Of a stretch of 64,000 nt of DNA, positions 1 through 64,000 are shown one piece after another. Below the pieces are notes generated by a model that was not told the DNA's origin, did not search any database, and was given only the letters and a program-made list of their open reading frames with translations. Made by a program: the position numbers and the translations under genes. This DNA comes from a virus. The first letter of the stretch is position 1, and the number at the start of each line of letters is the position of its first letter. The DNA is taken from IMG/VR virus record IMGVR_UViG_3300037507_002920, positions 1-64,000 of that record. One strand, given 5' to 3'.

Positions 1-564
1 GTTATCCTTTACGCCAATTAAAATGATTTTATTTTTTTCAGGCTCAAGACCTGTTGTCTCAATGTCAAAAACAAAACGATAAACACCTGAATAATCATCA
101 ATATCTTTAAAAAGTCTTTTTTTCTTTTGAATTAAAAACTGTTCAACTGGTGATAATATGGTAAATAGGTGTTTAAATTTTTCATTCCAAGGGTCAATAC
201 CCCCGTATCTAAAAAATGAAACTAAAGACGAGTAGTTTTTTAAACTTTTTACTAAAAAACATTGACCGTTTTCTAACCTTTCATTATTGTGTGTTTGTAG
301 TTTTTCAATCACAATACCAAACTCACCCATCTTTTTCTTTTGAAGGGATTTATTTCCGCCATAAAAATTATAAGAACTCAAATCACCTACCCAAAGAAAG
401 GGGGTTAAAGTATCTGATTTAATAATTTTACCCCTTTCAGGGTCTTGAATTATTTTAAATATTTTATTTGTTTGGTAATCATATTCAACACCAACAATGT
501 ACTGTTCTGAATCTGAACCATTTAAAAAGTTCTCGATTATCTCTTGTGAAATTATTTTTGACAT
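1..564 (-). CDS. Family B DNA polymerase, N-terminal fragment (runs off window)
   Basis: An open frame starts at ATG 564 and runs off the left edge, giving 188 residues. Residues 166-172 read FDIETTG, the ExoI motif (Asp167, Glu169) of the DEDD 3'-5' exonuclease fold. About 165 residues precede it, as in T4 gp43-type family B polymerases, where a leader domain comes before the proofreading domain. The polymerase domain itself would lie outside the window. A free-standing DnaQ-like exonuclease is the main alternative, because no polymerase motif is visible. The leader has no Shine-Dalgarno sequence. Confidence 0.6.
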   Translation of the reverse strand, partial: MSKIISQEIIENFLNGSDSEQYIVGVEYDYQTNKIFKIIQDPERGKIIKSDTLTPFLWVGDLSSYNFYGGNKSLQKKKMGEFGIVIEKLQTHNNERLENGQCFLVKSLKNYSSLVSFFRYGGIDPWNEKFKHLFTILSPVEQFLIQKKKRLFKDIDDYSGVYRFVFDIETTGLEPEKNKIILIGVKDN

Positions 565-648
565 CTTTCATATTTTTAAGTTGACACATTAGCTTACAAT
601 TATATTGTAGTTTGTCTTACTTAAAGTATACAAAAGGAAATTCAAAAA

Positions 649-1017
649 TCAAAATATTGTGATATATAATTTTTCTTTAATGGGTAATATTAATTTTGTT
701 GTTGGGTCTAAATTTGTATCTAAAAACTGCACGGTAATTTTACCCTCATATTTACCAATCTTAGACGTTTGAGACTCTGTAAATTGATGAACAATGTAAT
801 ATTCATCGGTTGTTTGGTTATATTTTTTATCTCTTGTTGTAATTTGACACGTTGAATTTAGTATTTCAGGTTCTTCTGTTTTAACATCGTACATATCTAA
901 GGTAATTTCACAATTTTCTAACATATCATTAAAACCTGATTTATCGTTCTTTCCGTCATCAATAAGTCTCATTTTTAATATTGGTTGAGATGACCCTTGT
1001 CTTATAAAAAATTCCAT
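649..1017 (-). CDS. Baseplate/fibre-associated protein, BppU-like N-terminal fold (tentative)
   Basis: This 122-residue protein is last in the minus-strand tail-fibre run and lies 3 bases after the preceding fibre gene. The pattern FxIRQGSSQPxLxxxLxDD, then an acidic CEITLDMYDV stretch and a final strand-rich part, resembles the immunoglobulin-like N-terminal domain of phage baseplate upper proteins (BppU), which attach fibres to the baseplate. That is a pattern judgement only. No signal peptide or membrane segment is present. The safe call is a small virion protein of the fibre module. Confidence 0.4.
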   Translation of the reverse strand: MEFFIRQGSSQPILKMRLIDDGKNDKSGFNDMLENCEITLDMYDVKTEEPEILNSTCQITTRDKKYNQTTDEYYIVHQFTESQTSKIGKYEGKITVQFLDTNLDPTTKLILPIKEKLYITIF

Positions 1018-1020
1018 ATA

Positions 1021-1662
1021 TTAATAAACTTTATTTAAAATAAAAATCTCAGAATATATTGAGTTTGCAACATCTGATGAACTCCATTGTGCTGTGATAT
1101 CCAAAGAATTATTTATAGTTGTGTCAAATGTTGAATTATTTAACTCACTAAAATCTTCACCTTCAAACGTATTTGATGCGTCTTTAGAATATGTAAAATT
1201 ACCTCCTGACATTATTGATGACGTTCCTGCTCCACCTATTGCTCTAATTGTAAAATAAATTTGTAAATGATAATGTTGATTTGTACATTGAGGCATTGTT
1301 ATTGCCCCCATTTGTCCTAAAATAACTGACCCAGATTTTACTTTTATCGTTAAAGTATCGTTATTTTTTGAAGATAAATGACCAATCATTGTACAATTAA
1401 ATGAATCACCGACAGAAAATCCGTTAGCCGGAACAGAAAGAGAACCAATACCTGTACCAACAATAGAAGACTCTGATGTTGTTCCACTAACAGTAGCGCT
1501 GTTACCTGTTTGAGAAAATAAACCATATACAACGGGATATGGATATAAATTACCTCTTTTAACTTTATACGTTGTACCACTTTGTGCAACCGCAAATTCC
1601 GCGTTTGTTGTTAAACCTGTACCCAATATTTCGGGTAATTGTGATATTGGTAAATTAGCCAT
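1021..1662 (-). CDS. Tail fibre / virion structural protein
   Basis: 213 residues. The N-terminus (LPISQLPE, then TTNAEFAVAQSGTTYKV) is the short attachment motif found at the start of many phage fibre and decoration proteins. The rest is Gly/Ser/Thr-rich and beta-prone, ending in SEIFILNKVY, typical of a small trimeric fibre head. It sits between the discoidin-domain fibre upstream and the BppU-like protein downstream. A TATTTATA motif (minus strand, 1667-1674) lies 4 bases before the start. Receptor specificity cannot be read from the sequence. Confidence 0.6.
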   Translation of the reverse strand: MANLPISQLPEILGTGLTTNAEFAVAQSGTTYKVKRGNLYPYPVVYGLFSQTGNSATVSGTTSESSIVGTGIGSLSVPANGFSVGDSFNCTMIGHLSSKNNDTLTIKVKSGSVILGQMGAITMPQCTNQHYHLQIYFTIRAIGGAGTSSIMSGGNFTYSKDASNTFEGEDFSELNNSTFDTTINNSLDITAQWSSSDVANSIYSEIFILNKVY

Positions 1663-1690
1663 ATACTATAAATACTTTATTATTTAATTA

Positions 1691-2665
1691 TTAATAAGTC
1701 TGCGCGGTTTGATAAGTATTTCTTGTTGAAGTCGCACTAAATCCTGAGACTGTGTGTAATGTCGTCCAAGTTGTCCCGTTATTACTTCCAGCAATTGTCC
1801 ATGATTTTGGGTCTCTACTTTCTTCGTCATTAGCGGTGGCCCATCTGTATCCTGTGAACGATTTAGCGGAGGAAAATTGAAAAACGAAATTTGTAACATT
1901 ACCATTTGTAACAAAATTCAAATCTAGACCCTTTGTTGTTAAACTACCATCAACTAATTTTGATGGTTCTTCACCTGACGGATTTGAACCACTTGGGTTA
2001 GTAACAGTAACACCGGCCATACTTTGGTCAACACCACCTATTTGAAATACAAATTCAGACGCTTGAACACAATTCGCGTTAGGTGGTGTTGTTTTTGCTT
2101 CGGTTATTTGCCATCTATAATAAGTAAATGCCACTCTTGAAGGTGTTGGGGTTGGCGTTTTACTAGGTGTCACAGAACTAGTTGGTGTAACTGAAGGGGT
2201 TCGAGATGGTGTCACAGAACTAGTTGGTGTAACTGAAGGGGTTCGAGATGGTGTCACAGAACTAGTTGGTGTAACTGAAGGGGTTCGAGATGGTGTCACC
2301 GAAGGTGTAACAGAACTAGTTGGTGTTACAGAAGGTGTTAAGGATGGTGTAACAGACGGCGTAATTGATGTTGTTGGGGTTGGAGATGGTGCCGTTTCAA
2401 TTATTATTTTATAAAAATTTTCTTGAAAAATATAATCACCATTTTCTTGAAGTAAGAAATTTCCTGATTCATCCTCAACATAAAGGGTACATGTACTACC
2501 AAAAGCAGGAAAAAACAAAGTGTACGTTCCATAAAAATAAGGGGCTATATAGTCATATGGTAAAACTTGTGTACCCAAATTAATGGTCCCACCCGTGTCG
2601 GGATAATATGTTATTATTGCCGTTTGTCCATTATAATTTGTCGAAACTATTCTTAGTGTATCCAT
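1691..2665 (-). CDS. Tail fibre/adhesin with Pro/Thr/Ser repeats and a C-terminal F5/8 type C-like domain
   Basis: 324 residues in three parts. Residues 1-85 form a small beta domain paralogous to the start of the next gene upstream (shared TGGTINLG and YGTYxLxF motifs). Residues about 95-175 are Ser/Thr/Pro repeats of the [15 protein letters not shown] type, encoded by near-perfect 42-base repeats. The last 150 residues look like a discoidin (F5/8 type C) carbohydrate-binding domain, with [18 protein letters not shown] as the clearest signature. The architecture fits an adhesin that binds surface glycan through a flexible stalk. It follows the 733-residue paralogue by 9 bases, so the two are probably cotranscribed. 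Confidence 0.65.
2155..2360. repeat. 42-base tandem minisatellite in fibre gene
   Basis: About three near-identical 42-base units, containing AGAACTAGTTGGTGTAACTG and GGGGTTCGAGATGGTG, are followed by degenerate half-units. They are in frame and encode the Ser/Thr/Pro stalk of the 324-residue fibre. Copy-number change by slippage or recombination would shorten or lengthen the stalk without breaking the frame. Confidence 0.85.
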
Positions 2666-2674
2666 AAAATTAAA

Positions 2675-4876
2675 TTAAGGTCCAGGAGGTTGTGGATATG
2701 GTAATGACATACAATACGGAGTATCGCATTGATTCACGGTAAGAGTGTCTTTTATCATTACAGGTGTTTGACCAAAAGCTTGGTCACAATAAAAATAACA
2801 ATAACCATCGCTATGAATAAATCCATCATTTGATGTTAAATTATAATTAGACGGTATTCCAACTATTAATTGGGGAACAACACCAGAGGTATTATATGGG
2901 TCAAGACAATTACAAAAATAATATGATACATATTGAGGAGAAGGTGTTGGTGTTGGTGTTATCGACGGTGTTGGTGTTATTGTTCGAGTTGGGGTTATTG
3001 ACGGTGTTACACTTGGTGTTATCGACGGTGTTGGTGTTAGTGACGAAGTTATACTTGGTGTTATCGATGGTGTTGGTGTTATTGTTCGAGTTGGGGTTAT
3101 TGACGGTGTTACACTTGGTGTTATCGATGGTGTTGGTGTTATTGTTCGAGTTGGGGTTATTGACGGTGTTACACTTGGTGTTATCGATGGTGTTGGTGTT
3201 AGTGATGAAGTTATACTTGGTGTTATAGATGGTGTTGATGTTATTGTTCTTGTTGGTGTTAGTGACGGTGTTATAGATGGTGATGGTGTTATTGTTCGAG
3301 TTGGTGTTAGTGACGGTGTTACACTTGGTGTTATAGATGGTGTTGGTGTTATTGTTCGAGTTGGTGTTATTGTTCGAGTTGGTGTTATTGTTCGAGTCGG
3401 TGTTTTTGATGGTGTCGGGGTCGGAGTTAATGAACAAGTTGGAGTATCATCAGGATTTGGACACCAAAACGAATAAGGACTAACAAAGTTATTTGTTAAA
3501 TTGTCAAAACAGCTTATTACAGGACAAGGACATGGATGATTATATGGTAAAGTATTTGAACCTACATCGAGACCACTTGTAGTGACATAACAACACGAAT
3601 CATCACCAGGATTCGAACATAAATAATAACTAGAAAATCCTTCTTGAGTTACATGTGCCCAAATTTCACTATTGTGTATCGTGATGTCTTTTATATCTAC
3701 CCTAATCACGTACCAAGTATTAAATGATGGATTGTTAACCACATAAGTACCAAAAGAGCAATCACCTTTAACACCCGTACCTACAGTTATTTTAAAATTT
3801 GGGATAGGAAAATGTGGGTTACCTGATATTGTTTTTATCGCTAACATATATGAATATGATTTAGTGTAAAAACTATCTGTTACTGACCTATACATACTTC
3901 CCTGACCAGAAGAAAAGGTATTTGGTCTATAATTAAAAACCTCTCGAATATTACCATTTGGATAACCACAAACATCAACTAAATTGGATAACCAACCTTG
4001 AATATATTGATAAAATCCCGTCGTGTTGCCATCTATACTTTCTCTTATTGTTATCGGTATCGGATTTCCTGGTGTGTTAGCAAAAGGAATACCAACTGGA
4101 CCGTTACATATACAAGGTAATTGACTAGGTGTTGGTGTAGGTGTTGGTGTTTTTGATGGTGTTATAGTTTTTGATGGTGTGGGTGATGGAACGCTTGGAT
4201 TGTCTATTGGATTTATCGGTAAACCACCAATATCTGGTGGTTCTTCACCGAATCTAATGATATCTTTTGTTATATATTGTTTTGTCGAATCTTGAAAAGT
4301 TACATTTGTTGTTAATACATATACACCACTTAATTTACTGTAATCTGCCCACGCTTCTGAAGAGGCAAATTTGGCAAAAGATTCCGTTTCTCCTTTGTTA
4401 ATTTGCATAAATCCTTTTATAAAAAAGGAATCACCTCCCCCAATAACCAAAAGTTCATGAACAAAACTTATTTGTATATCATAACTTTCAGGGGAATTAA
4501 TTGATGTTCTATAAACTATATTTATTGAACCATCATTTATCCAACCATCAAAGTCTAAATCTTCTTGTGATGGTATTGTTTGAGTCGGAGTAATGGATGG
4601 TGTTATAGATGGTGTTCTTGTAATTGACGGTGTAATTGATGGTGTCCTTGTTAATGTTGGAGTAATGGATGGTGACGGAAATAATGCGTTTAACTCATAT
4701 GTTTTATTATATAATTCAAAATACAGTTCATATGTACCGTATGGATATTCTGAATTATATTCAAACGGCAATGTTTTTTCACCTAAATTAATGGTACCCC
4801 CTGTGTATGGTAAAAAAGTCACATTGGCAGTTTCACCACTTAAATTATTACTTGATATTCTTATTCCTGAAGGCAT
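2675..4876 (-). CDS. Large tail fibre/adhesin with multiple Thr/Pro/Ser repeat linkers
   Basis: 733 residues. An N-terminal beta domain of about 65 residues is paralogous to that of the 324-residue fibre. A short TPS linker follows, then a domain of about 130 residues (to about 225), a second linker, a Cys-containing globular domain (about 255-475) with [13 protein letters not shown] and repeated CP/CN motifs, a long linker of [14 protein letters not shown] repeats (about 490-640), and a compact Cys-rich C-terminal domain ending [12 protein letters not shown]. The linkers look like extended stalks, possibly glycosylated, between binding heads. The gene heads the pair of paralogous adhesins. 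Receptor-binding or surface-attachment function is inferred from architecture and position. Confidence 0.6.
2940..3425. repeat. Long Thr/Pro/Ser minisatellite with a perfect 60-base tandem repeat
   Basis: The linker DNA is built of GGTGTTATTGTTCGAGTTGG-type units. Positions 3061-3120 and 3121-3180 are identical over 60 bases, and a related third unit precedes them. Long open frames in the other frames across this stretch are by-products of the repeats. Perfect identity suggests recent duplication and possible length variation among phage progeny. Confidence 0.9.
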
Positions 4877-4891
4877 TTCTTAATATTTTAA

Positions 4892-6289
4892 TTATATATA
4901 TTCATATTGTATGTCATTTTCCGGTCCAACTATAATTATAGTTGCATTGTCACTGCAATTTTCATTACATTCTACGATGTTATAATTTGGTTTGGTATCA
5001 ACTAAATAATGATGATTAACTCTAACATAGTTTAATGGTTCTTCGTAATATTGAATTCTTTTAAAAATAAAACAAGAAACCCCTAAATTGTGTAGGTTTC
5101 CTGAATATTCAGTACCACTACCCCAAGACTGAATCATAGGTTGGTAACCCCTTGTTGATGGTATCACCTCTTCCCAATCGGTTAATTTATATATTTTTTT
5201 ACCATTTAAATAAATTTTTAAAGTACCTAATCTTCTGTCTTTTTCTTCTGACCATTTTTTATTTAAAATTTCAACATCTTCATAAGATGGTGTCGCACCA
5301 GTCAACCAACTTGATATTGATGTCGTTAGTGTTCTTCCGGTTATCAAATCATTCCAACCACCATCGTTTTCTAAATTACAATCGGTAAAATATTTATTTC
5401 TTTCAAAAGTTATTGTAATATTAAAATCTTCTGAAGTCCCACTCGTACATAGTATTGGAGTTTGACCTGACGATGTATAATACGATTCAGTGTATCCGCT
5501 TTCATTTACACATAAACCTGAATATCTTAAGGCCCTCCATTGAATTCTACCGTCATTTGTAAATGAAAAAGAAAGATTATTGTCAGCATATTCGGTATTT
5601 GTGTTTTCACCTCTTACACCTAGATAGTATATTGTCTTACCACTCGACCATGGATTATCATCTCTATTAAGAACCAAATCAATGGTCCAACCTTTTTCCG
5701 TTCTTCTTTTTACTTTGTAAGAACAATTATCATTACCGTCACCATGATTAATTTGATACGCCCACGGTTTTGCATTTAACTGAGAATCCTGCGGACAACA
5801 ATTATTTGTGTCTATTAATTTTTGAATACAAGCGTATGAATAACCAGTAACTCCTGTTTTAAAATCACTAACATTTAATGAAAATGGATTGGATATGTTA
5901 TAGTTATACCCGCTTATTATTAAATAATGTACATTATCGTTAAGATTTAATTCATAAACATCATTATTTAATATAATATCAGAATTGATAAAAGTGTTTG
6001 TGAAATCAGAATAGGATAACGTCCATGTAATTGCGGAATATGTGTAACCAGTATCATTTACAGTATTATTATATTCAACCAAACTAATTGTATTTCTTAC
6101 ACAATCTGAATTGGTTAAACCTGTTGTATTTATAGTTAAAGATGTGTAGGGTATTGAATTTTCTAAATCTAAAACTAGTTCATCATAATCAACTTCAGTT
6201 TTTGCAATTTCATAGTCATAATATTCTGACGAATCAAGTTGTAAATCTAATTTGGTTCCCCAATATTTAAGTATGTTTTGTGTATTCAT
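4892..6289 (-). CDS. Virion structural protein, probable fibre/lectin-like
   Basis: 465 residues without a signal peptide. The N-terminal 150 residues are Asn/Thr/Tyr-rich and beta-prone. The middle carries GWTIDLVLNRDD, a YYLGVRGEN segment and a LSFSFTNDGRIQWRALRYSG segment, which look like the jelly-roll strands of concanavalin/LamG-type lectins. I do not recognise a named family. It is first in the minus-strand fibre run, with a TATTTATA motif (minus, 6295-6302) 5 bases upstream, and is divergent from the 249-residue gene. Function as a fibre or baseplate-attached lectin is inferred. Confidence 0.45.
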   Translation of the reverse strand: MNTQNILKYWGTKLDLQLDSSEYYDYEIAKTEVDYDELVLDLENSIPYTSLTINTTGLTNSDCVRNTISLVEYNNTVNDTGYTYSAITWTLSYSDFTNTFINSDIILNNDVYELNLNDNVHYLIISGYNYNISNPFSLNVSDFKTGVTGYSYACIQKLIDTNNCCPQDSQLNAKPWAYQINHGDGNDNCSYKVKRRTEKGWTIDLVLNRDDNPWSSGKTIYYLGVRGENTNTEYADNNLSFSFTNDGRIQWRALRYSGLCVNESGYTESYYTSSGQTPILCTSGTSEDFNITITFERNKYFTDCNLENDGGWNDLITGRTLTTSISSWLTGATPSYEDVEILNKKWSEEKDRRLGTLKIYLNGKKIYKLTDWEEVIPSTRGYQPMIQSWGSGTEYSGNLHNLGVSCFIFKRIQYYEEPLNYVRVNHHYLVDTKPNYNIVECNENCSDNATIIIVGPENDIQYEYI

Positions 6290-6344
6290 TATATTATAAA
6301 TATCTTTCCTTTCTTTTGATATTTATTATTAAAGTAATAATCAT
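6290..6344. promoter_or_regulatory. Divergent intergenic region with two opposed TATTTAT motifs
   Basis: This 55-base gap separates minus-strand fibre genes from plus-strand genes. It holds a TATTTATA motif on the minus strand (6295-6302) and a TATTTATT motif on the plus strand (6320-6327). The same motif recurs before many structural genes here, so both are probable late promoter or leader elements. No TAnnTTTG host-type promoter is seen. Confidence 0.45.
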
Positions 6345-7094
6345 ATGGATAATTATATAAAATCGATAATTGAAGAGAAATTTGCATCAAAAAAACAACA
6401 AAGATACTTTTATGCAAAGGCTTCGGACAAATCGATACCTAAAAAAGAAAGGAAAAAATGGTCAAAATGGGCCAAGGAGTTTTCCGATGACACCGATTTT
6501 AAAAATTTACCAGATAAGGTCGAAAAGGATGTTGACGAAATTGTTGATTCAAAAGGAAATTTTGGAGTTAATAAAATACCCGATACTAAAGATAGTAAAG
6601 GAACATCAAAAAAAACAACCGACCAAATAGTAAAAACGAGTGCGGGGTCTATGGGAACACACGGCGTTCATGGTACCCACACTTCTTTGAGATATTGGGC
6701 GGAGGCGGATTTAAGTAAGGCGTTAGGTTATGAAAAAACTTTAGGTCAAGATGCTGATATTGAAAAAGCAGAAGATTATTTCCAAGACGATTTAGGTTTA
6801 GACGATAAAGAAACAGAGGAAAGATTATCATCATATGGATATGATGAAGATTTAGAAGGAGATAAAGTCAGGTTAATTGAAAACCCTAAAAAGTACATAC
6901 AAGATTATGTTGAGAGTGTTTTATCAAAAAAGACACAAAACAGTGATTTAGTTAAAAAAGACCAAACAGAAGATGTTGATTCAGAATTAAGTCCAATTGT
7001 TAAAAAACAAATTTCCGCACTTAAAAAAACGTTAATTAAAAACAATCTTTCAGTAAAAGATGTCCTTAAATTATTAAATAAAGACGATGAATAA
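6345..7094 (+). CDS. Unknown protein with DUF3008-like N-terminal motif
   Basis: 249 residues, very rich in Lys, Asp and Glu. Near the N-terminus SKKQQRYFYAKA resembles the SKAQQRFF motif of the short phage protein family DUF3008, which has no known function. It is followed by KERKKWSKWAKEFS. The middle has a THGVHGTH segment, and the C-terminal 60 residues are predicted helical. It starts a plus-strand run of small genes and overlaps the next gene by 8 bases. A minor virion or assembly role is possible from location only. Confidence 0.45.
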   Translation: MDNYIKSIIEEKFASKKQQRYFYAKASDKSIPKKERKKWSKWAKEFSDDTDFKNLPDKVEKDVDEIVDSKGNFGVNKIPDTKDSKGTSKKTTDQIVKTSAGSMGTHGVHGTHTSLRYWAEADLSKALGYEKTLGQDADIEKAEDYFQDDLGLDDKETEERLSSYGYDEDLEGDKVRLIENPKKYIQDYVESVLSKKTQNSDLVKKDQTEDVDSELSPIVKKQISALKKTLIKNNLSVKDVLKLLNKDDE

Positions 7095-7584
7095 AGATTT
7101 AAAAGGTAGGATATTTGATGTACCCCAAAACATTTTAGACAAAATAAATCACACGGTTACTGGTTTAAATGGAAAAAATGTAAGGGGAATTCAACGTGCA
7201 AAAAAACTTTTGGCAGAGAAAAAAGTAAAATATGGACAATTAAAAAGAATCATACATGATATTCAAAATATCGATAAAATAAAAGATAGATTAAAATATG
7301 ATTTGTGTGGTGGAGATTTAATGGAAAAATGGGCAATTCAATTTTTAAAAGGTGAACGAGATTTAATTTCAGGTAGAAAAAATTCAAAAATGAAATCTGA
7401 TAATATGATTGGAATGGACAATGAAAGAAAAAATTCACATTTAAAAAAACATAAAAAAAGATTTGGTTTTAAAATACCAACAAATTTAATAAAAAGTAAT
7501 TCAAACAAAACAAGTGTATCCCCGATATCTTCATTAAAATTATTTGAAGAGGTTGATAAAATAAAAAAATTAATAACTTACTAA
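7087..7584 (+). CDS. Basic protein of unknown function
   Basis: 165 residues, highly basic (many Lys/Arg), predicted mainly helical. The start codon lies inside the end of the preceding gene (8-base overlap), which implies translational coupling. The first half contains RGIQRAKKLLAEKKVKYGQLKRI, a helical DNA- or protein-binding-like segment. The Lys-rich second half looks disordered. I do not recognise the family. Confidence 0.5.
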   Translation: MNKDLKGRIFDVPQNILDKINHTVTGLNGKNVRGIQRAKKLLAEKKVKYGQLKRIIHDIQNIDKIKDRLKYDLCGGDLMEKWAIQFLKGERDLISGRKNSKMKSDNMIGMDNERKNSHLKKHKKRFGFKIPTNLIKSNSNKTSVSPISSLKLFEEVDKIKKLITY

Positions 7585-7585
7585 T

Positions 7586-7963
7586 ATGGCAACACAATTA
7601 GAAACAATTGGAGAAAGAGAAAGAAAAACTCTAATGGCAAGAAATGAATATAATTATGGTGATTTATATGATTCATCGAATACGGGTGCATTATCTGATG
7701 GTGATGATAGAGGTAGAGGAGAAAATAATGGTAGTGTAGGAACGAAAACAGATATTTCTGAAAGAAAAACATTACAAGCCCGAAATCTATATGGACCAAC
7801 TAATGAATATTCTTCCGTAAATAAAAACGCGATATCTGACGGTGATGATAAAGGAAGGGGAGAAAATGGTGGAAATGTTGGAACAAAAACCGATATTGGA
7901 GAAAGAATCGGATTACAAGCAAAAAATAAATATGGAAATAATAAACCATATCCCGATTTTTAA
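7586..7963 (+). CDS. Repeat protein of unknown function
   Basis: 125 residues made of two and a half copies of a unit of about 50 residues. Each copy starts ERKTLxARNxY, continues through a SDGDDxGRGEN turn and ends VGTKTDI. The composition (Gly, Asp, Asn, Arg) suggests an extended, metal- or turn-rich structural repeat. It is tightly packed between neighbours, with 1 base before it and its last base shared with the next start. The family is not recognised; a virion role is inferred from context. Confidence 0.5.
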   Translation: MATQLETIGERERKTLMARNEYNYGDLYDSSNTGALSDGDDRGRGENNGSVGTKTDISERKTLQARNLYGPTNEYSSVNKNAISDGDDKGRGENGGNVGTKTDIGERIGLQAKNKYGNNKPYPDF

Positions 7964-8805
7964 TGAATAATAATTTACAACTCACATCTATTTTAGAAGC
8001 AAATCCTAAGACAAGTATTAGGGCAAGATTAGAATATGCAATAAAAAATAGATTACCAGTTTCTTTTTATTATAAAGGACCACCTAAAGACGTTTTATCA
8101 GGTAGAAGAGTTAAAGTTGAATTAGTGGCATCTGGATTAACAAAAAAAGGAAATTTAGCGGTTAGAGGATGGGTACAACCTCCATCCACATCTAAAAAAG
8201 GTTTTCAAAAACATGGATGGAGAACATTTTTAGTTGAAAGAATTTCTACGGGTTCTTTAATTATGTATGAAGACGAACAGTTTTCAACAAAAAGACCCAA
8301 CTACAAAGAAGGTGATGATAGTAGTTTTTCAGTTACATACGTTACCAGTGATTGGGGAGTAACTAAAGAACCAAAAATAGAAAAACCGTCAACTGAACCG
8401 ACATTAAAACCGACACAACAAAAAGACGAACTACCTCAACCAAAACCAAAAGAAAAACCAACAGCAGTACCGACTCAAGATTTAAAAAGAGAAAATGAGA
8501 TTTTTAATGATTTAGAAAAAAAAGTAAAAATCATTAATAATGAAAAAATATTAAGTCCCGATGATTTTAAACTAGGGATAGATAATTTATATAAAAAACG
8601 AATTGACGACTGGAAAAAAACACAAATTACTTTAGGTTTAAATACAACACCAGGGGAAGGAACAAGAAGAAAATTTGAAAAAGATTCAGAATATGATTTA
8701 TCTCAAATGTTGAAAAAAAATAATATTCAAATAAAAGGGGATAATATAAATCAACAACCCTTACAAGAAGAGATTTTAAGAATTAAGACTTTAATCTTTT
8801 TTTAA
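7963..8805 (+). CDS. WYL-like domain protein
   Basis: 280 residues. Residues 18-100 follow the WYL pattern, an SH3-like ligand- or nucleic-acid-binding fold: a helix ARLEYAIKNRLPV, strand FYYKG, then GRRVKVEL, LAVRGW and a final RTFLVERI. The middle (125-175) is a Pro/Lys/Thr-rich linker, and the C-terminal 100 residues are charged and helical. There is no helix-turn-helix domain as in host WYL regulators, so a structural or RNA-binding role is as likely as regulation. It shares one base with the end of the repeat-protein gene. Confidence 0.45.
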   Translation: MNNNLQLTSILEANPKTSIRARLEYAIKNRLPVSFYYKGPPKDVLSGRRVKVELVASGLTKKGNLAVRGWVQPPSTSKKGFQKHGWRTFLVERISTGSLIMYEDEQFSTKRPNYKEGDDSSFSVTYVTSDWGVTKEPKIEKPSTEPTLKPTQQKDELPQPKPKEKPTAVPTQDLKRENEIFNDLEKKVKIINNEKILSPDDFKLGIDNLYKKRIDDWKKTQITLGLNTTPGEGTRRKFEKDSEYDLSQMLKKNNIQIKGDNINQQPLQEEILRIKTLIFF

Positions 8806-8823
8806 AATAATTATATTATAGTT

Positions 8824-9399
8824 ATGGAACAAAAAGGAAGTGGTACAATAAGTACAAACGATTTAATGATGAAATTGGTGCAAGCCAAAAAAGTAATGCA
8901 AAAAGTAGAAACAGGACAATTTGAAAGAGGTTCAGTAAATGAAGATGTTTTAAAAAGTGACCCTGAAGAGTTAATGAAAAATTTTTCAAGTCAACAAATT
9001 CAACAACCAATTGTTCCAAATCTTCAAAAAATTCAAGAATCAAAATTACCAGATGCAATTAAAAGGGCTATGATTGAAAATCCAATACCTCAAATTAGTT
9101 TATCGGATTCATTAGATTTAAATTTTGTTGAAAAGACAAAAAAATTAATGGAATCTCAAGGTGTACAAACAAAGACAAATAAGACGCAGTCTACTCAAGT
9201 AAATAATTCAGACCTAATCAAACAATTGAGTCCCCTTATCGAAAATGTTGTTAGAAAAACTGTAACTGAAATTTTAGATTCAAAACTAAATCAAATACTT
9301 ACCGCCCAACAAACACTATCAATTAATGAAAATTTGGTACTAAAAGTTGGGGATTCTATTTTTAAAGGAAAAATTACTGGCGTAAATAAATCAAAGTGA
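8824..9399 (+). CDS. Unknown helical protein with conserved C-terminal beta segment
   Basis: 191 residues. The first 145 are polar and helical, with Gln/Ser-rich stretches. The last 25 (LVLKVGDSIFKGKITGVNKSK) look like a small beta hairpin. It ends a tightly packed plus-strand run, and a host-type promoter for the next gene begins right at its stop. The family is not recognised. Confidence 0.45.
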   Translation: MEQKGSGTISTNDLMMKLVQAKKVMQKVETGQFERGSVNEDVLKSDPEELMKNFSSQQIQQPIVPNLQKIQESKLPDAIKRAMIENPIPQISLSDSLDLNFVEKTKKLMESQGVQTKTNKTQSTQVNNSDLIKQLSPLIENVVRKTVTEILDSKLNQILTAQQTLSINENLVLKVGDSIFKGKITGVNKSK

Positions 9400-9430
9400 T
9401 TTGTTTTTTGATTTTTTTTTCTTATATTTC
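9400..9430 (+). promoter_or_regulatory. Bacteroidota-type promoter before glycosyltransferase
   Basis: TTTG at 9400-9403 is followed by a 19-base spacer and TATATTTC at 9423-9430. This matches the TTTG-N19/20-TAnnTTTG consensus of the Bacteroidota primary sigma factor except at the last base. It decides the start of the next gene: a TTG at 9401 falls inside the -33 element, so translation must begin at ATG 9449. Confidence 0.55.
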
Positions 9431-9448
9431 TCATATAGAGTAATATTA

Positions 9449-10669
9449 ATGAAAAAAATAAAAATATTAGCAATCGCACCCGACATACATGGTGTTGGTA
9501 AATATAGAATACTTGACCCTTTTAAATATATTGGTGATAATTATTCCAATGAATTTCATATAGACATATCTTTTAACGTTACAGAAGGTGATGAATTTTT
9601 TAAAAACTATGATATTGTAGTTTTTCATAGTTTTATTCACCAAAAAACTCACGAAGAAAACATAGAAAGAATTAATTTTTTGAAATCACAAGGAATTAAA
9701 GTTGTAATGGATATTGACGATTTTTGGTCACCCGACCATAGACATCCAATGTACTTAGCAATTAAAGAAAGTCAATTACCGAAAAAAAAATTGGAGTTGA
9801 TGAAACTATCGAATTATGTAACATGTACAACTGAATTTTTCGCTAATAATATAAAAAATAGAACGGGTAACAAGAATGTGGTTGTGTTTCCTAACGCCAT
9901 AGATTCTAATGAATCTCAATTTCAACCAAAACCAACAAATTCTAATAAAATTAGGTTTGGTTGGTTAGGGGGTTCAAGTCACTTACACGACTTAGAGTTA
10001 TTAGGTGATGGAATATCAGTAATAACAACTAATTATGATAACGTACAGTTTGTTTTATGTGGTTTTGATTTGAGAGGAAATGTTACAGAATTTAATTCTA
10101 AAACAGGAGAAAAAAGAACAAGACCAATTAAACCAGAGGAAACGGTGTGGTTTAAATATGAAAAAATATTCACAAATAATTATAAAAGTGTTGATGGTGA
10201 ATATAAATCATATTTAATGAATTTTACCGAATCACCTGAAATTGATACGTCAAATATGAAATATAGAAGAGTTTGGACTCAACCAATTAATAATTATGGT
10301 AATAACTATAATTTATTTGATGTATCTTTGGCTCCTGTATTAGAAACAGAATTTAACGCAAACAAATCACAATTAAAAGTAATAGAATCTGGTTTTCACA
10401 AAAAACCAATTATTGCGAGTGAAACCGAACCATATACTTTTGACTTAAAAAATGCGTATAAAGATGGAAATTTTCTTAAAGAAGGTAACGCATTAACTGT
10501 ACCTCAAAAGAAAAGTCATAAATTGTGGGCAAAGTATATGAAATTACTAATCGAAAATCCAAATATGATAGAAGATTTGGGTAATAGATTATATGAAACA
10601 GTTAAAGACAAATATTCATTACAAAAAGTATGTAAGGATAGAATCGAATTTTTCAAATCAATTATTTAA
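9449..10669 (+). CDS. GT-B fold glycosyltransferase
   Basis: 406 residues from ATG 9449. The N-terminal Rossmann half opens KIKILAIAPDIHGVGKYRI and carries a VMDIDDFWSP motif. The C-terminal half contains RFGWLGGSSHLHDL and later FDVSLAPV, with KVIESGFHKKPIIASE in the position of the nucleotide-sugar-binding E-x7-E region of family 4-type enzymes. It transfers a sugar from an activated donor, but donor and acceptor are unknown. It is the first of three glycosyltransferases in this half of the window. Virion or host glycan modification is inferred. Confidence 0.75.
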   Translation: MKKIKILAIAPDIHGVGKYRILDPFKYIGDNYSNEFHIDISFNVTEGDEFFKNYDIVVFHSFIHQKTHEENIERINFLKSQGIKVVMDIDDFWSPDHRHPMYLAIKESQLPKKKLELMKLSNYVTCTTEFFANNIKNRTGNKNVVVFPNAIDSNESQFQPKPTNSNKIRFGWLGGSSHLHDLELLGDGISVITTNYDNVQFVLCGFDLRGNVTEFNSKTGEKRTRPIKPEETVWFKYEKIFTNNYKSVDGEYKSYLMNFTESPEIDTSNMKYRRVWTQPINNYGNNYNLFDVSLAPVLETEFNANKSQLKVIESGFHKKPIIASETEPYTFDLKNAYKDGNFLKEGNALTVPQKKSHKLWAKYMKLLIENPNMIEDLGNRLYETVKDKYSLQKVCKDRIEFFKSII

Positions 10670-10696
10670 ACTTAAAAAAAACAAAAAAACAAAAAA

Positions 10697-10930
10697 ATGC
10701 ATTATTTAGTTACAGTCGGTTACGAAACCGAAAATTTAGACAGAAATGGTAATCCAAGATTACAAAAATTAAAGTACATTGTTGAAGCGGATTCTGTTGA
10801 AGAAGCGACACTTGTTGTTTCAAAATACAGGTCTGGTGACATGAGAGCGTCAGAAAGTTTGGCAATTGTAAAAATGCCAATTGAATGTATTATCGACCAA
10901 AAAAACACACCCGAATATTATAAAAAATAA
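10697..10930 (+). CDS. Small conserved protein, DUF4494-like (weak)
   Basis: 77 residues. The pattern MHYLVTVGYETE, then KYIVEADSVEEATLVVSKY and a conserved IVKMPIECII, resembles the small Bacteroidota family DUF4494, whose members open with a beta strand and an EA-rich helix. Function is unknown. The leader is almost pure A (AAAAAAC repeats), as usual for Bacteroidota genes without a Shine-Dalgarno site. It stands between the glycosyltransferase and the HD-like gene. Confidence 0.5.
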   Translation: MHYLVTVGYETENLDRNGNPRLQKLKYIVEADSVEEATLVVSKYRSGDMRASESLAIVKMPIECIIDQKNTPEYYKK

Positions 10931-10935
10931 AAAAA

Positions 10936-11508
10936 ATGTTGAATAAAGAACAAATTGAATCAAACAAAAGTAAATTTTTAGAAACAAATTCTAGATATAA
11001 AATCTTTAATCAAGACCTATTAGATTTTTTAGGTGAAGAATATTTCATAGCACCATCTTCATTGTCTTTAGATATGTTTGGGTGTTATCCTGGTGGATTG
11101 TTAAATGTGTGTTTTAAGGCGGCAAAATATGCAATAAAAACAAATGACATTTTACCTGATAACATGAAACAAAATCCAACTTCAATACTTAAATGTGTTT
11201 TTTTATCACAGATTGGAAAAAGTTTTTTATTTAAACCAAATCCAAGTGAATGGCACAGAAAAAATTTGGGGAAAATGTATGAATTCACTGATAGTGAAGT
11301 GTCAATGAAATCAAATGAAAGGTCCATTCATTATATTTTAAAATTTGGCATTCAATTATCTGAAGAAGAATTTCAAACAATTTTAAATTCAGATAAAGAA
11401 AATGAAGATAAATCAATAAAATACCGAGCATCTAATCTATCAAATGTGGTTAGAATAGGTTTTGAACTAGCAATATTAGAAGAAAAAAATGCACAAAAAT
11501 CAAATTGA
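10936..11508 (+). CDS. Degenerate HD-domain protein
   Basis: 190 residues with the layout of HD-superfamily phosphohydrolases: GCYPGGLLNVCFKAAKYAI (first metal site), LKCVFLSQIGKSFLF (HD site) and the flanking PSEWHRKNLGKMYEF. In active relatives the pattern is GGLxxHS and LLHDIGK. Here the expected first His is Asn57 and the His-Asp pair is Ser91-Gln92, so metal binding is probably lost. A role as a binding or scaffold protein replacing hydrolysis is inferred. It overlaps the dUTPase gene by 20 bases. Confidence 0.6.
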   Translation: MLNKEQIESNKSKFLETNSRYKIFNQDLLDFLGEEYFIAPSSLSLDMFGCYPGGLLNVCFKAAKYAIKTNDILPDNMKQNPTSILKCVFLSQIGKSFLFKPNPSEWHRKNLGKMYEFTDSEVSMKSNERSIHYILKFGIQLSEEEFQTILNSDKENEDKSIKYRASNLSNVVRIGFELAILEEKNAQKSN

Positions 11509-12094
11509 AGATTATATTAAAAAATTGCAAGAGTTAGAAAAATCAATTTTGCAAGAAGAAAAAACCGATTCGTCTTTTATGGATGAATTGAACTCGCTTT
11601 TATCTAATTTAGGTGATGACATAAAAGGACAAATAACTCGAGATGTTAATAAATTTGAAGTAAAAGTAAAAAAATTAAACAAAAACGCGGTTATCCCCAA
11701 ATACGCTAAAGATGGTGATGCTGGTATGGATTTAGTTGCAACTTCAATAATATCAAACACCACTTTTGATGTAACCTATGGAACAGGTATTGCAATGGAA
11801 ATACCAAAAGGTTATGTTGGTCTCGTTTTTCCTCGTTCATCGATAAGGAAAACCGATTTGTCATTAACTAATTGTGTTGGAGTAATTGATAGTGGATATA
11901 GAGGAGAAATTCAGGCAACATTTAAAAAGGTTTTTGGCAAAAACGATATAAGAATAGATGAAATGGATTATAAAGTTGGAGATAGAATTGCACAAATAAT
12001 GATTATTCCATACCCATCTGTTACGTTTATTGAATCTGATGAGTTATCTGATTCTGAACGAGGAGAAGGTGGTTTTGGTAGTACAGGTAAATAA
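11489..12094 (+). CDS. dut: dUTPase with N-terminal extension
   Basis: 201 residues, about 50 longer than a typical trimeric dUTP diphosphatase. All five motifs are present: DAGMDL (77-82), PRSS (115-118), GVIDSGYRGE (131-140), GDRIAQ (164-169) and the Gly-rich RGEGGFGSTGK arm (191-201). The enzyme hydrolyses dUTP to dUMP, keeping uracil out of phage DNA and feeding thymidylate synthesis. The first 55 residues form a charged coiled-coil-like helix absent from ordinary dUTPases. It overlaps the end of the HD-like gene by 20 bases, suggesting coupled expression. dCMP deaminase elsewhere in the window belongs to the same pathway. Confidence 0.93.
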   Translation: MHKNQIEDYIKKLQELEKSILQEEKTDSSFMDELNSLLSNLGDDIKGQITRDVNKFEVKVKKLNKNAVIPKYAKDGDAGMDLVATSIISNTTFDVTYGTGIAMEIPKGYVGLVFPRSSIRKTDLSLTNCVGVIDSGYRGEIQATFKKVFGKNDIRIDEMDYKVGDRIAQIMIIPYPSVTFIESDELSDSERGEGGFGSTGK

Positions 12095-12120
12095 ACAATT
12101 AAAATATAAACATTAATAAC

Positions 12121-12837
12121 TTGAGAAAGACATTATCAAAAATACCGGTAAATATAGAAGAAAGACAAACACCTAAAAAACAAAGAATTAGAGATATTAT
12201 CAAACAACCAAAAGAGAAATTTTTAACAAAAAACCAAGAAGAATATTGGAATACTCTTACTAATAATGAAATAACTCTATGTTTTGGTCCCGCGGGTGTT
12301 GGTAAATCTTATATTGCTATGAAAAGAGCAATTGATTTGTTATGGGATGATAAAAATAAATATGAAAAAATAATTATAGTTAGACCAGCTGTTGAGGCAG
12401 AAGAAAAATTAGGTTCATTACCTGGTGGTTTAGAAGAAAAATTAGACCCATATATTTACCCATCATATTATTTATTAAATAAAATAATAGGTAAAGATGC
12501 TAGAGAAAAATTAAAAGATGAGGGGTTCATTGAAATAGCGGCATTGGCTTACATGAGAGGATGGAATGTTGACAATACTATTTTAGTATTTGAAGAAGCA
12601 CAGAACACAACACCATCTCAAATGAAGCTCTTATTAACAAGAATAGGTTTTAATTCTAAATTTTTCATTTCTGGAGATTTAGAACAATCAGATAAATTTA
12701 AAGATAGAACCAAAACTGGTTTATACGACGCAAAAGTAAGATTAGGTGATTTACCAAATGTTGGTATTTTTGAATTTGATGATAGAGATATTGTTAGAAA
12801 TCCAATAATTACCGAAATCTTGAGAAGATACGATTAG
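12121..12837 (+). CDS. phoH: PhoH-like ATPase
   Basis: 238 residues. Walker A is GPAGVGKS (56-63), followed by IIIVRPAVEAEEKLGSLPG, Walker B ILVFEEAQN (154-162) and the GDLEQSD sensor, all hallmarks of PhoH. The usual D of DEAQN is E here. PhoH is common in large phages and is linked to RNA metabolism and phosphate stress, with no agreed phage function. The start is TTG 12121: no ATG fits upstream of the helical N-terminus, and the leader is A-rich. It stands alone after dut and before the HAD-like gene. Confidence 0.9.
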   Translation: MRKTLSKIPVNIEERQTPKKQRIRDIIKQPKEKFLTKNQEEYWNTLTNNEITLCFGPAGVGKSYIAMKRAIDLLWDDKNKYEKIIIVRPAVEAEEKLGSLPGGLEEKLDPYIYPSYYLLNKIIGKDAREKLKDEGFIEIAALAYMRGWNVDNTILVFEEAQNTTPSQMKLLLTRIGFNSKFFISGDLEQSDKFKDRTKTGLYDAKVRLGDLPNVGIFEFDDRDIVRNPIITEILRRYD

Positions 12838-12874
12838 ACTTTACACACTATAGTTTTATTACTATATTGTAAGT

Positions 12875-13561
12875 ATGGAAATATTTGTAAGTATTGATGG
12901 TGTTCTTAGAAATACCGTTCAAAAATTTGATTACCACTATAAAGATTATTTCTTAAATACTGAATCAACGGAAGAAGAAACTTTTGAATATTCGGTTAAA
13001 ACAAAACCTGTTTCATTTCAAAAGATAATTAATTCATATTCTTTTCAATCAATTGATGAATTCAATAAATTCCTTTACTTTGATTTCCCAATTGAAATCT
13101 TTGGTCATGGTGGTTTATCTTATAATCAAGCGGCTACCGATTTAAACAAATTAATTGTTGAACATTCAGATTGTCGTTTTACTTTAGTTGGTTTAAATGA
13201 AAAAGGGAAAGCCAAATCTGCTTCCCTTTTTTTTATATCAAAAAATGGAATAATGATGGACCAAATTATTTTTTCAAATAATTCACAAATTGATAATTTA
13301 TGGAAAAAATGCGATGTGTGGATAACCGAAGATTTTGACGTAATCTATAAATGCCCAAAAAATAAAAAAGTAATTAAATTTAATACATATTACAATAATC
13401 ACTACAAAATTCAATTAGAAATTAGTAAATTATCAGAAATAAACAAATTATGGTTGAAATTTTCGGAAAAAACTATTACATCGATGTTGATGGGATTAGT
13501 CAAACGTGTCAAACGGGCTATGAAATTAAAAATGAAGATGGTACAACAACATCAGAAATAA
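12875..13561 (+). CDS. HAD-like protein lacking the nucleophile Asp, with an overlapping tail
   Basis: 228 residues. The N-terminus FVSIDGVLRNT resembles HAD motif I (normally DxDGVLRNT), but the first, nucleophilic Asp is Ser. The second half (WITEDFDVIYKCPKNKKVIKFNTYYN) fits the acidic motif and C-terminal strand of phage 5'-nucleotidase-like HAD proteins. The last 38 residues are basic and are read from DNA that also encodes the next protein in another frame (112-base overlap). The conserved part therefore probably ends near 13449, and the tail may be non-functional or reflect a frameshift. Confidence 0.5.
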   Translation: MEIFVSIDGVLRNTVQKFDYHYKDYFLNTESTEEETFEYSVKTKPVSFQKIINSYSFQSIDEFNKFLYFDFPIEIFGHGGLSYNQAATDLNKLIVEHSDCRFTLVGLNEKGKAKSASLFFISKNGIMMDQIIFSNNSQIDNLWKKCDVWITEDFDVIYKCPKNKKVIKFNTYYNNHYKIQLEISKLSEINKLWLKFSEKTITSMLMGLVKRVKRAMKLKMKMVQQHQK

Positions 13562-13731
13562 ATTTATTTAAATACGAAATAATAAAATCTTGTGTTGAAC
13601 GAGTTTTGAGTGAGTTTACAGAAGTTGATAATGAATTGGGCGTTTTCGCTGAAAACAGTTTAACAATATCATTTAAAATTGCTTTTAATACATTAATAAA
13701 ATACAATATCTTAATATCTGAAGATGAATAA
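13450..13731 (+). CDS. Small protein of unknown function
   Basis: 93 residues from ATG 13450. The N-terminus VEIFGKNYYIDVDGISQTCQTG is beta-like and the rest helical (FKYEIIKSCVERVLSEF). Codon choice and composition look like a real gene, unlike the overlapping tail of the HAD-like frame. A one-base insertion near 13446 would join the two genes into one frame. It overlaps the next gene by 8 bases. The family is not recognised. Confidence 0.5.
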   Translation: MVEIFGKNYYIDVDGISQTCQTGYEIKNEDGTTTSEINLFKYEIIKSCVERVLSEFTEVDNELGVFAENSLTISFKIAFNTLIKYNILISEDE

Positions 13732-14827
13732 AAATAATCAAAATATAGAAAAACTATCAAATTCTTTAGAAAATTTATATAATAAAACAAATATTATATA
13801 TTTTTTAGTTTATGATACTAAAAATAATCCAAGAGCATCCGTAAAATACATATATGATTTGGCGAGTACTCTAAAAAATGAAAATTTTAACGTTAAAATT
13901 TTAGTTGAAGATAAAACATACTCTGGTGTATCACAATGGTTAGGTGATAAATATTCGGATTTAGAAGTTGTAACCATTAAAGATGATAGAGTTGAAATTA
14001 AAATTGAAGACATTATTGTTGTACCAGAATATTACTCAAATGTTTTAGAATCATTATCTAACATAAGATGTGTAAAAATTATGTTAGTTCAACAAAAAGA
14101 ATACATTTTTGAAACATTACCAATTGGTAGTAGATGGTCAGATTATGGTTTTGATAGGGTAATAACTACAACTGAATTTTCAAAAAAATATATAAACAAT
14201 TTATTTAATGAATGTTTGGTACATATTATTCCACCAATAATAGGGGATGAGTTTTCTAAAAATGAAAAATTATCGAAACCAGTTGTTGCTATTTTATGTA
14301 AAGACAGGTCAATAAATAAAAAAATAATTTCAGAATTTTATATAAAATACCCACATTTACGATGGGTCACATTTAGAGACATGATTAACATGTCGTATGT
14401 TGATTTTGCAAATGGTTTAAAAGAATGTATGGTATCAGTATGGGTTGATGATGATTCTACTTTTGGTACCTTTCCGTTAGAATCAATGAAATGCGGTGTG
14501 CCTGTCGTTGGAAAAATACCAAAAAACGAACCCGATTGGTTATCTGAAAATGGAATGTGGACTTACGATGAATCTAAAATTGTTGAAATTTTAGGGACAT
14601 ATGTTACCGCTTGGTTGGAAGGAATCGAAATTAATGATGATGTTAAACAAAAAATGAAAGACACATTATTACCGTATTCAACCGATATCACCAAAAATCA
14701 TATTGTAAATATTTTTGAATCATTTATAAATAAAAGAATTGAAGCAATTGAAAAAAGCATAAATAAACTAAAAGAAGAATTTGATGTTATTTTAAATTCT
14801 GATGACGAAACTAAACAAGTACAATGA
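13724..14827 (+). CDS. GT-B glycosyltransferase (GT4-like)
   Basis: 367 residues. A leader of about 20 residues precedes IIYFLVYDTKNNPRASVKYI, the usual N-terminal Rossmann start with the small-residue loop. The C-terminal half has STFGTFPLESMKCGVPVVGKIP, the classic nucleotide-sugar-binding E-x7-E region of GT4-type enzymes. It overlaps both neighbours (8 bases before, 4 bases after), so it is translated together with the GT-A enzyme that follows. Donor and acceptor are unknown. Confidence 0.8.
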   Translation: MNKNNQNIEKLSNSLENLYNKTNIIYFLVYDTKNNPRASVKYIYDLASTLKNENFNVKILVEDKTYSGVSQWLGDKYSDLEVVTIKDDRVEIKIEDIIVVPEYYSNVLESLSNIRCVKIMLVQQKEYIFETLPIGSRWSDYGFDRVITTTEFSKKYINNLFNECLVHIIPPIIGDEFSKNEKLSKPVVAILCKDRSINKKIISEFYIKYPHLRWVTFRDMINMSYVDFANGLKECMVSVWVDDDSTFGTFPLESMKCGVPVVGKIPKNEPDWLSENGMWTYDESKIVEILGTYVTAWLEGIEINDDVKQKMKDTLLPYSTDITKNHIVNIFESFINKRIEAIEKSINKLKEEFDVILNSDDETKQVQ

Positions 14828-15603
14828 AAAACATCACAATTATATTACCCGTACATAAATGGGATGAAAATTATGAGATAATGTTTAATAATGCATTTAA
14901 ATCTGTTGAAAATTTTTATAATGATGTGACATTATTAATTATTGCACCAAAAAATTTATTATCAAAAATAAAAATTGAACAAACTAATTTAGAACATAAG
15001 TTAATAGAAAATAAAGGTAAAACTGATTTTTGTAGTCAAGTAAATTTAGGTATAGATAATTGCGAAACCGAGTGGTTTTCGATTTTAGAAATTGATGATG
15101 AATACAATAAAAATTGGTTAAATTTAGTTACAAGTTATTCCAATGAAAATCCAGATGTTGATGTGTTTCTTTCATTAGTAAAAGATATTAATGTAGAAGG
15201 TAATTTTTTGAGTTACACAAATGAGGCAACGTGGGCATACGGATTTACTGATAAACAAGGATTTTTAAACAATGAGGCTCTTTTAGAATATCAAAATTTT
15301 CAAATATCTGGTGGATTATACAGAACATCAAAAATAAAAGAATACGGTAAATTAAAAGAAAATATTAAACTAACTTTTGGTTATGAATTTTTATTAAGAT
15401 TAACATTTAATAATTTAAAAATAATGACAATACCCAGAGTTGGATATCAACATGTTAATTTTAGAGACGACTCGTTATTTTGGAATTACAAAAATTCTGA
15501 AAATGATAAATTAAGTCCAAACGAAGTTAAATTTTGGTTAGATACCGCCAAAAAAGAATTTTTCTTTAAAAACGTAAGAGATATAAATTATGTAGAAAAC
15601 TAA
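14824..15603 (+). CDS. GT-A glycosyltransferase (GT2-like)
   Basis: 259 residues. ITIILPVHKWDENYEIMFNNAFKSV is the GT2 opening strand and loop. NKGKTDFCSQVNLGI and WFSILEIDDEYN place the metal-binding acidic motif (IDDE in place of DxD) at about residue 97. The later SGGLYRTSKIKEYG matches the acceptor-side segment of GT2 enzymes. It follows the GT4-like enzyme with a 4-base ATGA overlap and precedes the sigma factor gene by one base. Probably both transferases act on the same glycan. Confidence 0.75.
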   Translation: MKNITIILPVHKWDENYEIMFNNAFKSVENFYNDVTLLIIAPKNLLSKIKIEQTNLEHKLIENKGKTDFCSQVNLGIDNCETEWFSILEIDDEYNKNWLNLVTSYSNENPDVDVFLSLVKDINVEGNFLSYTNEATWAYGFTDKQGFLNNEALLEYQNFQISGGLYRTSKIKEYGKLKENIKLTFGYEFLLRLTFNNLKIMTIPRVGYQHVNFRDDSLFWNYKNSENDKLSPNEVKFWLDTAKKEFFFKNVRDINYVEN

Positions 15604-15604
15604 A

Positions 15605-16303
15605 ATGCCCCGTAAAAGAACCCAAAAAATATATTTTGGGGAGGAACAAGAACAAGCGGTAGTAAGATATTTACAATCTGATTCCGAATATGAAAAGAAT
15701 AAGATATTCAATGAATATTTAAAAGAACCTCTCACTATAATGATTGAATCAATTATTCGACGTTATAAATTATACAGAAAAGATTTGGAATTTGAAGAGA
15801 TACATTCAGATACCATGTCATTTCTTATTACAAAAATAAACAAATTTGACCATACTAAAAATCATAAAGCATATTCTTATTTTGGTACTATTTGTAAGAA
15901 TTATTTAATGGGTAGTATACAAAAAGATACTAAAGAAACAAATAGAACGGTGTTTTATGAAGACGTTTCTACGGAATTAGAAGAAAGTCCTGAGCATTCA
16001 TATGTCATGGATGAAACTGAAATTGATTATCGAGATGTAATTATTAAATTTATTAATGATTTAGAATCATTTATTGAAAATGAAGAAATGACTGAAAATG
16101 AACAAAAATTGGGGTATGCTCTAATTGAAATTTTTAGTAACTTCGATAAAATATTCCAAATTGGAAATGGAAATAAATTCAATAAAAATTTAATTCTTCT
16201 TTCTTTAAGAGAAATGACTTCATTGTCAACAAAAGAAATAAGAACATCATTAAAGCGTTATAAAAAAATGTATGTTAATGTTGTTTTTACGTTTATAAAT
16301 TAA
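15605..16303 (+). CDS. Late-transcription sigma factor, T4 gp55-like
   Basis: 232 residues. The segment from about 65 to 120 (DTMSFLITKINKFDHTKNHKAYSYFGTICKNYLMG) has the layout of sigma-70 region 2, including aromatic and basic residues of the core-binding and -10 recognition helices, followed by IQKDTKETNR. This resembles gp55-type phage sigma factors, which redirect host RNA polymerase to short late promoters. A region 4 homologue is not evident, as in T4 gp55. Its place at the head of the baseplate module and the TATTTAT motifs before structural genes support this role. Confidence 0.7.
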   Translation: MPRKRTQKIYFGEEQEQAVVRYLQSDSEYEKNKIFNEYLKEPLTIMIESIIRRYKLYRKDLEFEEIHSDTMSFLITKINKFDHTKNHKAYSYFGTICKNYLMGSIQKDTKETNRTVFYEDVSTELEESPEHSYVMDETEIDYRDVIIKFINDLESFIENEEMTENEQKLGYALIEIFSNFDKIFQIGNGNKFNKNLILLSLREMTSLSTKEIRTSLKRYKKMYVNVVFTFIN

Positions 16304-16312
16304 TTTTTTTAC

Positions 16313-16320
16313 TATTTATA
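16313..16320 (+). promoter_or_regulatory. TATTTATA late-promoter-like motif
   Basis: TATTTATA lies 3 bases before the ATG of the 125-residue gene, in the context ACTATTTATATATATG. The same context (AACTATTTATATATATGG) precedes the portal gene on the other strand at 31621-31632. Shared identity beyond base composition suggests a functional late promoter or leader element. Confidence 0.45.
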
Positions 16321-16323
16321 TAT

Positions 16324-16701
16324 ATGAAACGTAATAAAAATCTTATATCCTTAGATACCGATTCTGCTCTTGTTTTAATGCAAGAAATTTATAATGATAT
16401 TATGGAACAAAAAACCACCGCATCTATGATTACTAAAAAAATGTTAACATTTATGAAAGATTCAGAAGATATGAGTGTAATTGGTCCAGTAATTAAAGAG
16501 CAACAAAAAATATTAAATGATTGCACTGAAAAAAAAATATCATTAGTTAAATTACAAAACGCATTATTAAAACAAACTTATGGACCAAATTCTGTGAATT
16601 CAGGAGGTAAACTTCAATTAACAGAAGAAGATAGGGTAATCTTAGAGAAATTGATGAATGATGAAGATTCGGAATCTAAGGGTGACACCTATAAAGTCTA
16701 A
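16324..16701 (+). CDS. Unknown helical protein of the baseplate module
   Basis: 125 residues, almost entirely helical, with a charged tail LTEEDRVILEKLMNDEDSE. It opens the run of baseplate genes after the sigma factor, and its stop overlaps the start of the next gene (TAATG). Size and composition fit a small assembly factor or chaperone. The family is not recognised. Confidence 0.45.
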   Translation: MKRNKNLISLDTDSALVLMQEIYNDIMEQKTTASMITKKMLTFMKDSEDMSVIGPVIKEQQKILNDCTEKKISLVKLQNALLKQTYGPNSVNSGGKLQLTEEDRVILEKLMNDEDSESKGDTYKV

Positions 16702-18674
16702 TGAGTAAAACTAAAGAAACGAAAAAAAAATTACAGGCAAAAATTGAGTCTGTAAAAAAAATAATCGACGATTCCACAGAAAAAATTGGAAACGTTGGAG
16801 ACGCTTTTCAAAAAAATATTCCTGACCCTAATGAGTTTATTGGTACTAAATTAAGTGGAATTTCTGATAAGTTAAAACTTAAAAATGACAATAAAAAAGA
16901 TATTTTTACAGAACTAATTGAGGTCGCGGAACAATTTATAACAACAAATAAAAAAACAATAAACGATAAGTTAGATAATATTTCTTTTAGTAATCCAAAT
17001 AGAAGAGGTATTAATGTTAATGTTGATAAAAATCCATCCAAAACTAAAATTAAAAGACACGCAATTTCTGCTGCTAATGTAACATTAAATCAGGCTAAAG
17101 AAATATCAATTAAGAGGTTGTCAGAAGCTTTATTCATGGGTGATGGTATATGTGGGTCAAAATCCGTTTTTAATGTTGATTCCATTCAACTTAGCCCTGA
17201 TGAATTTGATTTTTTAAATATTTTTACATTAGACCCTGATTCTACATGTGGTCAATTGGTTTATGAATCAGAATCGACAGATAAGAATAAAGAAAAACTT
17301 AACAGAAATCTTTATAATTTAATGGCAAATGGGGGAACCCATACATATACATCAAATAATGGAAATAATTTATTTACATCATCTTGGAACGTTGGGACCC
17401 AAAAATTTACATTTAGTGGTTTTACAAGAGGAACCGCGGGTGTTGTAAATGTGCAAGATTTTATTACTGATTATTATAATTCCTTAGAATATCCTGATAT
17501 CAACGATATTGTAAAACAATGTATGATGATGACTATTCAAGGTGGTTCTAGTTGTGGGGAATCCACAAAATTTACAAAATCTCTTAATTTAAATTTGAGA
17601 TTAATTGATAGATTATTAAAAATTTGTGGAGGAACAAACAAAGACCTTTTAAAAAATCAAACACCTGTTGACATGTTCGATGAAAATGACGAAGATTTAG
17701 AATTTTATTTTGACTTTGATGATGTTGAGGGAATTGATTTGGAAGATGAAGACGCAAGAAACAGAGGAGTTTTAAAGTTTAAAAGTTGTGATGATTACGA
17801 AATACCTGTTAGTGACATGCACATTGAAGATTTTATTTTTTTATCAAGAGATAAAACCGCGCAAGATTCGATTGTACAATCTTTAGAAAATGTTGCTAGA
17901 GATGCTTCCGAGCAATCCGGTGGTTCACTATCGATTAGTGTTTTATTAGATGGTCTATTAAATAATTTTATACTTTATATACCTAAAGTTTTAATAATGT
18001 CTGTTTTATCTGCAAAAATATTTTTACCACTTATAATTTTATATAAAATATTTAAATCATTGGCGGTAAATGTTTATTTAAGTGCACAAGAATTAATCAA
18101 AAAATTTAAAAACGCGATTAGCAAAATCGTGTCAGATTTATTTTGGTTATTTATTAGGGAATTTTGGAGACTTATTAAGATTGATTTGTTATCGTTTGTA
18201 AACGAGGTGGTTCAAAGAATATTAAAAAACAAATATAAGAGATATCTTTTAATAATAACATCATTAATCGCTCTTTTAAAGAAAATATTAGAGAGTGAAA
18301 TTGATAATTGTTATGCAATTTTTCAGACAATATTAACCACCATAGAAGGTGCGCTTTCTCAAAGACTTAGTGTTTCGGTACCCTCATTATTATTACTTTT
18401 TTCAGATAAACTACCAGGTTATAGTCAAGATAGGGCGTTTATGAATATTATGAATAGATTAGAATCGTCAGGAATACCCACAGGACCCTTATTTGGTGAA
18501 TCTAATGATATTGGTAATTTAGTTAAATCCATAATTGATGGACATACAGAAGAGGAAGATGCAAATTCATTTATTAAAATTGTTTTACAAGGAGGGACAT
18601 TACCCGGTCCACCTTTAGCCGGTGGCGCAATTATCCCACCTGGGTTTATATCGGGAGTTGGAAAAAAATTCTAA
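16701..18674 (+). CDS. Large virion protein with hydrophobic C-terminal half
   Basis: 657 residues. The first 130 are charged and helical, then a Cys-containing domain (LFMGDGICGSKSVF, ICGGTNKDLL), an acidic stretch (330-355) and a hydrophobic helical region at about 420-560 with several potential membrane-spanning segments (NNFILYIPKVLIMSVLSAK). The tail is Gly/Pro-rich (GGTLPGPPLAGGAIIPPGF). No signal peptide. It lies in the baseplate module before the OB-fold protein. It could be a baseplate or tail-tip protein that enters the envelope at infection; this is inference. Confidence 0.5.
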   Translation: MSKTKETKKKLQAKIESVKKIIDDSTEKIGNVGDAFQKNIPDPNEFIGTKLSGISDKLKLKNDNKKDIFTELIEVAEQFITTNKKTINDKLDNISFSNPNRRGINVNVDKNPSKTKIKRHAISAANVTLNQAKEISIKRLSEALFMGDGICGSKSVFNVDSIQLSPDEFDFLNIFTLDPDSTCGQLVYESESTDKNKEKLNRNLYNLMANGGTHTYTSNNGNNLFTSSWNVGTQKFTFSGFTRGTAGVVNVQDFITDYYNSLEYPDINDIVKQCMMMTIQGGSSCGESTKFTKSLNLNLRLIDRLLKICGGTNKDLLKNQTPVDMFDENDEDLEFYFDFDDVEGIDLEDEDARNRGVLKFKSCDDYEIPVSDMHIEDFIFLSRDKTAQDSIVQSLENVARDASEQSGGSLSISVLLDGLLNNFILYIPKVLIMSVLSAKIFLPLIILYKIFKSLAVNVYLSAQELIKKFKNAISKIVSDLFWLFIREFWRLIKIDLLSFVNEVVQRILKNKYKRYLLIITSLIALLKKILESEIDNCYAIFQTILTTIEGALSQRLSVSVPSLLLLFSDKLPGYSQDRAFMNIMNRLESSGIPTGPLFGESNDIGNLVKSIIDGHTEEEDANSFIKIVLQGGTLPGPPLAGGAIIPPGFISGVGKKF

Positions 18675-18675
18675 T

Positions 18676-18876
18676 ATGGAAAAAGATAAATTTGTTAATA
18701 TAATAGAAAATATTAAAGATAAATCAAATAAAGATTTATTTGATGCGGAAGATTTTTTGTTTAAAAAACACGAAGAACTGAAATCATACATTGTAAAAAT
18801 GACATATAAATTAGAAACAATAGAAAATTTACATTCTAAAGTTTTAGAGGAAATAGAAAATAGAAAGTTTAAATGA
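18676..18876 (+). CDS. Short coiled-coil protein
   Basis: 66 residues from ATG 18676, one base after the preceding stop. It is fully helical and charged (EDFLFKKHEELKSYIVKMTYKLETIENLHSKV) and probably a coiled coil. It overlaps the start of the OB-fold baseplate gene by 4 bases (ATGA). Such small genes between baseplate genes often encode chaperones or minor components. The family is not recognised. Confidence 0.55.
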   Translation: MEKDKFVNIIENIKDKSNKDLFDAEDFLFKKHEELKSYIVKMTYKLETIENLHSKVLEEIENRKFK

Positions 18877-20453
18877 AAATTGTTGACCTAGGTGTTTGTA
18901 TTAATAATAATGACCCAAAGGGTTTAGGTAGGATACGCGTGATAGATTATGATGATTATGTTGGTGGTAAATCAAATATTAAAAATTATGAAGAGTGGAG
19001 CAAAGATGACCCATTTTTAGCTATTCCTTTTTTACCAAACAATATAAATTTCATACCTGAAATCAAACAAACGGTAAAGATAATAAGATACGATACCGAA
19101 AAGACAACAGTAAATCAAGAATATATTGCCGGCCCATTCACAACAAGATTTGATTTTAATTCTCAAACATTTAATGAACAAATTATTGATACATCATATG
19201 GTGTGTCTATTGAACATAAATCAGACATAATAAAAAATGAAACAGGTGATTTACCTGAAAATTCAAAAAATGCACTATCAAAATACAAAGATTATTCTGT
19301 GTCAGGTAAATACGGTGACGATATTGTATTTACAACGGGTGGATTAGTGCTAAGAGCAGGTAAACTTATTTCAAAAATAAAGGCAACCAATGAAGAACAA
19401 CTATTAATATCAAAAGGATTTCCAATTGTTTCAAGAAAATCGGCAAAATTGCATTTAAAAAAATTTTCAGATAAAAAATATCTGTCAGAAGAAATAAAAG
19501 AAGAAACAGTAACGGAAAATAAAATAATAAAATATATCATTGAATACGATTTAGACGATTTATCTAATCCAACAACTTGTAATTTTTACATTTATCAAGT
19601 TAAACCAAATTTCTACATCCCAAAATATAATTCAAATAATTTTACTGAATTTACAGAAATATTACAAAATGAAACCATTCTTTTATCAGAATCGGGAAAC
19701 ACATATACCTTTCAAATTAATTTGAATAACATTAGTGGATACAGTGGATTTACATTAAATAATAAATTAAATGAAGTTATATATTCAGTTAGAAATAAAT
19801 TAAATGAAATTCATCAAAATGGTTTTGATGGTGTCGTATCATATAAAATACTAACAAATTTAACAACAATAAATGATGGAACACAATCAACACAGTTTTT
19901 AGAAATACACCCATTTTTCTTTAGACCAACATTTGAATTTAAAAATAGAACAACAACATCTACAGAGTTTACAAATAGAAAATATGTTTTGTCTAAAATT
20001 CAATTGACATCAAAAACATCTGCGGGTTCTAGTATTGTTTTTAATCGAGACAGTATTAATCCTCCACAAAAAATAATACAGAAAAAATCACAAGTTCTTA
20101 GAATTGACCAAAAAGTAAAAGAACAGACATTTGGGAATATTACGGCAGATAAGATTTATATTTTATCAACTGATACCAATTTTACTGATAAACCTATTGA
20201 TTTTCTTAATTTAGATTCATATGAATATAGTCAAGATGATTATGTTCAAAAAATTGACCCGAATACGTATTCTTTAGTAAGAGGTGAAATTTTATTGAGT
20301 TTTATTGATGCAGTTTATAATGTTTTAACAACTCACGTGCATAATATTAATAAACCTTATGTTAAATCAGATTACGATGCACATACCGAGATGGAAAGAC
20401 TATACAATAAATTAAGACAAGAGTTAATAAACACATCAATTAAAATCAACTAA
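18873..20453 (+). CDS. Baseplate hub/spike protein, gp5-like OB fold
   Basis: 526 residues. The N-terminus VDLGVCINNNDPKGLGRIRVIDYDDY matches the OB-fold domain of contractile-tail spike proteins (T4 gp5, P2 gpV, VgrG), where NNDPxxLGRVRV is characteristic. The central part is beta-rich and contains PFLPNNINFIPEIKQTVKII. The C-terminus has a THVHN motif and a helix. No lysozyme domain is visible, unlike T4 gp5. It lies inside the late baseplate operon and is coupled to the preceding coiled-coil gene. Confidence 0.6.
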   Translation: MKIVDLGVCINNNDPKGLGRIRVIDYDDYVGGKSNIKNYEEWSKDDPFLAIPFLPNNINFIPEIKQTVKIIRYDTEKTTVNQEYIAGPFTTRFDFNSQTFNEQIIDTSYGVSIEHKSDIIKNETGDLPENSKNALSKYKDYSVSGKYGDDIVFTTGGLVLRAGKLISKIKATNEEQLLISKGFPIVSRKSAKLHLKKFSDKKYLSEEIKEETVTENKIIKYIIEYDLDDLSNPTTCNFYIYQVKPNFYIPKYNSNNFTEFTEILQNETILLSESGNTYTFQINLNNISGYSGFTLNNKLNEVIYSVRNKLNEIHQNGFDGVVSYKILTNLTTINDGTQSTQFLEIHPFFFRPTFEFKNRTTTSTEFTNRKYVLSKIQLTSKTSAGSSIVFNRDSINPPQKIIQKKSQVLRIDQKVKEQTFGNITADKIYILSTDTNFTDKPIDFLNLDSYEYSQDDYVQKIDPNTYSLVRGEILLSFIDAVYNVLTTHVHNINKPYVKSDYDAHTEMERLYNKLRQELINTSIKIN

Positions 20454-20478
20454 ATTGATATTTATTATATAAAAACTG

Positions 20479-21852
20479 ATGTCATATTATCGCTCTTATT
20501 TTTCAAAAAACAACACTATCATTAAAAATAGTGAAGTCAATACCGCCAAAAACCCAACCACAGAAATTTACTATGGTGAAGGGGTCTCTAGATTTATTTT
20601 TACAATAAATTTTAGCAGTTTAACATCAAAAATCAATAATGGTGATTTAGTCATTGATAATAATACCAAACATTACCTAAAAATGACAAACACCGTTATT
20701 GGTGACCCTAAATTAATTGGTAATGATAAATCAAATGGAAGAGAAAGAGCAACATCATTTGATTTGGTTGTTTTTCAATTAGATGAATCGTGGGACGAGG
20801 GTGTTGGTTTTGATTATGAATTTGTTGATTATACAGATGATTTTGATAATAAAATTTACGATATTAGACCATCAAATTGGTTTAATAAAACTACTATTAG
20901 TGGTTGGACAAATCAAGGTGTATACTCTACTGGTGCAACGATAATTGATACCATTCATTTCGACAATGGTAATGAAAATATTGAATTAGACATCACAAAT
21001 TACGTAAATGGAATTGTTGTATCGGGTAATACTAATTATGGATTGGGAATAAAATTTGAAGATGAATATGAAGATGTAAGTGGTTCAACAGAACAATCTG
21101 TCTCCTTTTTTTCAAAGTATACACAAACTTTCTTTGAACCATTTGTTGAGAGTGTTTTTGAAGATAGAATAGATGACAATAGACAAAACTTCATAGGAGA
21201 CAGGGTAAATAATCTTTACTTGTATGTAACAAAAGGAACAAATTTCTATGATTTAGATAATACCCCTACCGTTGATATTTTAAACTCAAGTTTAACACCA
21301 ATCACAGGTGTAACTGGTTTAACAACAACAAAAATCAGAAAGGGTGTTTATAAAGTTAGTTTTGGACTATTAGGACAACTTTGTGATGGTAAAAGATTTT
21401 TTTATGATAAATGGAAAAATTTATCAATTGATGGTGTTTCAATTAATGATGTTACGCAAAAATTTGTGCCCAAACCATTTTCTTCAGGATATAGTTTTGG
21501 TGAAAACCCAAAAGAAACGCAAAGTTATATTATACAATTTTCAGGAATAAAACAAAATGAAAAAATAATTAGAGGAGAATTGAAAAAGATTTTAATTGAA
21601 TTAAAATCTATTGAGCAACAAAAAACAATTTTATTTGATGATGTCTATTATCGTATCTTTATAAAAGAAGGTAAAACAAATGTCATTGTCTTTGATTGGA
21701 CAAAAACAGATGTAACAAATGAAAACTCTTTTTATTTGGACACCTCTTATTTAATACCAAGAGAGTATTATATGGAATTCAAATCTAAAACATATACTGA
21801 AGAAATTTTCTATAACAATTATGTTAAATTTGAAATAATATCAGAAAAATAA
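20479..21852 (+). CDS. Virion structural protein, probable baseplate/tail component
   Basis: 457 residues, beta-rich, without a signal peptide. Visible segments are GEGVSRFIFTINFSSLTSKI near residue 35, SFDLVVFQLDESWDEGVGFDYEF around 95 and a regular C-terminal half with a DVYYRIFIKEGKTNVIVFDW strand pair. It has no family I can name. A TATTTATT motif (20459-20466) lies 12 bases before its ATG. Its place between the spike-like gene and small head-type genes suggests a baseplate wedge or tail-attached protein. Confidence 0.45.
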   Translation: MSYYRSYFSKNNTIIKNSEVNTAKNPTTEIYYGEGVSRFIFTINFSSLTSKINNGDLVIDNNTKHYLKMTNTVIGDPKLIGNDKSNGRERATSFDLVVFQLDESWDEGVGFDYEFVDYTDDFDNKIYDIRPSNWFNKTTISGWTNQGVYSTGATIIDTIHFDNGNENIELDITNYVNGIVVSGNTNYGLGIKFEDEYEDVSGSTEQSVSFFSKYTQTFFEPFVESVFEDRIDDNRQNFIGDRVNNLYLYVTKGTNFYDLDNTPTVDILNSSLTPITGVTGLTTTKIRKGVYKVSFGLLGQLCDGKRFFYDKWKNLSIDGVSINDVTQKFVPKPFSSGYSFGENPKETQSYIIQFSGIKQNEKIIRGELKKILIELKSIEQQKTILFDDVYYRIFIKEGKTNVIVFDWTKTDVTNENSFYLDTSYLIPREYYMEFKSKTYTEEIFYNNYVKFEIISEK

Positions 21853-21865
21853 AATATTTATAATT

Positions 21866-22648
21866 ATGAAAAATTTAAATAACATAATAAAAAAACATTT
21901 GAGAATAGTATCAGAGCAATCAGAACTAGAGGATAGACCTGAAAATTACATGTTTTTTGATAATTTAGAACAAATGAGAAGACAATCTGACATTTTGATG
22001 AAACAAGACAAAAGAGTGGTGGATTCGATAATGAAAGAACATGATTGGGCTCAAGACCATATAACTGAAGCAAAAAGTTTATTAGACCAAGTGTTTGATT
22101 TTTTAATGAATCAAATTGAACCGTCAAATAAACTGAAAGCAGATGTATCACAATTTAGTTTAAATGAAGATGATGATTTTTTAAATGAAGAATATCAAAT
22201 AGATGAAAGCAAAAACTGTCCCACAAATCCAAAATTATGGGCAGCAGCCAAAGCCGCAGCTAAATCTAAATTTGATGTTTATCCCAGTGCTTACGCAAAT
22301 GGTTGGGCTGCTAAACGATATAAATCAAAAGGTGGTGGATGGAAAAAATGTAAAAAATCAACAAATGAAAATCTAAATGAAGATAAAAAGGAAGATTACA
22401 AAGTTTACCATAATTCATACACTTCAGCCGTAAATGAGGCGTTAGAATATGCAGAAAAAAGAGGTTATAGTTATGATAAAGAAGAAACAGCAGATAAAAT
22501 AGGTATGGGTCCAAAAAAACCAGATGAAGGAAAAACAAATAGATTTTCAATAACATTATATAAAGGAGAAAAGGAACAGAAAAAGAAATTACAAATCCAA
22601 ATTTATGGGATGAAAGAGAAATATGAATTAAACTGTTATATTAATTAA
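21866..22648 (+). CDS. Protein with FDVYPSAYANGWA domain (DUF5872-type)
   Basis: 260 residues. An N-terminal helix (NIIKKHLRIVSE) resembles a capsid-targeting leader. Residues about 118-155 read NPKLWAAAKAAAKSKFDVYPSAYANGWAAKRYKSKGGGW, a small basic domain widespread in large phages and giant viruses and usually listed as DUF5872, of unknown function and possibly DNA-binding. The C-terminal 85 residues are a charged alpha/beta segment. Several LNE motifs between segments could be prohead protease sites. A TATTTATA motif lies 3 bases upstream. Confidence 0.6.
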   Translation: MKNLNNIIKKHLRIVSEQSELEDRPENYMFFDNLEQMRRQSDILMKQDKRVVDSIMKEHDWAQDHITEAKSLLDQVFDFLMNQIEPSNKLKADVSQFSLNEDDDFLNEEYQIDESKNCPTNPKLWAAAKAAAKSKFDVYPSAYANGWAAKRYKSKGGGWKKCKKSTNENLNEDKKEDYKVYHNSYTSAVNEALEYAEKRGYSYDKEETADKIGMGPKKPDEGKTNRFSITLYKGEKEQKKKLQIQIYGMKEKYELNCYIN

Positions 22649-22650
22649 TT

Positions 22651-23628
22651 ATGAAAATTATAGTTAACGAAGAAGATAAACAATACCTAAAAGAGTGTCT
22701 TGAAAGTGGTGAAGTATTAAAAGAAGATTTAAGACGTTGGTTTAAAGAAAAATGGGTAGACGTTAGTAGAAAAATTGACGGAAAACACCCACCCTGTGGT
22801 AGAAAAGACGCAGATGGGGATAAGGAAAGAAAAGGTTATCCCAAATGTAGACCATTAAAAAAGGTTTCTAAAGATACACCAAAAACCGCGGGTTCTTATT
22901 CAAAAAATGAAAAAAAATCTATGACAACTCAAAAAAGAAATGCTGAAAAAAAAGAACCAAAGATTGGAAAGGGTAACAAACCAACATTTACTCGTTTTGA
23001 TGAAAATAACATCATTACATTGGATTTTAATGAAATAATGGAAACTTACTCACCTCCAAAATTAAGTGTCTTAAATGAGTCTAAAATGATTCTGAGTGAA
23101 GGGTTAAATTATCATATTACACAAGAAAAACCACTTATAGAAAATATATATAGAATTTATTCAGAAAAGTTTTTTAATTTATTTAATGAATCAAGAAACC
23201 TTTATGATAACGGAATTTTATTACTTGAAGGAGATGATTTAGAACTTATTAAAACCGATATCGGTTTAACAGGAATTTACGAAGGAGAAGAAGTTTATTT
23301 AGATATTCCATTTATTTTAAATGAAGAAGAATATCTTGTTGAAGCCAAACATAGAGGTAAAAATGTTAAACTAAATAAACCATTTAGAACACCAGGTGGT
23401 CCTAAGAAATTTGCGGTATATGTAAAAAATAGTAGTGGTAATGTTGTTAAAGTAACATTTGGTGACCCTAATCTAAGAGTTAGGAATAATAATCCAAAAG
23501 CCGCAAAATCTTTTAGGGCTAGACATAAATGTGACCAAAAGAAGGATAGGACTACTCCGGGGTACTGGAGTTGCAATATTTCTAGATATCGTAAAGCACT
23601 TGGAATCAAATCGTCAAGTCCATGGTAA
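22651..23628 (+). CDS. Two-domain basic protein, probable head-packaged
   Basis: 325 residues. The N-terminal part (RRWFKEKWVDVSRKIDGKHPPCGRKDADGDKERKGYPKCRP) is a basic Cys-containing module seen in phage proteins of unknown function. The middle (120-250) is helical, with repeated LNE/LSE motifs that fit prohead protease sites. The C-terminal 85 residues (KPFRTPGGPKKFAVYV, FGDPNLRVR, FRARHKCDQKK, TPGYWSCN) form a second recognisable basic module with paired Cys, found fused to head proteins in other phages. The architecture suggests a DNA-associated internal head protein cut during maturation, which is inference. Confidence 0.55.
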   Translation: MKIIVNEEDKQYLKECLESGEVLKEDLRRWFKEKWVDVSRKIDGKHPPCGRKDADGDKERKGYPKCRPLKKVSKDTPKTAGSYSKNEKKSMTTQKRNAEKKEPKIGKGNKPTFTRFDENNIITLDFNEIMETYSPPKLSVLNESKMILSEGLNYHITQEKPLIENIYRIYSEKFFNLFNESRNLYDNGILLLEGDDLELIKTDIGLTGIYEGEEVYLDIPFILNEEEYLVEAKHRGKNVKLNKPFRTPGGPKKFAVYVKNSSGNVVKVTFGDPNLRVRNNNPKAAKSFRARHKCDQKKDRTTPGYWSCNISRYRKALGIKSSSPW

Positions 23629-23912
23629 AAAATTTACCATTTAAAGAAAAACAACAAGAAGATTATTACATTAGAACATTTTCTTCCGTTTTAAATGAAA
23701 CAGAATTAAAATGGCATTTCGATGAAGAAGACAGAATCGTTATTTGTGAACACGATACTGATTGGATGTTCCAAATGGATGATGAATTACCCATACAAAT
23801 TAAAAAAAATACTCCCATTTTTATACATGAGGGTACTTATCATAGAATTATTAAAGGAACGGGTAATTTAACTGTTAAAGTTAAAAAACTTATTAATAAT
23901 AACGTACATTAA
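23622..23912 (+). CDS. Cupin-like small protein
   Basis: 96 residues. ELKWHFDEEDRIVICEHDTDWMFQMDDELPIQIKKNTPIFIHEGTYHRII has the strand order and the two conserved patches of a single-domain cupin (WH near residue 29, HEGTYHR near 71). A metal site of His/Glu is possible. It overlaps the preceding gene by 7 bases and meets the dCMP deaminase gene tail to tail with a 20-base overlap. Such phage proteins have no assigned function. Confidence 0.55.
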   Translation: MVKNLPFKEKQQEDYYIRTFSSVLNETELKWHFDEEDRIVICEHDTDWMFQMDDELPIQIKKNTPIFIHEGTYHRIIKGTGNLTVKVKKLINNNVH

Positions 23913-24333
23913 CACCACACTCATCAAAGAGTTGTAAACTTCTTTTTTGAGACTCCACCCATTTCTCTTTATTTTTAGTAGTACATTCAGTTTTACACCA
24001 CACAACTTTAATTCCTGAGTTAACAATTGCTCTGGCACAATCCATACACGGTATCCCTGAAGTTAAATAAATTGTGGAATCTTTAAGTGATACTCCTATT
24101 CGTGCCGCATTATATATTCCATTACGCTCTGCGTGTTCAAACCAAAAATACTTCTCGGGTCTTTCTTGACGTTCATCTTTATTGTCGTCTAAACCTCTTG
24201 GAAATGAATTATAACCCGTAGATAAAATTTCATTATCTTTTCCAACAATAACCGCACCTATTTGTGTCGATTTATCTTTAGACTTTAACTTTACCTGTTC
24301 GGCAATATTCAAAAAATATTCTTCCCAACTCAT
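23893..24333 (-). CDS. dCMP deaminase
   Basis: 146 residues with the full zinc-dependent deaminase signature: HAE (67-69) and PCMDC (95-99), with the substrate-binding GYNSFPRG around 40-47. It converts dCMP to dUMP, feeding thymidylate synthesis, and pairs functionally with the dUTPase. Size is close to T4 cd but without its longer insert. It overlaps the small gene upstream by 4 bases and converges on the cupin gene. A cytidine/riboflavin-type deaminase is unlikely given the dCMP-type HAERNxIYNAAR motif. Confidence 0.93.
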   Translation of the reverse strand: MSWEEYFLNIAEQVKLKSKDKSTQIGAVIVGKDNEILSTGYNSFPRGLDDNKDERQERPEKYFWFEHAERNGIYNAARIGVSLKDSTIYLTSGIPCMDCARAIVNSGIKVVWCKTECTTKNKEKWVESQKRSLQLFDECGVNVRYY

Positions 24334-24518
24334 TTTAATTTTTCTTTAGAACAAAAATACACTCTATCATCAGAGTAATAATTTAACCGATACGATAATC
24401 CTTTAATTATTAATTTACTCATTTCACTTAAACTAATAGAGTCTCTAATATCAATTCCTGTGATATATCCATCTTTTGACTTTTCATAGGTTATCGATTT
24501 TGTTTTTTGTGATTCCAT
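24330..24518 (-). CDS. Small protein of unknown function upstream of dCMP deaminase
   Basis: 62 residues from ATG 24518. Beta-alpha layout (ITYEKSKDGYITGIDI, then SEMSKLIIKGLSYRL). A TTG start 15 bases further upstream is possible in frame but lies in the TATATTTG promoter element, so the ATG is chosen. It is coupled to the deaminase gene by a 4-base overlap. The family is not recognised. Confidence 0.5.
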   Translation of the reverse strand: MESQKTKSITYEKSKDGYITGIDIRDSISLSEMSKLIIKGLSYRLNYYSDDRVYFCSKEKLK

Positions 24519-24522
24519 ATTA

Positions 24523-24530
24523 CAAATATA
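24523..24530 (-). promoter_or_regulatory. TATATTTG promoter element
   Basis: TATATTTG on the minus strand lies 4 bases before the ATG of the 62-residue gene. It matches the Bacteroidota -7 element TAnnTTTG. The -33 element is not clear, as the region overlaps a terminator A/T tract. It would give a leaderless or near-leaderless transcript. Confidence 0.4.
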
Positions 24531-24547
24531 CAAAAGAATGGTGCAAT

Positions 24548-24580
24548 AAAAAAGGGGGACATAATCCCCCTTTTTTTTAA
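24548..24580 (-). terminator. Rho-independent terminator after major capsid gene
   Basis: The stem AAGGGGGA / TCCCCCTT with a short loop is followed on the minus strand by a T run (A run at 24548-24553 on the plus strand). It lies 15 bases after the capsid stop codon, ending the head operon. The T run on the other side also makes it potentially bidirectional. Confidence 0.85.
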
Positions 24581-24594
24581 TAAGATAATTTAGA

Positions 24595-26334
24595 TTATCT
24601 TAAGGTGTCAAGACTGAAAGTCTGTAGACCATTTACGTTAATCACACCGAAGTAACGGTTGTTCACCATTTTCTTCGCGTATCTTGTCATGATACCTTTG
24701 ATTGGTGTGAAGTTAAATGGATTGTACATTGTAGGTGTTAATTGTAGTGGAACGTATGGTGCGTAGATGTAACCAGCGTCCAACAATGATTTACCTTTGT
24801 GACCGATGATGATTTTACCAGCTGGTAAATAGGGGTCACGATAAACTTGATAACGACCTGCTAATGAACCAATCTTCTCAATACCCATGTTATATTGGTC
24901 TTGCTCAGGGTTAGCGTTTGAAACGTGGAAGTACTCCAAGTCATCAAATACTGCAGATACCTCAGAAGATACAACAATCCAGTTAGCTCCACCTCTCAAG
25001 GTAGTTTTATGGATTTGAGCCGAGATTTGGTTAATTTTGGTAACCAATGTTTGGTTCCAATCTTTTTGGGTGTAACCAGCGTATGATGAACCATTGTTAC
25101 CATATTTCCACTCGTTATAATCCCATTTAGCTGTCCAAGCAGCGCCTTTACGAAGGTCACGAAGAATTTCACGGTCGATTTCAGCTGCGATTTGTTCAGA
25201 CAATAAAGCTGTTAATTCAGCTTCAGCGTCGATGTTATGGAACGCACTTACGTCTTGTGCCAATTCAGGAGACCAGCTAGCTCTTAACTTTCTTTCAGTT
25301 ACAGAAACTGTTACTGATTCCAAGTCAAAAGATACTTCACCGATTTCTTCTTCGAATTCAAGTGAACTATATTCTCTCCAACTTACCGAGAAGTCAGCAG
25401 CCGCTAATGTTGAACCTGCTACAGTGTAACCAGTGTAACCCGCAGTTGAACTATATGACTCAAGGTCAACAGATAAATAGATGATACCATCTTGGTCACA
25501 AATGTTATTGTAGTTACCCGTTCTACCAGCGGTTTTTGTTCCGTACTCAACGATACCTTTACCATATTTCTGTGTTACCACATTAAAAGGTAATGCAGCA
25601 TAACCTGAAGTGTGACCACTTAATTGGTTAGCGGCAATTGTTAATGATGCTAAGAATTCTTCAGTATCCATAACGTGACCATTAGGACCCGCAAGTTTAC
25701 CGGCTCCATCATAAGTTGAGGTGAAACCTGAAACTTTTAAGATAACACTCGATACTGTAACACCAGTCGCAATTGCTGATTGAGTTGATGCAACACCATT
25801 AGAGAAAGTTACTAACTCGATTGGGTTAACAGTCACAGTACTAAACGCACCTTTTGAGTAATCGAACAAACCTTGGTCGTTGGCATCACTACCTTCATAA
25901 AAACGGTCATACAAGTTGTTACCAGTATAACCAGTGTTAGGGTCAGTTAATGAACTTGGGAAACCATAAGGTTGATAGTGTCCGTTACTTGCAGTTCTTT
26001 CTTGAATTTTAGGTACAAAATAGAACAATTTACCGATTGGTAAGTTCATCGCTTGTACAGATACGATATCGTTCGCTAATAATTTAGAGAATACACGTCT
26101 GATGATTGGAAATACAACAGTTTCAAATGAACCTGAAGCATCAGCAACAGCCGCTTCGTTTATCAAATATGACGCTTGGTTTTCATACAATTGCGCGATA
26201 TTATCTTTTTGATGACCACCAAGACCTTCAAGAAATCCTAGTTCATCCCATTTTTTAATGGTATCTTCTTTGATAACACGGAGGTGTTTTAATCCAATGT
26301 TACCAACCATACCTGATTCTAATAATGCTCCCAT
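24595..26334 (-). CDS. Major capsid protein, T4 gp23-like
   Basis: 579 residues. HLRVIKEDTIKKWDELGFLEGL, then ENQASYLINE and FPIIRRVFSKLLANDIVSVQAMNLP match the N-terminal region of T4 gp23. The sequence YLINE-AAVAD fits the gp21 prohead protease consensus (I/L-x-E), so cleavage after Glu60 is expected. The body has the HK97-type pattern, with a Gly/Thr/Tyr-rich insertion around 135-340. Codon use is less A+T-rich than the neighbours, as expected for the most abundant protein. It is the last gene of the terminase-portal-protease-scaffold-capsid order and is followed by a strong terminator. Confidence 0.95.
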   Translation of the reverse strand: MGALLESGMVGNIGLKHLRVIKEDTIKKWDELGFLEGLGGHQKDNIAQLYENQASYLINEAAVADASGSFETVVFPIIRRVFSKLLANDIVSVQAMNLPIGKLFYFVPKIQERTASNGHYQPYGFPSSLTDPNTGYTGNNLYDRFYEGSDANDQGLFDYSKGAFSTVTVNPIELVTFSNGVASTQSAIATGVTVSSVILKVSGFTSTYDGAGKLAGPNGHVMDTEEFLASLTIAANQLSGHTSGYAALPFNVVTQKYGKGIVEYGTKTAGRTGNYNNICDQDGIIYLSVDLESYSSTAGYTGYTVAGSTLAAADFSVSWREYSSLEFEEEIGEVSFDLESVTVSVTERKLRASWSPELAQDVSAFHNIDAEAELTALLSEQIAAEIDREILRDLRKGAAWTAKWDYNEWKYGNNGSSYAGYTQKDWNQTLVTKINQISAQIHKTTLRGGANWIVVSSEVSAVFDDLEYFHVSNANPEQDQYNMGIEKIGSLAGRYQVYRDPYLPAGKIIIGHKGKSLLDAGYIYAPYVPLQLTPTMYNPFNFTPIKGIMTRYAKKMVNNRYFGVINVNGLQTFSLDTLR

Positions 26335-26369
26335 TTTTTTAGATTTTTATTTTTTTTAAGTTTATTTTT

Positions 26370-27560
26370 TTATTTTATTTTTGACATTAAATCTTTCATT
26401 CTTTTAAATTGTGGATTCTCATAAGCCTTAGACTCAGATAACACATTTGTAGAAGAAGATGTTGGTGTCTGATTTATTTTTTCAACCACCGATTCAGTTA
26501 CAGGTTTTTTAGTATTTAATTCGGTTTTTATTGAACTATATAAGTTCTTAGATTCTTTCAAGGTTGAAATTGAGTCGAATCTTTTTAAGATATTTAATTT
26601 TTCTTGTTTTGTAGTTGAATGCTCGGTAAATAAACGAGTTGCGTAAGCCAAATTAGCGTTAAAGACAGCAACTTCATTTAACTTTTCTTTGAATAAGACT
26701 AATGCCTTTTTATATTCATCGTTTTGTTTTTTGAGTTTACTAACTTCTTCGTTAATTTCTTCTCTTTTGTTACCCGCTTTATACACGTTTTTAGATTTTA
26801 AACCCCCATGGTAACCAAAACCCATTGTACGAGCAGATTCATCAACGTCTCCTTCAACTGGTTCTACATCTCCCTCTGTTGTGTCAACTTCGTCAACATC
26901 ATCAAGTTCAATTTCATAAACAGTTTCGTCAGACATCATGTCTTCTTCATCCATTGGCATTTCGTCGGACATCATGTCCTCTTCATCCATTGGCATTTCA
27001 TCAGACATCATTTCGTCTTCATCAACCGGCATTTCGTCAGACATCATGTCTTCTTCATCTAATTGGATGATATATTCATCATCGCCATCAGATAATTCAA
27101 TATGATTATCGTCTTTTTTAACGATTACACCATCATTTGGTCCCATTGCTTTGAAGACTTTTAAAATTTCATCCTCATCTGCATTGGTCATGTCTAACAC
27201 ATCTTCATCATCAGAATCCATGTCATCCATAGATGGACCCATGTCGTCATCAGAATCCATGTCATCCATAGATGGACCCATGTCGTCATCAGAATCTAAT
27301 GAATCAATATCTTTTGATGGTTCATCACCTTCATTATCTGGATTTTCGTCATCACCAGTAACAACTGGTACATCGTCTGTGTCCTCTTCAGAATCAGGTT
27401 GTTCTTCAACCTCTTTCTCTTCTTCTAATGATTCTTTTAGCAAATCGTTTAGTTCCTGTTTCATTGTAGAAGCCAGTATACCTTTTGCATTCGCTTTTAC
27501 CGCTTCTTCAAGTGTTTGAACCTGAAGTAATGCTTGTTCTAAAATTGATTTGTCGCTCAT
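26370..27560 (-). CDS. Prohead scaffold/core protein, gp22-like, with acidic repeats
   Basis: 396 residues. It is helical at both ends with a very acidic centre: two copies of a DDDMGPSMDDMDS unit (about 90-118) and four copies of DEEDMMSDEMPM (about 170-215). The C-terminal half (KREEINEEVSKLKKQNDEYKKALVLFKEKLNEVAVFNANLAYATRLF) matches the coiled-coil core of gp22-type scaffolds. The end (FKRMKDLMSKIK) is shared with the protease. It forms the inner core of the prohead and is removed by the protease. Position between protease and capsid genes is as in T4. A TATTTATT motif lies 20 bases upstream. Confidence 0.85.
   Translation of the reverse strand: MSDKSILEQALLQVQTLEEAVKANAKGILASTMKQELNDLLKESLEEEKEVEEQPDSEEDTDDVPVVTGDDENPDNEGDEPSKDIDSLDSDDDMGPSMDDMDSDDDMGPSMDDMDSDDEDVLDMTNADEDEILKVFKAMGPNDGVIVKKDDNHIELSDGDDEYIIQLDEEDMMSDEMPVDEDEMMSDEMPMDEEDMMSDEMPMDEEDMMSDETVYEIELDDVDEVDTTEGDVEPVEGDVDESARTMGFGYHGGLKSKNVYKAGNKREEINEEVSKLKKQNDEYKKALVLFKEKLNEVAVFNANLAYATRLFTEHSTTKQEKLNILKRFDSISTLKESKNLYSSIKTELNTKKPVTESVVEKINQTPTSSSTNVLSESKAYENPQFKRMKDLMSKIK
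26930..27062. repeat. 36-base tandem repeat in scaffold gene
   Basis: Four near-identical in-frame 36-base units encode DEEDMMSDEMPM-type acidic repeats. A second array of two perfect 39-base units (27208-27285) encodes DDDMGPSMDDMDS. Both lie in the disordered acidic centre of the scaffold and could vary in copy number without frame loss. Confidence 0.8.
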
Positions 27561-27639
27561 TTTTATGAATATATTTTTATAATAAATATATTGTTTTTAT
27601 AAAAAAAACATTATTTATGTTATTAAAAACGTAAAAAAA

Positions 27640-28323
27640 TTATTTTGATAAAAAATTATCTAATTTTGACATAAGATTTTTCATTTTATCAAAATCTTTT
27701 GGTTTTTCATTTAGTGATTCTTGATATTGTTCTCTATCATTTATATCTGAAAAAATGTAAGCGCCTGGTGTACTCGGGGATGATACTAAATCAAAACATA
27801 CCAATTCAAAATCATCTTGAACAATATTTTGTCCTTTAACATTTTTTAATGAACCAACACCTCTAGATGAAATACCAAGAGTCGCTCCATTCATAATTAA
27901 CATTGCCGCTTGGTCCCCTTTAGTACTAACTATACCCATTTTTTTCCAAGCTGGTGATGTAAAAAGTTTTATCTTACCCATTAAGATTTTACCATCCCAC
28001 CATGTTTCCAAAATAGAATGGGAAACTCTATCTAAATCAATAAGTGAAGACGAAGGATGGTTCAATTCGTTTAAAGCACCACCTTTTTTTATTAAGGTTT
28101 GGTATTTTTCGTTTTCCCTTTTTAATAAAAGTTCAGGATATATTCTACCATTTTTGTTTGGGGTATCATATTTCTGTAAAACAGCATATAAAACAATATC
28201 TTGAGAGAAATCCATATCTCTCATTTCAGAAATTATTTTTTTATTGTCTTCGTATGAAACATAACCGGCATCGTATTCCAAAAGAATACCTCTACCGGTA
28301 TCGTTAGGTCCTAATATTTTCAT
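27640..28323 (-). CDS. Prohead core protease, gp21-like
   Basis: 227 residues. This is a herpesvirus-assemblin-like serine protease fold: His89 in ELNHP, the Ser in GISSRG (152/153), and the LxxYAVLQKYDTPNKNGRIYP opening typical of phage prohead proteases. It cuts capsid, scaffold and internal proteins after I/L-x-E. Its C-terminus (FDKMKNLMSKLDNF) mirrors that of the scaffold protein, so it may be an autoinhibitory or core-binding tail. A TATTTATT motif lies 12 bases before the start. Confidence 0.9.
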   Translation of the reverse strand: MKILGPNDTGRGILLEYDAGYVSYEDNKKIISEMRDMDFSQDIVLYAVLQKYDTPNKNGRIYPELLLKRENEKYQTLIKKGGALNELNHPSSSLIDLDRVSHSILETWWDGKILMGKIKLFTSPAWKKMGIVSTKGDQAAMLIMNGATLGISSRGVGSLKNVKGQNIVQDDFELVCFDLVSSPSTPGAYIFSDINDREQYQESLNEKPKDFDKMKNLMSKLDNFLSK

Positions 28324-28356
28324 TAATCTTTTTACAATAAATACTTCATAAAAAGA

Positions 28357-28782
28357 TTAATTCTTTTTATCGAAGAAATTGTAAAAAGTTTTATCAATGA
28401 GTATTGTATCAATAATGTTTTTTGAAAAATTAGAAACAAATGTCTTTACCTCTTTAGACCTTACATCGAAAGGTTTATTAACGTATAATGTTATTTCTAA
28501 GTCCATAAAAGACCTTTTATTTAATTTAACTCCATTTGTTTTTATATCCAAATCAACAATACATTGATTCTTAAAAAAATCAGAATTAAGAAAATAAACA
28601 TTATCTTTTATTTTTTTTCTTGTTTTAAATATTAGTTTATTAAAGTCTTGTTCGTTTGATGTTGGTTCTATCCAAGAATTTAATTGTACGTAAATTGTTT
28701 TTAAATTTTTATAATCTACAGTTCCATAACCTATTTTTACACTATCGTGTGAACCAATTGATATAAACTTTCCTTTTTTCAT
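28357..28782 (-). CDS. Unknown protein of the head module
   Basis: 141 residues, alpha/beta, basic. It opens MKKGKFISIGSHDSVKIGYGTVDYKNL and ends with a helix (TFVSNFSKNIIDTILIDKTFYNFF). It sits between the protease and the inserted bS21 gene, on the same strand as the head operon. A head completion or core role is possible from position only. The family is not recognised. Confidence 0.45.
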   Translation of the reverse strand: MKKGKFISIGSHDSVKIGYGTVDYKNLKTIYVQLNSWIEPTSNEQDFNKLIFKTRKKIKDNVYFLNSDFFKNQCIVDLDIKTNGVKLNKRSFMDLEITLYVNKPFDVRSKEVKTFVSNFSKNIIDTILIDKTFYNFFDKKN

Positions 28783-28861
28783 TATTATTTATCATATATA
28801 ATATATTTTATGGTGTATACAAAATATATGAAATAATGTTAATAATTTAAAATTTTTTTCG

Positions 28862-28869
28862 TATATTTT
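28862..28869 (+). promoter_or_regulatory. TTTCGTATATTTT promoter element before bS21 gene
   Basis: TATATTTT preceded by TTTTTTTC-G matches the -7 region found before the Clp, tmRNA and structured RNA genes (TTTCGTATMTTT). It lies 12 bases before the ATG. The -33 element is weak. It gives the inverted bS21 gene its own early-type promoter inside the minus-strand head operon. Confidence 0.5.
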
Positions 28870-28881
28870 AAAAAAAAACTT

Positions 28882-29082
28882 ATGATAAAAATTAACGTAA
28901 ACAAAGAAAAGGGATTAGAATCCGCCCTAAAAAAATATAAATATAGGGTACAAAAAACAAGACAAAATGAACAATTAAGAGATAGGGAAGAGTTTGTAAA
29001 ACCTTCGGTCGAAAAAAGAGACCAAATGCTTAAAGCAATTTATAGACAAAAAATGAAGAGTCAAGAAGAAAAGTCAAACTAG
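28882..29082 (+). CDS. rpsU: Ribosomal protein bS21 homologue
   Basis: 66 residues, the size of Bacteroidota bS21. The pattern LESALKKYKYRVQKT, then LRDREEFVKPSVEKRDQMLKAIYRQK matches host bS21 (basic helix, REFxKPSxxKR). bS21 binds the 30S platform near the 3' end of 16S rRNA. In Flavobacteriia it helps to hide the anti-Shine-Dalgarno sequence, so a phage copy could change which mRNAs are started. It stands alone on the plus strand, inserted between head genes, with its own promoter, and overlaps the convergent gene by 9 bases. Confidence 0.9.
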   Translation: MIKINVNKEKGLESALKKYKYRVQKTRQNEQLRDREEFVKPSVEKRDQMLKAIYRQKMKSQEEKSN

Positions 29083-29814
29083 ATTGTTCTTTAATTCAAG
29101 CAATTTGTAGTAGTCAAATTTTGTGGTATCGGTATTGTTTATTTCTGATACCACAATTTTTAATTTTTCTTTTAATGTGTCTTCATTTGATTCTTTAATC
29201 AAAGAATCAATTTTACCTAATAATTCTTTTTTGAGTTTTTTTGTTTCATTTTCTATTTCATTGGTGGACATTGAAACAATTTCATTAAATGTTGTTTTCT
29301 GCTCTTCGTTTAAAAAATCAGAATATTTTATATTAAAATTATTCACCAAAACAGCATTTAATAGTGAATGATTTTCTATTTGAACAGAAGGTACTTCCTC
29401 GTTATTTTTTTTCTTTTCTGAAATTAAATGAGATATTAAATTTTCTCTGGCATCAATTTTAGACGATATGTTATGTATATTAGATTCTTCAGATAATACA
29501 TCTAAATCACTGTAAATCGAATTGTTTTCTATAACAACATCTTTAAGTGATTTTTCAAACTCTTTCATATCCTTTTTCAAAGATTTCATTTTATCGATTA
29601 AAATGGGTTCAATAGATTCCACATATAATTTAGCTTTATCTTTAGTTGTGATATTAAGATTTTCTACATTTTCATAAAACATATACATTTCCACTAAAGA
29701 TTTATTTGATTTTAGTTTTTTTACTAAATCTTTTATTTCTACTTTATTTTTTGATGCATATGATTCAGTTAACTTTGTTAACATTTTTAATTTAAATTCT
29801 CCAAAATTTTTCAT
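29074..29814 (-). CDS. Coiled-coil prohead core-type protein
   Basis: 246 residues, nearly all helical and charged (KMKSLKKDMKEFEKSLKDV and ETKKLKKELLGKIDSLIKESNEDTLKEK). It directly follows the portal gene by 4 bases in the head operon, where T4 has the small core proteins gp67 and gp68. A prohead core or assembly role is therefore likely but not shown by sequence similarity. It converges with the bS21 gene (9-base overlap). Confidence 0.5.
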   Translation of the reverse strand: MKNFGEFKLKMLTKLTESYASKNKVEIKDLVKKLKSNKSLVEMYMFYENVENLNITTKDKAKLYVESIEPILIDKMKSLKKDMKEFEKSLKDVVIENNSIYSDLDVLSEESNIHNISSKIDARENLISHLISEKKKNNEEVPSVQIENHSLLNAVLVNNFNIKYSDFLNEEQKTTFNEIVSMSTNEIENETKKLKKELLGKIDSLIKESNEDTLKEKLKIVVSEINNTDTTKFDYYKLLELKNNLV

Positions 29815-29818
29815 TTGA

Positions 29819-31621
29819 TTATTGGTTTAATATGTCTTTTAATTTATTTTCTATTTCATAAATATTCTGTTGGGCCTTATTAATATCAAATAAATCTTCT
29901 AAATTTTCAGATTCCCCTAAAATATTAAATAATCTATTTTTTTTATCTTCACTTAAAGGTTGTTCACCTCCACCTGTTGGTGGTGGACTTGGTGGGGGTG
30001 CCGCTCCCATATCCATACCTCCAACTTCACCCCCCTCTGGTGATTCACCCCCCTCTTGTCTTTCAGATTCAGGGACACCATATTTCGAATCAACTTCATC
30101 AAATACCCCTGAACGTTTAATTACGTTTTGTGTGTTTGTTAATTCAAAACCAATTGCTCTTTCAATTCTTTGTTGTTGTAAGTCTAACATAACTTCACTA
30201 TCACTCATTCCAAGAATATTTTTCTTCGCCCATGTATGTGACACTGGTAAAATACCAATTTGAGATTGGTCTGATGTTGCGTCTTTATATAGTAATATTT
30301 TTTCTTTCCATTGTTCTATTCTTAATAAATCAGATTGTGCTGATGGATTTGTAAGTGACAATGAAAAATTATTTAATTCATCTTCTAATCCAACAAGATA
30401 TAAATGAACTAAAGCAATTTTATTTAATTCATGTATTAAAGATTTTTGAATTCTATTAATAGTTCTTGCAAATCTAATATCCATTAACGCTAATGTTTTA
30501 CCATCACCAACAACTTCTTCAAAACCTAAAAACGCCTTTGGAATTCTTAACGCGGCTAACATTTTTTTCTGAATATATTCAATATCCGCAATTTCACCTA
30601 AATTCTGTGCACCTGGTAACGTCTCAATTGGATTGGTTTGTGCGGCATCACGAACAGGAATAAAATAGTCTTGGTCTACTGCCATTTGATTATATCTCAT
30701 ATCAACTTGACCATTTCTTGAGTCCACTACTTGGTCTCGTTTAAATTTATTGGCAACTCTTTGTACATATGGTTCAATGTCTTTATCATCCATATTACCA
30801 ACAAAAACTTTAAATACTCTTCTTTCAGGTGCTCTAGTTGTTCTATAAATTAACATCGCATCTTCAGCCAATAATAATTGTTTCCATATTCTTCTAATTT
30901 TATCCAACATACTGGTACCATATGGAAGTTTTCTATCATCACCTAAAAGTCTAAAATGGGCAATCTCCCAAGATTGAAATTCCATTTCTTTATTTTTCCA
31001 TTGAAATCTAAGTTCTCTGGTTGGCATTTGCATTGTATCCATTTGATTAGGGGTCTTACTTTCTTTACCCTCTAATCTCTCTATTTCAATATTTGGTAAT
31101 TGTTGACATCCAATTATACCATGTTCTGGATGAACTTTTATGTAAACAAAATTATCCCCATATTTACACATACCTCTAGCCCACATTTGTAAATTGGTAT
31201 TTAAATCTAATTTGTTGACAAATAAATCTTGTAAAACCGATTTAACTCTTTCAGATTCTGAAAAAATTGTTAATAAATCTCCTTTTTCAGATAATGTTGT
31301 CGATTCTTCAGCATAGATATCTAAAGCCGCGGAAATTTCCGGTGTGAATTCCATTGACTCAACATCATAATACATTGACAATCTGTTTGGTTCATAATAA
31401 ACGGATTGATTATAGAGTGATTGGTCAAGTTTAGAAAACTTATCAGCAATATATTGACTTTGTTGAGCCTGCAACATTGCTTTTTCATATTCTTCCCTAC
31501 TACTTGTTTTTAAAATTTGTTCTTTATCAAAATTAAAAGAAGGTGACTGTTCGGGTGTCACCTTACCTGGAAATCCAAATACTTTTGTTAATCTTTGAAA
31601 TACTGTTAAATTATCAGCCAT
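29819..31621 (-). CDS. Portal vertex protein, gp20-like
   Basis: 600 residues. MYYDVESMEFTPEISAALDIYAEEST and MWARGMCKYGDNFVYIKVHPEHGI match the wing of T4-type portals. IRRIWKQLLLAEDAMLIYRTTRAPERRVFKV and EYIQKKMLAALRIPKAFLGFEE are the conserved stem and clip blocks. It forms the dodecameric ring through which DNA enters and on which the prohead starts. A Pro/Gly-rich segment (about 520-560) precedes the helical C-terminus. It follows the terminase gene by about 50 bases, and an ACTATTTATATATATG leader element is shared with the gene at 16324. Confidence 0.95.
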   Translation of the reverse strand: MADNLTVFQRLTKVFGFPGKVTPEQSPSFNFDKEQILKTSSREEYEKAMLQAQQSQYIADKFSKLDQSLYNQSVYYEPNRLSMYYDVESMEFTPEISAALDIYAEESTTLSEKGDLLTIFSESERVKSVLQDLFVNKLDLNTNLQMWARGMCKYGDNFVYIKVHPEHGIIGCQQLPNIEIERLEGKESKTPNQMDTMQMPTRELRFQWKNKEMEFQSWEIAHFRLLGDDRKLPYGTSMLDKIRRIWKQLLLAEDAMLIYRTTRAPERRVFKVFVGNMDDKDIEPYVQRVANKFKRDQVVDSRNGQVDMRYNQMAVDQDYFIPVRDAAQTNPIETLPGAQNLGEIADIEYIQKKMLAALRIPKAFLGFEEVVGDGKTLALMDIRFARTINRIQKSLIHELNKIALVHLYLVGLEDELNNFSLSLTNPSAQSDLLRIEQWKEKILLYKDATSDQSQIGILPVSHTWAKKNILGMSDSEVMLDLQQQRIERAIGFELTNTQNVIKRSGVFDEVDSKYGVPESERQEGGESPEGGEVGGMDMGAAPPPSPPPTGGGEQPLSEDKKNRLFNILGESENLEDLFDINKAQQNIYEIENKLKDILNQ

Positions 31622-31673
31622 ATATATAAATAGTTAAAAATAATATAAACAAAAATTATTTGATAATGTACGA

Positions 31674-33455
31674 TTAACGCTTTTTACCAAATAACCAAGA
31701 ATATTGTTTATAGTGCTCCTTTGTTGCGTTATTTTGATAAGGAGAGTTAATCAATTCTCCACTCGAAGTCATTGAACCAATTTGGTCAAATGCTGTACCG
31801 TAAGAATAAAAAGATTTATTGGGTTCATACGTTCTTTCAGACAATGTCCAAGATTCTAACATTGCTTTATTTGCGTTTTCGTTTTTCAGTAGTTGATTAA
31901 AACATGTGTCCCCAACATATATCGCCATTGACATACTAATAATCGAGTCGTCATGTGCTCCTTTCATATGGTCCGCCCTACCGTTAATATATACAAAAGT
32001 GTTTAATTCGTTCATTAGTCTTGTTGACCTGACTTGAAAACCTTTTCTTAAATGTTCTTCAAAAGCTGCGATTATTTGAGTTCTTTTATTATTGAAATTA
32101 ATACCGGGAATTTTATCCATTATTTTTTTATTATACTCCCAAATATTATTGGTATTCATCCCATCAATATATAAATTTTTATAGTTTAATTCTTGTAATT
32201 TTCTTGATGTCGCAACCCCCATTCCCCCCGTTATATCAATAACAACATAAGCTTCATACAAAGTTGCCCATTTGTAAACAATGGTGGCTAAGTCATCGGG
32301 TGGTATTTTTCCAACATATTCAAGGACTTGTTCTCTTTCATCAAAATCAATAATATTAATTGAAGAAAAATCTTCACTATCACCTCTACTAACATCAACA
32401 GCGGCGATGTATCTGTGACCTTGAACAGGTTCTGTCCATTGCCAAAGAGTACCTTGCATGTATTTTTCTTTAGGTTCTCTTATCATATTTTTTATGATGT
32501 TTTCTTGAACATCACTTGGTATAACACCATCACCTGAACCTAAAAAATCACACTCTAATTCTTGGGCAATTTTCCTTCTATCAAATTTAAATTTTTTGGA
32601 CATTCCTTCAAACCAACTTGAAAATGGTTTATACCCTTGTTCCAAATATTCATTATAGTTATCAATGTCGAAATCATTCATTACGACTTCATTGTCATCA
32701 TATAAACCTCTATTTGTCATGTAATGAACAATGTCATTACATTTAACCCATCTCAAATCTTTTGTATATCTTGGGTCTTTAAACCATCTTAAATCGGTAA
32801 TATGGAAATCATTTAAACCTCTGATAGATTGGTCATAGACACCATAATATATTGCATCATAACCATTAGGTGTTGAAATGAGTATAATCTTACCACCAGT
32901 TGAAAGAGATGCCATGGATGCGGCCCAAAAATCTTCACCGGCTTCGATGTATGCTGCCTCGTCAAAAATTAATATTGTTGGAGTATAACCTCTTAACGCA
33001 TCCGCGGATGTCGCAACGGCTTTAACTTCACATCCGTTGTTTAATCTAAATCTACTTTCTGAATTTTTGTCTGGTGAAAAACCAACATTAATCCAATCAG
33101 GCCATTGTTCAATAAATCCTCTAATTTTATTGGCCATTTCAACAGCGGTATCTTTTTTGTTTGCAATAATTAACACCCTATCTGGATTGTCTTTTTTTGC
33201 TGTTTGTAAACGTTTAGAAACCCATGCCGCTGTTACCGTAGTCACACCCGCTTGACGATATTTTCTTGTTATATTTTCATTGTACTTTTCGTAGTCATTT
33301 AATAATTGTACTTGGTCGGGAAACAATTCTAAGGGAACAAACCTTTTTTGTGTGTTATCATAAGTTTGTAAATATGTTTTTAAAGCATACGGAGTATCCT
33401 TAATAATTTTAGCATATTCTTTTAATTGTTCTATTTTTTGATTATTCATACTCAT
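31674..33455 (-). CDS. Terminase large subunit, gp17-like
   Basis: 593 residues. The ATPase has a deviant Walker A (RQAGVTT, 67-73) and Walker B ILIFDEA (161-167). The RNase H-like nuclease has AAVDVSRGDSEDFS (about 348-362), YVVIDITGGMG and a late HDDS. It pumps DNA into proheads and cuts it. The Lys usual in Walker A of P-loop proteins is absent, with Arg67 as the likely substitute as in other terminases. The start could be ATG 33455 or the next Met two codons on. It is preceded by a terminator and is first in the portal-protease-capsid order. Confidence 0.95.
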   Translation of the reverse strand: MSMNNQKIEQLKEYAKIIKDTPYALKTYLQTYDNTQKRFVPLELFPDQVQLLNDYEKYNENITRKYRQAGVTTVTAAWVSKRLQTAKKDNPDRVLIIANKKDTAVEMANKIRGFIEQWPDWINVGFSPDKNSESRFRLNNGCEVKAVATSADALRGYTPTILIFDEAAYIEAGEDFWAASMASLSTGGKIILISTPNGYDAIYYGVYDQSIRGLNDFHITDLRWFKDPRYTKDLRWVKCNDIVHYMTNRGLYDDNEVVMNDFDIDNYNEYLEQGYKPFSSWFEGMSKKFKFDRRKIAQELECDFLGSGDGVIPSDVQENIIKNMIREPKEKYMQGTLWQWTEPVQGHRYIAAVDVSRGDSEDFSSINIIDFDEREQVLEYVGKIPPDDLATIVYKWATLYEAYVVIDITGGMGVATSRKLQELNYKNLYIDGMNTNNIWEYNKKIMDKIPGINFNNKRTQIIAAFEEHLRKGFQVRSTRLMNELNTFVYINGRADHMKGAHDDSIISMSMAIYVGDTCFNQLLKNENANKAMLESWTLSERTYEPNKSFYSYGTAFDQIGSMTSSGELINSPYQNNATKEHYKQYSWLFGKKR

Positions 33456-33462
33456 AAATATA

Positions 33463-33487
33463 AAAAAAGGGGTATAAAACCCCTTTT
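33463..33487 (-). terminator. Rho-independent terminator before terminase gene
   Basis: AAAAGGGGT-ATAA-ACCCCTTTT forms a perfect stem. On the minus strand it is followed by a T run. It separates the upstream virion operon (33512-37376) from terL. Confidence 0.8.
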
Positions 33488-33511
33488 ATTGTTTTCGTTA
33501 TTTGTCTTTAA

Positions 33512-34849
33512 TTAATCCTCTGACAATTTAATCCCCAAACTACCTAAAAAATCTTCTAAATCATCATCATCAGTGTTATCTGTAACATCATTTAAATCAT
33601 CATTAAATGAATCAATTGCGTCTTGATAATCTTGGTCTTTGAACATTTGGTCGATTCCATTCATTAATTCATTCATTAAGCGTTTACCATTTTCAGAACC
33701 TGAAAGAACTTCTTTCATAAACACTAAAAATGGTTTAGCGGGTAATTTAAAAATTGAAGTTAACAAATAGTTTTGTAATTCTACCTTATTTTCATCATTT
33801 AAAATGTCTTCAGGAAATTGATTTCTAACTCTATCCCAAATTGATGGACCTAATCTCAAATCCCATATTTCTTTTTCTAATGTATCTTCAGAAGATTCAA
33901 TTTCAGACCAAGATTCAATGTCCTCATTACCTTCATCATCTGTTGGTCTTCCTTGAATTGCGAATAATTCCAAAGTACCTTTAATTAATTCATGAACAAT
34001 AACCGGAAAGTTTATACCTCTAGCAACTATTGTTGGTGGGTCGGTTTCTCTTTTTACTTCTTCTTTACCCGCAACCATCCCTCCGCCGCCAGGTCTTCCC
34101 ATCATTTGTTTCATGAATTCATCACTCATTTGCCAATAGAAGGTATCGTTGATTGACATAAGAATACCATATTGGTTAATAATGTTGTCTGAACCAGTAA
34201 TTTCTCTAATCTTATCCGCAACATAATGATACATGTAATGACCTCTTTTCGACGCCCCTTGTATCATGTTATTAATTAACCTTCTTTTTGCTTTTTCCAT
34301 TGTCATTGATTCCAAATCAGTCATCAAATCTTTTTCAATATCAACTGGGTCAATATTTGGTTGTTGTTGTTGTATTTCACGATTGAAATCTTGGGTATTT
34401 ATTTCACCCATTCCAACAATCTTAACATCAAATTGTAACGCCCCTTCAGGTATTCCCATTTCTTTCATAACTAACTCAACAGCCAATCTTTCTAACGCCT
34501 CTCTATGTCGAGATTCGGTTCTAACAATATCATTATGTGCTGACATCATCATTTGAGTCAGTGGCCCAACATTTTGGTCACCTCTTAATGGGGTTTGAAT
34601 CCCCGTATATTCTCTAACTTTAGCAACTACATTTCTATATCTTTCAGAAGCCAGTAATTCTTGAAAATTTTTATTTGGTTCATTACCCGTTCTAGGAAAT
34701 GGAATTTTTTTTAACGGAGTGTCACCTTGAGATAATTTATCTTGTACTCCTTGATAAGGTCTATCTTCTGTATCAAAATCCATTGGCATTTCGTATAAAT
34801 TTTCATTTAATATACGCAACAAATCTTTTTTATAAAACTTAATTTTCAT
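33512..34849 (-). CDS. Conserved head-module protein of unknown function
   Basis: 445 residues. The N-terminus KIKFYKKDLLRILNE may be a capsid-targeting leader ending in an L-N-E protease site. The body is helical, with SERYRNVVAKVREYTGIQTPLRGDQNVGPL and a MGRPGGGGMVAGKEE loop. VARGINFPVIVHELIKGTLELFAIQG is conserved-looking but is not an HExxH site. The C-terminus is strongly acidic. It precedes the terminase gene. An internal head or assembly protein is a reasonable guess only. Confidence 0.5.
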   Translation of the reverse strand: MKIKFYKKDLLRILNENLYEMPMDFDTEDRPYQGVQDKLSQGDTPLKKIPFPRTGNEPNKNFQELLASERYRNVVAKVREYTGIQTPLRGDQNVGPLTQMMMSAHNDIVRTESRHREALERLAVELVMKEMGIPEGALQFDVKIVGMGEINTQDFNREIQQQQPNIDPVDIEKDLMTDLESMTMEKAKRRLINNMIQGASKRGHYMYHYVADKIREITGSDNIINQYGILMSINDTFYWQMSDEFMKQMMGRPGGGGMVAGKEEVKRETDPPTIVARGINFPVIVHELIKGTLELFAIQGRPTDDEGNEDIESWSEIESSEDTLEKEIWDLRLGPSIWDRVRNQFPEDILNDENKVELQNYLLTSIFKLPAKPFLVFMKEVLSGSENGKRLMNELMNGIDQMFKDQDYQDAIDSFNDDLNDVTDNTDDDDLEDFLGSLGIKLSED

Positions 34850-34875
34850 AATTATTTATATTTTTGGTTTGGTAT

Positions 34876-35973
34876 TTAGACAGTAACGTTATAAGGTTCT
34901 TTTTTACTGTTAGAAGGTTCAACATAAAAAAATAATTTAGGAAACTTATCTTGTAAATTACTAACTCTTTCTTCTGCTTCTTTTTCAGTATCATAATATC
35001 CATGCCATCCTATGTTACCATAACCCCCATCTTCTAATACGTGATAATACATTTTTGAAGTTTTTGGTCTTACTGGTGATTCCTTTTCTTTTTCAAATAA
35101 TGCTTTAGGTTTAGGGTTCGTACCGGGACCTGGTTGATATGGTGTTTTTGGTCTTTCTTTTGGTTTTACCGGTGTTTTTGGTTTTACAGGTGCCTCTTTT
35201 TCTTTTTCGAATAATGCTTTAGGTTTAGGGTTTACACCAGGACCTGGTTGATATGGTGTTTTTGGTCTTGGTCTTTCTTCTGGTTTTGTTGGTGTATCGG
35301 GAATAACATCAGGTTGAGAAGGATTAGGTGCGGGAGATGGTTGATTTCCAACAATTGCATCATATGTCATAAATTCTGGTACATCATTGTGACCTTTTTT
35401 TGCTTTTGAAATTGGCATTGGTTGAAATGTTTCCATTTTTTCATTTATGATTTTCATGATATCATTTTTAGATGTAAAGTGAGTATACTTCGATTCCGCT
35501 AAATCTAATACCCATTCTTCAATTTCATGATTATTTTCATTTATCTTTTCTTTCCATCCTTGTTTTGCTCTAATCGCAAATTTTAATTCCGCTTCTTGGT
35601 CTATTATCTTTTTTGGTACTTTTTTACCCTCGTCTTGATATTTTTTACTTTTTTCTTTTAACTTATTAAGTTCGGTTTTTAACTCTTTTACTGTTTTATC
35701 CGCGTGTTCGCCAGTTTTTTTAATTTTAACATCACCATCCCATTTTTCATTAACATCTTCATGTTTTGATTCATATGTTTCGATGGTTTTGTTTCCCTTT
35801 TTTGCAATCGCAACTTTTTGTTGAAATTGAGGGTCTTTTTTTGATATCATTACATCTTCTTCTTTTAATATCGTAGTAGATAATAAAGCAAGTTGTTTAT
35901 CATTAAAACTAACAAGTGTTTTTTCTGAAAAACCTTCTTTTAACAGTTTTTCAATTATTACTTTTCTATTCAT
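34876..35973 (-). CDS. Repeat protein with Pro/Lys linker, head module
   Basis: 365 residues. N-terminal helices (KVIIEKLLKEGFSEKTLVSF) are followed by a charged helical region to about residue 185. A Pro-rich linker (215-305) has two copies of RPKTPYQPGPGxNPKPKALFEKEKE. A compact C-terminal domain (MYYHVLEDGGYGNIGWHGYYDTEKEAEERVSNLQ) resembles small SPOR/alpha-beta ligand domains. It overlaps the preceding gene by 8 bases. The two-domain, flexible-linker design fits an internal or decoration protein; function is unknown. Confidence 0.5.
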   Translation of the reverse strand: MNRKVIIEKLLKEGFSEKTLVSFNDKQLALLSTTILKEEDVMISKKDPQFQQKVAIAKKGNKTIETYESKHEDVNEKWDGDVKIKKTGEHADKTVKELKTELNKLKEKSKKYQDEGKKVPKKIIDQEAELKFAIRAKQGWKEKINENNHEIEEWVLDLAESKYTHFTSKNDIMKIINEKMETFQPMPISKAKKGHNDVPEFMTYDAIVGNQPSPAPNPSQPDVIPDTPTKPEERPRPKTPYQPGPGVNPKPKALFEKEKEAPVKPKTPVKPKERPKTPYQPGPGTNPKPKALFEKEKESPVRPKTSKMYYHVLEDGGYGNIGWHGYYDTEKEAEERVSNLQDKFPKLFFYVEPSNSKKEPYNVTV

Positions 35974-36364
35974 TATATTTTAATTTTTTATTTTCTAATT
36001 TTATTCCTCTTTGTTTTAATTTATTTACAATAACTTCATAGGTTTCTCCAAACCTAAAAAATAATCTTTCCGTATCGGAATCGAAATTTGATTTCTCCCA
36101 TGCCATTGCAACAATACCATCGACAGCATCGATAATACCAAAATAATCAGAATTTTGTATTAATTCAAAAACAATATCTGTATCTTTTAATAAACCAACT
36201 TGGTCAATATATTCAACATTTGGTGATTTAGATGTATATGTCGAAGAAGCGGGAACGTCAAACCAAACATCCATATCAATTTCATCAGAAAAACTAAATA
36301 TGAATTCATATTGTTTTTGACCCTTATAGTCTGTCCCTATTTCATTGACATAAATGAGTCTCAT
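35966..36364 (-). CDS. Small conserved virion-module protein
   Basis: 132 residues, alpha/beta. MRLIYVNEIGTDYKGQKQYEFIFS opens with two strands, then DVWFDVPA and a FFRFGETYEVIVNKLKQRGI end. It lies one base after the preceding gene and overlaps the next by 8 bases, so expression is coupled. The sequence looks well structured and conserved, but I do not recognise a family. Confidence 0.5.
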   Translation of the reverse strand: MRLIYVNEIGTDYKGQKQYEFIFSFSDEIDMDVWFDVPASSTYTSKSPNVEYIDQVGLLKDTDIVFELIQNSDYFGIIDAVDGIVAMAWEKSNFDSDTERLFFRFGETYEVIVNKLKQRGIKLENKKLKYNE

Positions 36365-36365
36365 T

Positions 36366-37376
36366 TTATTTGAAATATTTACCTAAAGTCTCAGCAATAC
36401 TTTTGTTTATTTCACTTTTAATTTCATCTAAATCGATTTCTTTTAAATCTTCTTCATTTGTACCCTTTCCTAAATCGGCATATTTTGACAAGTCAACTTC
36501 ATCCGTTTCAATTGGTTTATTAATAAAAGATTCTAATTTATCAATACCAAACATTTCACCCAAATCTTCATCACCTGTTGGTTCCTCGGGAACCGTTTCG
36601 TCTTCTGCGGGTAAAGTATCGTCACCCATCTCATCGCTCATTGTTGCGTCATCTTCAACCTCTCTATCAAATTTCCCACCAATCTCTTCAATATCTTCAT
36701 CATCAAGTTTATCTAAATCAACAGCGGATATAATCATATTTAACACATATTTTATATCATCACTTTCCATTTTTTCTTTTTGGTCTCTTAGTTCTTGACC
36801 TAACTTACCTGCGAATTTTTGAATTTCAGCCATATAATCTGATGGTTTTGGCGTACCTTCTGCACCCATTTCACCTTCAGGTGCTGGTGGTAAATCAGCA
36901 CCCATTTCACCTTCAGGTGCTGGTGGTAAATCAGCACCCATTTCACCTTCAGGTGCTGGTGGTAAATCTGCACCCATATCGGCATCAGGTGCCGGTGGTA
37001 ATGTTGATTCTGTTGGTTTTTGTTTTAAAACATATTTTGTTGCTTCATTTAATTCAGCACCACTCAATAACTGTAATCTTTTAAGTGCTTCTGCATATGA
37101 ATTAAATCTATTTTTATTTTTCATAAAAAGTCCACCAATATAATCTAATGAACTTTCATTTAAACCTTTTTTTACATAAAATCCATCTTTTTCTTTTACA
37201 ATACCAAATTTAAATCCATTAATAGATTCAGACAGATATTCTGTCTTCATTGTAGAAGAATTGGATTCAGTAATAGTTTTATTTTTAGTTTCACCGTAGT
37301 ATGTTAACTCAAGGATTCTTTTTAATTTTTCATCCGCTTTAAGTTTTTCACTACCTAATGGTTTTAAATCTGCCAT
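36366..37376 (-). CDS. Acidic repeat protein of the head module
   Basis: 336 residues. The N-terminal 115 residues contain GFKFGIVKEKDGFYVKKGLNE, a small beta unit. Residues about 128-170 are three perfect and one degenerate copy of a 12-residue ADLPPAPEGEMG repeat. The rest is helical and very acidic. Composition resembles scaffold or core proteins. LSE and LNE motifs could be prohead protease sites. Two TATTTATT motifs (minus, 37390-37397 and 37417-37424) lie upstream, suggesting this is the first gene of a late operon down to 33512. Confidence 0.5.
   Translation of the reverse strand: MADLKPLGSEKLKADEKLKRILELTYYGETKNKTITESNSSTMKTEYLSESINGFKFGIVKEKDGFYVKKGLNESSLDYIGGLFMKNKNRFNSYAEALKRLQLLSGAELNEATKYVLKQKPTESTLPPAPDADMGADLPPAPEGEMGADLPPAPEGEMGADLPPAPEGEMGAEGTPKPSDYMAEIQKFAGKLGQELRDQKEKMESDDIKYVLNMIISAVDLDKLDDEDIEEIGGKFDREVEDDATMSDEMGDDTLPAEDETVPEEPTGDEDLGEMFGIDKLESFINKPIETDEVDLSKYADLGKGTNEEDLKEIDLDEIKSEINKSIAETLGKYFK
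36862..37005. repeat. 36-base tandem repeat, three near-perfect copies
   Basis: Units at 36862-36897, 36898-36933 and 36934-36969 differ at no more than one base, and a degenerate fourth unit follows. They are in frame and encode Pro/Ala/Glu/Gly repeats. There are no spacers, so this is not a CRISPR array. Confidence 0.9.
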
Positions 37377-37452
37377 TTTTTTATAAATTAATAAATATTA
37401 TTATTATTTGTTTTATAATAAATACACACATATAGTAAAAAAATTGATTTTA

Positions 37453-38223
37453 TTATTGTGGTAAAGACAATTTTTTACTTGTTATCGTTGTTTTAGCCTT
37501 AAAAAGTTTTTCAATATACCCATTTCTTCTTAATAATTTAAATGTTAAATTTTCATAAGAATACTCACCGCCACTTTCTAAGCCAGATTGTCTAAATTTT
37601 TTTATCTTTTCCTTTAAATCATTGATTTCTTTTATAACATCTTCTCCCTTTTTTGCTCTACTGATTAAATCATCAATTAATTTAACATATTCTTCAGACT
37701 TGTGTAATATTTTTTTCTCATCAATAAATGAATTATTTTTTTCTGGTTTTATTACCCATTCATTGTTTAATATTGAATACACTCCCGTGGAAACGCCCTT
37801 ATCATCAATATCTTGGACATAAAGTTCCACATCGTGACCCTTTACTTTGATATCATTTGTCGATGACCAAAGTTTTTTCTTTAATTCAAAAAACTCTTTA
37901 ACTATATCATTATATGTTGTGGTATTTTCTTTACCATTGCTAAATTCATCTAAATCAACTATAATGTGTATATCTAAATCAGAATAAGATGACCAATTAT
38001 AATTGGCCAATGACCCTGTTAATTGGATATCATAAATGAAAAAATCAATACCTAAATAATTTAAAAATTCATTGGTTATCTCCAATAATTTAATTCTTAT
38101 TTCTTCCTTTAACGATGGTACATTTTTTAAATCAAATATTTTATTGCACAATGAACTCTTTGGTGTAAATGATTTTACAATTTTCTTATCAGATTTTTCT
38201 AAAAGTTCATCAATTAAGCTCAT
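37453..38223 (-). CDS. Nucleotidyltransferase-fold protein
   Basis: 256 residues. LTGSLANYNWSSYSDLDIHIIVDLDE (about 69-95) is the polymerase-beta superfamily motif GSxxxxxxxxSDxDxH, with the two catalytic Asp (D82, D84) and a third acidic site in HDVELYV. The C-terminal half is helical (EEYVKLIDDLISRAKKGEDVIKEI). Such proteins transfer a nucleotide to protein, RNA or small molecules; the target here is unknown. It overlaps the KTSC-domain gene upstream by 4 bases, which links the two. Confidence 0.7.
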   Translation of the reverse strand: MSLIDELLEKSDKKIVKSFTPKSSLCNKIFDLKNVPSLKEEIRIKLLEITNEFLNYLGIDFFIYDIQLTGSLANYNWSSYSDLDIHIIVDLDEFSNGKENTTTYNDIVKEFFELKKKLWSSTNDIKVKGHDVELYVQDIDDKGVSTGVYSILNNEWVIKPEKNNSFIDEKKILHKSEEYVKLIDDLISRAKKGEDVIKEINDLKEKIKKFRQSGLESGGEYSYENLTFKLLRRNGYIEKLFKAKTTITSKKLSLPQ

Positions 38224-38465
38224 TTTACTTTTTTATATTTGTATATCTTTGATATGTTTGCATTAAAATATTTACCTTGGGATTCCGCCATACGTAATTT
38301 AACAAAGGTTTCCCATGGTACATTCTCATATTCATAAATAGCACCATTATTAAATTCCACAAAAAGACAATTATCTTCCGTATTATATTTTGCACTTTTT
38401 AAATTAGACGAGGAAATTTCAACCTCAATAATTTTTCCTTGGATTTTTTCTGATATAATTGACAT
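38220..38465 (-). CDS. KTSC domain protein
   Basis: 81 residues. SSNLKSAKYNTEDNCLFVEFNNGAIYEYENVPWETFVKLRMAESQGKYFNANI is a full KTSC domain (named after the lysyl-tRNA synthetase C-terminal relative), common in phages and likely to bind RNA or protein. No other domain is attached. It overlaps the nucleotidyltransferase gene by 4 bases and follows the SLOG gene by 1 base, so all three form one unit. Confidence 0.8.
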   Translation of the reverse strand: MSIISEKIQGKIIEVEISSSNLKSAKYNTEDNCLFVEFNNGAIYEYENVPWETFVKLRMAESQGKYFNANISKIYKYKKVK

Positions 38466-38466
38466 A

Positions 38467-38820
38467 TTAATTGTTGTATTTTACTATTCTTAATTTTAAT
38501 TTTTTAATTTTTGATTCATTTATCATGTGTAGTGTACCCTTACTTTTACCATCCCAAAAAGCAATTAAAGCATCAGCATAGTTAGACATCTCAACATTTC
38601 TTTTAAAACCTGCGGATTTACCGTATTTATCCCAATCAGCGGGAAATTTTTTTAATAAATATCCTTTTTCATTTGCATATTTTTCTCCAAGTTTATCTGC
38701 ACCATTTGCGGTTCCACTTACAATTTCAATTTCAATATGGTTTTGAAGAAAAAAATCACATTTTTCTTTTAATAAAGAATAATCATTAAAATCACGACCA
38801 CCAGCAATAATTACTTTCAT
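38467..38820 (-). CDS. DUF2493/SLOG-family nucleotide-binding protein
   Basis: 117 residues from ATG 38820. KVIIAGGRDFNDYSLLKE and VSGTANGADKLGEKYANEKGY are the two nucleotide-binding motifs of the SLOG (YspA/DUF2493) family, a Rossmann-like fold that binds a nucleotide-derived ligand. ADALIAFWDGKSKGTLHMI completes the domain. Upstream in-frame codons add only a non-conserved leader. A TATTTATT motif (minus, 38836-38843) lies 15 bases upstream. Function in phages is not established. Confidence 0.8.
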   Translation of the reverse strand: MKVIIAGGRDFNDYSLLKEKCDFFLQNHIEIEIVSGTANGADKLGEKYANEKGYLLKKFPADWDKYGKSAGFKRNVEMSNYADALIAFWDGKSKGTLHMINESKIKKLKLRIVKYNN

Positions 38821-38846
38821 ATGCATAATATATGAAATAAATATCA

Positions 38847-38873
38847 AATAAAAAACCCCGATTTCTCGGGGTT
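38847..38873 (-). terminator. Rho-independent terminator after hsp20
   Basis: AACCCCGA-TTTC-TCGGGGTT is followed on the minus strand by TTTTTT. It lies 6 bases after the hsp20 stop and isolates it from the SLOG-KTSC-nucleotidyltransferase unit. Confidence 0.85.
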
Positions 38874-38878
38874 ATTAT

Positions 38879-39250
38879 TTAATTTAATGAAATAAATCGT
38901 TCAAAAGATTTTTTCTTATTTCTTGGAAGAATAATTTCTAAAACACCATTTTCAACTTTTCCTGAAATATCCTTATCGGATACATCTTCTGGAATTAAAT
39001 AGGTTTTTCTAAAGGAACCAACAAAAGAATAACCTTTGTTGTTTGATTCTTCCTTTTTATAAGAGATGGAAATATGTCCATCTTTAACCGAAATAGTCAA
39101 ATCATTTTTTGTTAATCCCGGTACAGAAAGATATATTTTATAATCATCATCTTTTGTGACGATTTTAGTTTGACCATCCTTTATGTAGGATGGGGTTTCA
39201 AAAAATGTATCTAATACATCTTTGAACGAGTCTCTATAAAGTGTTAACAT
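38879..39250 (-). CDS. Small heat shock protein (Hsp20/alpha-crystallin)
   Basis: 123 residues. The alpha-crystallin domain runs from about 28 to 112: DDYKIYLSVPGLTKNDLTISVKDG, then the GSFRKTYLIPEDV strand and the GKVENGVLEIILPR end. It holds unfolded proteins in a refoldable state without ATP. The N-terminal arm is short. It is transcribed away from the Clp ATPase gene, and the two probably act together, Hsp20 holding clients and Clp disaggregating or degrading them. Its promoter region contains a 22-base palindrome (39265-39286). Confidence 0.92.
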   Translation of the reverse strand: MLTLYRDSFKDVLDTFFETPSYIKDGQTKIVTKDDDYKIYLSVPGLTKNDLTISVKDGHISISYKKEESNNKGYSFVGSFRKTYLIPEDVSDKDISGKVENGVLEIILPRNKKKSFERFISLN

Positions 39251-39264
39251 AGTATATTTTTTTT

Positions 39265-39321
39265 ATTTGATAATTTATCATCAAATTATACGCCATTTAT
39301 TAAAAATTGACAAATTGTCAT
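39265..39321. promoter_or_regulatory. Two inverted repeats between hsp20 and clp
   Basis: ATTTGATAATTTATCATCAAAT (arms ATTTGAT/ATCAAAT with nested GATAA/TTATC) lies at 39265-39286, and TGACA-AAT-TGTCA at about 39308-39320. TTGTCATGT recurs near 39346. Symmetric sites between two divergent chaperone genes look like repressor operators. The binding protein is unknown. Confidence 0.4.
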
Positions 39322-39355
39322 GTTTTTTTTAAATTTAAAGTTATTTTGTCATGTA

Positions 39356-39387
39356 TTTGTTTTTTCTTATGAAATTTCGTATATTTG
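39356..39387 (+). promoter_or_regulatory. Bacteroidota-type promoter of clp
   Basis: TTTG at 39356-39359, a 20-base spacer and a perfect TATATTTG at 39380-39387 match the Bacteroidota primary promoter. The start codon follows 13 bases later at 39401, giving a very short leader. Confidence 0.7.
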
Positions 39388-39400
39388 TAAAAAAAAGTAT

Positions 39401-41419
39401 ATGTCAGTTGATTTTTTCGAAGAAGGGAATAACTCAAATCCTAAAAAAACAAAAAAGGGTTCAACAACTCCAATCCTTGATAATTTTTCAAGAGATTTAA
39501 ATAAATTAGCAGAAGAGGGTAAAATTGACCCAGTAGTTGGTAGAGAAAAAGAGGTTAAAAGAATTGCACAAATTTTGGCTCGAAAGAAAAAAAATAACGC
39601 GATAATTGTTGGTGATGCTGGTGTTGGTAAATCCGCATTGATTGAGAAATTAGCACTACAAATAGTTAATGGTGATTGTCCAACTAATCTAATAGATAAA
39701 AAATTATTATCTTTAGATTTAACTTCATTGGTTGCCGGTACAAAATACAGAGGACAATTTGAAGAAAGAATTAAAGCAATTTTAAATGAATTACAAAACG
39801 AACCGAATGTAATATTGTTTATTGATGAAATGCACACAATCGTTGGCGCGGGTAATGCAAGTGGTTCGATGGATGTCGCTAATATATTAAAACCAGCGTT
39901 GGCTAGAGGAGAAATTCAGTGTATTGGTGCAACAACATTTGATGAATACAAAAAGAATATTGAAAAAGACGGAGCGTTAGTCAGAAGATTTCAAAAAATA
40001 ATCTTAAAAGAACCTTCACCAGACGAAACTGTTCAAATTTTAAAAAATTTAAGAAATTCATATCAAGATTTTCATAAAGTTTATTACAGTGATGAAGTTT
40101 TATCAACCATTGTCACGTTATCTTCAAAATACATAACAGATAGACAATTTCCTGATAAAGCAATTGATGTTTTAGATGAATTGGGTTCAGATAAAAAAAT
40201 CAACACTAAAATACCCGAATCAATTGAAAAATTGAAAAAAGAATCGGATGAATTAAGACTCAAAAAAATACAAGTTGTAAAAAATCAACAATATGAACAG
40301 GCGGCTAAATTAAGAGACGAAGAAAAGAAAATTTTAACAAAACTACAAGAAGAAAAAAATAAATGGTTAGATACACAAAAAGATAGTAAAATACCAATAT
40401 CTGTAGATGATGTTTACGAAATGGTTTCTCAAATTGTTGGTGTACCAATTTCCAAAGTAGATGTTGTTGAAACCGATAATCTTTTAAATTTAGAAGAAAA
40501 ATTAAAATCAAAAGTTATTGGACAAGACGAAGCGATTTCTATTATTTCAAAATCAATAAGAAGAAACAGGGTTGGGATTAAAGACACAAATAAACCAATT
40601 GGTTCGTTTATCTTTTTAGGTTCAACAGGTGTTGGTAAAACTTATTTAGCAAAATCAATTGCGGAAATATTATTTAACGACCCGAATAAAGTTATTCGAG
40701 TTGATATGAGTGAATATATGGAAAAACATAATGTTGCTAAATTGATAGGAGCACCACCGGGCTATGTTGGATATGATGAGGGTGGACAATTAACAGAAAA
40801 AATTAAAAATAACCCATTTTCTGTTGTTCTTTTTGACGAAATAGAAAAGGCACACAAAGATGTTTTTAATATTTTGTTACAAATCTTGGATGAAGGTCAC
40901 CTTACAGATTCTTTTGGAAGAAAAGTTAGTTTTTCAAATGCCATAATAATTATGACATCTAACATTGGGGCAAAAAAAGTATCTGATTTTGGGAAGGGCG
41001 TTGGTTTTGAAACTTCTTTTAGTGATAATCAGAACACAGAGATTAAAAAATCAATAGTTCAAAAATCATTAAAACAATATTTTAATCCTGAATTTTTAAA
41101 TAGGGTTGATGATATAATTAGTTTTAATCCTCTTGTAAAAGAAAGTATTGATAAAATTATTAACCTTGAATTAGAAAAACTCAAAAAGAGATTAGAACTA
41201 AAAAAATATAAAATTTCATTTGACGCTTCTATTACTAATAGAATATCTGAATTAAATACACAAGAAGAATTTGGTGCAAGACCAGTAAAAAGAATCATAC
41301 AAAACTTGTGTGAAGATTTTTTAAGTGAAATGATATTGAGAGGTGAAATTTTAGAAAATCAAAACATTTTATTGAAATTTAAAGATGGTGAAATAAAAAT
41401 AACAAAAAAGAGAGTATAA
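39401..41419 (+). CDS. Clp ATPase, ClpC-like, without N-domain
   Basis: 672 residues from ATG 39401 (earlier in-frame codons lie in the promoter). There are two AAA+ modules: Walker A GDAGVGKS (71-78) with LFIDEMHT, and GSTGVGKT with LFDEIEKAHKDVFN. A short UVR-like helical linker (QQYEQAAKLRDEEKKI) lies between them, as in ClpC. The segment VSDFGKGVGFETS after TSNIGAKK is in the place of the ClpP-docking loop of Bacteroidota ClpC. The Clp_N repeat domain is missing: only about 40 residues precede the first ATPase. It may commandeer host ClpP or act as an unfoldase. Confidence 0.85.
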   Translation: MSVDFFEEGNNSNPKKTKKGSTTPILDNFSRDLNKLAEEGKIDPVVGREKEVKRIAQILARKKKNNAIIVGDAGVGKSALIEKLALQIVNGDCPTNLIDKKLLSLDLTSLVAGTKYRGQFEERIKAILNELQNEPNVILFIDEMHTIVGAGNASGSMDVANILKPALARGEIQCIGATTFDEYKKNIEKDGALVRRFQKIILKEPSPDETVQILKNLRNSYQDFHKVYYSDEVLSTIVTLSSKYITDRQFPDKAIDVLDELGSDKKINTKIPESIEKLKKESDELRLKKIQVVKNQQYEQAAKLRDEEKKILTKLQEEKNKWLDTQKDSKIPISVDDVYEMVSQIVGVPISKVDVVETDNLLNLEEKLKSKVIGQDEAISIISKSIRRNRVGIKDTNKPIGSFIFLGSTGVGKTYLAKSIAEILFNDPNKVIRVDMSEYMEKHNVAKLIGAPPGYVGYDEGGQLTEKIKNNPFSVVLFDEIEKAHKDVFNILLQILDEGHLTDSFGRKVSFSNAIIIMTSNIGAKKVSDFGKGVGFETSFSDNQNTEIKKSIVQKSLKQYFNPEFLNRVDDIISFNPLVKESIDKIINLELEKLKKRLELKKYKISFDASITNRISELNTQEEFGARPVKRIIQNLCEDFLSEMILRGEILENQNILLKFKDGEIKITKKRV

Positions 41420-41460
41420 ATACCTTTACTTTTTGTAAAAGTATATATATTTATATATCA

Positions 41461-41553
41461 AATAGGAAATCTTTGCCGATTCCTCTCGTTTTAGTTAGTG
41501 GTGTTGAAACCACAAATGACCGCAACCCCCAACTCACCGTTGGGGGTTTTTTT
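41461..41553 (+). ncRNA. Possible small structured RNA with terminator
   Basis: Between clp and the next gene two hairpins (AGGAAATC/GATTCCT at about 41464-41484, and GTGGT/ACCAC at about 41500-41515) are followed by a strong terminator. There is no convincing open frame in this part. It may be a small RNA or the structured 3' end of the clp mRNA. No known riboswitch class was recognised. Confidence 0.3.
41524..41553 (+). terminator. Rho-independent terminator
   Basis: ACCCCCAAC-TCACC-GTTGGGGGT forms a perfect 9-pair stem followed by TTTTTTT. It ends clp transcription or the small RNA above. A TTTCGTATATTTA promoter element (-7 at 41571-41578) follows at once. Confidence 0.85.
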
Positions 41554-41595
41554 ATTGTGTTTTTTTTTCGTATATTTAAATTAAAAGACAAGATA

Positions 41596-41943
41596 ATGTA
41601 TCAAGATAAACCAAAAGACACTATTATAAAAAAATTGGTAATTAATGAGTCATACAAAGACTTTCCCGAATTTTATCGAAAAAATAAAGAAGAGATATAT
41701 AAAAACATTGTTCTGTCATTTAAAAGTATAAATAGAAAAGACAAACAAAACGTTGTTTTATATTTACACGCAAAAATTAATGGGCTACAATGGGAAACAA
41801 ATTTAAAATTTAATAAAAAAGAATGTTTTGTGTTGGTTAGAGACATATTACCCTTTTTTGAGGAAAAAGAAGAATATGAATATTGTGGTGTAATTGTAAA
41901 TTTATATAATAAATTAAATTCAAATCTTCAATTAGAAGAATGA
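41596..41943 (+). CDS. Small protein of unknown function
   Basis: 115 residues from ATG 41596. Upstream in-frame codons cross the terminator and promoter and are rejected. Helical start (YKDFPEFYRKNKEEIYKNIVLSF), then a strand pair (NVVLYLHAKINGLQWETNLKF) and an acidic patch (FFEEKEEYEYCGVIV). A TATATTTA element 17 bases upstream gives it its own promoter. It converges with the lectin/dockerin gene (16-base overlap). The family is not recognised. Confidence 0.5.
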   Translation: MYQDKPKDTIIKKLVINESYKDFPEFYRKNKEEIYKNIVLSFKSINRKDKQNVVLYLHAKINGLQWETNLKFNKKECFVLVRDILPFFEEKEEYEYCGVIVNLYNKLNSNLQLEE

Positions 41944-43676
41944 GATAAATCACAATCTCCTTTAATTATAAATTTTATGTTTAAAATAACATTATTTACA
42001 CCAAAATTAATTATAAAAACTTGATTTGATGGTATTGAATTAAAATTATTGAGATTAATTAAATTAAAATCATTTTCATTATACCATAAAGTTTCATTGA
42101 AATACATTAACCCTGAAATTCTTGCCGCCAATAAATAAGAATCGACAATTGTTATTTTTCCATCGTTATTAATATCTCCGGCTTTCATTTTTTTTCCATT
42201 ATTTAAAACTAATCCAATAGGTAATTGATTTGGTGTGTTTTCATTTTTTGATTCATTAAACAATAAATTGAAATCATTATTCGTTAATGAGTCAAAAAAT
42301 GAAGGAACTATTTTATAGGTTGAATTGTGTTTTGTTGGGTTTAAAACATATGAACCGTCAGCACTAACATTTATAGTTTGTAATAGTGTTTCCGTATTAT
42401 TCTCAACAAGATAAAATTTTAATTGTGGTCTGTTTAAAACATTATTGGGTATTGATATTGTTCCGCTTATTGTTTCAGAAATTGAAATGGTGGCAATTAC
42501 TTCAGTTCTTGTTGAACTAACACAACCCGTTGAAATATTTCTTGATTGAGCATAATATTTTGTTGTTTGTGAAATAAATGGTGTTGTAAATGTCGTATTC
42601 CCAACTAATATAGGGTTACCTCCCGTTAAATTTGAATACCAATCAACAGTTTGACCAACACCGACTATTGCGGATATGGTAACCGTACCACTACCCGTTC
42701 TACTACCATTTACACCGATTGGTTTTGATGGCTCTTGCAATGATGTACATGTAATTTGATGGGTCACAAAACCCGTATAAAAATCCGTAAAATTTTGTTC
42801 CGAAGGGTCTGACCATGTTCCAAATTCAACAACATATCCACTTATTGAACTAGGAAAAGAACTCGCCGGTGGACCGAAATCGTTCCAACAATTCCCACCA
42901 CCCCATTTTGTAACAGCATAATCTTCTCCACTTCCCCAATTATTTGGTTCACCACCACACCAGTTATTATATTTACCAGCAACATTTCCACCTGAATTTG
43001 ATGTCTTTATTATTGTACCATTTTCAGGACCAGCATCTATTACCCACACCCCTTCTTGTGATACGTCATTTAAAGCAAATAAGATGTTATTTCCGGGTAC
43101 ATTGGATTGTATAAAATTTTGTTCATCTTGTGATGTTATTGTTAAAAGATATCCTGTTTGTCCTTTAAATGTTTGTTGTGTCGATAATGTTTTAATATTG
43201 TTATATATCGAATGACTTGTCCCCGTATTTCCAGATGGCCAAGACATTGGTCTATAAAAGTGTCCATTTGTTGGTAAATAATAATACCCTGTTGGATTAA
43301 TTGTGGCACTTACTGCAATGTAAACGTTACCAGGTGATGAACCGGTATTTATTTTTAATGAACTTAATGTTGTGTTGATATTTGATTGGAGCCCAGTAAA
43401 ACTAATTCTCGTAAAATTTAACCAAGAAGAATACCCCGTACTTAAAGATACTCCCGTTGTTGATGTTAATGATAAAGTGGTACCTATTGGTGGATTTACT
43501 AAACCAATAGTGACAAGTAATGTTGAGGTTGAATTAAAGTTGGAAATTGAAAATCCACCAGCATTTTGATTTGATGTGTTTTGTGAAAAAGTTGTTGCAG
43601 ATGGTGATGTTATGTTTTGTGAAAAAACAAGGATTGGTGATAAAATTAAAATACATAAAAATATAATTTTTTTCAT
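41928..43676 (-). CDS. Secreted C-type lectin plus dockerin-like protein
   Basis: 582 residues. A signal peptide (MKKIIFLCILILSPILVFSQ) is followed by a beta domain. A C-type lectin domain spans about 120-290, with the signature NNWCGGEPNNWGSGEDYAVTK and GGNCWNDF (EPN is the sugar-specific calcium triplet). An Ig-like/Ser-Thr-rich part and a CnaB-like segment follow (390-470), then a dockerin-like EF-hand (KAGDINNDGKITIVDSYLLAARISG, about 498-522). It ends with NIKFIIKGDCD, without a T9SS sorting domain. The last 190 residues align with the middle of the 635-residue cohesin protein. Expected location is the periplasm or cell surface, possibly held by a cohesin-dockerin contact. Confidence 0.65.
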   Translation of the reverse strand: MKKIIFLCILILSPILVFSQNITSPSATTFSQNTSNQNAGGFSISNFNSTSTLLVTIGLVNPPIGTTLSLTSTTGVSLSTGYSSWLNFTRISFTGLQSNINTTLSSLKINTGSSPGNVYIAVSATINPTGYYYLPTNGHFYRPMSWPSGNTGTSHSIYNNIKTLSTQQTFKGQTGYLLTITSQDEQNFIQSNVPGNNILFALNDVSQEGVWVIDAGPENGTIIKTSNSGGNVAGKYNNWCGGEPNNWGSGEDYAVTKWGGGNCWNDFGPPASSFPSSISGYVVEFGTWSDPSEQNFTDFYTGFVTHQITCTSLQEPSKPIGVNGSRTGSGTVTISAIVGVGQTVDWYSNLTGGNPILVGNTTFTTPFISQTTKYYAQSRNISTGCVSSTRTEVIATISISETISGTISIPNNVLNRPQLKFYLVENNTETLLQTINVSADGSYVLNPTKHNSTYKIVPSFFDSLTNNDFNLLFNESKNENTPNQLPIGLVLNNGKKMKAGDINNDGKITIVDSYLLAARISGLMYFNETLWYNENDFNLINLNNFNSIPSNQVFIINFGVNNVILNIKFIIKGDCDLSHSSN

Positions 43677-45088
43677 AAATTAACTTTACTACCTATCAGA
43701 AAAAAAGACAAAATAGGAAAGTTTGGTTTTGTACTCATATTTGCCTTATAATTCATGTTTAGTTTAAATCTTTTAGATATTTGATAATCTAACCCACTAC
43801 CAATAAAACCGCTTACGTATCTGTCTGTAATTGTTATTTTATCTTTTGTTGAATAAACCAAAGGAGTTGACATTACATATATTTCGGGTGACATCATAAA
43901 CCTTTTGTTGATTTGAAATGGTCTTGTGTAGAAAAAGGTGGCGGATGGTGAATAATATCCCGTCTTTTCTTTAGTAATGATAGAAGCTGCGGCACTTAAA
44001 TTTATACCAGTCACACCAAATTTTCCCGCATTTAATATACCACTGTACCCCAAAAACAATAAATAATTACCATATGTATAAACACCCGTCAAATTTAAAT
44101 TATGTATAAATTTTAAATTTTGACTTTTATCAAAATGTATTTTACTGTATTTTCCTGAAATTGCAAATTGTTTTAAGTTTAACCAAACCATGCTTGTTAC
44201 ACCATAATTTGATAAACCAGTCATTGAAGACCTACTTGTTCCAATATTTATTATTCCCGTAAACTTACCATCTAAATTTTGTGCGGACGTTAAATCTGAA
44301 GAAACAATAATTGGGTTACTATTTGAACCACCACCTCTGTTACTACTTCTCTTTCCCGAACCACCATCGTTTGATGAATTATTATTTTTTTCAGTTTGAC
44401 TATCTAAATTTATTGTTGTTGTCGCAACAACTTCTTCTCCGTTCGTTTCAGAATTATTTGAATTATTTACAGTCGATTTAGTCGATGGATTTCTTGTTTG
44501 TGTTGAATTATTTGGTTTTCCATTCGTTCCACCACCATTTGAAGTTCCATTTCCTTGACCATTATTTGTTCCTCCAGATGACCCACCATTTGATTGATTT
44601 GGTGGGGGTCCTCCATTTCCTTGATTTGAAGAACCATCTCCATTATTCCCTGTAGTATTATTACTTCCATTGTTTTGTGTATTATTACTTTCTTCGTCAT
44701 TCTCTGTTGAATTACCACCAGATTGGTTAGACGACATTATTGAACCAACTACCGATTGTACAACACCTCCAATTATTTGGCTAGTTATTTGATTTTGGGT
44801 TACTTGAGATTGTTGTTGTGAACATGGACTTATTTGTCTGTATTCACCATAAACTTGATTTATCCAATTTGAAAATGTTCCATTTAATAAATCGTTACTA
44901 TCAAAATAACCTATTTTATTTAAAAAAATTATTGTTGTTTTACCACCTTGTAACGGGACACTAAAAATTGTAACTTCTTTTGTACATGGGTCAATAAAAG
45001 TGTATGTTGTTATTTGTGCTGTTGATATTTTAGAAAATATTATAAATAATAATATTAAAGATACTTTTATAATATTTTTTAATATCAT
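43673..45088 (-). CDS. Outer-membrane-like protein with long Asn/Gly/Ser linker
   Basis: 471 residues from ATG 45088. A hydrophobic signal segment ends STAQ. A domain of about 80 residues (YTFIDPCTKEVTIFSVP, EYRQISPC) is followed by an extreme low-complexity Asn/Gly/Ser/Thr stretch (about 120-260). The C-terminal 200 residues show alternating beta strands (MVWLNLKQFAISGKYSKI, NLTGVYTYGNYLLFLGYSG, FFLIGSKVNL) like a small outer-membrane barrel. It overlaps the lectin gene by 4 bases. An outer membrane anchor or pore for the secreted proteins is inferred. Confidence 0.5.
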   Translation of the reverse strand: MILKNIIKVSLILLFIIFSKISTAQITTYTFIDPCTKEVTIFSVPLQGGKTTIIFLNKIGYFDSNDLLNGTFSNWINQVYGEYRQISPCSQQQSQVTQNQITSQIIGGVVQSVVGSIMSSNQSGGNSTENDEESNNTQNNGSNNTTGNNGDGSSNQGNGGPPPNQSNGGSSGGTNNGQGNGTSNGGGTNGKPNNSTQTRNPSTKSTVNNSNNSETNGEEVVATTTINLDSQTEKNNNSSNDGGSGKRSSNRGGGSNSNPIIVSSDLTSAQNLDGKFTGIINIGTSRSSMTGLSNYGVTSMVWLNLKQFAISGKYSKIHFDKSQNLKFIHNLNLTGVYTYGNYLLFLGYSGILNAGKFGVTGINLSAAASIITKEKTGYYSPSATFFYTRPFQINKRFMMSPEIYVMSTPLVYSTKDKITITDRYVSGFIGSGLDYQISKRFKLNMNYKANMSTKPNFPILSFFLIGSKVNL

Positions 45089-45129
45089 CACTCATTTTCT
45101 TTAAAAGAAGATATTAGAATCTGTCTTTG

Positions 45130-45894
45130 TTAATTAGGGAAAACACCCTTTTTTATCATTCTCAATAGTATTCTACAACATGCAATGTCTAATGCTTTTT
45201 TAGTGCTTATACCAATAGTTGATTGGTTAAATTTAACATCACTTAAATTATCGTCGTTTATTAAACTTAATTCTCTTACCGTTTTAGCTTCACCCAAACC
45301 ACTTGCAGCGATTATTTGGCCTGTTTCTGCATCGGTAAATCTAACCTGTAAACCTAATCTTGTAACCACAGTATTTTTTACGCCATCAGACAAGTTAACA
45401 GTCTCATCTTCACTTATTGAAAAATCATAAACTTCAATACTAACAAAATAGTGTGCTAAACGAATTTTACCCCTACCATCTAAAGTATCTGCACTTATTC
45501 CAGCTTGAGACGCTTGGAATTGTTTAACCATTCTGTTTTTTATTTCGGTTTTATCTTCGGTAAAAGTAAATCTATTTAGATTTTCCAAGTACTCCAATGT
45601 GATATTTGCAACACCCAAACCAACTTTTTTTTCTTTTAATTCTGGGTATTGTTCATAAACTTCATCATTTATACCTATTTTCAAAATTTGAATAGGAATT
45701 TGTGGTCCCTCATAATCCATTAATGAATCAATATTTACACTTGTTTCAAATGACGCTTTGTATTGCTCTGTTTGTGTTTTACCAATAACTTGTGCAGATG
45801 CAACATCAAACATTAATATCGTCATTATGATAACCCAAAATAGAAATACTAAAATTGGTAGTAAATATTTTTTCATTTTGATTATGTTATTCAT
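45130..45894 (-). CDS. CsgG-like secretion/assembly protein
   Basis: 254 residues. The signal segment MKKYLLPILVFLFWVIIMTILMFDVASAQ lacks a lipobox Cys. The domain VGLGVANITLEYLE, IKNRMVKQFQAS, YFVSIEVYDFSI, VVTRLGLQVRFTDAETGQIIAASGLGEAKT and ISTKKALDIACCRIL has the order of the CsgG family, which forms outer-membrane pores for curli-type amyloid or periplasmic regulators. It overlaps the upstream gene by 4 bases. With the barrel and cohesin proteins it may form a phage-encoded export or surface-assembly system. Confidence 0.6.
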   Translation of the reverse strand: MNNIIKMKKYLLPILVFLFWVIIMTILMFDVASAQVIGKTQTEQYKASFETSVNIDSLMDYEGPQIPIQILKIGINDEVYEQYPELKEKKVGLGVANITLEYLENLNRFTFTEDKTEIKNRMVKQFQASQAGISADTLDGRGKIRLAHYFVSIEVYDFSISEDETVNLSDGVKNTVVTRLGLQVRFTDAETGQIIAASGLGEAKTVRELSLINDDNLSDVKFNQSTIGISTKKALDIACCRILLRMIKKGVFPN

Positions 45895-46463
45895 TCTTCG
45901 TCTTTTATTTTACCACATTTTAAACACTCTAAATCACCGTCATTGTCTGAATCACCCCAAACGTGTTCACATTGTCTGTGTGTGAAATATTCATCAATGA
46001 TACCGTCATTATCGAAATCTAAACCATCCATAATACCATCACCATCCTCATCGATTTCTACACCAACTTTTTGTTCATTATTTGATTTCGTTTCAGTACT
46101 TTCTAAATCAAGAATGGGTTTAGATGGTGTTGATGGTTTTGGTGAATCTGGTATATCCGATGTATTTGATAACGAAGTACCATCCTCTTCATCCATTTTT
46201 TGAACTAACATTTTATCCTTATCAGTATCACTGAACCAATAGTCAATGATTTTACCGTAGGAACCAATGAAAGCACCAAGAAGTAAAAGAAGAAGTTCTT
46301 TCCATTCTCCACTTATGGCACTTTGTTCAAATATGGCCAAAAATATTCCACCCATAATTAACATGAACCCACCAAGAACTATGGCGGTTATAAACCACCT
46401 TCTTTTCATCATTGAATTTAGAAGTTCTCTAAATCCAGTGTTTTGAGAATTATCATTTACCAT
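45891..46463 (-). CDS. Membrane protein with calcium-type Asp repeats and zinc-ribbon-like end
   Basis: 190 residues. Two membrane segments (WFITAIVLGGFMLIMGGIFLA, then LLLLLLGAFIGSYGKIIDYW) are followed by a Ser/Pro linker, a type 3-thrombospondin-like motif (DEDGDGIMDGLDFDNDGIID) and a final C-x-H...C-x-x-C group (CEHVWGDSDNDGDLECLKCG). The membrane part could be holin-like. The soluble part could bind calcium and zinc. It overlaps both neighbours by a few bases. Topology and function are inferred. Confidence 0.5.
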   Translation of the reverse strand: MVNDNSQNTGFRELLNSMMKRRWFITAIVLGGFMLIMGGIFLAIFEQSAISGEWKELLLLLLGAFIGSYGKIIDYWFSDTDKDKMLVQKMDEEDGTSLSNTSDIPDSPKPSTPSKPILDLESTETKSNNEQKVGVEIDEDGDGIMDGLDFDNDGIIDEYFTHRQCEHVWGDSDNDGDLECLKCGKIKDEE

Positions 46464-46804
46464 GCTGGTGGGGTTTCTTTAAATTCATCACCTTCTTTTT
46501 TCTTCGGAGCAGGTGCGGGTTTATTGTTATTTTCTGGTTGCTTTTCAATAACTCTTTCTTTTATGATAGTTGTTCCACCACCCGAGTTATTTTGTTGTTG
46601 AGTGTTATTATTTTCTAAATTAAGATTAATAACTGGTGCGGGTGCAACCTGTTCTGTTTTAGTTTCTTCTTTATCGTCCCCTCCACCACCAAATAGAGTT
46701 GTGGATACCCACACACCACCACCTGTGACAATGGTTGCTAATGTACCTACGATGGTTTTTTTCAAACCACCCCAAGAGCCGTCGTTTTCTGTTTCTTCAC
46801 TCAT
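46457..46804 (-). CDS. Small single-pass membrane protein
   Basis: 115 residues. One hydrophobic segment (TIVGTLATIVTGGGVWVSTTLFGG, about 17-40) is followed by a low-complexity Asn/Gln/Pro/Lys tail ending KETPPAW. Size and layout fit an accessory membrane or spanin/holin-type protein of the cassette. It follows the cohesin protein gene by 4 bases and overlaps the next gene by 7 bases. The family is not recognised. Confidence 0.45.
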   Translation of the reverse strand: MSEETENDGSWGGLKKTIVGTLATIVTGGGVWVSTTLFGGGGDDKEETKTEQVAPAPVINLNLENNNTQQQNNSGGGTTIIKERVIEKQPENNNKPAPAPKKKEGDEFKETPPAW

Positions 46805-46808
46805 GATT

Positions 46809-48716
46809 TTATACTTTTATAAATTGTTTAGTTAATTGTTTATTATAATTATTCAGAATTAGAAAATAATTTCCATTAGAAGCGTATGTCATATCAATTT
46901 GTTTATATGCGACCGTTTCCATTGGATTTGTTATAACTTGTCCTACGTTTTGAATCAACTTACCTCTGATATCATAAATAGATGCGTCCATAAACATATT
47001 TTGATTTGGAAATTTAACTTCTAATTCAAACCAACCTGTTGTTGGGTTTGGTCTTATCGATGCTGTTATTTCTTCAACAACTTGATGGGTCTGTGGAATT
47101 GACCTATAACTTAAAACTGCGATTTGGTTTTGTAACTCAATATTTAAGTGGTCACCATTTTCGTCCGAGGCATCCATCAATTCTCTAATTTGAATATTTG
47201 TTACGATATCCTCACCACCAATTGGTGAAAATTTAAGTTTAAAAGGTGTCGATTGACCAATTAAACCGTCTCTTTGTTGATTATTCATTCCGCCAAACCT
47301 AACAGTACCTGATAGTTCATCGTGTGTCACATATTGTAACCATGGGCCACCATTAAAATTGGACACGATTTCTTCAAATTTAACTTTTGTTCTGTCATAC
47401 TTCATTTCAAATTGTAGTCCATAGTTATTATCCCCATTTGTGTTTATGTTAAATGGAACATATAACGATGGATTACCAACAGAATATGTGTTTGGTATGT
47501 TAATATCTAATTTACCTTTATAAATTGCTCTGGCAACTAAATTACCATTACTATCCCACACTCTTGAAGAGAATGTTCTATCAACATCACCTTGTATAAA
47601 GTATTTAATATTCACAACCAAATTTTCGTTACCAACACTATCCGTGATAAAGTTTGTTGTGTTTAAAAAATTAGGCCAAATAGACCATTGGTTTTGACCT
47701 AAAACTAAGTTATCATAATCAGATGCTTTAAACACTCTAATCATGTTCGTAGTATCTATTTTTCTTAAACCACTAACATTTGCGTATATCAAATACGGGT
47801 CACCACCATCTAAATTACCATTTCCATTTAAATCAGCAATCAAATAAGATAAACCATTTTTCAAATAAAATCTTGAATACGTTTGATTAACGTCTGTTCT
47901 TGTAAATTCATCATATGTTTTTACGGCATCTGATATCGTTACCGCATAATCTCTGAAAGTTTCCATACTATCAGATGGGAATCTTAAAAGTAATTTATAT
48001 CTAGTGTTTCTATCAACATTATTTAAACTATAGTTACCTGAAGTATCACATAAAGAAGAAGACACAAACTCACCAGTGTTTAATTTAGTACATATAACCA
48101 TTGGTCTTCTACCATCTAATTTCATAGTCGGTGGAAGTTCAACATTACCACTTATAACCAAGTTACCACCCAAATCTAACTTCATACTCTTGTAAGTCAA
48201 ATTCGCTACGTTATCACCAATACTTGTACCGTCTTTTTTAAACAATCTAACCCAGTTCACGTGTACACTATCTTCCACGAAATTGGATTGAACATTGTTA
48301 ATTAAAAATTTATTGTGAATGATGTATATTGCTCCTGAAATTTGAGAACCACTTGATAATACTAAAAAGTTTCTAGCGACGGTCCAATTTGTGTCATTAA
48401 CATACCCATATAAACCCGTTGCTGGACTATATGAACCATACTTAAAGTTATCATATTCGTTATATGATATTGCCGGTGTCATGGTATTAACACTATTATC
48501 CACAGTTGTTGAAACGTGTGTAAATAAATCCTTCTTAAATTGGAAATCGATTTGAAACGACCTTACATCTTTTGTTGGGTCGGGGATGTATTGAAATATT
48601 ACATCTAACGTATCGTTTCTTCTTATTGTAGATAATTGTTGAAAATTACCTACGCTCTGTGAATAACCTACATAGGTTATCATCATTAACACAAATGTTA
48701 AAATTAGTTTTTTCAT
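46809..48716 (-). CDS. Secreted cohesin/dockerin-type protein with T9SS sorting domain
   Basis: 635 residues. The signal peptide MKKLILTFVLMMITYVGYSQ is followed by a beta domain, a CnaB-like segment (about 190-260) and a dockerin-like EF-hand (LIADLNGNGNLDGGDPYLIYANVSG, about 290-315). A cohesin-like domain lies at about 400-535 (LYVPFNINTNGDNNYGLQFEMKYDRTKVKFEEI). The C-terminus (IRPNPTTGWFELEV, ASIYDIRGKLI, GNYFLILNN, KQFIKV) is a type A T9SS sorting domain, used by Bacteroidota to send proteins across the outer membrane. A phage gene with this tag implies display on the infected host cell. Confidence 0.75.
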   Translation of the reverse strand: MKKLILTFVLMMITYVGYSQSVGNFQQLSTIRRNDTLDVIFQYIPDPTKDVRSFQIDFQFKKDLFTHVSTTVDNSVNTMTPAISYNEYDNFKYGSYSPATGLYGYVNDTNWTVARNFLVLSSGSQISGAIYIIHNKFLINNVQSNFVEDSVHVNWVRLFKKDGTSIGDNVANLTYKSMKLDLGGNLVISGNVELPPTMKLDGRRPMVICTKLNTGEFVSSSLCDTSGNYSLNNVDRNTRYKLLLRFPSDSMETFRDYAVTISDAVKTYDEFTRTDVNQTYSRFYLKNGLSYLIADLNGNGNLDGGDPYLIYANVSGLRKIDTTNMIRVFKASDYDNLVLGQNQWSIWPNFLNTTNFITDSVGNENLVVNIKYFIQGDVDRTFSSRVWDSNGNLVARAIYKGKLDINIPNTYSVGNPSLYVPFNINTNGDNNYGLQFEMKYDRTKVKFEEIVSNFNGGPWLQYVTHDELSGTVRFGGMNNQQRDGLIGQSTPFKLKFSPIGGEDIVTNIQIRELMDASDENGDHLNIELQNQIAVLSYRSIPQTHQVVEEITASIRPNPTTGWFELEVKFPNQNMFMDASIYDIRGKLIQNVGQVITNPMETVAYKQIDMTYASNGNYFLILNNYNKQLTKQFIKV

Positions 48717-49207
48717 AGTAATAAATTATTTAATAGTGTTTGAGTTGTTTTTTTTATTGCTGAACTGGCAGATTGTTGATTAAATTTACCACCTTCATCA
48801 ATAATGATTGTTGAAGTTGATATTTCTGTCGATTTCCCTTCCGAAAATTCTTGTTTTATTTTTTTATCTCCTTTGTATAGAATCCCTTTCATTCTAATTA
48901 CCGTCGTTGTTTTATCTTGATGGAAAACACTAATACCGGAGTTAACCTTAATAATATCAAAAAATATTAGTTCAATTTTTATTTTATATTCTGACGTTGA
49001 TTTGTCTCCAACCAAATAAAATTTATCCTGTTCGTTTATAATTTCTTCAGCAATATTTTTAACTCCAAATGCCAAATTTTTATTTTCAGTAAATGGACCT
49101 ATTTTTATGTTGTTGATTACCGTATCAACAACAAGACTTTGGGCGTTAAGATTATTTAACCCCAATAAAAGAAAAAATAAAACGGTAAGTATATATGGTT
49201 TTTTCAT
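48713..49207 (-). CDS. Secreted CsgG/LpoB-related small protein
   Basis: 164 residues. The signal peptide MKKPYILTVLFFLLLGLNNLNAQ is followed by a periplasmic domain: FGVKNIAEEIINE, YKIKIELIFFDIIKV, TTTVIRMKGILYKG, and a final SASSAIKKTTQTLLNNLL helix. The strand-helix order resembles a short CsgG/LpoB-like or DUF-type periplasmic domain, related in style to the 254-residue protein. It overlaps the cohesin gene start by 4 bases. It probably works with that protein at the envelope. Confidence 0.45.
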   Translation of the reverse strand: MKKPYILTVLFFLLLGLNNLNAQSLVVDTVINNIKIGPFTENKNLAFGVKNIAEEIINEQDKFYLVGDKSTSEYKIKIELIFFDIIKVNSGISVFHQDKTTTVIRMKGILYKGDKKIKQEFSEGKSTEISTSTIIIDEGGKFNQQSASSAIKKTTQTLLNNLLL

Positions 49208-49209
49208 TT

Positions 49210-49464
49210 TTATTCAGATACATTGTCTTCAAATTTCCTTTTATGTGAAAACTTATCCAAAGTATCGGCACCCATTCCTATCGCGGTTATAATCATTACT
49301 GCGTTTACCAAATCCTCAGATGGTTTAATATCACCATGAGAAAATGAATTAGCTAACATAGTACCACATAGAAAAGTTGAACCTAAAAATGCGATTACGG
49401 GTTTTATAGAAGTAGAACCTCTCTCGTCTTTAAATAAGTCTACAATCCAATTTTTGAAAGTCAT
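49210..49464 (-). CDS. Holin-like small membrane protein
   Basis: 84 residues. Two membrane segments (IKPVIAFLGSTFLCGTMLANSF and LVNAVMIITAIGMGADTLDKF) are separated by a short polar loop, with a charged C-terminus (SHKRKFEDN). This is the layout of phage class II holins, which open the inner membrane at lysis. No endolysin gene is adjacent, so a general membrane protein remains possible. A TATTTATT motif (minus, 49507-49514) lies 42 bases upstream. It heads the envelope cassette down to 41928. Confidence 0.5.
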   Translation of the reverse strand: MTFKNWIVDLFKDERGSTSIKPVIAFLGSTFLCGTMLANSFSHGDIKPSEDLVNAVMIITAIGMGADTLDKFSHKRKFEDNVSE

Positions 49465-49566
49465 AGTTATAATTTATGTTTGGTTTATTTATCATGTTTG
49501 GTTAACAATAAATATCCCGGCAATTTTATTTTTCATATATATTTAAAAAATTATATATGACATTTT

Positions 49567-49597
49567 TTTGTTTTTTAGTTTTTATTATGTATATTTG
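49567..49597 (+). promoter_or_regulatory. Bacteroidota-type promoter of tRNA genes
   Basis: TTTG at 49567-49570, a 19-base spacer and a perfect TATATTTG at 49590-49597. The tRNA-Lys begins 9 bases later. This is a near-ideal host primary promoter. Confidence 0.75.
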
Positions 49598-49606
49598 TCA
49601 CCTAAT

Positions 49607-49679
49607 GACTCTGTAGCTCAGTTGGTAGAGCAATACACTTTTAATGTATGGGTCGGCAGTTCGAACCTGCCCAGGGTCA
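49607..49679 (+). tRNA. tRNA-Lys (anticodon TTT)
   Basis: Acceptor stem GACTCTG/CAGGGTC, D arm AGCTCAGTTGGTAGAGC, anticodon arm ATACA-CTTTTAA-TGTAT, T arm GGCAG-TTCGAAC-CTGCC. All stems pair. CCA is not encoded (discriminator A). It reads AAA/AAG, the commonest Lys codons of this A+T-rich phage. Confidence 0.97.
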
Positions 49680-49697
49680 CATTAATTATGAAACAAT

Positions 49698-49771
49698 GCT
49701 CCTGTCGTCTAACTGGTTAGGACATCCCCCTTTCACGGGGAAGCTTGTGGGTTCGAGTCCCATCGGGAGTA
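49698..49771 (+). tRNA. tRNA-Glu (anticodon TTC)
   Basis: Acceptor GCTCCTG/CGGGAGT, anticodon arm CCCCC-TTTCACGGGG with TTC in the loop, T arm GTGGG-TTCGAGT-CCCAT. CCA is not encoded. It follows tRNA-Lys by 18 bases and is probably cotranscribed. Confidence 0.95.
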
Positions 49772-49790
49772 CTAAAAATATTTTTAAAAA

Positions 49791-50033
49791 ATGATACAAA
49801 AAATTTTAGACATCTATCCTGATGAGGATATTTTAATGGCCGACGGTTTCGACGATGCAATAATAGGTATCGAAACAAAAACAATGAGATTAATCTATTC
49901 TGTTAGTAAGTGTATTGATGTACTGACAAAACAAGGTATGAGTGAAATGGATGCCGTTGAATACTTTGAATTTAATGTTTCTGGTTCATATGTAGGAGAA
50001 AAAACACCGATATGGTGTGAAGACTATATTTAA
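49791..50033 (+). CDS. Small conserved phage protein between tRNA genes
   Basis: 80 residues, acidic: DEDILMADGFDDAIIGIETKTMRLIYSVSKCIDVL, then DAVEYFEFNVSGSYVGEKTPIW. This compact alpha/beta protein type is found in many large phages and has no known function. It is placed between tRNA-Glu and tRNA-Leu, 19 bases after the former, so it may share the tRNA transcript. The leader is A/T-rich without a Shine-Dalgarno site. Confidence 0.65.
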   Translation: MIQKILDIYPDEDILMADGFDDAIIGIETKTMRLIYSVSKCIDVLTKQGMSEMDAVEYFEFNVSGSYVGEKTPIWCEDYI

Positions 50034-50035
50034 TA

Positions 50036-50067
50036 TTTGAAATCATTAGTTTTTTGTGTATCTTTAT
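50036..50067 (+). promoter_or_regulatory. Promoter before tRNA-Leu
   Basis: TTTG at 50036-50039, a 20-base spacer and TATCTTTA at 50060-50067, one base off the consensus. tRNA-Leu starts 11 bases later. Confidence 0.55.
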
Positions 50068-50078
50068 ATAAAAAAATG

Positions 50079-50162
50079 CCATCGTGTCGTAATTGGTAGC
50101 CGATACAGACTTAAACTCTGTTGGGAGTAATTCCCGTACCGGTTCGAGTCCGGTCGGTGGTA
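50079..50162 (+). tRNA. tRNA-Leu (anticodon TAA)
   Basis: Class II tRNA of 84 bases with a long variable arm (TTGGGAGTAATTCCCGT). Acceptor GCCATCG/CGGTGGT, anticodon arm CAGA-CTTAAAC-TCTG with TAA. CCA is not encoded. It reads TTA, the dominant Leu codon here. Confidence 0.95.
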
Positions 50163-50169
50163 CAAAGTT

Positions 50170-50241
50170 GGGCCCATAGTTAAAGGGATATAACCACAGA
50201 TTTCTAATCTGTTATTCCTAGTTCGAGTCTAGGTGGGCCTA
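50170..50241 (+). tRNA. tRNA-Arg (anticodon TCT)
   Basis: Acceptor GGGCCCA/TGGGCCT, anticodon arm CAGA-TTTCTAA-TCTG with TCT, T arm CCTAG-TTCGAGT-CTAGG. It lies 7 bases after tRNA-Leu. It reads AGA, the dominant Arg codon of this phage. Confidence 0.95.
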
Positions 50242-50261
50242 CTATATTTATATTATAAGTT

Positions 50262-50723
50262 ATGAAAAATTTTAAAACACTACACGGAATACCGATAGAT
50301 AATATAATAGAATATATAAGAAATTTTTTATTAGAAAAACCTGACACCGAAATATTAATTGGGTCAGATTCTCAATCATTTGGTAATTTTAAAACGGTGT
50401 ACGGTACTGTTATCGCTTTATACATGAAAGGTAAAGGTGCCCATATTTTGTGCACAAAAGAAACCACACCATTTGAAAAAGAGATGTCAGTTAGATTAAT
50501 TAATGAAGTTTGGAAAGCCATAGAAGTTGCTGAGTTTTTAAGAAATAACGATTTACCTAAAGTAACGTGGATTGATATCGATTTAAACCCAGACCCAAAG
50601 TTTAGGTCAAACAAGGTATTAAGACAGGCTGTTGGTTTGGTTCAAGGTATGGGATATAAGGTTAGATACAAACACAATGGGGCTATGACTACCTACGGAG
50701 CCAATCATTTAGTGAGACTTTAA
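50262..50723 (+). CDS. RNase H-like protein, YkuK/DUF458 family
   Basis: 153 residues. ILIGSDSQSFGNFKTVYGTVIALYMKGKGAHI, then WIDIDLNPDPKFRSNKVLRQAVGLVQGMGYKVRYKHNGAMTTYGANHLVR is the full pattern of the YkuK (DUF458) family, an RNase H-like fold with acidic residues in GSDSQ and DIDLNPD. The substrate is not established. Its place directly after four tRNAs and before two long RNAs suggests RNA processing, but that is inference. A TATTTATA motif (50245-50252) lies 9 bases upstream. Confidence 0.75.
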   Translation: MKNFKTLHGIPIDNIIEYIRNFLLEKPDTEILIGSDSQSFGNFKTVYGTVIALYMKGKGAHILCTKETTPFEKEMSVRLINEVWKAIEVAEFLRNNDLPKVTWIDIDLNPDPKFRSNKVLRQAVGLVQGMGYKVRYKHNGAMTTYGANHLVRL

Positions 50724-50754
50724 AAAAAAAAATAAAAAAAAATTTTAAAAATGC

Positions 50755-50785
50755 TTGACTTGTATTGATTTCTTTCGTATCTTTG
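50755..50785 (+). promoter_or_regulatory. Promoter of the giant structured RNA
   Basis: TTG at 50755-50757, a 20-base spacer and a perfect TATCTTTG at 50778-50785. The same TTTCGTATMTTT context precedes the clp and tmRNA genes. No other transcription start is needed for the long RNA that follows. Confidence 0.7.
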
Positions 50786-50833
50786 TAAAAGATTTGATAC
50801 TTATGGTTTAGACCATGATTTGAAAAATCAATC

Positions 50834-50848
50834 GTTCTTTGAAAATTT
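50834..50848 (+). promoter_or_regulatory. boxA-like leader element
   Basis: GTTCTTTGAAAATTT lies about 50 bases after the promoter and just before the first helix of the structured RNA. It resembles the rRNA antitermination boxA (TGCTCTTTAACA in E. coli) and, as I recall, the leader of Bacteroidota rRNA operons. An almost identical element precedes the tmRNA. Confidence 0.45.
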
Positions 50849-50852
50849 AAAA

Positions 50853-51714
50853 ATAGGGCCGTCTATGGTCCTTAAATAAACCACGAAAGTGGTATAAAGT
50901 GACTCACTCGGTTAGATGAGTTGCGGCTTTCGAAAGAGAGCTCGAGTAGACAAACGAGATATCGTTTAACCTTGAGTAACGAGGGTGACACTGTAGTGAA
51001 AGTGGTAAAACGAATGGGGGATGCGGGTCCTTCATTTGAGGTGGGAACACCAATAAGAATAACTCGTAGGATTTATGTGAGAAACATAGTCATCCAACTA
51101 TGTAATCGCGTGATTCAATATGATGGGAATCTTAAAACCGAAAGGTATGACTTTGTACAGGTGGTGCTGTTATTGTCCTTGATTTGAACCTACCAAGGTT
51201 CTTTTCTTGAAGGAGTCCAAAAATATGGAAATCGGGAGATTTCAGAGGGTAGTTTAGTATCGTGTTGTTCAAAAGATGACATGGCTGGTCGATGAGCCAC
51301 TACCTTCATAATCCGCAAACCAAAAAACTTGTTATTTTGATTAACAAAATCTAATAAAAAGGAAAAGTGCTCATCAGTCGTCGGAAACAGGTGACTACTT
51401 AGTAATGAAACGTTCATTGCCGTAGAGGGTCCCAAGCCCGATACGATTTTTAAGAAAGTCCTCTAACCCCGCAAGGGTTAATTGGGAAGGCATTCTCGAG
51501 GAGTGATTAGTATTGAGAGAGTATCCGATGACTCAAGGATTGGTTAATCTAATTGGCCGTCACTGGTTGGTACAACTCAAAAGGTTGTGGATATAAAGGG
51601 AAACAATAATCCTTTTAAAGTCAACTAATAAAACATGTAATCTCAGTGTTTTTTTTTTCTTGATTTAAAATCAAGTGGTGGAGCAAAGAGTCGAAAGGCC
51701 CTCAACAATTAATT
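50853..51714 (+). ncRNA. Giant structured noncoding RNA (GOLLD/ROOL-like candidate)
   Basis: About 860 bases with no convincing open frame and visibly higher G+C than the surroundings. Closing stem: AGGGCC (50854-50859) with GGCCCT (51697-51702). Local helices include CCAC-GAAA-GTGG (50881), ACTCA/TGAGT (50901-50920), TATGT/ACATA (51074-51089), GAACCT/AGGTTC (51187-51202), GGTAGT/ACTACC (51248/51299), AATGA/TCATT (51404-51418), AACCC/GGGTT (51465-51479), ACAAC/GTTGT and CTTGATTT/AAATCAAG (51659-51675). AGAGG/CCTCT (51424/51460) and TCCCAA/TTGGGA (51430/51482) cross, forming a pseudoknot. Size, phage origin and neighbouring tRNAs recall the GOLLD and ROOL families. I cannot match their consensus by eye. 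Confidence 0.7.
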
Positions 51715-51743
51715 AAGGTTAGAAAATTCTAACCTTTTTTTTT
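51715..51743 (+). terminator. Rho-independent terminator of the giant RNA
   Basis: AAGGTTAGAA-AA-TTCTAACCTT, a perfect 10-pair stem, is followed by TTTTTTTT. It lies 12 bases after the closing stem of the structured RNA and before the tmRNA promoter, so the two RNAs are separate transcription units. Confidence 0.9.
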
Positions 51744-51752
51744 GCTATTTTT

Positions 51753-51783
51753 TTTGAAATATTGAAAACTTTTCGTATATTTA
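51753..51783 (+). promoter_or_regulatory. Promoter of tmRNA
   Basis: TTTG at 51753-51756, a 19-base spacer and TATATTTA at 51776-51783, within TTTTCGTATATTTATC. The mature tmRNA 5' end is 34 bases downstream. Confidence 0.65.
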
Positions 51784-51802
51784 TCACAAATAACAATTTT
51801 TT

Positions 51803-51817
51803 GTTCTTTGAAATTTT
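51803..51817 (+). promoter_or_regulatory. boxA-like leader element before tmRNA
   Basis: GTTCTTTGAAATTTT ends directly at the first base of the mature tmRNA. Its first 11 bases are identical to the element before the giant RNA (50834). It may be an antitermination or a 5'-processing signal shared by both RNAs. Confidence 0.45.
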
Positions 51818-52235
51818 GGGGATGAAAGGAATCGACACACGTGTAAATGTTAAATGGGCATGCGGTCAAACATCATCTATGACCATAATCAATGATGGTA
51901 CAAATTAAGCGGCAACGTTTATAACAACATGGAAATTGCGGGTATCCTCGCTTCTTCCAAGGTAGCAGTAGCCTAGGCGAATCTATCAATGGGTCGGGAG
52001 ACAAATAACCTAGAAACAGAAGTCTTTAAGGTGTGATACAACCTAAAGTGTCAAGGGTCTCGTTCAGAGTACTACCTGTAAATCCACGAAAGTGGTAAAA
52101 GTGAATTCGACACAGTTATTGGTAACAATGTCAAAATAGGAACCATTTATTTGTCAGTTGTGAACTAATTGAATAAGCATGTAGTCCATTTATGATTTCT
52201 CGGGGTGGACGGCGGTTCAATTCCGCCCATCTCCA
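51818..52235 (+). ncRNA. ssrA: Transfer-messenger RNA (tmRNA)
   Basis: 418 bases. The ends fold as tRNA-Ala: acceptor GGGGATG (51818) pairs with CATCTCC (52228-52234) with a G3-U70 wobble, the alanine identity element, and discriminator A. GGAATCGACA matches the conserved 5' D-like region, and TAAGCATGTAG, GGACGGCGGTTCAATTCCGCC the 3' region and T arm of bacterial tmRNAs. Pseudoknot 1 is visible: GGTCA/TGACC crossing CATCAT/ATGATG (51864-51897). A tag frame follows 13 bases later. CCA is not encoded. It rescues stalled ribosomes and tags the unfinished protein. Confidence 0.93.
51911..51976 (+). CDS. tmRNA tag-peptide reading frame (predicted)
   Basis: Starting at GGC 51911, 13 bases after pseudoknot 1, the frame encodes 21 residues and stops at TAG 51974. 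It starts Gly-Asn, as Bacteroidota tags start with Gly, and ends Lys-Val-Ala-Val-Ala, a hydrophobic/Ala end typical of ClpXP degrons. It is longer than the 9-11 residues of most host tags. The resume codon is placed by spacing, not proven. Confidence 0.6.
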   Translation, partial: GNVYNNMEIAGILASSKVAVA

Positions 52236-52246
52236 CTGGCTAACTT

Positions 52247-52298
52247 TTTGTACTTTCCGATAAGTACAAAGAAACCCACTCACAAGGTGGGTTTTTTT
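52247..52298 (+). terminator. 3' hairpin and terminator of tmRNA
   Basis: TTTGTACTT/AAGTACAAA (52247-52270) forms a hairpin just past the mature 3' end, probably used in processing. AACCCAC/GTGGGTT (52273-52293) followed by TTTTTT is a rho-independent terminator. Confidence 0.85.
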
Positions 52299-52310
52299 AT
52301 TTTAAGTACA

Positions 52311-52364
52311 CAATATCTCATAAACGAACAAAGGGGTCAAATTGACCCCTTTGCCGAGATATTG
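52311..52364. repeat. Nested perfect inverted repeat
   Basis: Outer arms CAATATCTC (52311-52319) and GAGATATTG (52356-52364) enclose inner arms CAAAGGGGTCAA (52329-52340) and TTGACCCCTTTG (52342-52353) around a single A. It has no T run and is not a typical terminator. It lies in the 150-base gap before the convergent gene at 52449 and may be an RNA structure, operator or processing site. Confidence 0.6.
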
Positions 52365-52448
52365 AACCCCTCCTTTCGTTTTATTAGTTTATTATCTCAT
52401 GGTGACCAAACCATTTGACTCTAAACATAAATATTTCGTATTTTAATT

Positions 52449-53375
52449 TTAAGCAATAAATTTTGCTAAATATTTTAACATAAATAAATTCATTGCACCA
52501 CCTAACATTCCTCCACCATCATCGGTAGATGGTTGTTGACCCCCACCAAAATCTTGTGGGGTTGAATTTTGGGCAATAAAATTACTTGTTGTAGGGTCTT
52601 CAGCTAATTTATTTAAGTTATTCTCATCTTTCATCCAATTATCAAGTGAAGCGATGTTAGGTATTCCAAATTTACCCAATAAATTGTTGGCAATTAAAAA
52701 TTTAGAAAACGCCAATCTTCTATCTCTTCTTGCTAAAACATTTTGCCACCACCTTGATAATGCGTTTGATGGTAACATTCCATTTTTAGCAAAATACTTT
52801 GATAGTCTTTGTCCTTGAAAATATCCTTTAAGACCACCCGCAAATGATTTACCCGCAGATAACGATTTAACACCCGCCTCTAAACCTTTACCAACTTGAC
52901 CGGTATATTTTACCGATATATTTTTTAATGTGTCTAAACCACCTTGTAAACCTCTTCCCCATCCTTTGTTTACATTTGATATTTTTGACACGGTTTGAGT
53001 TACTCTTGGGTCAGAAGCGTATTGTGCTAAATCTTTAAATTTATTGGCCAATTGCGGATTTTTAGCGAGGTATTCACCCAACTTAGGTCCACCTGTTGTT
53101 AATAATTTTGGTGCCCCTTTAAATGCGAATAAAATGGGTTTAACAAGTAAATCACCAACTGTGGGGATTAATGCAACCAACGTCAAAGCTGCTTTAAGAC
53201 GTTCACCCCTCATAATATATCTTATTATTGAAATGATATCCGCAATTTCACCAATCACAGGTATGAATCCCGCGGCTAAAAGTACGTTTTCAGTATCTAA
53301 TATTCCCTCATTTAAGTGAGAATCGTTTTTCTTACTTTTAGTTATTTCTAATATTTGTTTTTTCGTAAGTTCCAT
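52449..53375 (-). CDS. Hydrophobic virion/ejected-type protein
   Basis: 308 residues from ATG 53375 (one base after the preceding stop; an upstream start would overlap it). The N-terminus KKQILEITKSKKNDSHLNE-GILD looks like a leader ending in an L-N-E protease site. ENVLLAAGFIPVIGEIADIISIIRYIMRGERLKAALTLVALIPTVGDLLVKPI is the long hydrophobic alternation seen in pretoxin and membrane-active domains. The rest is Gly/Lys-rich and helical. It is last in an operon of similar proteins. Packaging in the head and ejection into the cell are inferred. Confidence 0.5.
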   Translation of the reverse strand: MELTKKQILEITKSKKNDSHLNEGILDTENVLLAAGFIPVIGEIADIISIIRYIMRGERLKAALTLVALIPTVGDLLVKPILFAFKGAPKLLTTGGPKLGEYLAKNPQLANKFKDLAQYASDPRVTQTVSKISNVNKGWGRGLQGGLDTLKNISVKYTGQVGKGLEAGVKSLSAGKSFAGGLKGYFQGQRLSKYFAKNGMLPSNALSRWWQNVLARRDRRLAFSKFLIANNLLGKFGIPNIASLDNWMKDENNLNKLAEDPTTSNFIAQNSTPQDFGGGQQPSTDDGGGMLGGAMNLFMLKYLAKFIA

Positions 53376-53376
53376 A

Positions 53377-54003
53377 TCAATGTATAAATTCACAAAATCT
53401 TTTAGATATTTTTTCACCTAAGTCCGATTCTTTAATTATTTCACCAAACAAATTACCTGCGGTTGTTGATACAACATCTCTAATTGCAGTATTACCACCT
53501 TGTCCCAAATTTCTAATTGGATTTAAATCGTATGTATTGGAGTCTACACCCGTAGCACCGGCAGCAAGATATCTAACCACTTGTTCTAAAAGAGTATCAA
53601 CTATCTCAGGAAAACCACTATTACATTCAGAGGGTCCTTTGAATATTTTTATAAGATTTAAAGGATTCATATCCGCAAGTGTTCTTGATAAAAACGTTGC
53701 GGCATTTGGACCAACACTAAAAACTTGGGTTAAAATAAACCTAATTGCATATTCTTTTCCTGAATTTACTGCCGCATCGGAAAGTGCTCCTTTCCAATCA
53801 ATACTATTTAATTTATCTTTTATTCCTGTTGATTCAATTTCTTCCAAAGAATATCCTTCTTCCAATAATTTAGAACAAGTTAAAAAGTATTTTTCAACAA
53901 AATAATTGTCATCCCTAATGTCTTCTAATTCATTCAAAGACGTGGTTAACTTTTGTTGACGCTCCTCAACTAAACTCTTTTTTATTTTATTTCTAATATC
54001 CAT
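53377..54003 (-). CDS. Unknown helical protein of the ejected-type cassette
   Basis: 208 residues. The N-terminus is a charged helix (DIRNKIKKSLVEERQQKLTTSLNE) ending in L-N-E. The middle is mostly helical, with GKEYAIRFILTQVFSVGPNAATFLSRTLADMNP and a Cys-containing loop. It lies 11 bases after the 540-residue gene. The family is not recognised. Shared leader style and position suggest the same fate as its neighbours. Confidence 0.45.
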   Translation of the reverse strand: MDIRNKIKKSLVEERQQKLTTSLNELEDIRDDNYFVEKYFLTCSKLLEEGYSLEEIESTGIKDKLNSIDWKGALSDAAVNSGKEYAIRFILTQVFSVGPNAATFLSRTLADMNPLNLIKIFKGPSECNSGFPEIVDTLLEQVVRYLAAGATGVDSNTYDLNPIRNLGQGGNTAIRDVVSTTAGNLFGEIIKESDLGEKISKRFCEFIH

Positions 54004-54014
54004 AATACATTTTA

Positions 54015-55637
54015 TTATCTAATACCTCTATCACCACCAGACATAGTTAAACCATATCTTCTTCTCATTTTTGCACTTCCACTAAAGAGAAAATTGTATT
54101 GTTGCAAACAGTCCTTAATTTGTTGAATTTCCGTACTGTTTGCGGTTTTTCTACCCGATTCTTGGTCTCTATCATCAATATTCTTGAATAAGGCCACACA
54201 AAAATCTTTATTTAATTGAGATGGTTGAGATGGTTGAGATGGTTGAGTTTTAGGTTGAATTTCAGGTTGTTGAATTTGACCCGATTTTATTGATGGCATT
54301 GGTTCAATATATTGTGATTCAGGTCGAGTAGCGCTGGTTTGACAGGATTGTTTTATTGAATCATAAACTTCCTTGGTAATAGTTTCTTCACCTCTTTTTG
54401 ATTTTAATTCTTTTAACGTAATTGGACCAAAATTTCCCGTTTGATATTTTGGTGACATACCTAAACACACTTGAACTTCTTTAATTACTTGACTTCTACA
54501 TCCAAAAGTGTAAGGAAAATCCGTACAATTTCTATATGTTGATTTAGTTCCTGGTGCGGGTGTTTCACCTGGTTCTGGTGTGGTTTTACTGTCCCAAGTT
54601 ATTGACATACCAAGTACATCTTCTTCACTTAAATTTTTATTTTCTTCTTGTACCGCAACTTCTGTGCCTTTACAAGTATATGTCCCTCTTTTTGAATTAT
54701 CTGCGGTGAACACTCTACCATTGGAATAAAATCTCAAACCACCTACACCATCATATGCGACGACTCCTGTTTGTTTTGTCACTATTGAAATTTCTCCTTT
54801 TGGACTCACTGCAATAACACCTTGTTTATTTGTTAGTAAACTTTTTGCACATGGTGGAAAATCTTGTGGTGGTACTTCTGGTAATTCGTCAGTTTTCCCC
54901 AATTCCGCAAAAAGGAACCATAGTGCCGCGATGGACCCACCAGCTAAAAGAGTATAACCTACCGCTTTTTTCCAATCCATACCTTTAACTTTATCTGATA
55001 TTTGTTGACTTAATGTTTTTGGTTTATATTTGGCTTTTAATCCATCAACATATGCTTTATCTTTTAATCTATCTCGTATTCCTGGTTGATTTAATGCTGA
55101 TTGTTTAGCTTGAGTCGCGGTTGATTGTATACCACTAGTTTGTTTTAAATACGCTTTCTCAACAATTTTAGTAATCGCACGTTCACTATATCCCGCTTGT
55201 TTTAAAGCAGCCTCAAATTGTGGTTGACCCGCTTTAATTTGTGTTTCATATTTTTTTAAAAATTGTTGATTTTTAGCAACATTTTCGGCAGCTAAATCAA
55301 TTAATTTAGCGTTCCCTGTTTGAGACTTTAAAATGTTCAATTCCATTGCACCTTTTATACTGGAGGTTACCCTATTACCTTTTAATGCGGCCAATAATTC
55401 ATCCGTGTTTCTAATACCTAATTTAGTTAGTTCAGCAGAAACTTTAGCATCACTTTTCATCATTTTTAATACAGATTCTAGTTCAGCTGCTGCTAGTTTT
55501 TCACTTCTAGCCGCGGTAACAAACGCACTCTCTTCGTTTAAGTCGACATTTGAATTTTTTTCAAGTATTAATCTATTTTCAATAGATTCGATAAGATTTA
55601 GATATTTTCTTATTGTTTTTGTGTCTTTATTTTCCAT
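54015..55637 (-). CDS. Large protein with membrane segment and peptidoglycan-binding-like domain
   Basis: 540 residues. A helical N-terminal 210 residues is followed by one membrane segment (AVGYTLLAGGSIAALWFLFAEL, about 225-245) and a beta domain with Cys residues (CAKSLLTNKQGVIAVSPKGEISIVTKQ). A motif like PG_binding_1 follows (QVIKEVQVCLGMSPKYQTGNFGPITLKELKSKRG, about 385-420), then a Pro/Gln linker with TQPSQPSQPSQ and a basic end. The order cytoplasm-membrane-wall-binding suits an envelope-crossing or ejected protein. Function is inferred. Confidence 0.5.
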   Translation of the reverse strand: MENKDTKTIRKYLNLIESIENRLILEKNSNVDLNEESAFVTAARSEKLAAAELESVLKMMKSDAKVSAELTKLGIRNTDELLAALKGNRVTSSIKGAMELNILKSQTGNAKLIDLAAENVAKNQQFLKKYETQIKAGQPQFEAALKQAGYSERAITKIVEKAYLKQTSGIQSTATQAKQSALNQPGIRDRLKDKAYVDGLKAKYKPKTLSQQISDKVKGMDWKKAVGYTLLAGGSIAALWFLFAELGKTDELPEVPPQDFPPCAKSLLTNKQGVIAVSPKGEISIVTKQTGVVAYDGVGGLRFYSNGRVFTADNSKRGTYTCKGTEVAVQEENKNLSEEDVLGMSITWDSKTTPEPGETPAPGTKSTYRNCTDFPYTFGCRSQVIKEVQVCLGMSPKYQTGNFGPITLKELKSKRGEETITKEVYDSIKQSCQTSATRPESQYIEPMPSIKSGQIQQPEIQPKTQPSQPSQPSQLNKDFCVALFKNIDDRDQESGRKTANSTEIQQIKDCLQQYNFLFSGSAKMRRRYGLTMSGGDRGIR

Positions 55638-55648
55638 ATTTTTTATTT

Positions 55649-56893
55649 TTATAAATCATCATAATTATATTCTGACGTTGTTTTATTATTTAATAAAGCG
55701 ACATATTGTTCATCTTCAAATTTCGATTTATCATATTCGCCCTTTGTACCTAAAATGGTTATTGGTACAGCAACATTTGCAACATTTTGTACCGCTTGTC
55801 CGGCACCAAGTTTACCGGCTAATTTACCAGGTGCAGATAATATTTTACCTCCTATCCCCAATAATTGTATTGTTTTTTCACCAACAAATGTTGCAAATCG
55901 ATTAAAACCACCCAAGGCGGTTGAGATAAATTTATATAACATTGGTGATTTAGTTTTAAAAGTATTTTGAGCTGACGTTAAAAATTCTTTTGCTTTTGTT
56001 AAATATCTTGAAAAATTTTTAAAAATATTTTGTAATTTAGGTGACGATTTAATCGCTTTTGATACCCCTCCTGCGGTTTTACCGAACCTTCCAATCATCG
56101 AGTTGACGAGTGTTTTTAAAGTTTTAGACGCTGCACCTGCAAAAATCAATCCCGTTATATCACAAGCAGTAAACAATAATCTCCACCCCCAATGTAAGTC
56201 GGGGTCCTCATAATTACCTGTGATAAATTCATATATATCCAAACCAACCGCTATCGCCCACGGAATCCAAGCAACTAATTTACCTACACCAGTTGCAACC
56301 AAAATCGCATCAAGTATTAATCCAATTGGGTTGTATAAAGCGGCACGTATTTTTCTCGCCACATACAATGCCCCCTTTTTTACAATATTTATTGCTTGAT
56401 TCCAATCACCCTGAGACAAGGCACCTATGGTTTTTTTTGCCCCCTCGTAACTTGTTTTAAAAAAATCTGCGGTATTTTTTACCGCACCTGTAATTGTGTT
56501 TTTTCCAAAATTATAAAGACTACCAGCTACGGTTTGTTCATTTAAAATTTCTCTAAAAATTGATTTAAGATGAGATAAATTTTGAGTGGACTCTGTAATA
56601 ACAAATTTATTTATATCACTCAGAACGTCTTCTCGTATCTCCTCAGACACATTTGTTGCGACCTCAAAAGAATGTTTTAAGAAAAATTTAAAATTTTCAA
56701 AATTTTCCCAAATATTACCTAATTTGGTTTTATTTTGAATATCGTATAGTTCATCTAAAAAAATCACATATTTTTCATCAGGTGACAACCAGTCACTGAT
56801 TACAAAATCAAATTGAGCAGAATTTCCATTATATATATTGGAGATTCTGTTTCTTTCAGATTCTGATAGTAATAATTTTTTATTGTATAACAT
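55649..56893 (-). CDS. Large hydrophobic protein, ejected/membrane-active type
   Basis: 414 residues. Short leader MLYNKKLLLSE, then helical region, then a hydrophobic core (YNPIGLILDAILVATGVGKLVAWIPWAIAVGLDIYEFITG, about 185-225, and WRLLFTACDITGLIFAGAASKTL), with Gly/Lys-rich helices to the end. It resembles the pretoxin-like 308-residue protein in layout. A TATTTATT motif (minus, 56908-56915) lies 14 bases upstream. No toxin catalytic motif is visible. An ejected, membrane-active virion protein is the working guess. Confidence 0.5.
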   Translation of the reverse strand: MLYNKKLLLSESERNRISNIYNGNSAQFDFVISDWLSPDEKYVIFLDELYDIQNKTKLGNIWENFENFKFFLKHSFEVATNVSEEIREDVLSDINKFVITESTQNLSHLKSIFREILNEQTVAGSLYNFGKNTITGAVKNTADFFKTSYEGAKKTIGALSQGDWNQAINIVKKGALYVARKIRAALYNPIGLILDAILVATGVGKLVAWIPWAIAVGLDIYEFITGNYEDPDLHWGWRLLFTACDITGLIFAGAASKTLKTLVNSMIGRFGKTAGGVSKAIKSSPKLQNIFKNFSRYLTKAKEFLTSAQNTFKTKSPMLYKFISTALGGFNRFATFVGEKTIQLLGIGGKILSAPGKLAGKLGAGQAVQNVANVAVPITILGTKGEYDKSKFEDEQYVALLNNKTTSEYNYDDL

Positions 56894-56935
56894 AGATGAT
56901 TTACCTTAATAAATATCTTTAATATTATTAATATT

Positions 56936-57193
56936 CTATTTTAATGGGTTTGCTTTTCCTCTTTTTAATGTTGAACCAACAACATCCGACCATTTGGTAA
57001 CACCGATTTGATTTGCTGGACCTCTAGTCACACCTGTTTCCCATTTACCAACTTCAGGATAACCTTGTTTACTACCAGAACTACTAGTTCCAGCGGATGG
57101 TTGGGCGGATGCGGTATCCTCTTCTTCACTTAAATCATCAATAACACTACCCGTTATTAATTTCATTTGTTTTTCTGTTACAATTATTTTCAT
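56936..57193 (-). CDS. Small Ser/Gly-rich protein
   Basis: 85 residues. MKIIVTEKQMKLITGSVIDDLSEEE is a helical leader like those of the neighbours. A Ser/Ala/Gly-rich stretch and a conserved-looking end (VTKWSDVVGSTLKRGKANPLK) follow. It overlaps the metallopeptidase-like gene by 4 bases. The family is not recognised. A packaged small protein or cleavage substrate is possible. Confidence 0.45.
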   Translation of the reverse strand: MKIIVTEKQMKLITGSVIDDLSEEEDTASAQPSAGTSSSGSKQGYPEVGKWETGVTRGPANQIGVTKWSDVVGSTLKRGKANPLK

Positions 57194-57558
57194 TCGTCGT
57201 ATATTGTTTTATCTTTTTGTGCGAACATTTTTATATATTGTCCGGCCTTTGCATTTGCTTCGTCTTCTATTTCTCCTCCTATGTCCGCTGGTTTAACTTT
57301 TAATCTACCATCCTCATATTGTTTATGGTGAACCATTTCATGTGCGATACTTCTCATTACATCAACCAATGCTCTATTTTTTGAATTGACCCTAATGGTT
57401 TTTGTATCGGAAGAATAATTGTAGTTTGCGGTGGTCTTTAAATCACCCCTACCATTTTGCAAAATTATTTTCGGACAATTTTTTAATCCGAGTTCATCAT
57501 TAACAAACTTTACAAATGATGTTATTTTTTCTTGTTTATTTTTTTCTAAAAAACTCAT
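57190..57558 (-). CDS. Metallopeptidase-like protein (HExxH)
   Basis: 122 residues from ATG 57558. MRSIAHEMVHHKQYEDG carries the zinc motif HEMVH, and EIEDEANAKAG 35 residues later supplies a Glu/Asn-Ala third-ligand helix, as in small zincin folds. The N-terminal part (NCPKIILQNGRGDLKTTANYNYSSDTKTIRV) is a beta sheet. It first occupies the operon 57558-52449, coupled to the small Ser/Gly-rich gene. Substrate unknown: virion maturation or host target are both possible. A TATTTATT motif lies 4 bases upstream. Confidence 0.6.
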   Translation of the reverse strand: MSFLEKNKQEKITSFVKFVNDELGLKNCPKIILQNGRGDLKTTANYNYSSDTKTIRVNSKNRALVDVMRSIAHEMVHHKQYEDGRLKVKPADIGGEIEDEANAKAGQYIKMFAQKDKTIYDE

Positions 57559-57612
57559 TAACAATAAATACTTCTTTGTATCTAATTATTATATTTCAAT
57601 ATACTTAATAGT

Positions 57613-57936
57613 ATGTTAGATTGGTATGTAATAGAGATTTTTTTCCCAAAATCATTTGAATTGTTTTCAAAAACGATGTTTCCAAATGTTGGCGTACCAA
57701 GCATATCCGTGCTCCAATACTATGATATTAAAAAACTTTATAGATTCTTTGATAAAAATGGTGTTTATTTAACTGTTGAAATGTTAACAAAACACCATTG
57801 GGTGTACAATATATCAACAAATGATAATCGTGTAATGTTTCCCTGTCAAGAACCCAAACATAACAGAGAATTAACAGAAGTTGATGGATTTTTTGAATGT
57901 TTTAGAACGATGGAAATCAAACTTCGTTTGAGTTAG
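57613..57936 (+). CDS. Small conserved protein of unknown function
   Basis: 107 residues, alpha/beta with several aromatic residues: DWYVIEIFFPKSFELFSKTMFPNVGVPSISVLQYYDIKKLYRFFDKNGVYLTVE, ending FFECFRTMEIKLRLS. It is the only plus-strand gene between two minus-strand clusters and converges on the small membrane protein gene (20-base overlap). The family is not recognised. Confidence 0.5.
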   Translation: MLDWYVIEIFFPKSFELFSKTMFPNVGVPSISVLQYYDIKKLYRFFDKNGVYLTVEMLTKHHWVYNISTNDNRVMFPCQEPKHNRELTEVDGFFECFRTMEIKLRLS

Positions 57937-58141
57937 ATATTTTTCGTGAAAAAAAAATATAGGATAACCAAAAACAACCTGAAATAAAATAGAAAATTAT
58001 ATCTGCTGCCCAATATGAACCAGTTATTTCCATCAATAATTTGAATAGGGCATCGTACCCAAATGGTAAGAAAAACATAGCTAACATTAGAGAAGTATCT
58101 CGATATAAAATTGTTTTCGATTCTTTTACTTTCGTCTTCAT
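57917..58141 (-). CDS. Small membrane protein
   Basis: 74 residues from ATG 58141. Two membrane segments: LMLAMFFLPFGYDALFKLLMEI and WAADIIFYFISGCFWLSYIFF, with a short basic end. An overlapping frame (57933-58160) starts with a better-placed ATG but reads as a T-rich shadow. The frame chosen has a regular amphipathic and membrane pattern. Function is unknown. Confidence 0.45.
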   Translation of the reverse strand: MKTKVKESKTILYRDTSLMLAMFFLPFGYDALFKLLMEITGSYWAADIIFYFISGCFWLSYIFFSRKISNSNEV

Positions 58142-58178
58142 TATCACTTTCAGATTCCATTATTTTTATTTAATAAGT

Positions 58179-58403
58179 TTATGGTATTAAAACACCACCT
58201 CTACTGTTTTCCAATTGAATTAAATATTCCTCTGCTATTTTAAAATTATCAAAAGATGTTAGATATGTTTTGTTATTCTGTCTTAATAAATAACATCTAT
58301 ATTCTTCATTTAAATAAGTATTTGTTGAATTCATAAAACTACCACCCCTACGTTCTATTTGACCTATTACATCACCAATAAATTCAAATTCTTTTACAAT
58401 CAT
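58179..58403 (-). CDS. Small protein of unknown function
   Basis: 74 residues from ATG 58403. EFEFIGDVIGQIERRGGSFM, then YLNEEYRCYLLRQNNKTYLTSFDNFKIAEEYLIQLENSRGG. A strand-helix-strand layout with a GGSF turn. It sits between the dehydratase and the membrane protein genes. The family is not recognised. Confidence 0.45.
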   Translation of the reverse strand: MIVKEFEFIGDVIGQIERRGGSFMNSTNTYLNEEYRCYLLRQNNKTYLTSFDNFKIAEEYLIQLENSRGGVLIP

Positions 58404-58422
58404 CAATTAATTTCTTTTTAGT

Positions 58423-59400
58423 TTAAATATCTATTTTTTTTTGTAATTCAATATCATTTTTAACCATTCTTTTTACAAGATTTTCAAAGTTAATTTTTGG
58501 TTCCCACCCCAATTTTTCTTTTGCTTTACTGTAGTCACCTTTTAAAACATCAACCTCCGCGGGTCTCATGTACCTATTATCAATTCCAACATATTTTGAC
58601 CAATTATTAATACCAATTTCTTGAAATGCACAATCTAAAAAATCTTCTATTGTTTTAACTATTCCAGTGGCAATAACAAAGTCATCGGGTGATTCTTGTT
58701 GTAACATTAACCACATAGCCTCAACGTAATCAGGTGCGTATCCCCAATCTCTAGCCGCTTTTAAATTGCCTAAATATATTTTATCAATAATACCTAAATG
58801 TATTTTTGCTACTCCGTCAGATATTTTTCTTGTTACAAATTCATAACCTCTTCTTTCTGATTCATGATTGAATAAAATCCCACTAACAGCAAACATATCG
58901 TGACTTTCTCTGTAATTTTTGGTTAACCAATGCCCATATAATTTAGAAACACCATAGGGTGAACGAGGATAAAATTGTGTTTTTTCATTTGCAGGATTTT
59001 CAACCATCTTACCAAACATTTCAGAGGAAGACGCTTGATAAAATTTTATATTCTTATTATTAGATTCTCTGATAGTTTCTAACATTCTTAAAACCCCTAA
59101 ACCTGTAACGTTAGATGTTAATTCTGGTGTATTCCAACTATCACCAACAAATGACTGTGATGCTAAATTATAAACCTCGTCAGGTTCACATTCTTTTACT
59201 ACTCTAAATAAAGAATTTTGGTCAGTCAAATCCGCATTATACATTTTAACTTTACCGATTAAATGTTTTGCATTTGTTAAAGTTTCATTTGTTTTATTTT
59301 TTATGACACCAAAAACCTCATAGTCTTTTTTTAATAAAAAATCAGCTAAATGTGAACCATCCATACCATTCAACCCTGTTATTAATGCTTTTTTTTTCAT
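58423..59400 (-). CDS. gmd: GDP-mannose 4,6-dehydratase
   Basis: 325 residues. Short-chain dehydrogenase fold with the NAD(P) motif GLNGMDGSH (9-17), the catalytic region SSSEMFG and YGVSKLYGHW (Tyr-x3-Lys), and the Gmd-specific FNHESERRG. The enzyme converts GDP-mannose to GDP-4-keto-6-deoxymannose, the branch point to GDP-fucose, rhamnose and perosamine. No epimerase gene is adjacent in the window, so the final sugar may depend on host enzymes. It follows the methyltransferase-glycosyltransferase fusion by 5 bases and probably supplies it with donor. Confidence 0.92.
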   Translation of the reverse strand: MKKKALITGLNGMDGSHLADFLLKKDYEVFGVIKNKTNETLTNAKHLIGKVKMYNADLTDQNSLFRVVKECEPDEVYNLASQSFVGDSWNTPELTSNVTGLGVLRMLETIRESNNKNIKFYQASSSEMFGKMVENPANEKTQFYPRSPYGVSKLYGHWLTKNYRESHDMFAVSGILFNHESERRGYEFVTRKISDGVAKIHLGIIDKIYLGNLKAARDWGYAPDYVEAMWLMLQQESPDDFVIATGIVKTIEDFLDCAFQEIGINNWSKYVGIDNRYMRPAEVDVLKGDYSKAKEKLGWEPKINFENLVKRMVKNDIELQKKIDI

Positions 59401-59405
59401 ATTTT

Positions 59406-61811
59406 TTAGTTTTCTCTTCTTTCATTTGGTTGATAGTGTTTAATTCTATCATGCCAAATTGGTGATGCCAATAACACCGCCGGTTTTAGTTTATTTTCTT
59501 TTGTCAATTGATACATATACGACATCCAAGTTTGTTCAAATGGGTGAGCCCAAGTTGTTTCAATAAACATTTTATAATTACCTTCTTTACTTACAATCAT
59601 CGGCCAGTTTGCATAATAAATTTCACCATCAATGTAAGATAACCCATCCATACTTCTAATATTTTTGAAATTAGTTAGGGGTACATTTGGGTCTAAACCT
59701 GTTACAGGTAGTTTATCGTAATGTGGCCAATCTCTTGTTCTAATATTTTGTGGGACATTGTACCAAGAACATTGTTTATCGTTATCAAAATAAACTTCAG
59801 TAAACGATAATTTAAGAAAATCAAATTTTTCTTTTAACATTATTCTGTGCACTAAATTGTAGAGATTTGGTATGTATTTTCTAAATCCATTTCTACAAAA
59901 TTGTCCTTCTAATTCGGGTGGATTAACTGTCATATCATCTTCAAAGAAAAACATGAAGTCAGCATCTGAATTATGAAAATGTTCTGCAGCTGATTGTCTA
60001 CCACCACATATACCCGTATTACCCTCTAAACTAATGTATTCAAAATTATACTCTTCGGCAATTTTTCTATTTTCACTTCTAACCTCTTCAGTTGTTGAAT
60101 TATCTAATAAAACTAAATGAGGTTTAGTTAACCACTCTGATGTCTTTTTCATCGACTCTATGGTATGCAATACTTGTTCAGGAAAATTAAAAGTTAAAAT
60201 GTATAAATTTGTTTTAACTTTCTCAACGTCTCTATCTGTATATTTAATAAAATTTTTAGAAATCGATGGTAGTTTTGTTTCGATAATTTTAATATTATTA
60301 TCTATTATCGCTTGTGTAAATTTCACAATCAATCCATTACCGTCTAATTCAAATCTTTTGTAAATGTGGGGTTCTAAATAGGACATTAAAGTAAATATAC
60401 TTTCTTCCGTACCCATATATCCCGTATTTAGTGTGTTCGTTAATAATGAGTAGTATGTTGCATTCGCTTCGTTTATTTGTTGTTTATGTCCACCAAATAA
60501 GCCACCTCTACATACATATTCGACTTTGGTTCCCGCGATTTTATTCATTTCACTAAACGTAAATCCATGAATTTCAGTATTAGCCTCATACGGATAACTT
60601 AAGAATAAAAATGGGTTACCGATTTCTGTTAATTTATCTAATACTTTATTTCCAACAAAATGACCATGTGGTACGGTATTAGTAATACCAGCATCTAACC
60701 AAAAGAAATATTCAGTGTTAAAAGGATTCCAAATCGTCGCACTATGTAATAAAAACATTTTTGATTGTACTATCGGATTATAATATTCTAAAACCGCTTG
60801 CGGTGACCCTGACAACCAACCAGCTTGGTCTAACCAATCAGGGTTAGTTCTTATATTTTGAGTTTTATCCCAATGTGGTTTATATATGTCATTTTTTATA
60901 TCATCTAATTCATAAAGTTTAACAAATGTATTTTCTTTAGAACGTTTTTCCCAAACCAAATATTCATATTCTTTAGAAATATAAATAAACATGTTAACAG
61001 GTATATCCAAAAAATTTTTAAAATGTTCTATATAATGGTCAAAATCTCTACCGGGACGATTTATATTCCATAATCCTGTTACTATTGTTAAATCTTTATT
61101 GATTACTTCTATAGTTGGTTTTGATAAATAATTAAATAATTTAGTTTTTTCTTCTTGAGATAAAGATTGTATTTGATTTTTTAATAATATGATATTATCA
61201 ATATCATTAATATCACTAATAATGTAATCATTAAAATTAGAGTTAATAAAACTTTGATATGTTTCTGGTATCGAAGATTGTTGTGTTTCAAGAAAAATAG
61301 TGTTATTATCTCCTTTAACAAATAAACCATAATCAAATCTTAAACAAAATGGTTTATATCCCTCAAAACGTTCAAAAAAATTAATAAATGTTAAATCATC
61401 CTGTAAATGAATTTCATATTCATTTTCAAAGTGGATTCCTTGAGGAGAATTAAATGGGACACCTATAATAACATCGCTACGATTAATTTTATTTAACAAC
61501 AATTTAGCATCTTCTAAGGCTATATGTTCTATAACATCACCAAAAATAATCAAATCATATTCATCGAAATCAATGTCTAATTTAGTTATGTCACCAATTA
61601 TCACTTTTTTATATTTTTCAGTTAAGTTATAATCTTTAACGTAATTAGAAAAAACTTCAACACAATCTAAGTTACTGTACCCTTCATTATGTAACATATC
61701 ATAATATGCACCTGCACCCGCACCTACATCTAAAATTTTAATAGACTTATCGTATTTATTTAATATGTAATCTTTGGTTTGTTGTTTAAAATATCCTGTA
61801 CTAAATGGCAT
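59406..61811 (-). CDS. Methyltransferase - HtrL/WlaTC-type glycosyltransferase - GT2 fusion
   Basis: 801 residues in three parts. Residues 1-210 are a SAM-dependent methyltransferase (ILDVGAGAGAYYDML, DLIIFGDVIEH). Residues about 235-520 match the HtrL/WlaTC glycosyltransferase-like family (VTGLWNINRPGRDF, FWLDAGITNTVPHG, FGGHKQQINEANATYY). Residues about 535-800 are a GT2 enzyme (NLYILTFNFPEQVLHTI, GNTGICGGRQSAAEHF, FFFEDDM as the metal motif). The domains may act in sequence on one glycan: two sugar transfers and a methylation. Neighbours are gmd and two more GT-A genes. The fusion is unusual. Confidence 0.8.
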   Translation of the reverse strand: MPFSTGYFKQQTKDYILNKYDKSIKILDVGAGAGAYYDMLHNEGYSNLDCVEVFSNYVKDYNLTEKYKKVIIGDITKLDIDFDEYDLIIFGDVIEHIALEDAKLLLNKINRSDVIIGVPFNSPQGIHFENEYEIHLQDDLTFINFFERFEGYKPFCLRFDYGLFVKGDNNTIFLETQQSSIPETYQSFINSNFNDYIISDINDIDNIILLKNQIQSLSQEEKTKLFNYLSKPTIEVINKDLTIVTGLWNINRPGRDFDHYIEHFKNFLDIPVNMFIYISKEYEYLVWEKRSKENTFVKLYELDDIKNDIYKPHWDKTQNIRTNPDWLDQAGWLSGSPQAVLEYYNPIVQSKMFLLHSATIWNPFNTEYFFWLDAGITNTVPHGHFVGNKVLDKLTEIGNPFLFLSYPYEANTEIHGFTFSEMNKIAGTKVEYVCRGGLFGGHKQQINEANATYYSLLTNTLNTGYMGTEESIFTLMSYLEPHIYKRFELDGNGLIVKFTQAIIDNNIKIIETKLPSISKNFIKYTDRDVEKVKTNLYILTFNFPEQVLHTIESMKKTSEWLTKPHLVLLDNSTTEEVRSENRKIAEEYNFEYISLEGNTGICGGRQSAAEHFHNSDADFMFFFEDDMTVNPPELEGQFCRNGFRKYIPNLYNLVHRIMLKEKFDFLKLSFTEVYFDNDKQCSWYNVPQNIRTRDWPHYDKLPVTGLDPNVPLTNFKNIRSMDGLSYIDGEIYYANWPMIVSKEGNYKMFIETTWAHPFEQTWMSYMYQLTKENKLKPAVLLASPIWHDRIKHYQPNERREN

Positions 61812-61871
61812 AATTTTAATTTTTTGTGATTAATTTATTATAATTTTTAATATTGAGTTTTAATTGAATTT

Positions 61872-62717
61872 TTATATCCATCCCAAATTAATATATTTCA
61901 TATGATTATCATCTATTTGTTTTTGCCTAAATAGATTACATCCTTCAAGACCTTCATGTGTTGTATGTGAAATTACGGGGAATGTTAAAACACCACCTTT
62001 TGATTGCCATTGTTCGATAGTTATCAATTTTTCTTCATGTTCATAATACCTAACTAATTTTTTAATACCCGATTTCCCCATATACGCGGAAACCAAAATA
62101 TCGTCCGCCCAAGAACCACCAAGAAATTCATCAAAAAAATCTTGTTTAAAAAAAGACCTTTTATAAGATATTGTTTTGTAATGTTGTAAAATTTTTACGT
62201 ACACATCTTTATAAACTGAGACAACGAAAGAATCTCTAATATCGTTGAACTCATTGGGGTGCACACACCTACTTCCATCATACCCACAAGCGGTATTTTC
62301 GTAATTTTCTTGGTTTTTAACTTGTTCCTCGACCATTTTTGGGTGATAAACCAAATCATCGTCACAAACTATAATAATTGTATTTTCATTTGAAATTCTT
62401 AACAAAGTTGGGACCAACTTTGTTATTGAACCGTAATCTTCTAAATTTTCAAATATTTTTAACTTAGGAAAATTAGATGAAACATCTCTTAACCATTGAG
62501 GTACAACGTATTTTTCCCCTGTTTGTTTATAAAATGATGGAACATTAAAGTGTATTTCATATTCACCATCGTAATCTTGCTCAATTAATGATTTAATGTT
62601 ACTTTTTAATCCTGTTTCGTGCTCAGCACTTAACCTTGATGGTATTGTTGTCAGCGTAATAACAACTTTTTTTTCTTCCCCAATTATTAATTTTTTTAAT
62701 TTTTCTAAAAAAGACAT
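61872..62717 (-). CDS. GT-A glycosyltransferase (paralogue A)
   Basis: 281 residues. VVITLTTIPSRLS opens the Rossmann-like half. The motif IIIVCDDDLVYHP gives the metal-binding DDD. Further blocks DYGSITKLVPTL, SYKRSFFKQDFFDEFLGGSWADDILVSAYM are shared with the next gene. The N-terminal 15 residues are an extra basic helix. Donor and acceptor are unknown. It lies 5 bases after its paralogue. Confidence 0.75.
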   Translation of the reverse strand: MSFLEKLKKLIIGEEKKVVITLTTIPSRLSAEHETGLKSNIKSLIEQDYDGEYEIHFNVPSFYKQTGEKYVVPQWLRDVSSNFPKLKIFENLEDYGSITKLVPTLLRISNENTIIIVCDDDLVYHPKMVEEQVKNQENYENTACGYDGSRCVHPNEFNDIRDSFVVSVYKDVYVKILQHYKTISYKRSFFKQDFFDEFLGGSWADDILVSAYMGKSGIKKLVRYYEHEEKLITIEQWQSKGGVLTFPVISHTTHEGLEGCNLFRQKQIDDNHMKYINLGWI

Positions 62718-62722
62718 ATTAT

Positions 62723-63568
62723 TTAATTTTCAATATATATTTTATGATTATTTTGTGTAAATTCGTTGTATATTTTTTGGTCCATAAAACCCATGTGATT
62801 ATTCGCTTCTTTTCTATGCTCGTTAAATCCTGAATCGGGAAATGGTAAGGGGTAAAGAATTGGAAACGAATGTGAATTCCTACCATCACTATTAACCATT
62901 CTCCAATCTTTTTCATCATCCCACCTCACGCAAATAATTGGTTTTTGTTTCAATCTAAAATAGTACCCAACTAATATGTCATCATTTGTTGATAACGATA
63001 AAAAATCTTCGTTCAAAAAATCATCATCAAAATAACTTCTTTTATACGATACACTGTGCCAGTGACCTGGTACAATTAATTGTGAATCGTGTTTTACAGG
63101 AAAATAAACGTGAGTTGGACTTAGTGTGTATTTAGTTACACCATCTTCAATCCATTCTCTTTTTTCTATTGGGTTGTCGCCTCTAAAACAAATAATAGTA
63201 TTTTGATGTTCATTTATTTTTTTTACATGATATTCAACCATGTCTTCATGATAATAATGGTCATCATCACACACAATTAAGATATCTTCTGGATTTGTAA
63301 CATAAGACAACGCACCTGTTATCTTAACCACAGGACCGTAATCTTTTTCTATTCTATTAATTATAATTTTATTGTTTATGTTAAAAAAATTTTGTAATTC
63401 TTCCGAAATATTATATTCTCTTGTCCCATTTCTATATTTATAAGGAATATTTAATAATATTTTATATTCTTTATTTGTTTTTTGAAATAATAAAGACTCC
63501 AAATTTTTTTTAAACTCGTTGGTTTGTTCCATTCTTAATGGTACTGTAGTTAGTGAAATATAAATCAT
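62723..63568 (-). CDS. GT-A glycosyltransferase (paralogue B)
   Basis: 281 residues, paralogous to the next gene downstream: ISLTTVPLRM, DYGPVVKITGAL, ILIVCDDDHYYHEDMVEYHV, SYKRSYFDDDFLNEDFL, NDDILVGYYF. The metal motif is DDD. Two copies side by side suggest tandem duplication followed by change of specificity. It ends 5 bases before the paralogue starts, so they are cotranscribed. Confidence 0.75.
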   Translation of the reverse strand: MIYISLTTVPLRMEQTNEFKKNLESLLFQKTNKEYKILLNIPYKYRNGTREYNISEELQNFFNINNKIIINRIEKDYGPVVKITGALSYVTNPEDILIVCDDDHYYHEDMVEYHVKKINEHQNTIICFRGDNPIEKREWIEDGVTKYTLSPTHVYFPVKHDSQLIVPGHWHSVSYKRSYFDDDFLNEDFLSLSTNDDILVGYYFRLKQKPIICVRWDDEKDWRMVNSDGRNSHSFPILYPLPFPDSGFNEHRKEANNHMGFMDQKIYNEFTQNNHKIYIEN

Positions 63569-63570
63569 AT

Positions 63571-64000
63571 TTATTGTAATTTATTTATTGTATTTATAAA
63601 AGATAAAGAATGGTCAGGTCTATTCCAATCATTTTTTCTATCGTGTTCTGTTGGAAATTCACCCATATCTAATGGAACTTTATTATCATATTTAAATATT
63701 TTTTCAAAAAAATTTCCATTATATGGAACAATATCTTTATTTGTAAAAGTCAATTCCAAAACGTGTGGTAATATAAATTCTATATCATACTCATGATAAA
63801 TTAAACTACCAGCATAATTATTGGCATGTAAATGACAATGATAGAAATACTTATTTAACTTTTCTAAAATTTTAAAAAAATTATTAAAATTTTCTTCTCT
63901 ACCTAATAAATGAAATTCAACAACAATACCCGAAACCAATGTTGATAGTTTTTCAATGTCTGTATTTAAAAAAAAAGAAAATTCATTTTCTTCTATGTCC
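63571..64000 (-). CDS. Partial protein of the glycan cluster (N-terminus outside window)
   Basis: The frame is open to the right edge and ends at 63571, giving 142 residues of C-terminus. IVVEFHLLGREENFNNFFKIL, then YHCHLHANNYAG and LPHVLELTFTNKD resemble the C-terminal region of proteins found next to glycosyltransferases and FkbM-type methyltransferases, but I cannot name the family. An internal TTG at 63937 is not needed as a start. The stop lies 2 bases before the GT-A paralogue start. Confidence 0.4.
   Translation of the reverse strand, partial: DIEENEFSFFLNTDIEKLSTLVSGIVVEFHLLGREENFNNFFKILEKLNKYFYHCHLHANNYAGSLIYHEYDIEFILPHVLELTFTNKDIVPYNGNFFEKIFKYDNKVPLDMGEFPTEHDRKNDWNRPDHSLSFINTINKLQ

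What the first reader, a model, noticed from the sequence alone, without database searches (positions are those of the whole stretch)
41928..49464. Phage cassette for a modified host cell surface: T9SS, cohesin, dockerin, lectin and CsgG-like genes
Seen: eight adjacent minus-strand genes, at least four with Bacteroidota-type signal peptides ending in S/A-x-Q; one ends in a T9SS sorting domain and has a cohesin-like domain; one has a C-type lectin and dockerin-like motif; one is CsgG-like; one is barrel-like. Known: T9SS tags move proteins across the host outer membrane, and cohesin and dockerin bind each other. Inference: the phage displays an adhesive complex on infected cells, for superinfection exclusion, aggregation or altered adsorption.
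Basis: partly seen in the sequence, partly recalled or inferred. Interest (0 to 1): 0.88.

Follow-up and report, generated by a model that had tools for sequence, protein, structure and literature searches.

The report
Phage-made sticky scaffold for infected cells
A large virus of Bacteroidota bacteria carries a conserved block of genes that probably coats infected cells with a lectin-bearing adhesive held together by the same clip domains (cohesin and dockerin) that bacteria use to build cellulose-digesting machines, and a cultured relative makes this testable.

Summary
All eight genes are present, with short overlaps typical of an operon. Five have Bacteroidota-type signal peptides. P6 (46809-48716) is a scaffoldin-like protein: AlphaFold2 pLDDT 86, top Foldseek hits cellulosomal cohesins, then a dockerin-like module and a T9SS sorting domain above curated cutoffs. 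P1 (41928-43676) is a C-type lectin ending in the same dockerin-like module. P3 has a CsgG fold, and P7 is a second CsgG relative. The cassette, with re-shuffled gene order, recurs in 161 P3-seeded loci, including jumbo-size contigs and the cultured Flavobacterium phage immuto. There P6 is split into a dockerin-bearing and a cohesin-CTD gene, a 'Rosetta stone' hint of binding. Cohesin, dockerin and lectin domains occur nowhere else in this genome. An endolysin and a holin lie elsewhere, and a late-promoter-like motif precedes the cassette.

Best reading: a late-expressed, T9SS-exported adhesive scaffold on infected cells. I favour aggregation or tethering over superinfection exclusion, but the purpose is unproven. 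It is not curli: curlin, CsgE, CsgF and the CsgG lipid anchor are absent. T9SS-tagged phage cargo (Cryophage) and phage curli modules (pelagiphages) are published; I found no description of this combination.

The parts
49507..49516 (-). Late-promoter-like motif GATATTTATT upstream of P8, first gene of the cassette
   Evidence: TATTTAT found 15 times in 60-nt gene upstreams versus 1.8 expected; also before scaffold, protease, portal and fibre-like genes. Promoter function inferred.
49210..49464 (-). P8, 84 aa small membrane protein (two hydrophobic stretches by eye)
   Evidence: ORF; one 19-aa stretch above KD 1.5; P8-like genes in 57 of 161 loci. Function unknown.
48713..49207 (-). P7, 164 aa secreted protein, second CsgG-superfamily member
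   Evidence: P7 profile matches the gene next to the bacterial CsgG relative (50 bits) and P3 itself (22 bits); in 145 of 161 loci
46809..48716 (-). P6, 635 aa scaffoldin-like protein: signal peptide - cohesin-like - dockerin-like - cohesin - T9SS CTD
   Evidence: AF2 pLDDT 86.0; Foldseek top hits cohesins; PF18962/TIGR04183 over cutoff; domain map
47121..47507 (-). P6 second cohesin (aa 404-532)
   Evidence: cohesin profile 156 bits; homologues hit PF00963
47574..48095 (-). P6 dockerin-like module (aa 208-381), Ca-loop-like DLNGNGNLDGGD
   Evidence: shared with P1; weak match to ScaH dockerin, E 0.07
46815..47072 (-). P6 T9SS type A C-terminal sorting domain (aa 549-634)
   Evidence: PF18962 31.2 bits, TIGR04183 25.1 bits; profile matches to PDB 5jvk, 8glk, 7pzj C-termini
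46457..46804 (-). P5, 115 aa, no signal peptide, weak membrane stretch, proline-rich tail ending in Trp
   Evidence: A6; in 155 of 161 loci; 92/92 distinct homologues end in W
45891..46463 (-). P4, 190 aa, two-TM protein with near-invariant WKELLLLLLGAFIGSYGKIIDYWFSD motif
   Evidence: A7; TM at about 27 and 57; in 110 of 161 loci
45130..45894 (-). P3, 254 aa secreted CsgG-fold protein, most conserved member of the cassette
   Evidence: AF2 pLDDT 70.4; Foldseek top hit CsgG 4uv2, E 3.1e-6; bacterial relative passes the PF03783 cutoff
43673..45091 (-). P2, 472 aa: signal peptide, small domain, low-complexity linker, C-terminal barrel-like region
   Evidence: sequence and alignment A3; no informative family hit; in 151 of 161 loci
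41928..43676 (-). P1, 582 aa: signal peptide - C-type lectin (aa 132-298) - Ig_7 (aa 316-397) - dockerin-like C-terminus (aa 422-578), no T9SS CTD
   Evidence: PF19081 54.4 bits; lectin in 26/28 homologues; solved lectins E 5.8e-12; domain map

Best explanation
The cassette makes a modular adhesive on the surface of the infected Bacteroidota cell, late in infection. P6 is exported by the host T9SS and anchored on, or released from, the outer surface; it carries cohesins and a dockerin-like module. P1, a lectin with a dockerin-like C-terminus but no sorting domain, is recruited by P6 cohesin. P6-P6 cohesin-dockerin contacts could chain copies together, with P1 as the lectin-bearing end. P3 and P7 (CsgG superfamily) and P2 form an outer-membrane complex that assembles, anchors or helps export these parts, with P4, P5 and P8 as inner-membrane partners. 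The most likely purpose is to stick the infected cell, or its remains, to neighbouring cells or particles so that progeny meet new hosts. Shown: gene order, domains, CsgG and cohesin folds (in predicted models), conservation, exclusivity of these domains in the genome. Inferred: late timing, surface location, cohesin-dockerin binding, role of the CsgG pair, purpose.
For: T9SS CTD over cutoff, the only one in this genome; 17 of 18 large cassette-bearing contigs have exactly one match, 16 over the cutoff. Cohesin fold in a confident model. Lectin gene carries the dockerin-like module in 80+25 ORFs. P6 is fused (doc-coh-ctd or coh-doc-coh-ctd) in about 100 loci but split into coh-doc and coh-ctd genes in about 26, including immuto. 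Cohesin, dockerin, lectin and CTD profiles give no significant hit to any other ORF in the genome. CsgG fold for P3; P3 and P7 correspond to two adjacent genes in a bacterial locus. Linkage is kept despite re-shuffled order. The structural-gene motif precedes P8. Periplasmic core P3 is far more conserved (67% mean column identity) than P1 (37%), P2 (37%) and P6 (41%), as expected if the latter face a varied outside.
Against: Dockerin-like module is weak by Pfam with one canonical Ca loop. About 20 loci have cohesin proteins without a CTD, so T9SS export is not universal. P3 lacks a lipobox and an obvious first CsgG transmembrane hairpin, so a pore is unproven. P2 as a barrel is untested by structure. 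Route of P1 across the outer membrane unknown. Clumping was looked for and not seen in Melnitz, a phage with a different CsgG module (PMC9004378).
Confidence: 0.45

Rival explanations
1. Superinfection exclusion or receptor masking: the same displayed complex covers or occupies glycan receptors so that other phages, or progeny, cannot adsorb to the infected cell or its debris.
For: Same display evidence. Lectins bind glycans and surface parts are the most variable. A secreted EndA/NUC1-type nuclease, which could destroy incoming DNA, lies near the cassette in 25 loci including immuto and elsewhere in this genome. Proposed for T9SS-tagged cargo in Cryophage (PMC7468147).
Against: Late-type motif upstream; exclusion is most useful early. 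An elaborate multi-domain scaffold is more than masking needs.
Confidence: 0.27
2. Lysis or outer-membrane disruption: P4/P8 act as holin-like proteins and the CsgG pair plus P2 open or weaken the outer membrane, as proposed for the Melnitz CsgG.
For: Small membrane proteins P4, P5, P8 and CsgG-fold proteins; late motif; published proposal for Melnitz (PMC9004378).
Against: A GH19/peptidoglycan-binding endolysin and a PF05105 holin lie far from the cassette at 85.5 and 97.8 kb. Lectin, cohesins and T9SS tag have no obvious role in lysis.
Confidence: 0.12
3. Virion decoration: the secreted proteins end up on progeny particles as accessory adhesins.
For: Late motif; C-type lectin domains could aid adsorption.
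Against: Signal peptides and a T9SS tag send the proteins away from the cytoplasm where virions assemble; no structural protein carries a cohesin or dockerin.
Confidence: 0.08
4. Nutrient or polysaccharide capture: a SusD-like or cellulosome-like surface complex that feeds the infected cell.
For: Cohesin-dockerin architecture resembles cellulosomes; lectins bind sugars.
Against: No glycoside hydrolase or SusC/D-like protein in the cassette; the lectin is the only identifiable ligand-binding domain.
Confidence: 0.05

Closest known systems
Pelagiphage and Melnitz curli (type VIII secretion) modules, PMC7029224, PMC9599517, PMC9004378
   Same: Large myophage carries an operon with a CsgG-family outer-membrane protein and surface-directed parts; aggregation, exclusion and lysis control were all proposed.
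   Different: Their CsgG is 37-40% identical to E. coli CsgG, versus 15% for P3. They have CsgF and, as reported, CsgA/B; here there is no curlin, CsgE or CsgF hit, but cohesin, dockerin, lectin and a T9SS tag.
T9SS-tagged cargo of Cryophage, PMC7468147
   Same: Bacteroidota phage encodes proteins with T9SS type A sorting domains, proposed to alter the host surface.
   Different: Its cargo are an endoglucanase, a GH39 and a PA14 protein; no cohesin, dockerin or CsgG cassette is described there.
Cellulosomal scaffoldins (ScaA, CipA; PDB 3l8q, 3kcp, 4fl4)
   Same: Repeated cohesins plus a dockerin in one chain, and a functional protein carrying a dockerin; best structural matches.
   Different: Phage-encoded, T9SS-tagged, lectin in place of enzymes, dockerin-like module divergent, binding not shown.
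Flavobacterium phage immuto cassette (MW353175, genes 13-19)
   Same: Same cassette: lectin, dockerin protein, cohesin-CTD, P5, P3, P2 and P7 homologues.
   Different: P6 split in two genes, P7 moved downstream, P4 absent; annotated only as lectin, cohesin and hypothetical proteins; it lies beside replication genes.
Ignavibacteriales locus L167
   Same: Only bacterial relative of P3 found in the genome-contig scan, followed by a P7-like gene.
   Different: Lipoprotein form; neighbours are a transglutaminase-like protein and a CHASE2 adenylate cyclase; no cohesin or lectin gene seen there.

Membership tests
T9SS type A cargo | N-terminal signal peptide | tested here: met
   P6 MKKLILTFVLMMITYVGYSQ; pattern in 71/94 relatives (simple rule, not SignalP)
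T9SS type A cargo | C-terminal sorting domain | tested here: met
   PF18962 31.2 bits over 27; TIGR04183 25.1 over 23
T9SS type A cargo | Host with a working T9SS | not testable with these tools
   Host of this contig unknown; immuto host is Flavobacterium sp. LMO8
Cohesin-dockerin system | Cohesin fold | tested here: met
   Foldseek: 3l8q E 1.3e-11; 3ul4 TMt 0.79, rmsd 3.0; PF00963 in 8/23 homologues
Cohesin-dockerin system | Dockerin with two F-hand repeats | tested here: inconclusive
   One clear Ca-loop-like repeat, the other degenerate; Pfam below cutoff
Cohesin-dockerin system | Calcium-dependent cognate binding | not testable with these tools
   No complex prediction or assay available; fused/split arrangement is indirect
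Curli / type VIII secretion | CsgG-family protein | tested here: met
   Fold: CsgG top hit; bacterial relative passes PF03783; P3 itself has no PF03783 hit
Curli / type VIII secretion | CsgG lipid anchor | tested here: not met
   P3 has a Q-type cleavage site with no Cys at the position; the L167 relative has LFNAC
Curli / type VIII secretion | CsgG transmembrane hairpins (pore) | tested here: inconclusive
   First hairpin region shorter and charged in the alignment; best hit is the pre-pore form
Curli / type VIII secretion | Curlin repeats, CsgE, CsgF | tested here: not met
   No such Pfam hits in P1-P8 at E up to 1
Phage lysis cassette | Contains the endolysin and holin | tested here: not met
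   Endolysin and PF05105 holin lie elsewhere
C-type lectin | Lectin_C domain | tested here: met
   26/28 homologues; profile versus solved lectins E 5.8e-12; P1 alone below Pfam cutoff

The most novel reading that the evidence does not exclude
A self-assembling, phage-encoded 'scaffoldome': P6 subunits chain by cohesin-dockerin contacts into surface fibres capped by dockerin-lectin P1, displayed through T9SS and a non-curli CsgG complex, so that infected cells build an adhesive organelle whose parts no virion carries.
Probability: 0.3. Interest if true: 0.9.

Novelty: new variant of a known kind. Interest (0 to 1): 0.74.

Why it matters
A cohesin-dockerin-lectin kit kept together in many T4-like and jumbo-size Bacteroidota phages would mean that viruses borrow host T9SS to rebuild the infected cell's surface with clip-together parts. 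It would be a second CsgG-bearing surface module in large myophages, distant from the pelagiphage curli module, suggesting that such remodelling matters repeatedly. Because immuto was isolated on a cultured Flavobacterium host, the open question of what phage-encoded surface modules are for becomes testable.

Tried and rejected
Curli membership: rejected, since curlin, CsgE and CsgF hits and the CsgG lipid anchor are missing. Lysis cassette: disfavoured, with endolysin and holin elsewhere. One-cohesin-protein plus one-dockerin-protein layout: replaced, as both P1 and P6 carry the dockerin-like module and P6 carries the cohesins. Link to structural proteins: no significant cohesin, dockerin, lectin or CTD hit outside P1 and P6. 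P7/P3 relation by direct hhalign failed (4.5% probability; few, similar sequences) but appeared with wider profiles. PDB sequence searches with P2, P3 and P7 profiles gave only chance-level or low-complexity matches. PHROGs gave no informative hit (weak for P4). Allele swap of only P1-P2 between near-identical phages: rejected, since divergence begins in P2 but continues through the ClpB region. First redundancy script timed out. Papers naming phage, cohesin domain and T9SS together: none in the held library.
Full report
What was checked. The window belongs to a 107,216-base IMG/VR virus record with T4-type genes: gp23 capsid (PF07068), terminase and a weak sigma-region-2 match. The eight reported ORFs are all there, on the minus strand, several overlapping by 4-7 nt as in an operon.

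P6, the scaffold. P6 carries a T9SS sorting domain over two curated cutoffs, and it is the only one in the record. Pfam does not see a cohesin in P6 itself, but does in 8 of 23 homologues, and in the immuto homologue at 36.7 bits (cutoff 24.1) together with the sorting domain. AlphaFold2 with 36 sequences gave pLDDT 86.0. Foldseek's best PDB hit is the cohesin dyad of ScaA; single cohesins align at TM up to 0.79 (normalised by target) and rmsd 3.0. Other Ig-like hits are in the list too, as expected for beta-sandwiches, but cohesins dominate the top. The best viral-library hit is a 636-aa phage protein named for the same sorting domain, followed by two proteins with the lengths of the two immuto halves, 243 and 363 aa.

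P1, the lectin. P1 has an Ig_7 domain over cutoff, a C-type lectin domain that 26 of 28 homologues confirm and that matches solved lectins, and a C-terminal module shared with P6. That module is dockerin-like: one Ca-loop-like F-hand is clear (DINNDGKITIVD in P1, DLNGNGNLDGGD in P6), the other is degenerate, and Pfam support is weak. P1 has no sorting domain.

Arrangement across relatives. Domain profiles over the fetched loci give lec-doc 80 and lec-lec-doc 25, doc-coh-ctd 50, coh-doc-coh-ctd 49, and a split form coh-doc 26 with coh-ctd 27 (counts include near-identical loci). Fusion in some genomes and separate genes in others is the classic sign that the parts meet. About 20 loci instead have coh plus lec-doc-coh or doc-coh without a sorting domain. 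In the window's genome these domains occur in no other ORF, including the structural genes.

P3 and P7. P3 folds with modest confidence (pLDDT 70.4), but Foldseek puts CsgG first (4uv2, E 3.1e-6, probability 1.00), with other proteins of that fold such as PelC and GNA1162 following. The genome-contig scan gave one relative, in an Ignavibacteriales MAG (L167, 34% identity); that protein passes the Pfam CsgG cutoff (28.6 vs 20.8). The scan used short peptide patterns, so distant relatives may be missed; a profile search of 396 genomes of that phylum gave three matches, two of them weak. The next gene in L167 matches the P7 profile at 50 bits and the P3 profile at 28, and the P7 profile hits P3 at 22 bits. 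P3 and P7 are therefore best read as two CsgG-superfamily proteins. P3 lacks the lipid anchor that L167 and E. coli CsgG have, and the first transmembrane hairpin is shorter and charged, so a pore is not shown.

Other members. P2 has a signal peptide, a linker and a barrel-like C-terminus by eye, but no informative family or structure hit. P4 has two membrane stretches and a nearly invariant motif. P5 ends in tryptophan in 92 of 92 distinct homologues. Their functions are unknown.

Conservation. 529 candidate stretches in IMG/VR encode a P3 relative; 161 P3-seeded loci were examined. P5 is present in 155, P2 in 151, P7 in 145, P4 in 110. Gene order is re-shuffled while the set stays together, which argues against hitch-hiking. 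Seventeen of 18 large cassette-bearing contigs, up to 321 kb, have exactly one T9SS-domain match, 16 over the cutoff; the positions I compared with those of P3 put it in the cassette, except G516, where a weak match lies outside. Five of seven large contigs picked by capsid relatedness carry P3. Among the GenBank phages held, only the immuto isolates carry P3 or P6 relatives. P3 is far more conserved than P1, P2 and P6.

Timing. TATTTAT occurs 15 times in 60-nt upstreams versus 1.8 expected, mostly before structural genes such as scaffold, protease and portal, and at -50 of P8. It also precedes the dockerin gene in 38 of 50 immuto-type loci. Late expression is inferred, not shown.

Mechanism and purpose. 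The best-supported reading is a T9SS-exported cohesin scaffold that holds a dockerin-lectin on the infected cell, with a CsgG/barrel complex as assembly or anchoring base. I favour tethering and aggregation because expression looks late; superinfection exclusion remains a serious rival. An endolysin and a holin lie elsewhere, which weakens a lysis role.

Known precedents. Pelagiphage curli modules, the Melnitz CsgGF proposal and Cryophage T9SS cargo are the nearest. The pelagiphage and Melnitz CsgG are close to E. coli CsgG (37-40%) and P3 is not (15%), so this appears a separate lineage. No held paper combined phage, cohesin domain and T9SS; most subscription papers are not in that library.

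Limits. No complex prediction or experiment was possible. The host of this contig is unknown. Signal peptides were judged by a simple rule, not by SignalP. Counts include near-duplicates. Near 45.0 kb the identity to L006 drops from 100% to about 84%, which may be recombination or an assembly join.

Noticed in passing
window ~45000, versus L006: Identity to IMG/VR contig 3300042914_002952 is 100% from 50.6 kb down to about 45.0 kb, then drops to about 84% through P2, P1 and the ClpB region: recombination breakpoint or chimeric assembly.
   Followed up: partly
record 82044-82649 (L003:18044-18649, minus strand): EndA/NUC1-type endonuclease (PF01223, 80 bits) with a signal peptide; relatives lie within 10 kb of P3 in 25 loci including immuto. 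Possible periplasmic or secreted nuclease acting on incoming or released DNA.
   Followed up: partly
window 46457-46804 and homologues: P5 ends in tryptophan in 92 of 92 distinct homologues, a striking invariant in an otherwise low-complexity tail.
   Followed up: no
window 38879-41419: Phage Hsp20-like gene next to a divergently transcribed ClpB/ClpC-type ATPase gene (AAA_2, ClpB_D2-small, UVR).
   Followed up: no
window 51818-52236: Phage tmRNA with predicted tag GNVYNNMEIAGILASSKVAVA, near four tRNA genes.
   Followed up: no
window 58423 to record 78826: Long run of glycosyltransferase, sugar-nucleotide and NeuB/synthase-like genes, suggesting phage-directed glycan synthesis that a lectin could relate to (identified by eye only).
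   Followed up: no
window 1691-4876: Fibre-like proteins with long SITPSVTPS-type repeats.
   Followed up: no
record 93736-94527: Another secreted protein (263 aa, signal peptide ending FGQ) with a barrel-like C-terminus.
   Followed up: no
L167:9989-17425: Ignavibacteriales locus with two tandem CsgG-like genes, a transglutaminase-like protein, a CHASE2 adenylate cyclase and a 428-aa barrel-like protein; pelagiphage curli modules are also reported with an adenylate cyclase (PMC9599517).
   Followed up: partly

Follow-up and report, generated by a model that had tools for sequence, protein, structure and literature searches.

Genomic context of the tmRNA locus

The window analysed here comprises positions 1 to 64,000 of the viral record IMGVR_UViG_3300037507_002920 and carries a tmRNA gene preceded by four tRNA genes and a GOLLD RNA, together with a gene for a ClpC-like AAA+ unfoldase (Table 1). 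The portal protein is of the T4 type, and the gene for ribosomal protein bS21 lies on the strand opposite to the terminase and portal genes, an arrangement that places the virus in the bS21 phage group. Freshwater members of this group have predicted Bacteroidetes hosts and complete genomes of 293-331 kb (PMC9723584). A bS21 gene was detected in 37 of the 50 tmRNA-bearing records examined. The host is probably a lake member of the Bacteroidota. Shine-Dalgarno-like cores were found in none of 49 open reading frames, a weak signal given that only 1.2 were expected. Among the remaining genes of the window, large proteins at 46809-48716 and 41928-43676 (both minus strand) showed a T9SS C-terminal sorting domain (Por_Secre_tail) and a CHU_C-associated Ig domain, and an 801-residue protein at 59406-61811 (minus strand) combines methyltransferase, HtrL_YibB and glycosyltransferase family 2 domains.

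GOLLD is located upstream of the tmRNA, with 168 nt between its end and the tmRNA start. Since a terminator-like hairpin follows each of the two RNAs, they are probably made as separate transcripts. GOLLD was also present in 27 of the 50 tmRNA-bearing viral records, mostly at a coordinate distance of no more than about 4 kb from the tmRNA, and the two large structured RNAs thus form a recurrent neighbourhood. An RNaseH-like protein (PF04308) is encoded between the tRNA genes and GOLLD at 50262-50723 (plus strand). The leader motif GTTCTTTRAAA precedes most tmRNAs of the class described below; a second copy in the window, at 50834, precedes no called RNA. The sequence TAnnTTTG corresponds to the -7 promoter element of Bacteroidota. 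Of 33 relatives, 29 have such a box between positions -18 and -29, as compared to 2.3 in shuffled sequences; at this position it is absent from the window itself.

Table 1. Features of the window relevant to the tmRNA locus. Coordinates refer to the 64,000-nucleotide window.
Feature	Coordinates	Strand	Support
Gene for bS21 (ribosomal protein), on the strand opposite to the terminase and portal genes	28891..29049	+	
Terminase large subunit, query for relatives	31674..33455	-	
ClpC-like AAA+ unfoldase lacking the N domain, VGF loop, likely start at codon 28	39320..41419	+	
Four tRNA genes: Lys(ttt), Glu(ttc), Leu(taa), Arg(tct)	49607..50242	+	ARAGORN, Rfam
GOLLD RNA	51245..51649	+	RF02032, 314.5 bits, cut-off 150
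Terminator-like hairpin between GOLLD and tmRNA	51715-51736		
Conserved leader motif GTTCTTTGAAA directly upstream of tmRNA	51803..51813	+	
tmRNA (ssrA) gene, one-piece, mature RNA	51818..52235	+	ARAGORN, Rfam RF00023, covariation in 33 relatives
Acceptor stem 5' strand, partner 52228-52234, third pair G-U	51818..51824	+	100% paired
Helix 2 5' strand CATGC, partner GCATG 52177-52181	51859..51863	+	Covariation
Pseudoknot PK1	51864..51899	+	Covariation, helices 3 and 4
Tag frame GNVYNNMEIAGILASSKVAVA, 21 codons and TAG stop	51911..51976	+	ARAGORN, tag alignment, synonymous excess
Tag peptide stretch AGNVYNNMEIAGILASSKVAVA	within tag frame 51911..51976	+	
Pseudoknot PK2, contains class-diagnostic block ATAACCTAGAAACAGAAG	51991..52025	+	Covariation, helices 5 and 6
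T stem-loop	52211..52227	+	Co-variation of T stem (helix 7); window loop intron-free
Intrinsic terminator-like hairpin 3' of tmRNA	52268..52298	+	

Structure of the tmRNA gene

ARAGORN called a tmRNA at 51818-52236 (plus strand) with the tag GNVYNNMEIAGILASSKVAVA followed by a stop codon, and the Rfam model RF00023 matched 51818-52238 over model positions 1-374 with 88.5 bits (cut-off 47, E 5e-33), both in agreement with the original prediction of a phage-encoded tmRNA. The discriminator A is position 52235, and CCA is not encoded. For covariation analysis, we aligned 33 distinct complete tmRNA genes and evaluated 36 base pairs from the acceptor stem, T arm, helix 2, PK1 and PK2. In this alignment, 98.5% of cells were paired and 19 of the 36 pairs had changed on both sides, a result equalled by none of 500 shuffles. 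Helix 2, for instance, reads CACGT/ACGTG in relatives as opposed to CATGC/GCATG in the window, and in one relative the acceptor end is altered to GGGTCTA/TAGATCC with pairing kept. The tRNA-like ends and PK1, which had been recognized from the window letters alone, are thus present and co-varying, and the G3-U70 pair is found in all 33 distinct relatives. Minimum free energy folding gave a z-score of -1.98 relative to shuffled sequences, a mild improvement of the kind expected because tmRNA is pseudoknotted. The window tmRNA is real.

In five tmRNA genes recovered in the tag scan described below (L130, L140, L146, L173 and L178, the last in G005), a group I intron interrupts the T loop, with scores of 61.7-72.5 bits (cut-off 50); the L206 tmRNA likewise appears to hold an intron. 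If the customary intron boundaries are assumed (U before the intron, G at its end), the insertion site apparently lies after the first loop nucleotide. Group I introns in the T loop are known from bacterial tmRNA genes (883 sequences), and the viral cases resemble these in the element and the loop it interrupts; the introns of Bacteroidia are located one site further on (PMC11915505). That self-splicing introns are kept inside the gene in some relatives suggests that the spliced product matters.

A long tag under selection

The original prediction of a tag of about 21 residues ending in Val-Ala-Val-Ala corresponds to a frame of 21 codons (51911-51973) that ends in VAVA. Its resume codon, GGC at 51911, follows PK1 at a distance of about 12 nt, a spacing close to that in E. 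coli. A search for relatives with the terminase large subunit yielded five tmRNA-bearing records, and most differences between their tags are synonymous. Scanning IMG/VR with a codon-aware tag pattern then retrieved 53 viral contigs with 32 distinct DNA versions, the window included, and in all 53 a stop codon directly follows a VAA or VAVA-like tag end. As this pattern had fixed much of the tag, a blind scan of IMG/VR was performed with the PK2 block, which lies outside the tag. Most of the listed matches are tmRNAs with quite different yet equally long tags, such as GNVLNNLETLGLISTQEVTVA, GNTFAKMAALGLIAEEAVVKA, GDVFANATVGHFVTEGATVAA and DNVYTNMEACGLIATSTVAVA and more; one group has tags near DEMSTMTFEDLMAFVGADYAVAA, for which the resume codon is less certain. 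With the search bounds set to 19-23 codons, the matches listed gave 43 distinct tags, of which 41 comprise 21 residues and two comprise 22. Over the whole class, tags have 20-23 residues, and nearly all terminate in residues that are small and mostly non-polar (-VAVA, -VAA). No obvious phage proteins with tag-like ends were seen in the window.

To infer whether the frame is translated, we counted single-base codon changes between close pairs in the tag-blind set. Among the matches listed, 238 changes were synonymous and 112 non-synonymous (n=350), i.e., a synonymous share of 68% as compared to a neutral expectation of 26%. Tag pairs are non-independent, an effect limited by counting nearest-neighbour pairs only, for which synonymous to non-synonymous ratios were 31:17 in codons 1-13 and 28:12 in codons 14-21. 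The excess in both parts argues that the whole long frame is translated. ARAGORN found 37 of the 95 class segments and printed many of these with only the last 8 residues of the tag; such misses and shortened tags may be the reason why the class went unnoticed. Taken at face value, the printed 8-residue tags would mean that the true tag is a short ATSKVAVA/ATSNVAVA frame that begins with a GCA codon some 39 nt downstream and that, with its initial alanine, would look like an ordinary tag. We rejected this very improbable reading because codons 1-13 are under the same selection and because the GCA codon lies about 51 nt behind PK1, as opposed to about 12 nt for GGC. The non-standard long tag that had been proposed for this phage tmRNA is hence strongly supported and belongs to a tag type conserved across a wide viral class.

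Distribution of the class

Based on sequence comparison, the window tmRNA is assigned to a large group, virus-only in the data searched, with long tags conserved by selection. The matches to the PK2 block that were listed are a minimum, and more class members exist. Neither the tag pattern nor the pattern GGGTCN{5,14}ATAACCNAGNAACAGAAG had an exact match in 84,980 bacterial and archaeal species represented by one genome each, a result that excludes identical motifs as distinct from more distant ones. The related claim that the tag is unlike those of Bacteroidota hosts is thereby supported indirectly, through the absence of both patterns from these species genomes. A Bacteroidota tag string had no match in a literature search. 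A 5'-end pattern was discarded as a probe for the class, as it returned only unrelated permuted tmRNAs with the tag ANDNYASEMALAA. These permuted genes reside in nine unrelated viral contigs (L082-L090), and those read by ARAGORN encode this tag.

Genomic islands often integrate at ssrA (PMC11915505), and a tmRNA gene on a viral contig could accordingly be a non-functional remnant of a host ssrA acquired at an attachment site. The gene is, however, complete, its pairs co-vary, its tag is under selection, and the tag and PK2 patterns occur in no bacterial genome searched. Contradicted by these conservation data, the remnant reading has next to no probability and was rejected.

Compared with the standard one-piece bacterial tmRNA (RF00023), the class shares the tRNA-like ends, G3-U70, helix 2, PK1, a tag frame, a further pseudoknot and the T arm. 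It differs by its tag of 20-23 residues with a conserved middle part and by a PK2 block absent from the 84,980 species genomes, and it obtains modest scores with the model. Phage-carried tmRNAs as such have precedents in cultured phages and pelagiphages (PMC9004378, PMC11915505): tmRNA was reported for 402 of 18,146 phages (PMC9004378), and a 2025 tmRNA database lists 79 unique phage sequences among 97,179 (PMC11915505). The present class differs as a one-piece form with a family of long tags, and the window tmRNA region and two divergent members gave no BLASTN match among 50,697 GenBank phage records.

Viral ClpC, ClpP and SmpB

The ClpC-like unfoldase of the window is a candidate reader of the tag. 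It contains two AAA+ modules, a UVR middle domain and the ClpP-docking tripeptide, and its closest PDB chain is B. subtilis ClpC (3j3s), with the alignment starting at residue 149. The Clp_N N-terminal domain is absent from the window protein, and in relatives the D1 core is preceded by no more than some 30 residues. In all 24 ClpC sequences compared, a docking tripeptide (VGF, LGF or MGF) and both Walker pairs are present. Three records have the ClpC-like gene in two overlapping pieces (G005:75444-77530, G071:57551-61456 and G032:43541-47394). The pieces overlap close to the second Walker A motif (residues ~430-446), and the split possibly reflects an intein or an intron within the P-loop.

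Among the 50 large tmRNA-bearing records, most of which are fragments, 44 carry a ClpC-like gene, eight a ClpP gene and nine an SmpB gene; of the eight records longer than 160 kb, seven have ClpC and seven have ClpP. In five viral ClpP sequences, the Ser and His motifs are intact, and the proteins are close to true ClpP structures. All nine SmpB genes lie within 6.5 kb of the tmRNA, eight of them on the same strand, and the SmpB gene begins 75 nt downstream of the tmRNA in G052 and G061. In the record that contains the window, a fragment of 107,216 bases, neither SmpB nor ClpP was found. As a control, we inspected 12 terminase-related records, of which ten carry ClpC and only one a match to the PK2 pattern (G033, among the other 11, does have a tmRNA). 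ClpC is therefore a core gene that also occurs in relatives without detected tmRNA, its presence alone does not tie it to the tag, and the control weakens co-occurrence as evidence for a functional link. The proposed partnership between the tmRNA and a nearby phage ClpC-like ATPase is plausible: the protein is a ClpC-type unfoldase with a ClpP-docking loop, yet its gene lies about 10 kb away and is shared with relatives lacking a detected tmRNA.

Discussion

In trans-translation, tmRNA is charged with alanine, enters the ribosome in an SmpB-dependent manner, directs tagging and releases the ribosome. We propose that the phage tmRNA would be charged with alanine through its G3-U70 pair and would enter stalled ribosomes with SmpB, provided by the host in the case of the window phage and by the virus in those relatives that encode their own. 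Stalled ribosomes would then add the virus-specific 21-residue tag and be freed. The tag would act as a degron read by the ClpC-like unfoldase without N domain on ClpP, the latter made by the host or, in the largest relatives, by the phage. Its long conserved middle part might serve as a specific handle that shifts products from the host adaptor/ClpX route to the phage's own route. The degron reading is suggested by a tag and PK2 that are virus-only in the searched data, by the fixed tag length and by the presence of ClpC in 44 of 50 records. On the other hand, the -AA tag ends could equally suit host ClpXP, the co-occurrence of a core gene such as ClpC is non-specific, and the window record lacks SmpB and ClpP. 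Weighing these points, we consider the whole chain, in which trans-translation adds a virus-specific degron and viral ClpC reads it together with host or viral ClpP, an evenly balanced proposition. A viral tag-and-destroy pathway in which the virus-only tmRNA degron is served by the virus' own ClpC and ClpP, not by host proteases, is put forward more tentatively, as a possibility about which we are rather doubtful.

The same tag ends also fit a phage tmRNA that replaces the host molecule, keeping up rescue when host RNA is degraded or when defences cut tRNAs or tmRNA. Host ClpXP would then clear the tag, and tag length would be incidental. In line with this, the gene sits in a cluster with tRNA genes and GOLLD, the small residues at the tag end resemble those of ordinary degrons, and SmpB and ClpP are missing from most records. 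If the C-terminal residues alone mattered, however, one would not expect codons 1-13 to be under selection or the length to be fixed at 21, and we regard replacement as unlikely, though a credible competitor. The tag might alternatively be a stable mark for rescue without degradation, with ribosomes freed and the product spared or relocated, e.g., to a phage compartment. Bacterial tags most commonly have 10 aa (PMC11915505); the viral tags, being far longer and having a conserved middle part, could serve such a purpose. As nearly all of these viral tags end in small non-polar residues and are almost always accompanied by a gene for a ClpP-docking unfoldase, we judge a non-degrading mark to be quite improbable.

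Viral tmRNA and viral SmpB as such are already known, both having been reported in huge phages (Al-Shayeb 2020, PMC7162821). In its available text, that report describes no tag comparison, Clp, 21-residue class or combination of tmRNA, SmpB, ClpC and ClpP. The freshwater bS21 phages share with the present viruses bS21 opposite to TerL and portal, low GC, genomes of up to 331 kb, a Clp protease and lake habitats, and the main text on them names no tmRNA (0 occurrences; PMC9723584). As far as the literature shows, the new elements are the class with long tags of fixed length, its selection pattern and absence from searched bacterial genomes, the viral T-loop introns, and the place of the gene beside GOLLD, SmpB and ClpC/ClpP genes.

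Until now, phage tmRNAs have mostly been known as solitary genes whose use is unclear. The lineage described here is large and retains a long, selected tag together with ClpC, in some members with ClpP and SmpB; its viruses may label incomplete proteins for degradation by a protease of their own. If the viral tag-and-destroy pathway exists, the virus would take over the removal of products from stalled ribosomes in infected cells. The system allows testing whether a phage redirects the products of ribosome rescue to its own protease, and it offers a candidate orthogonal pair of degron and unfoldase.
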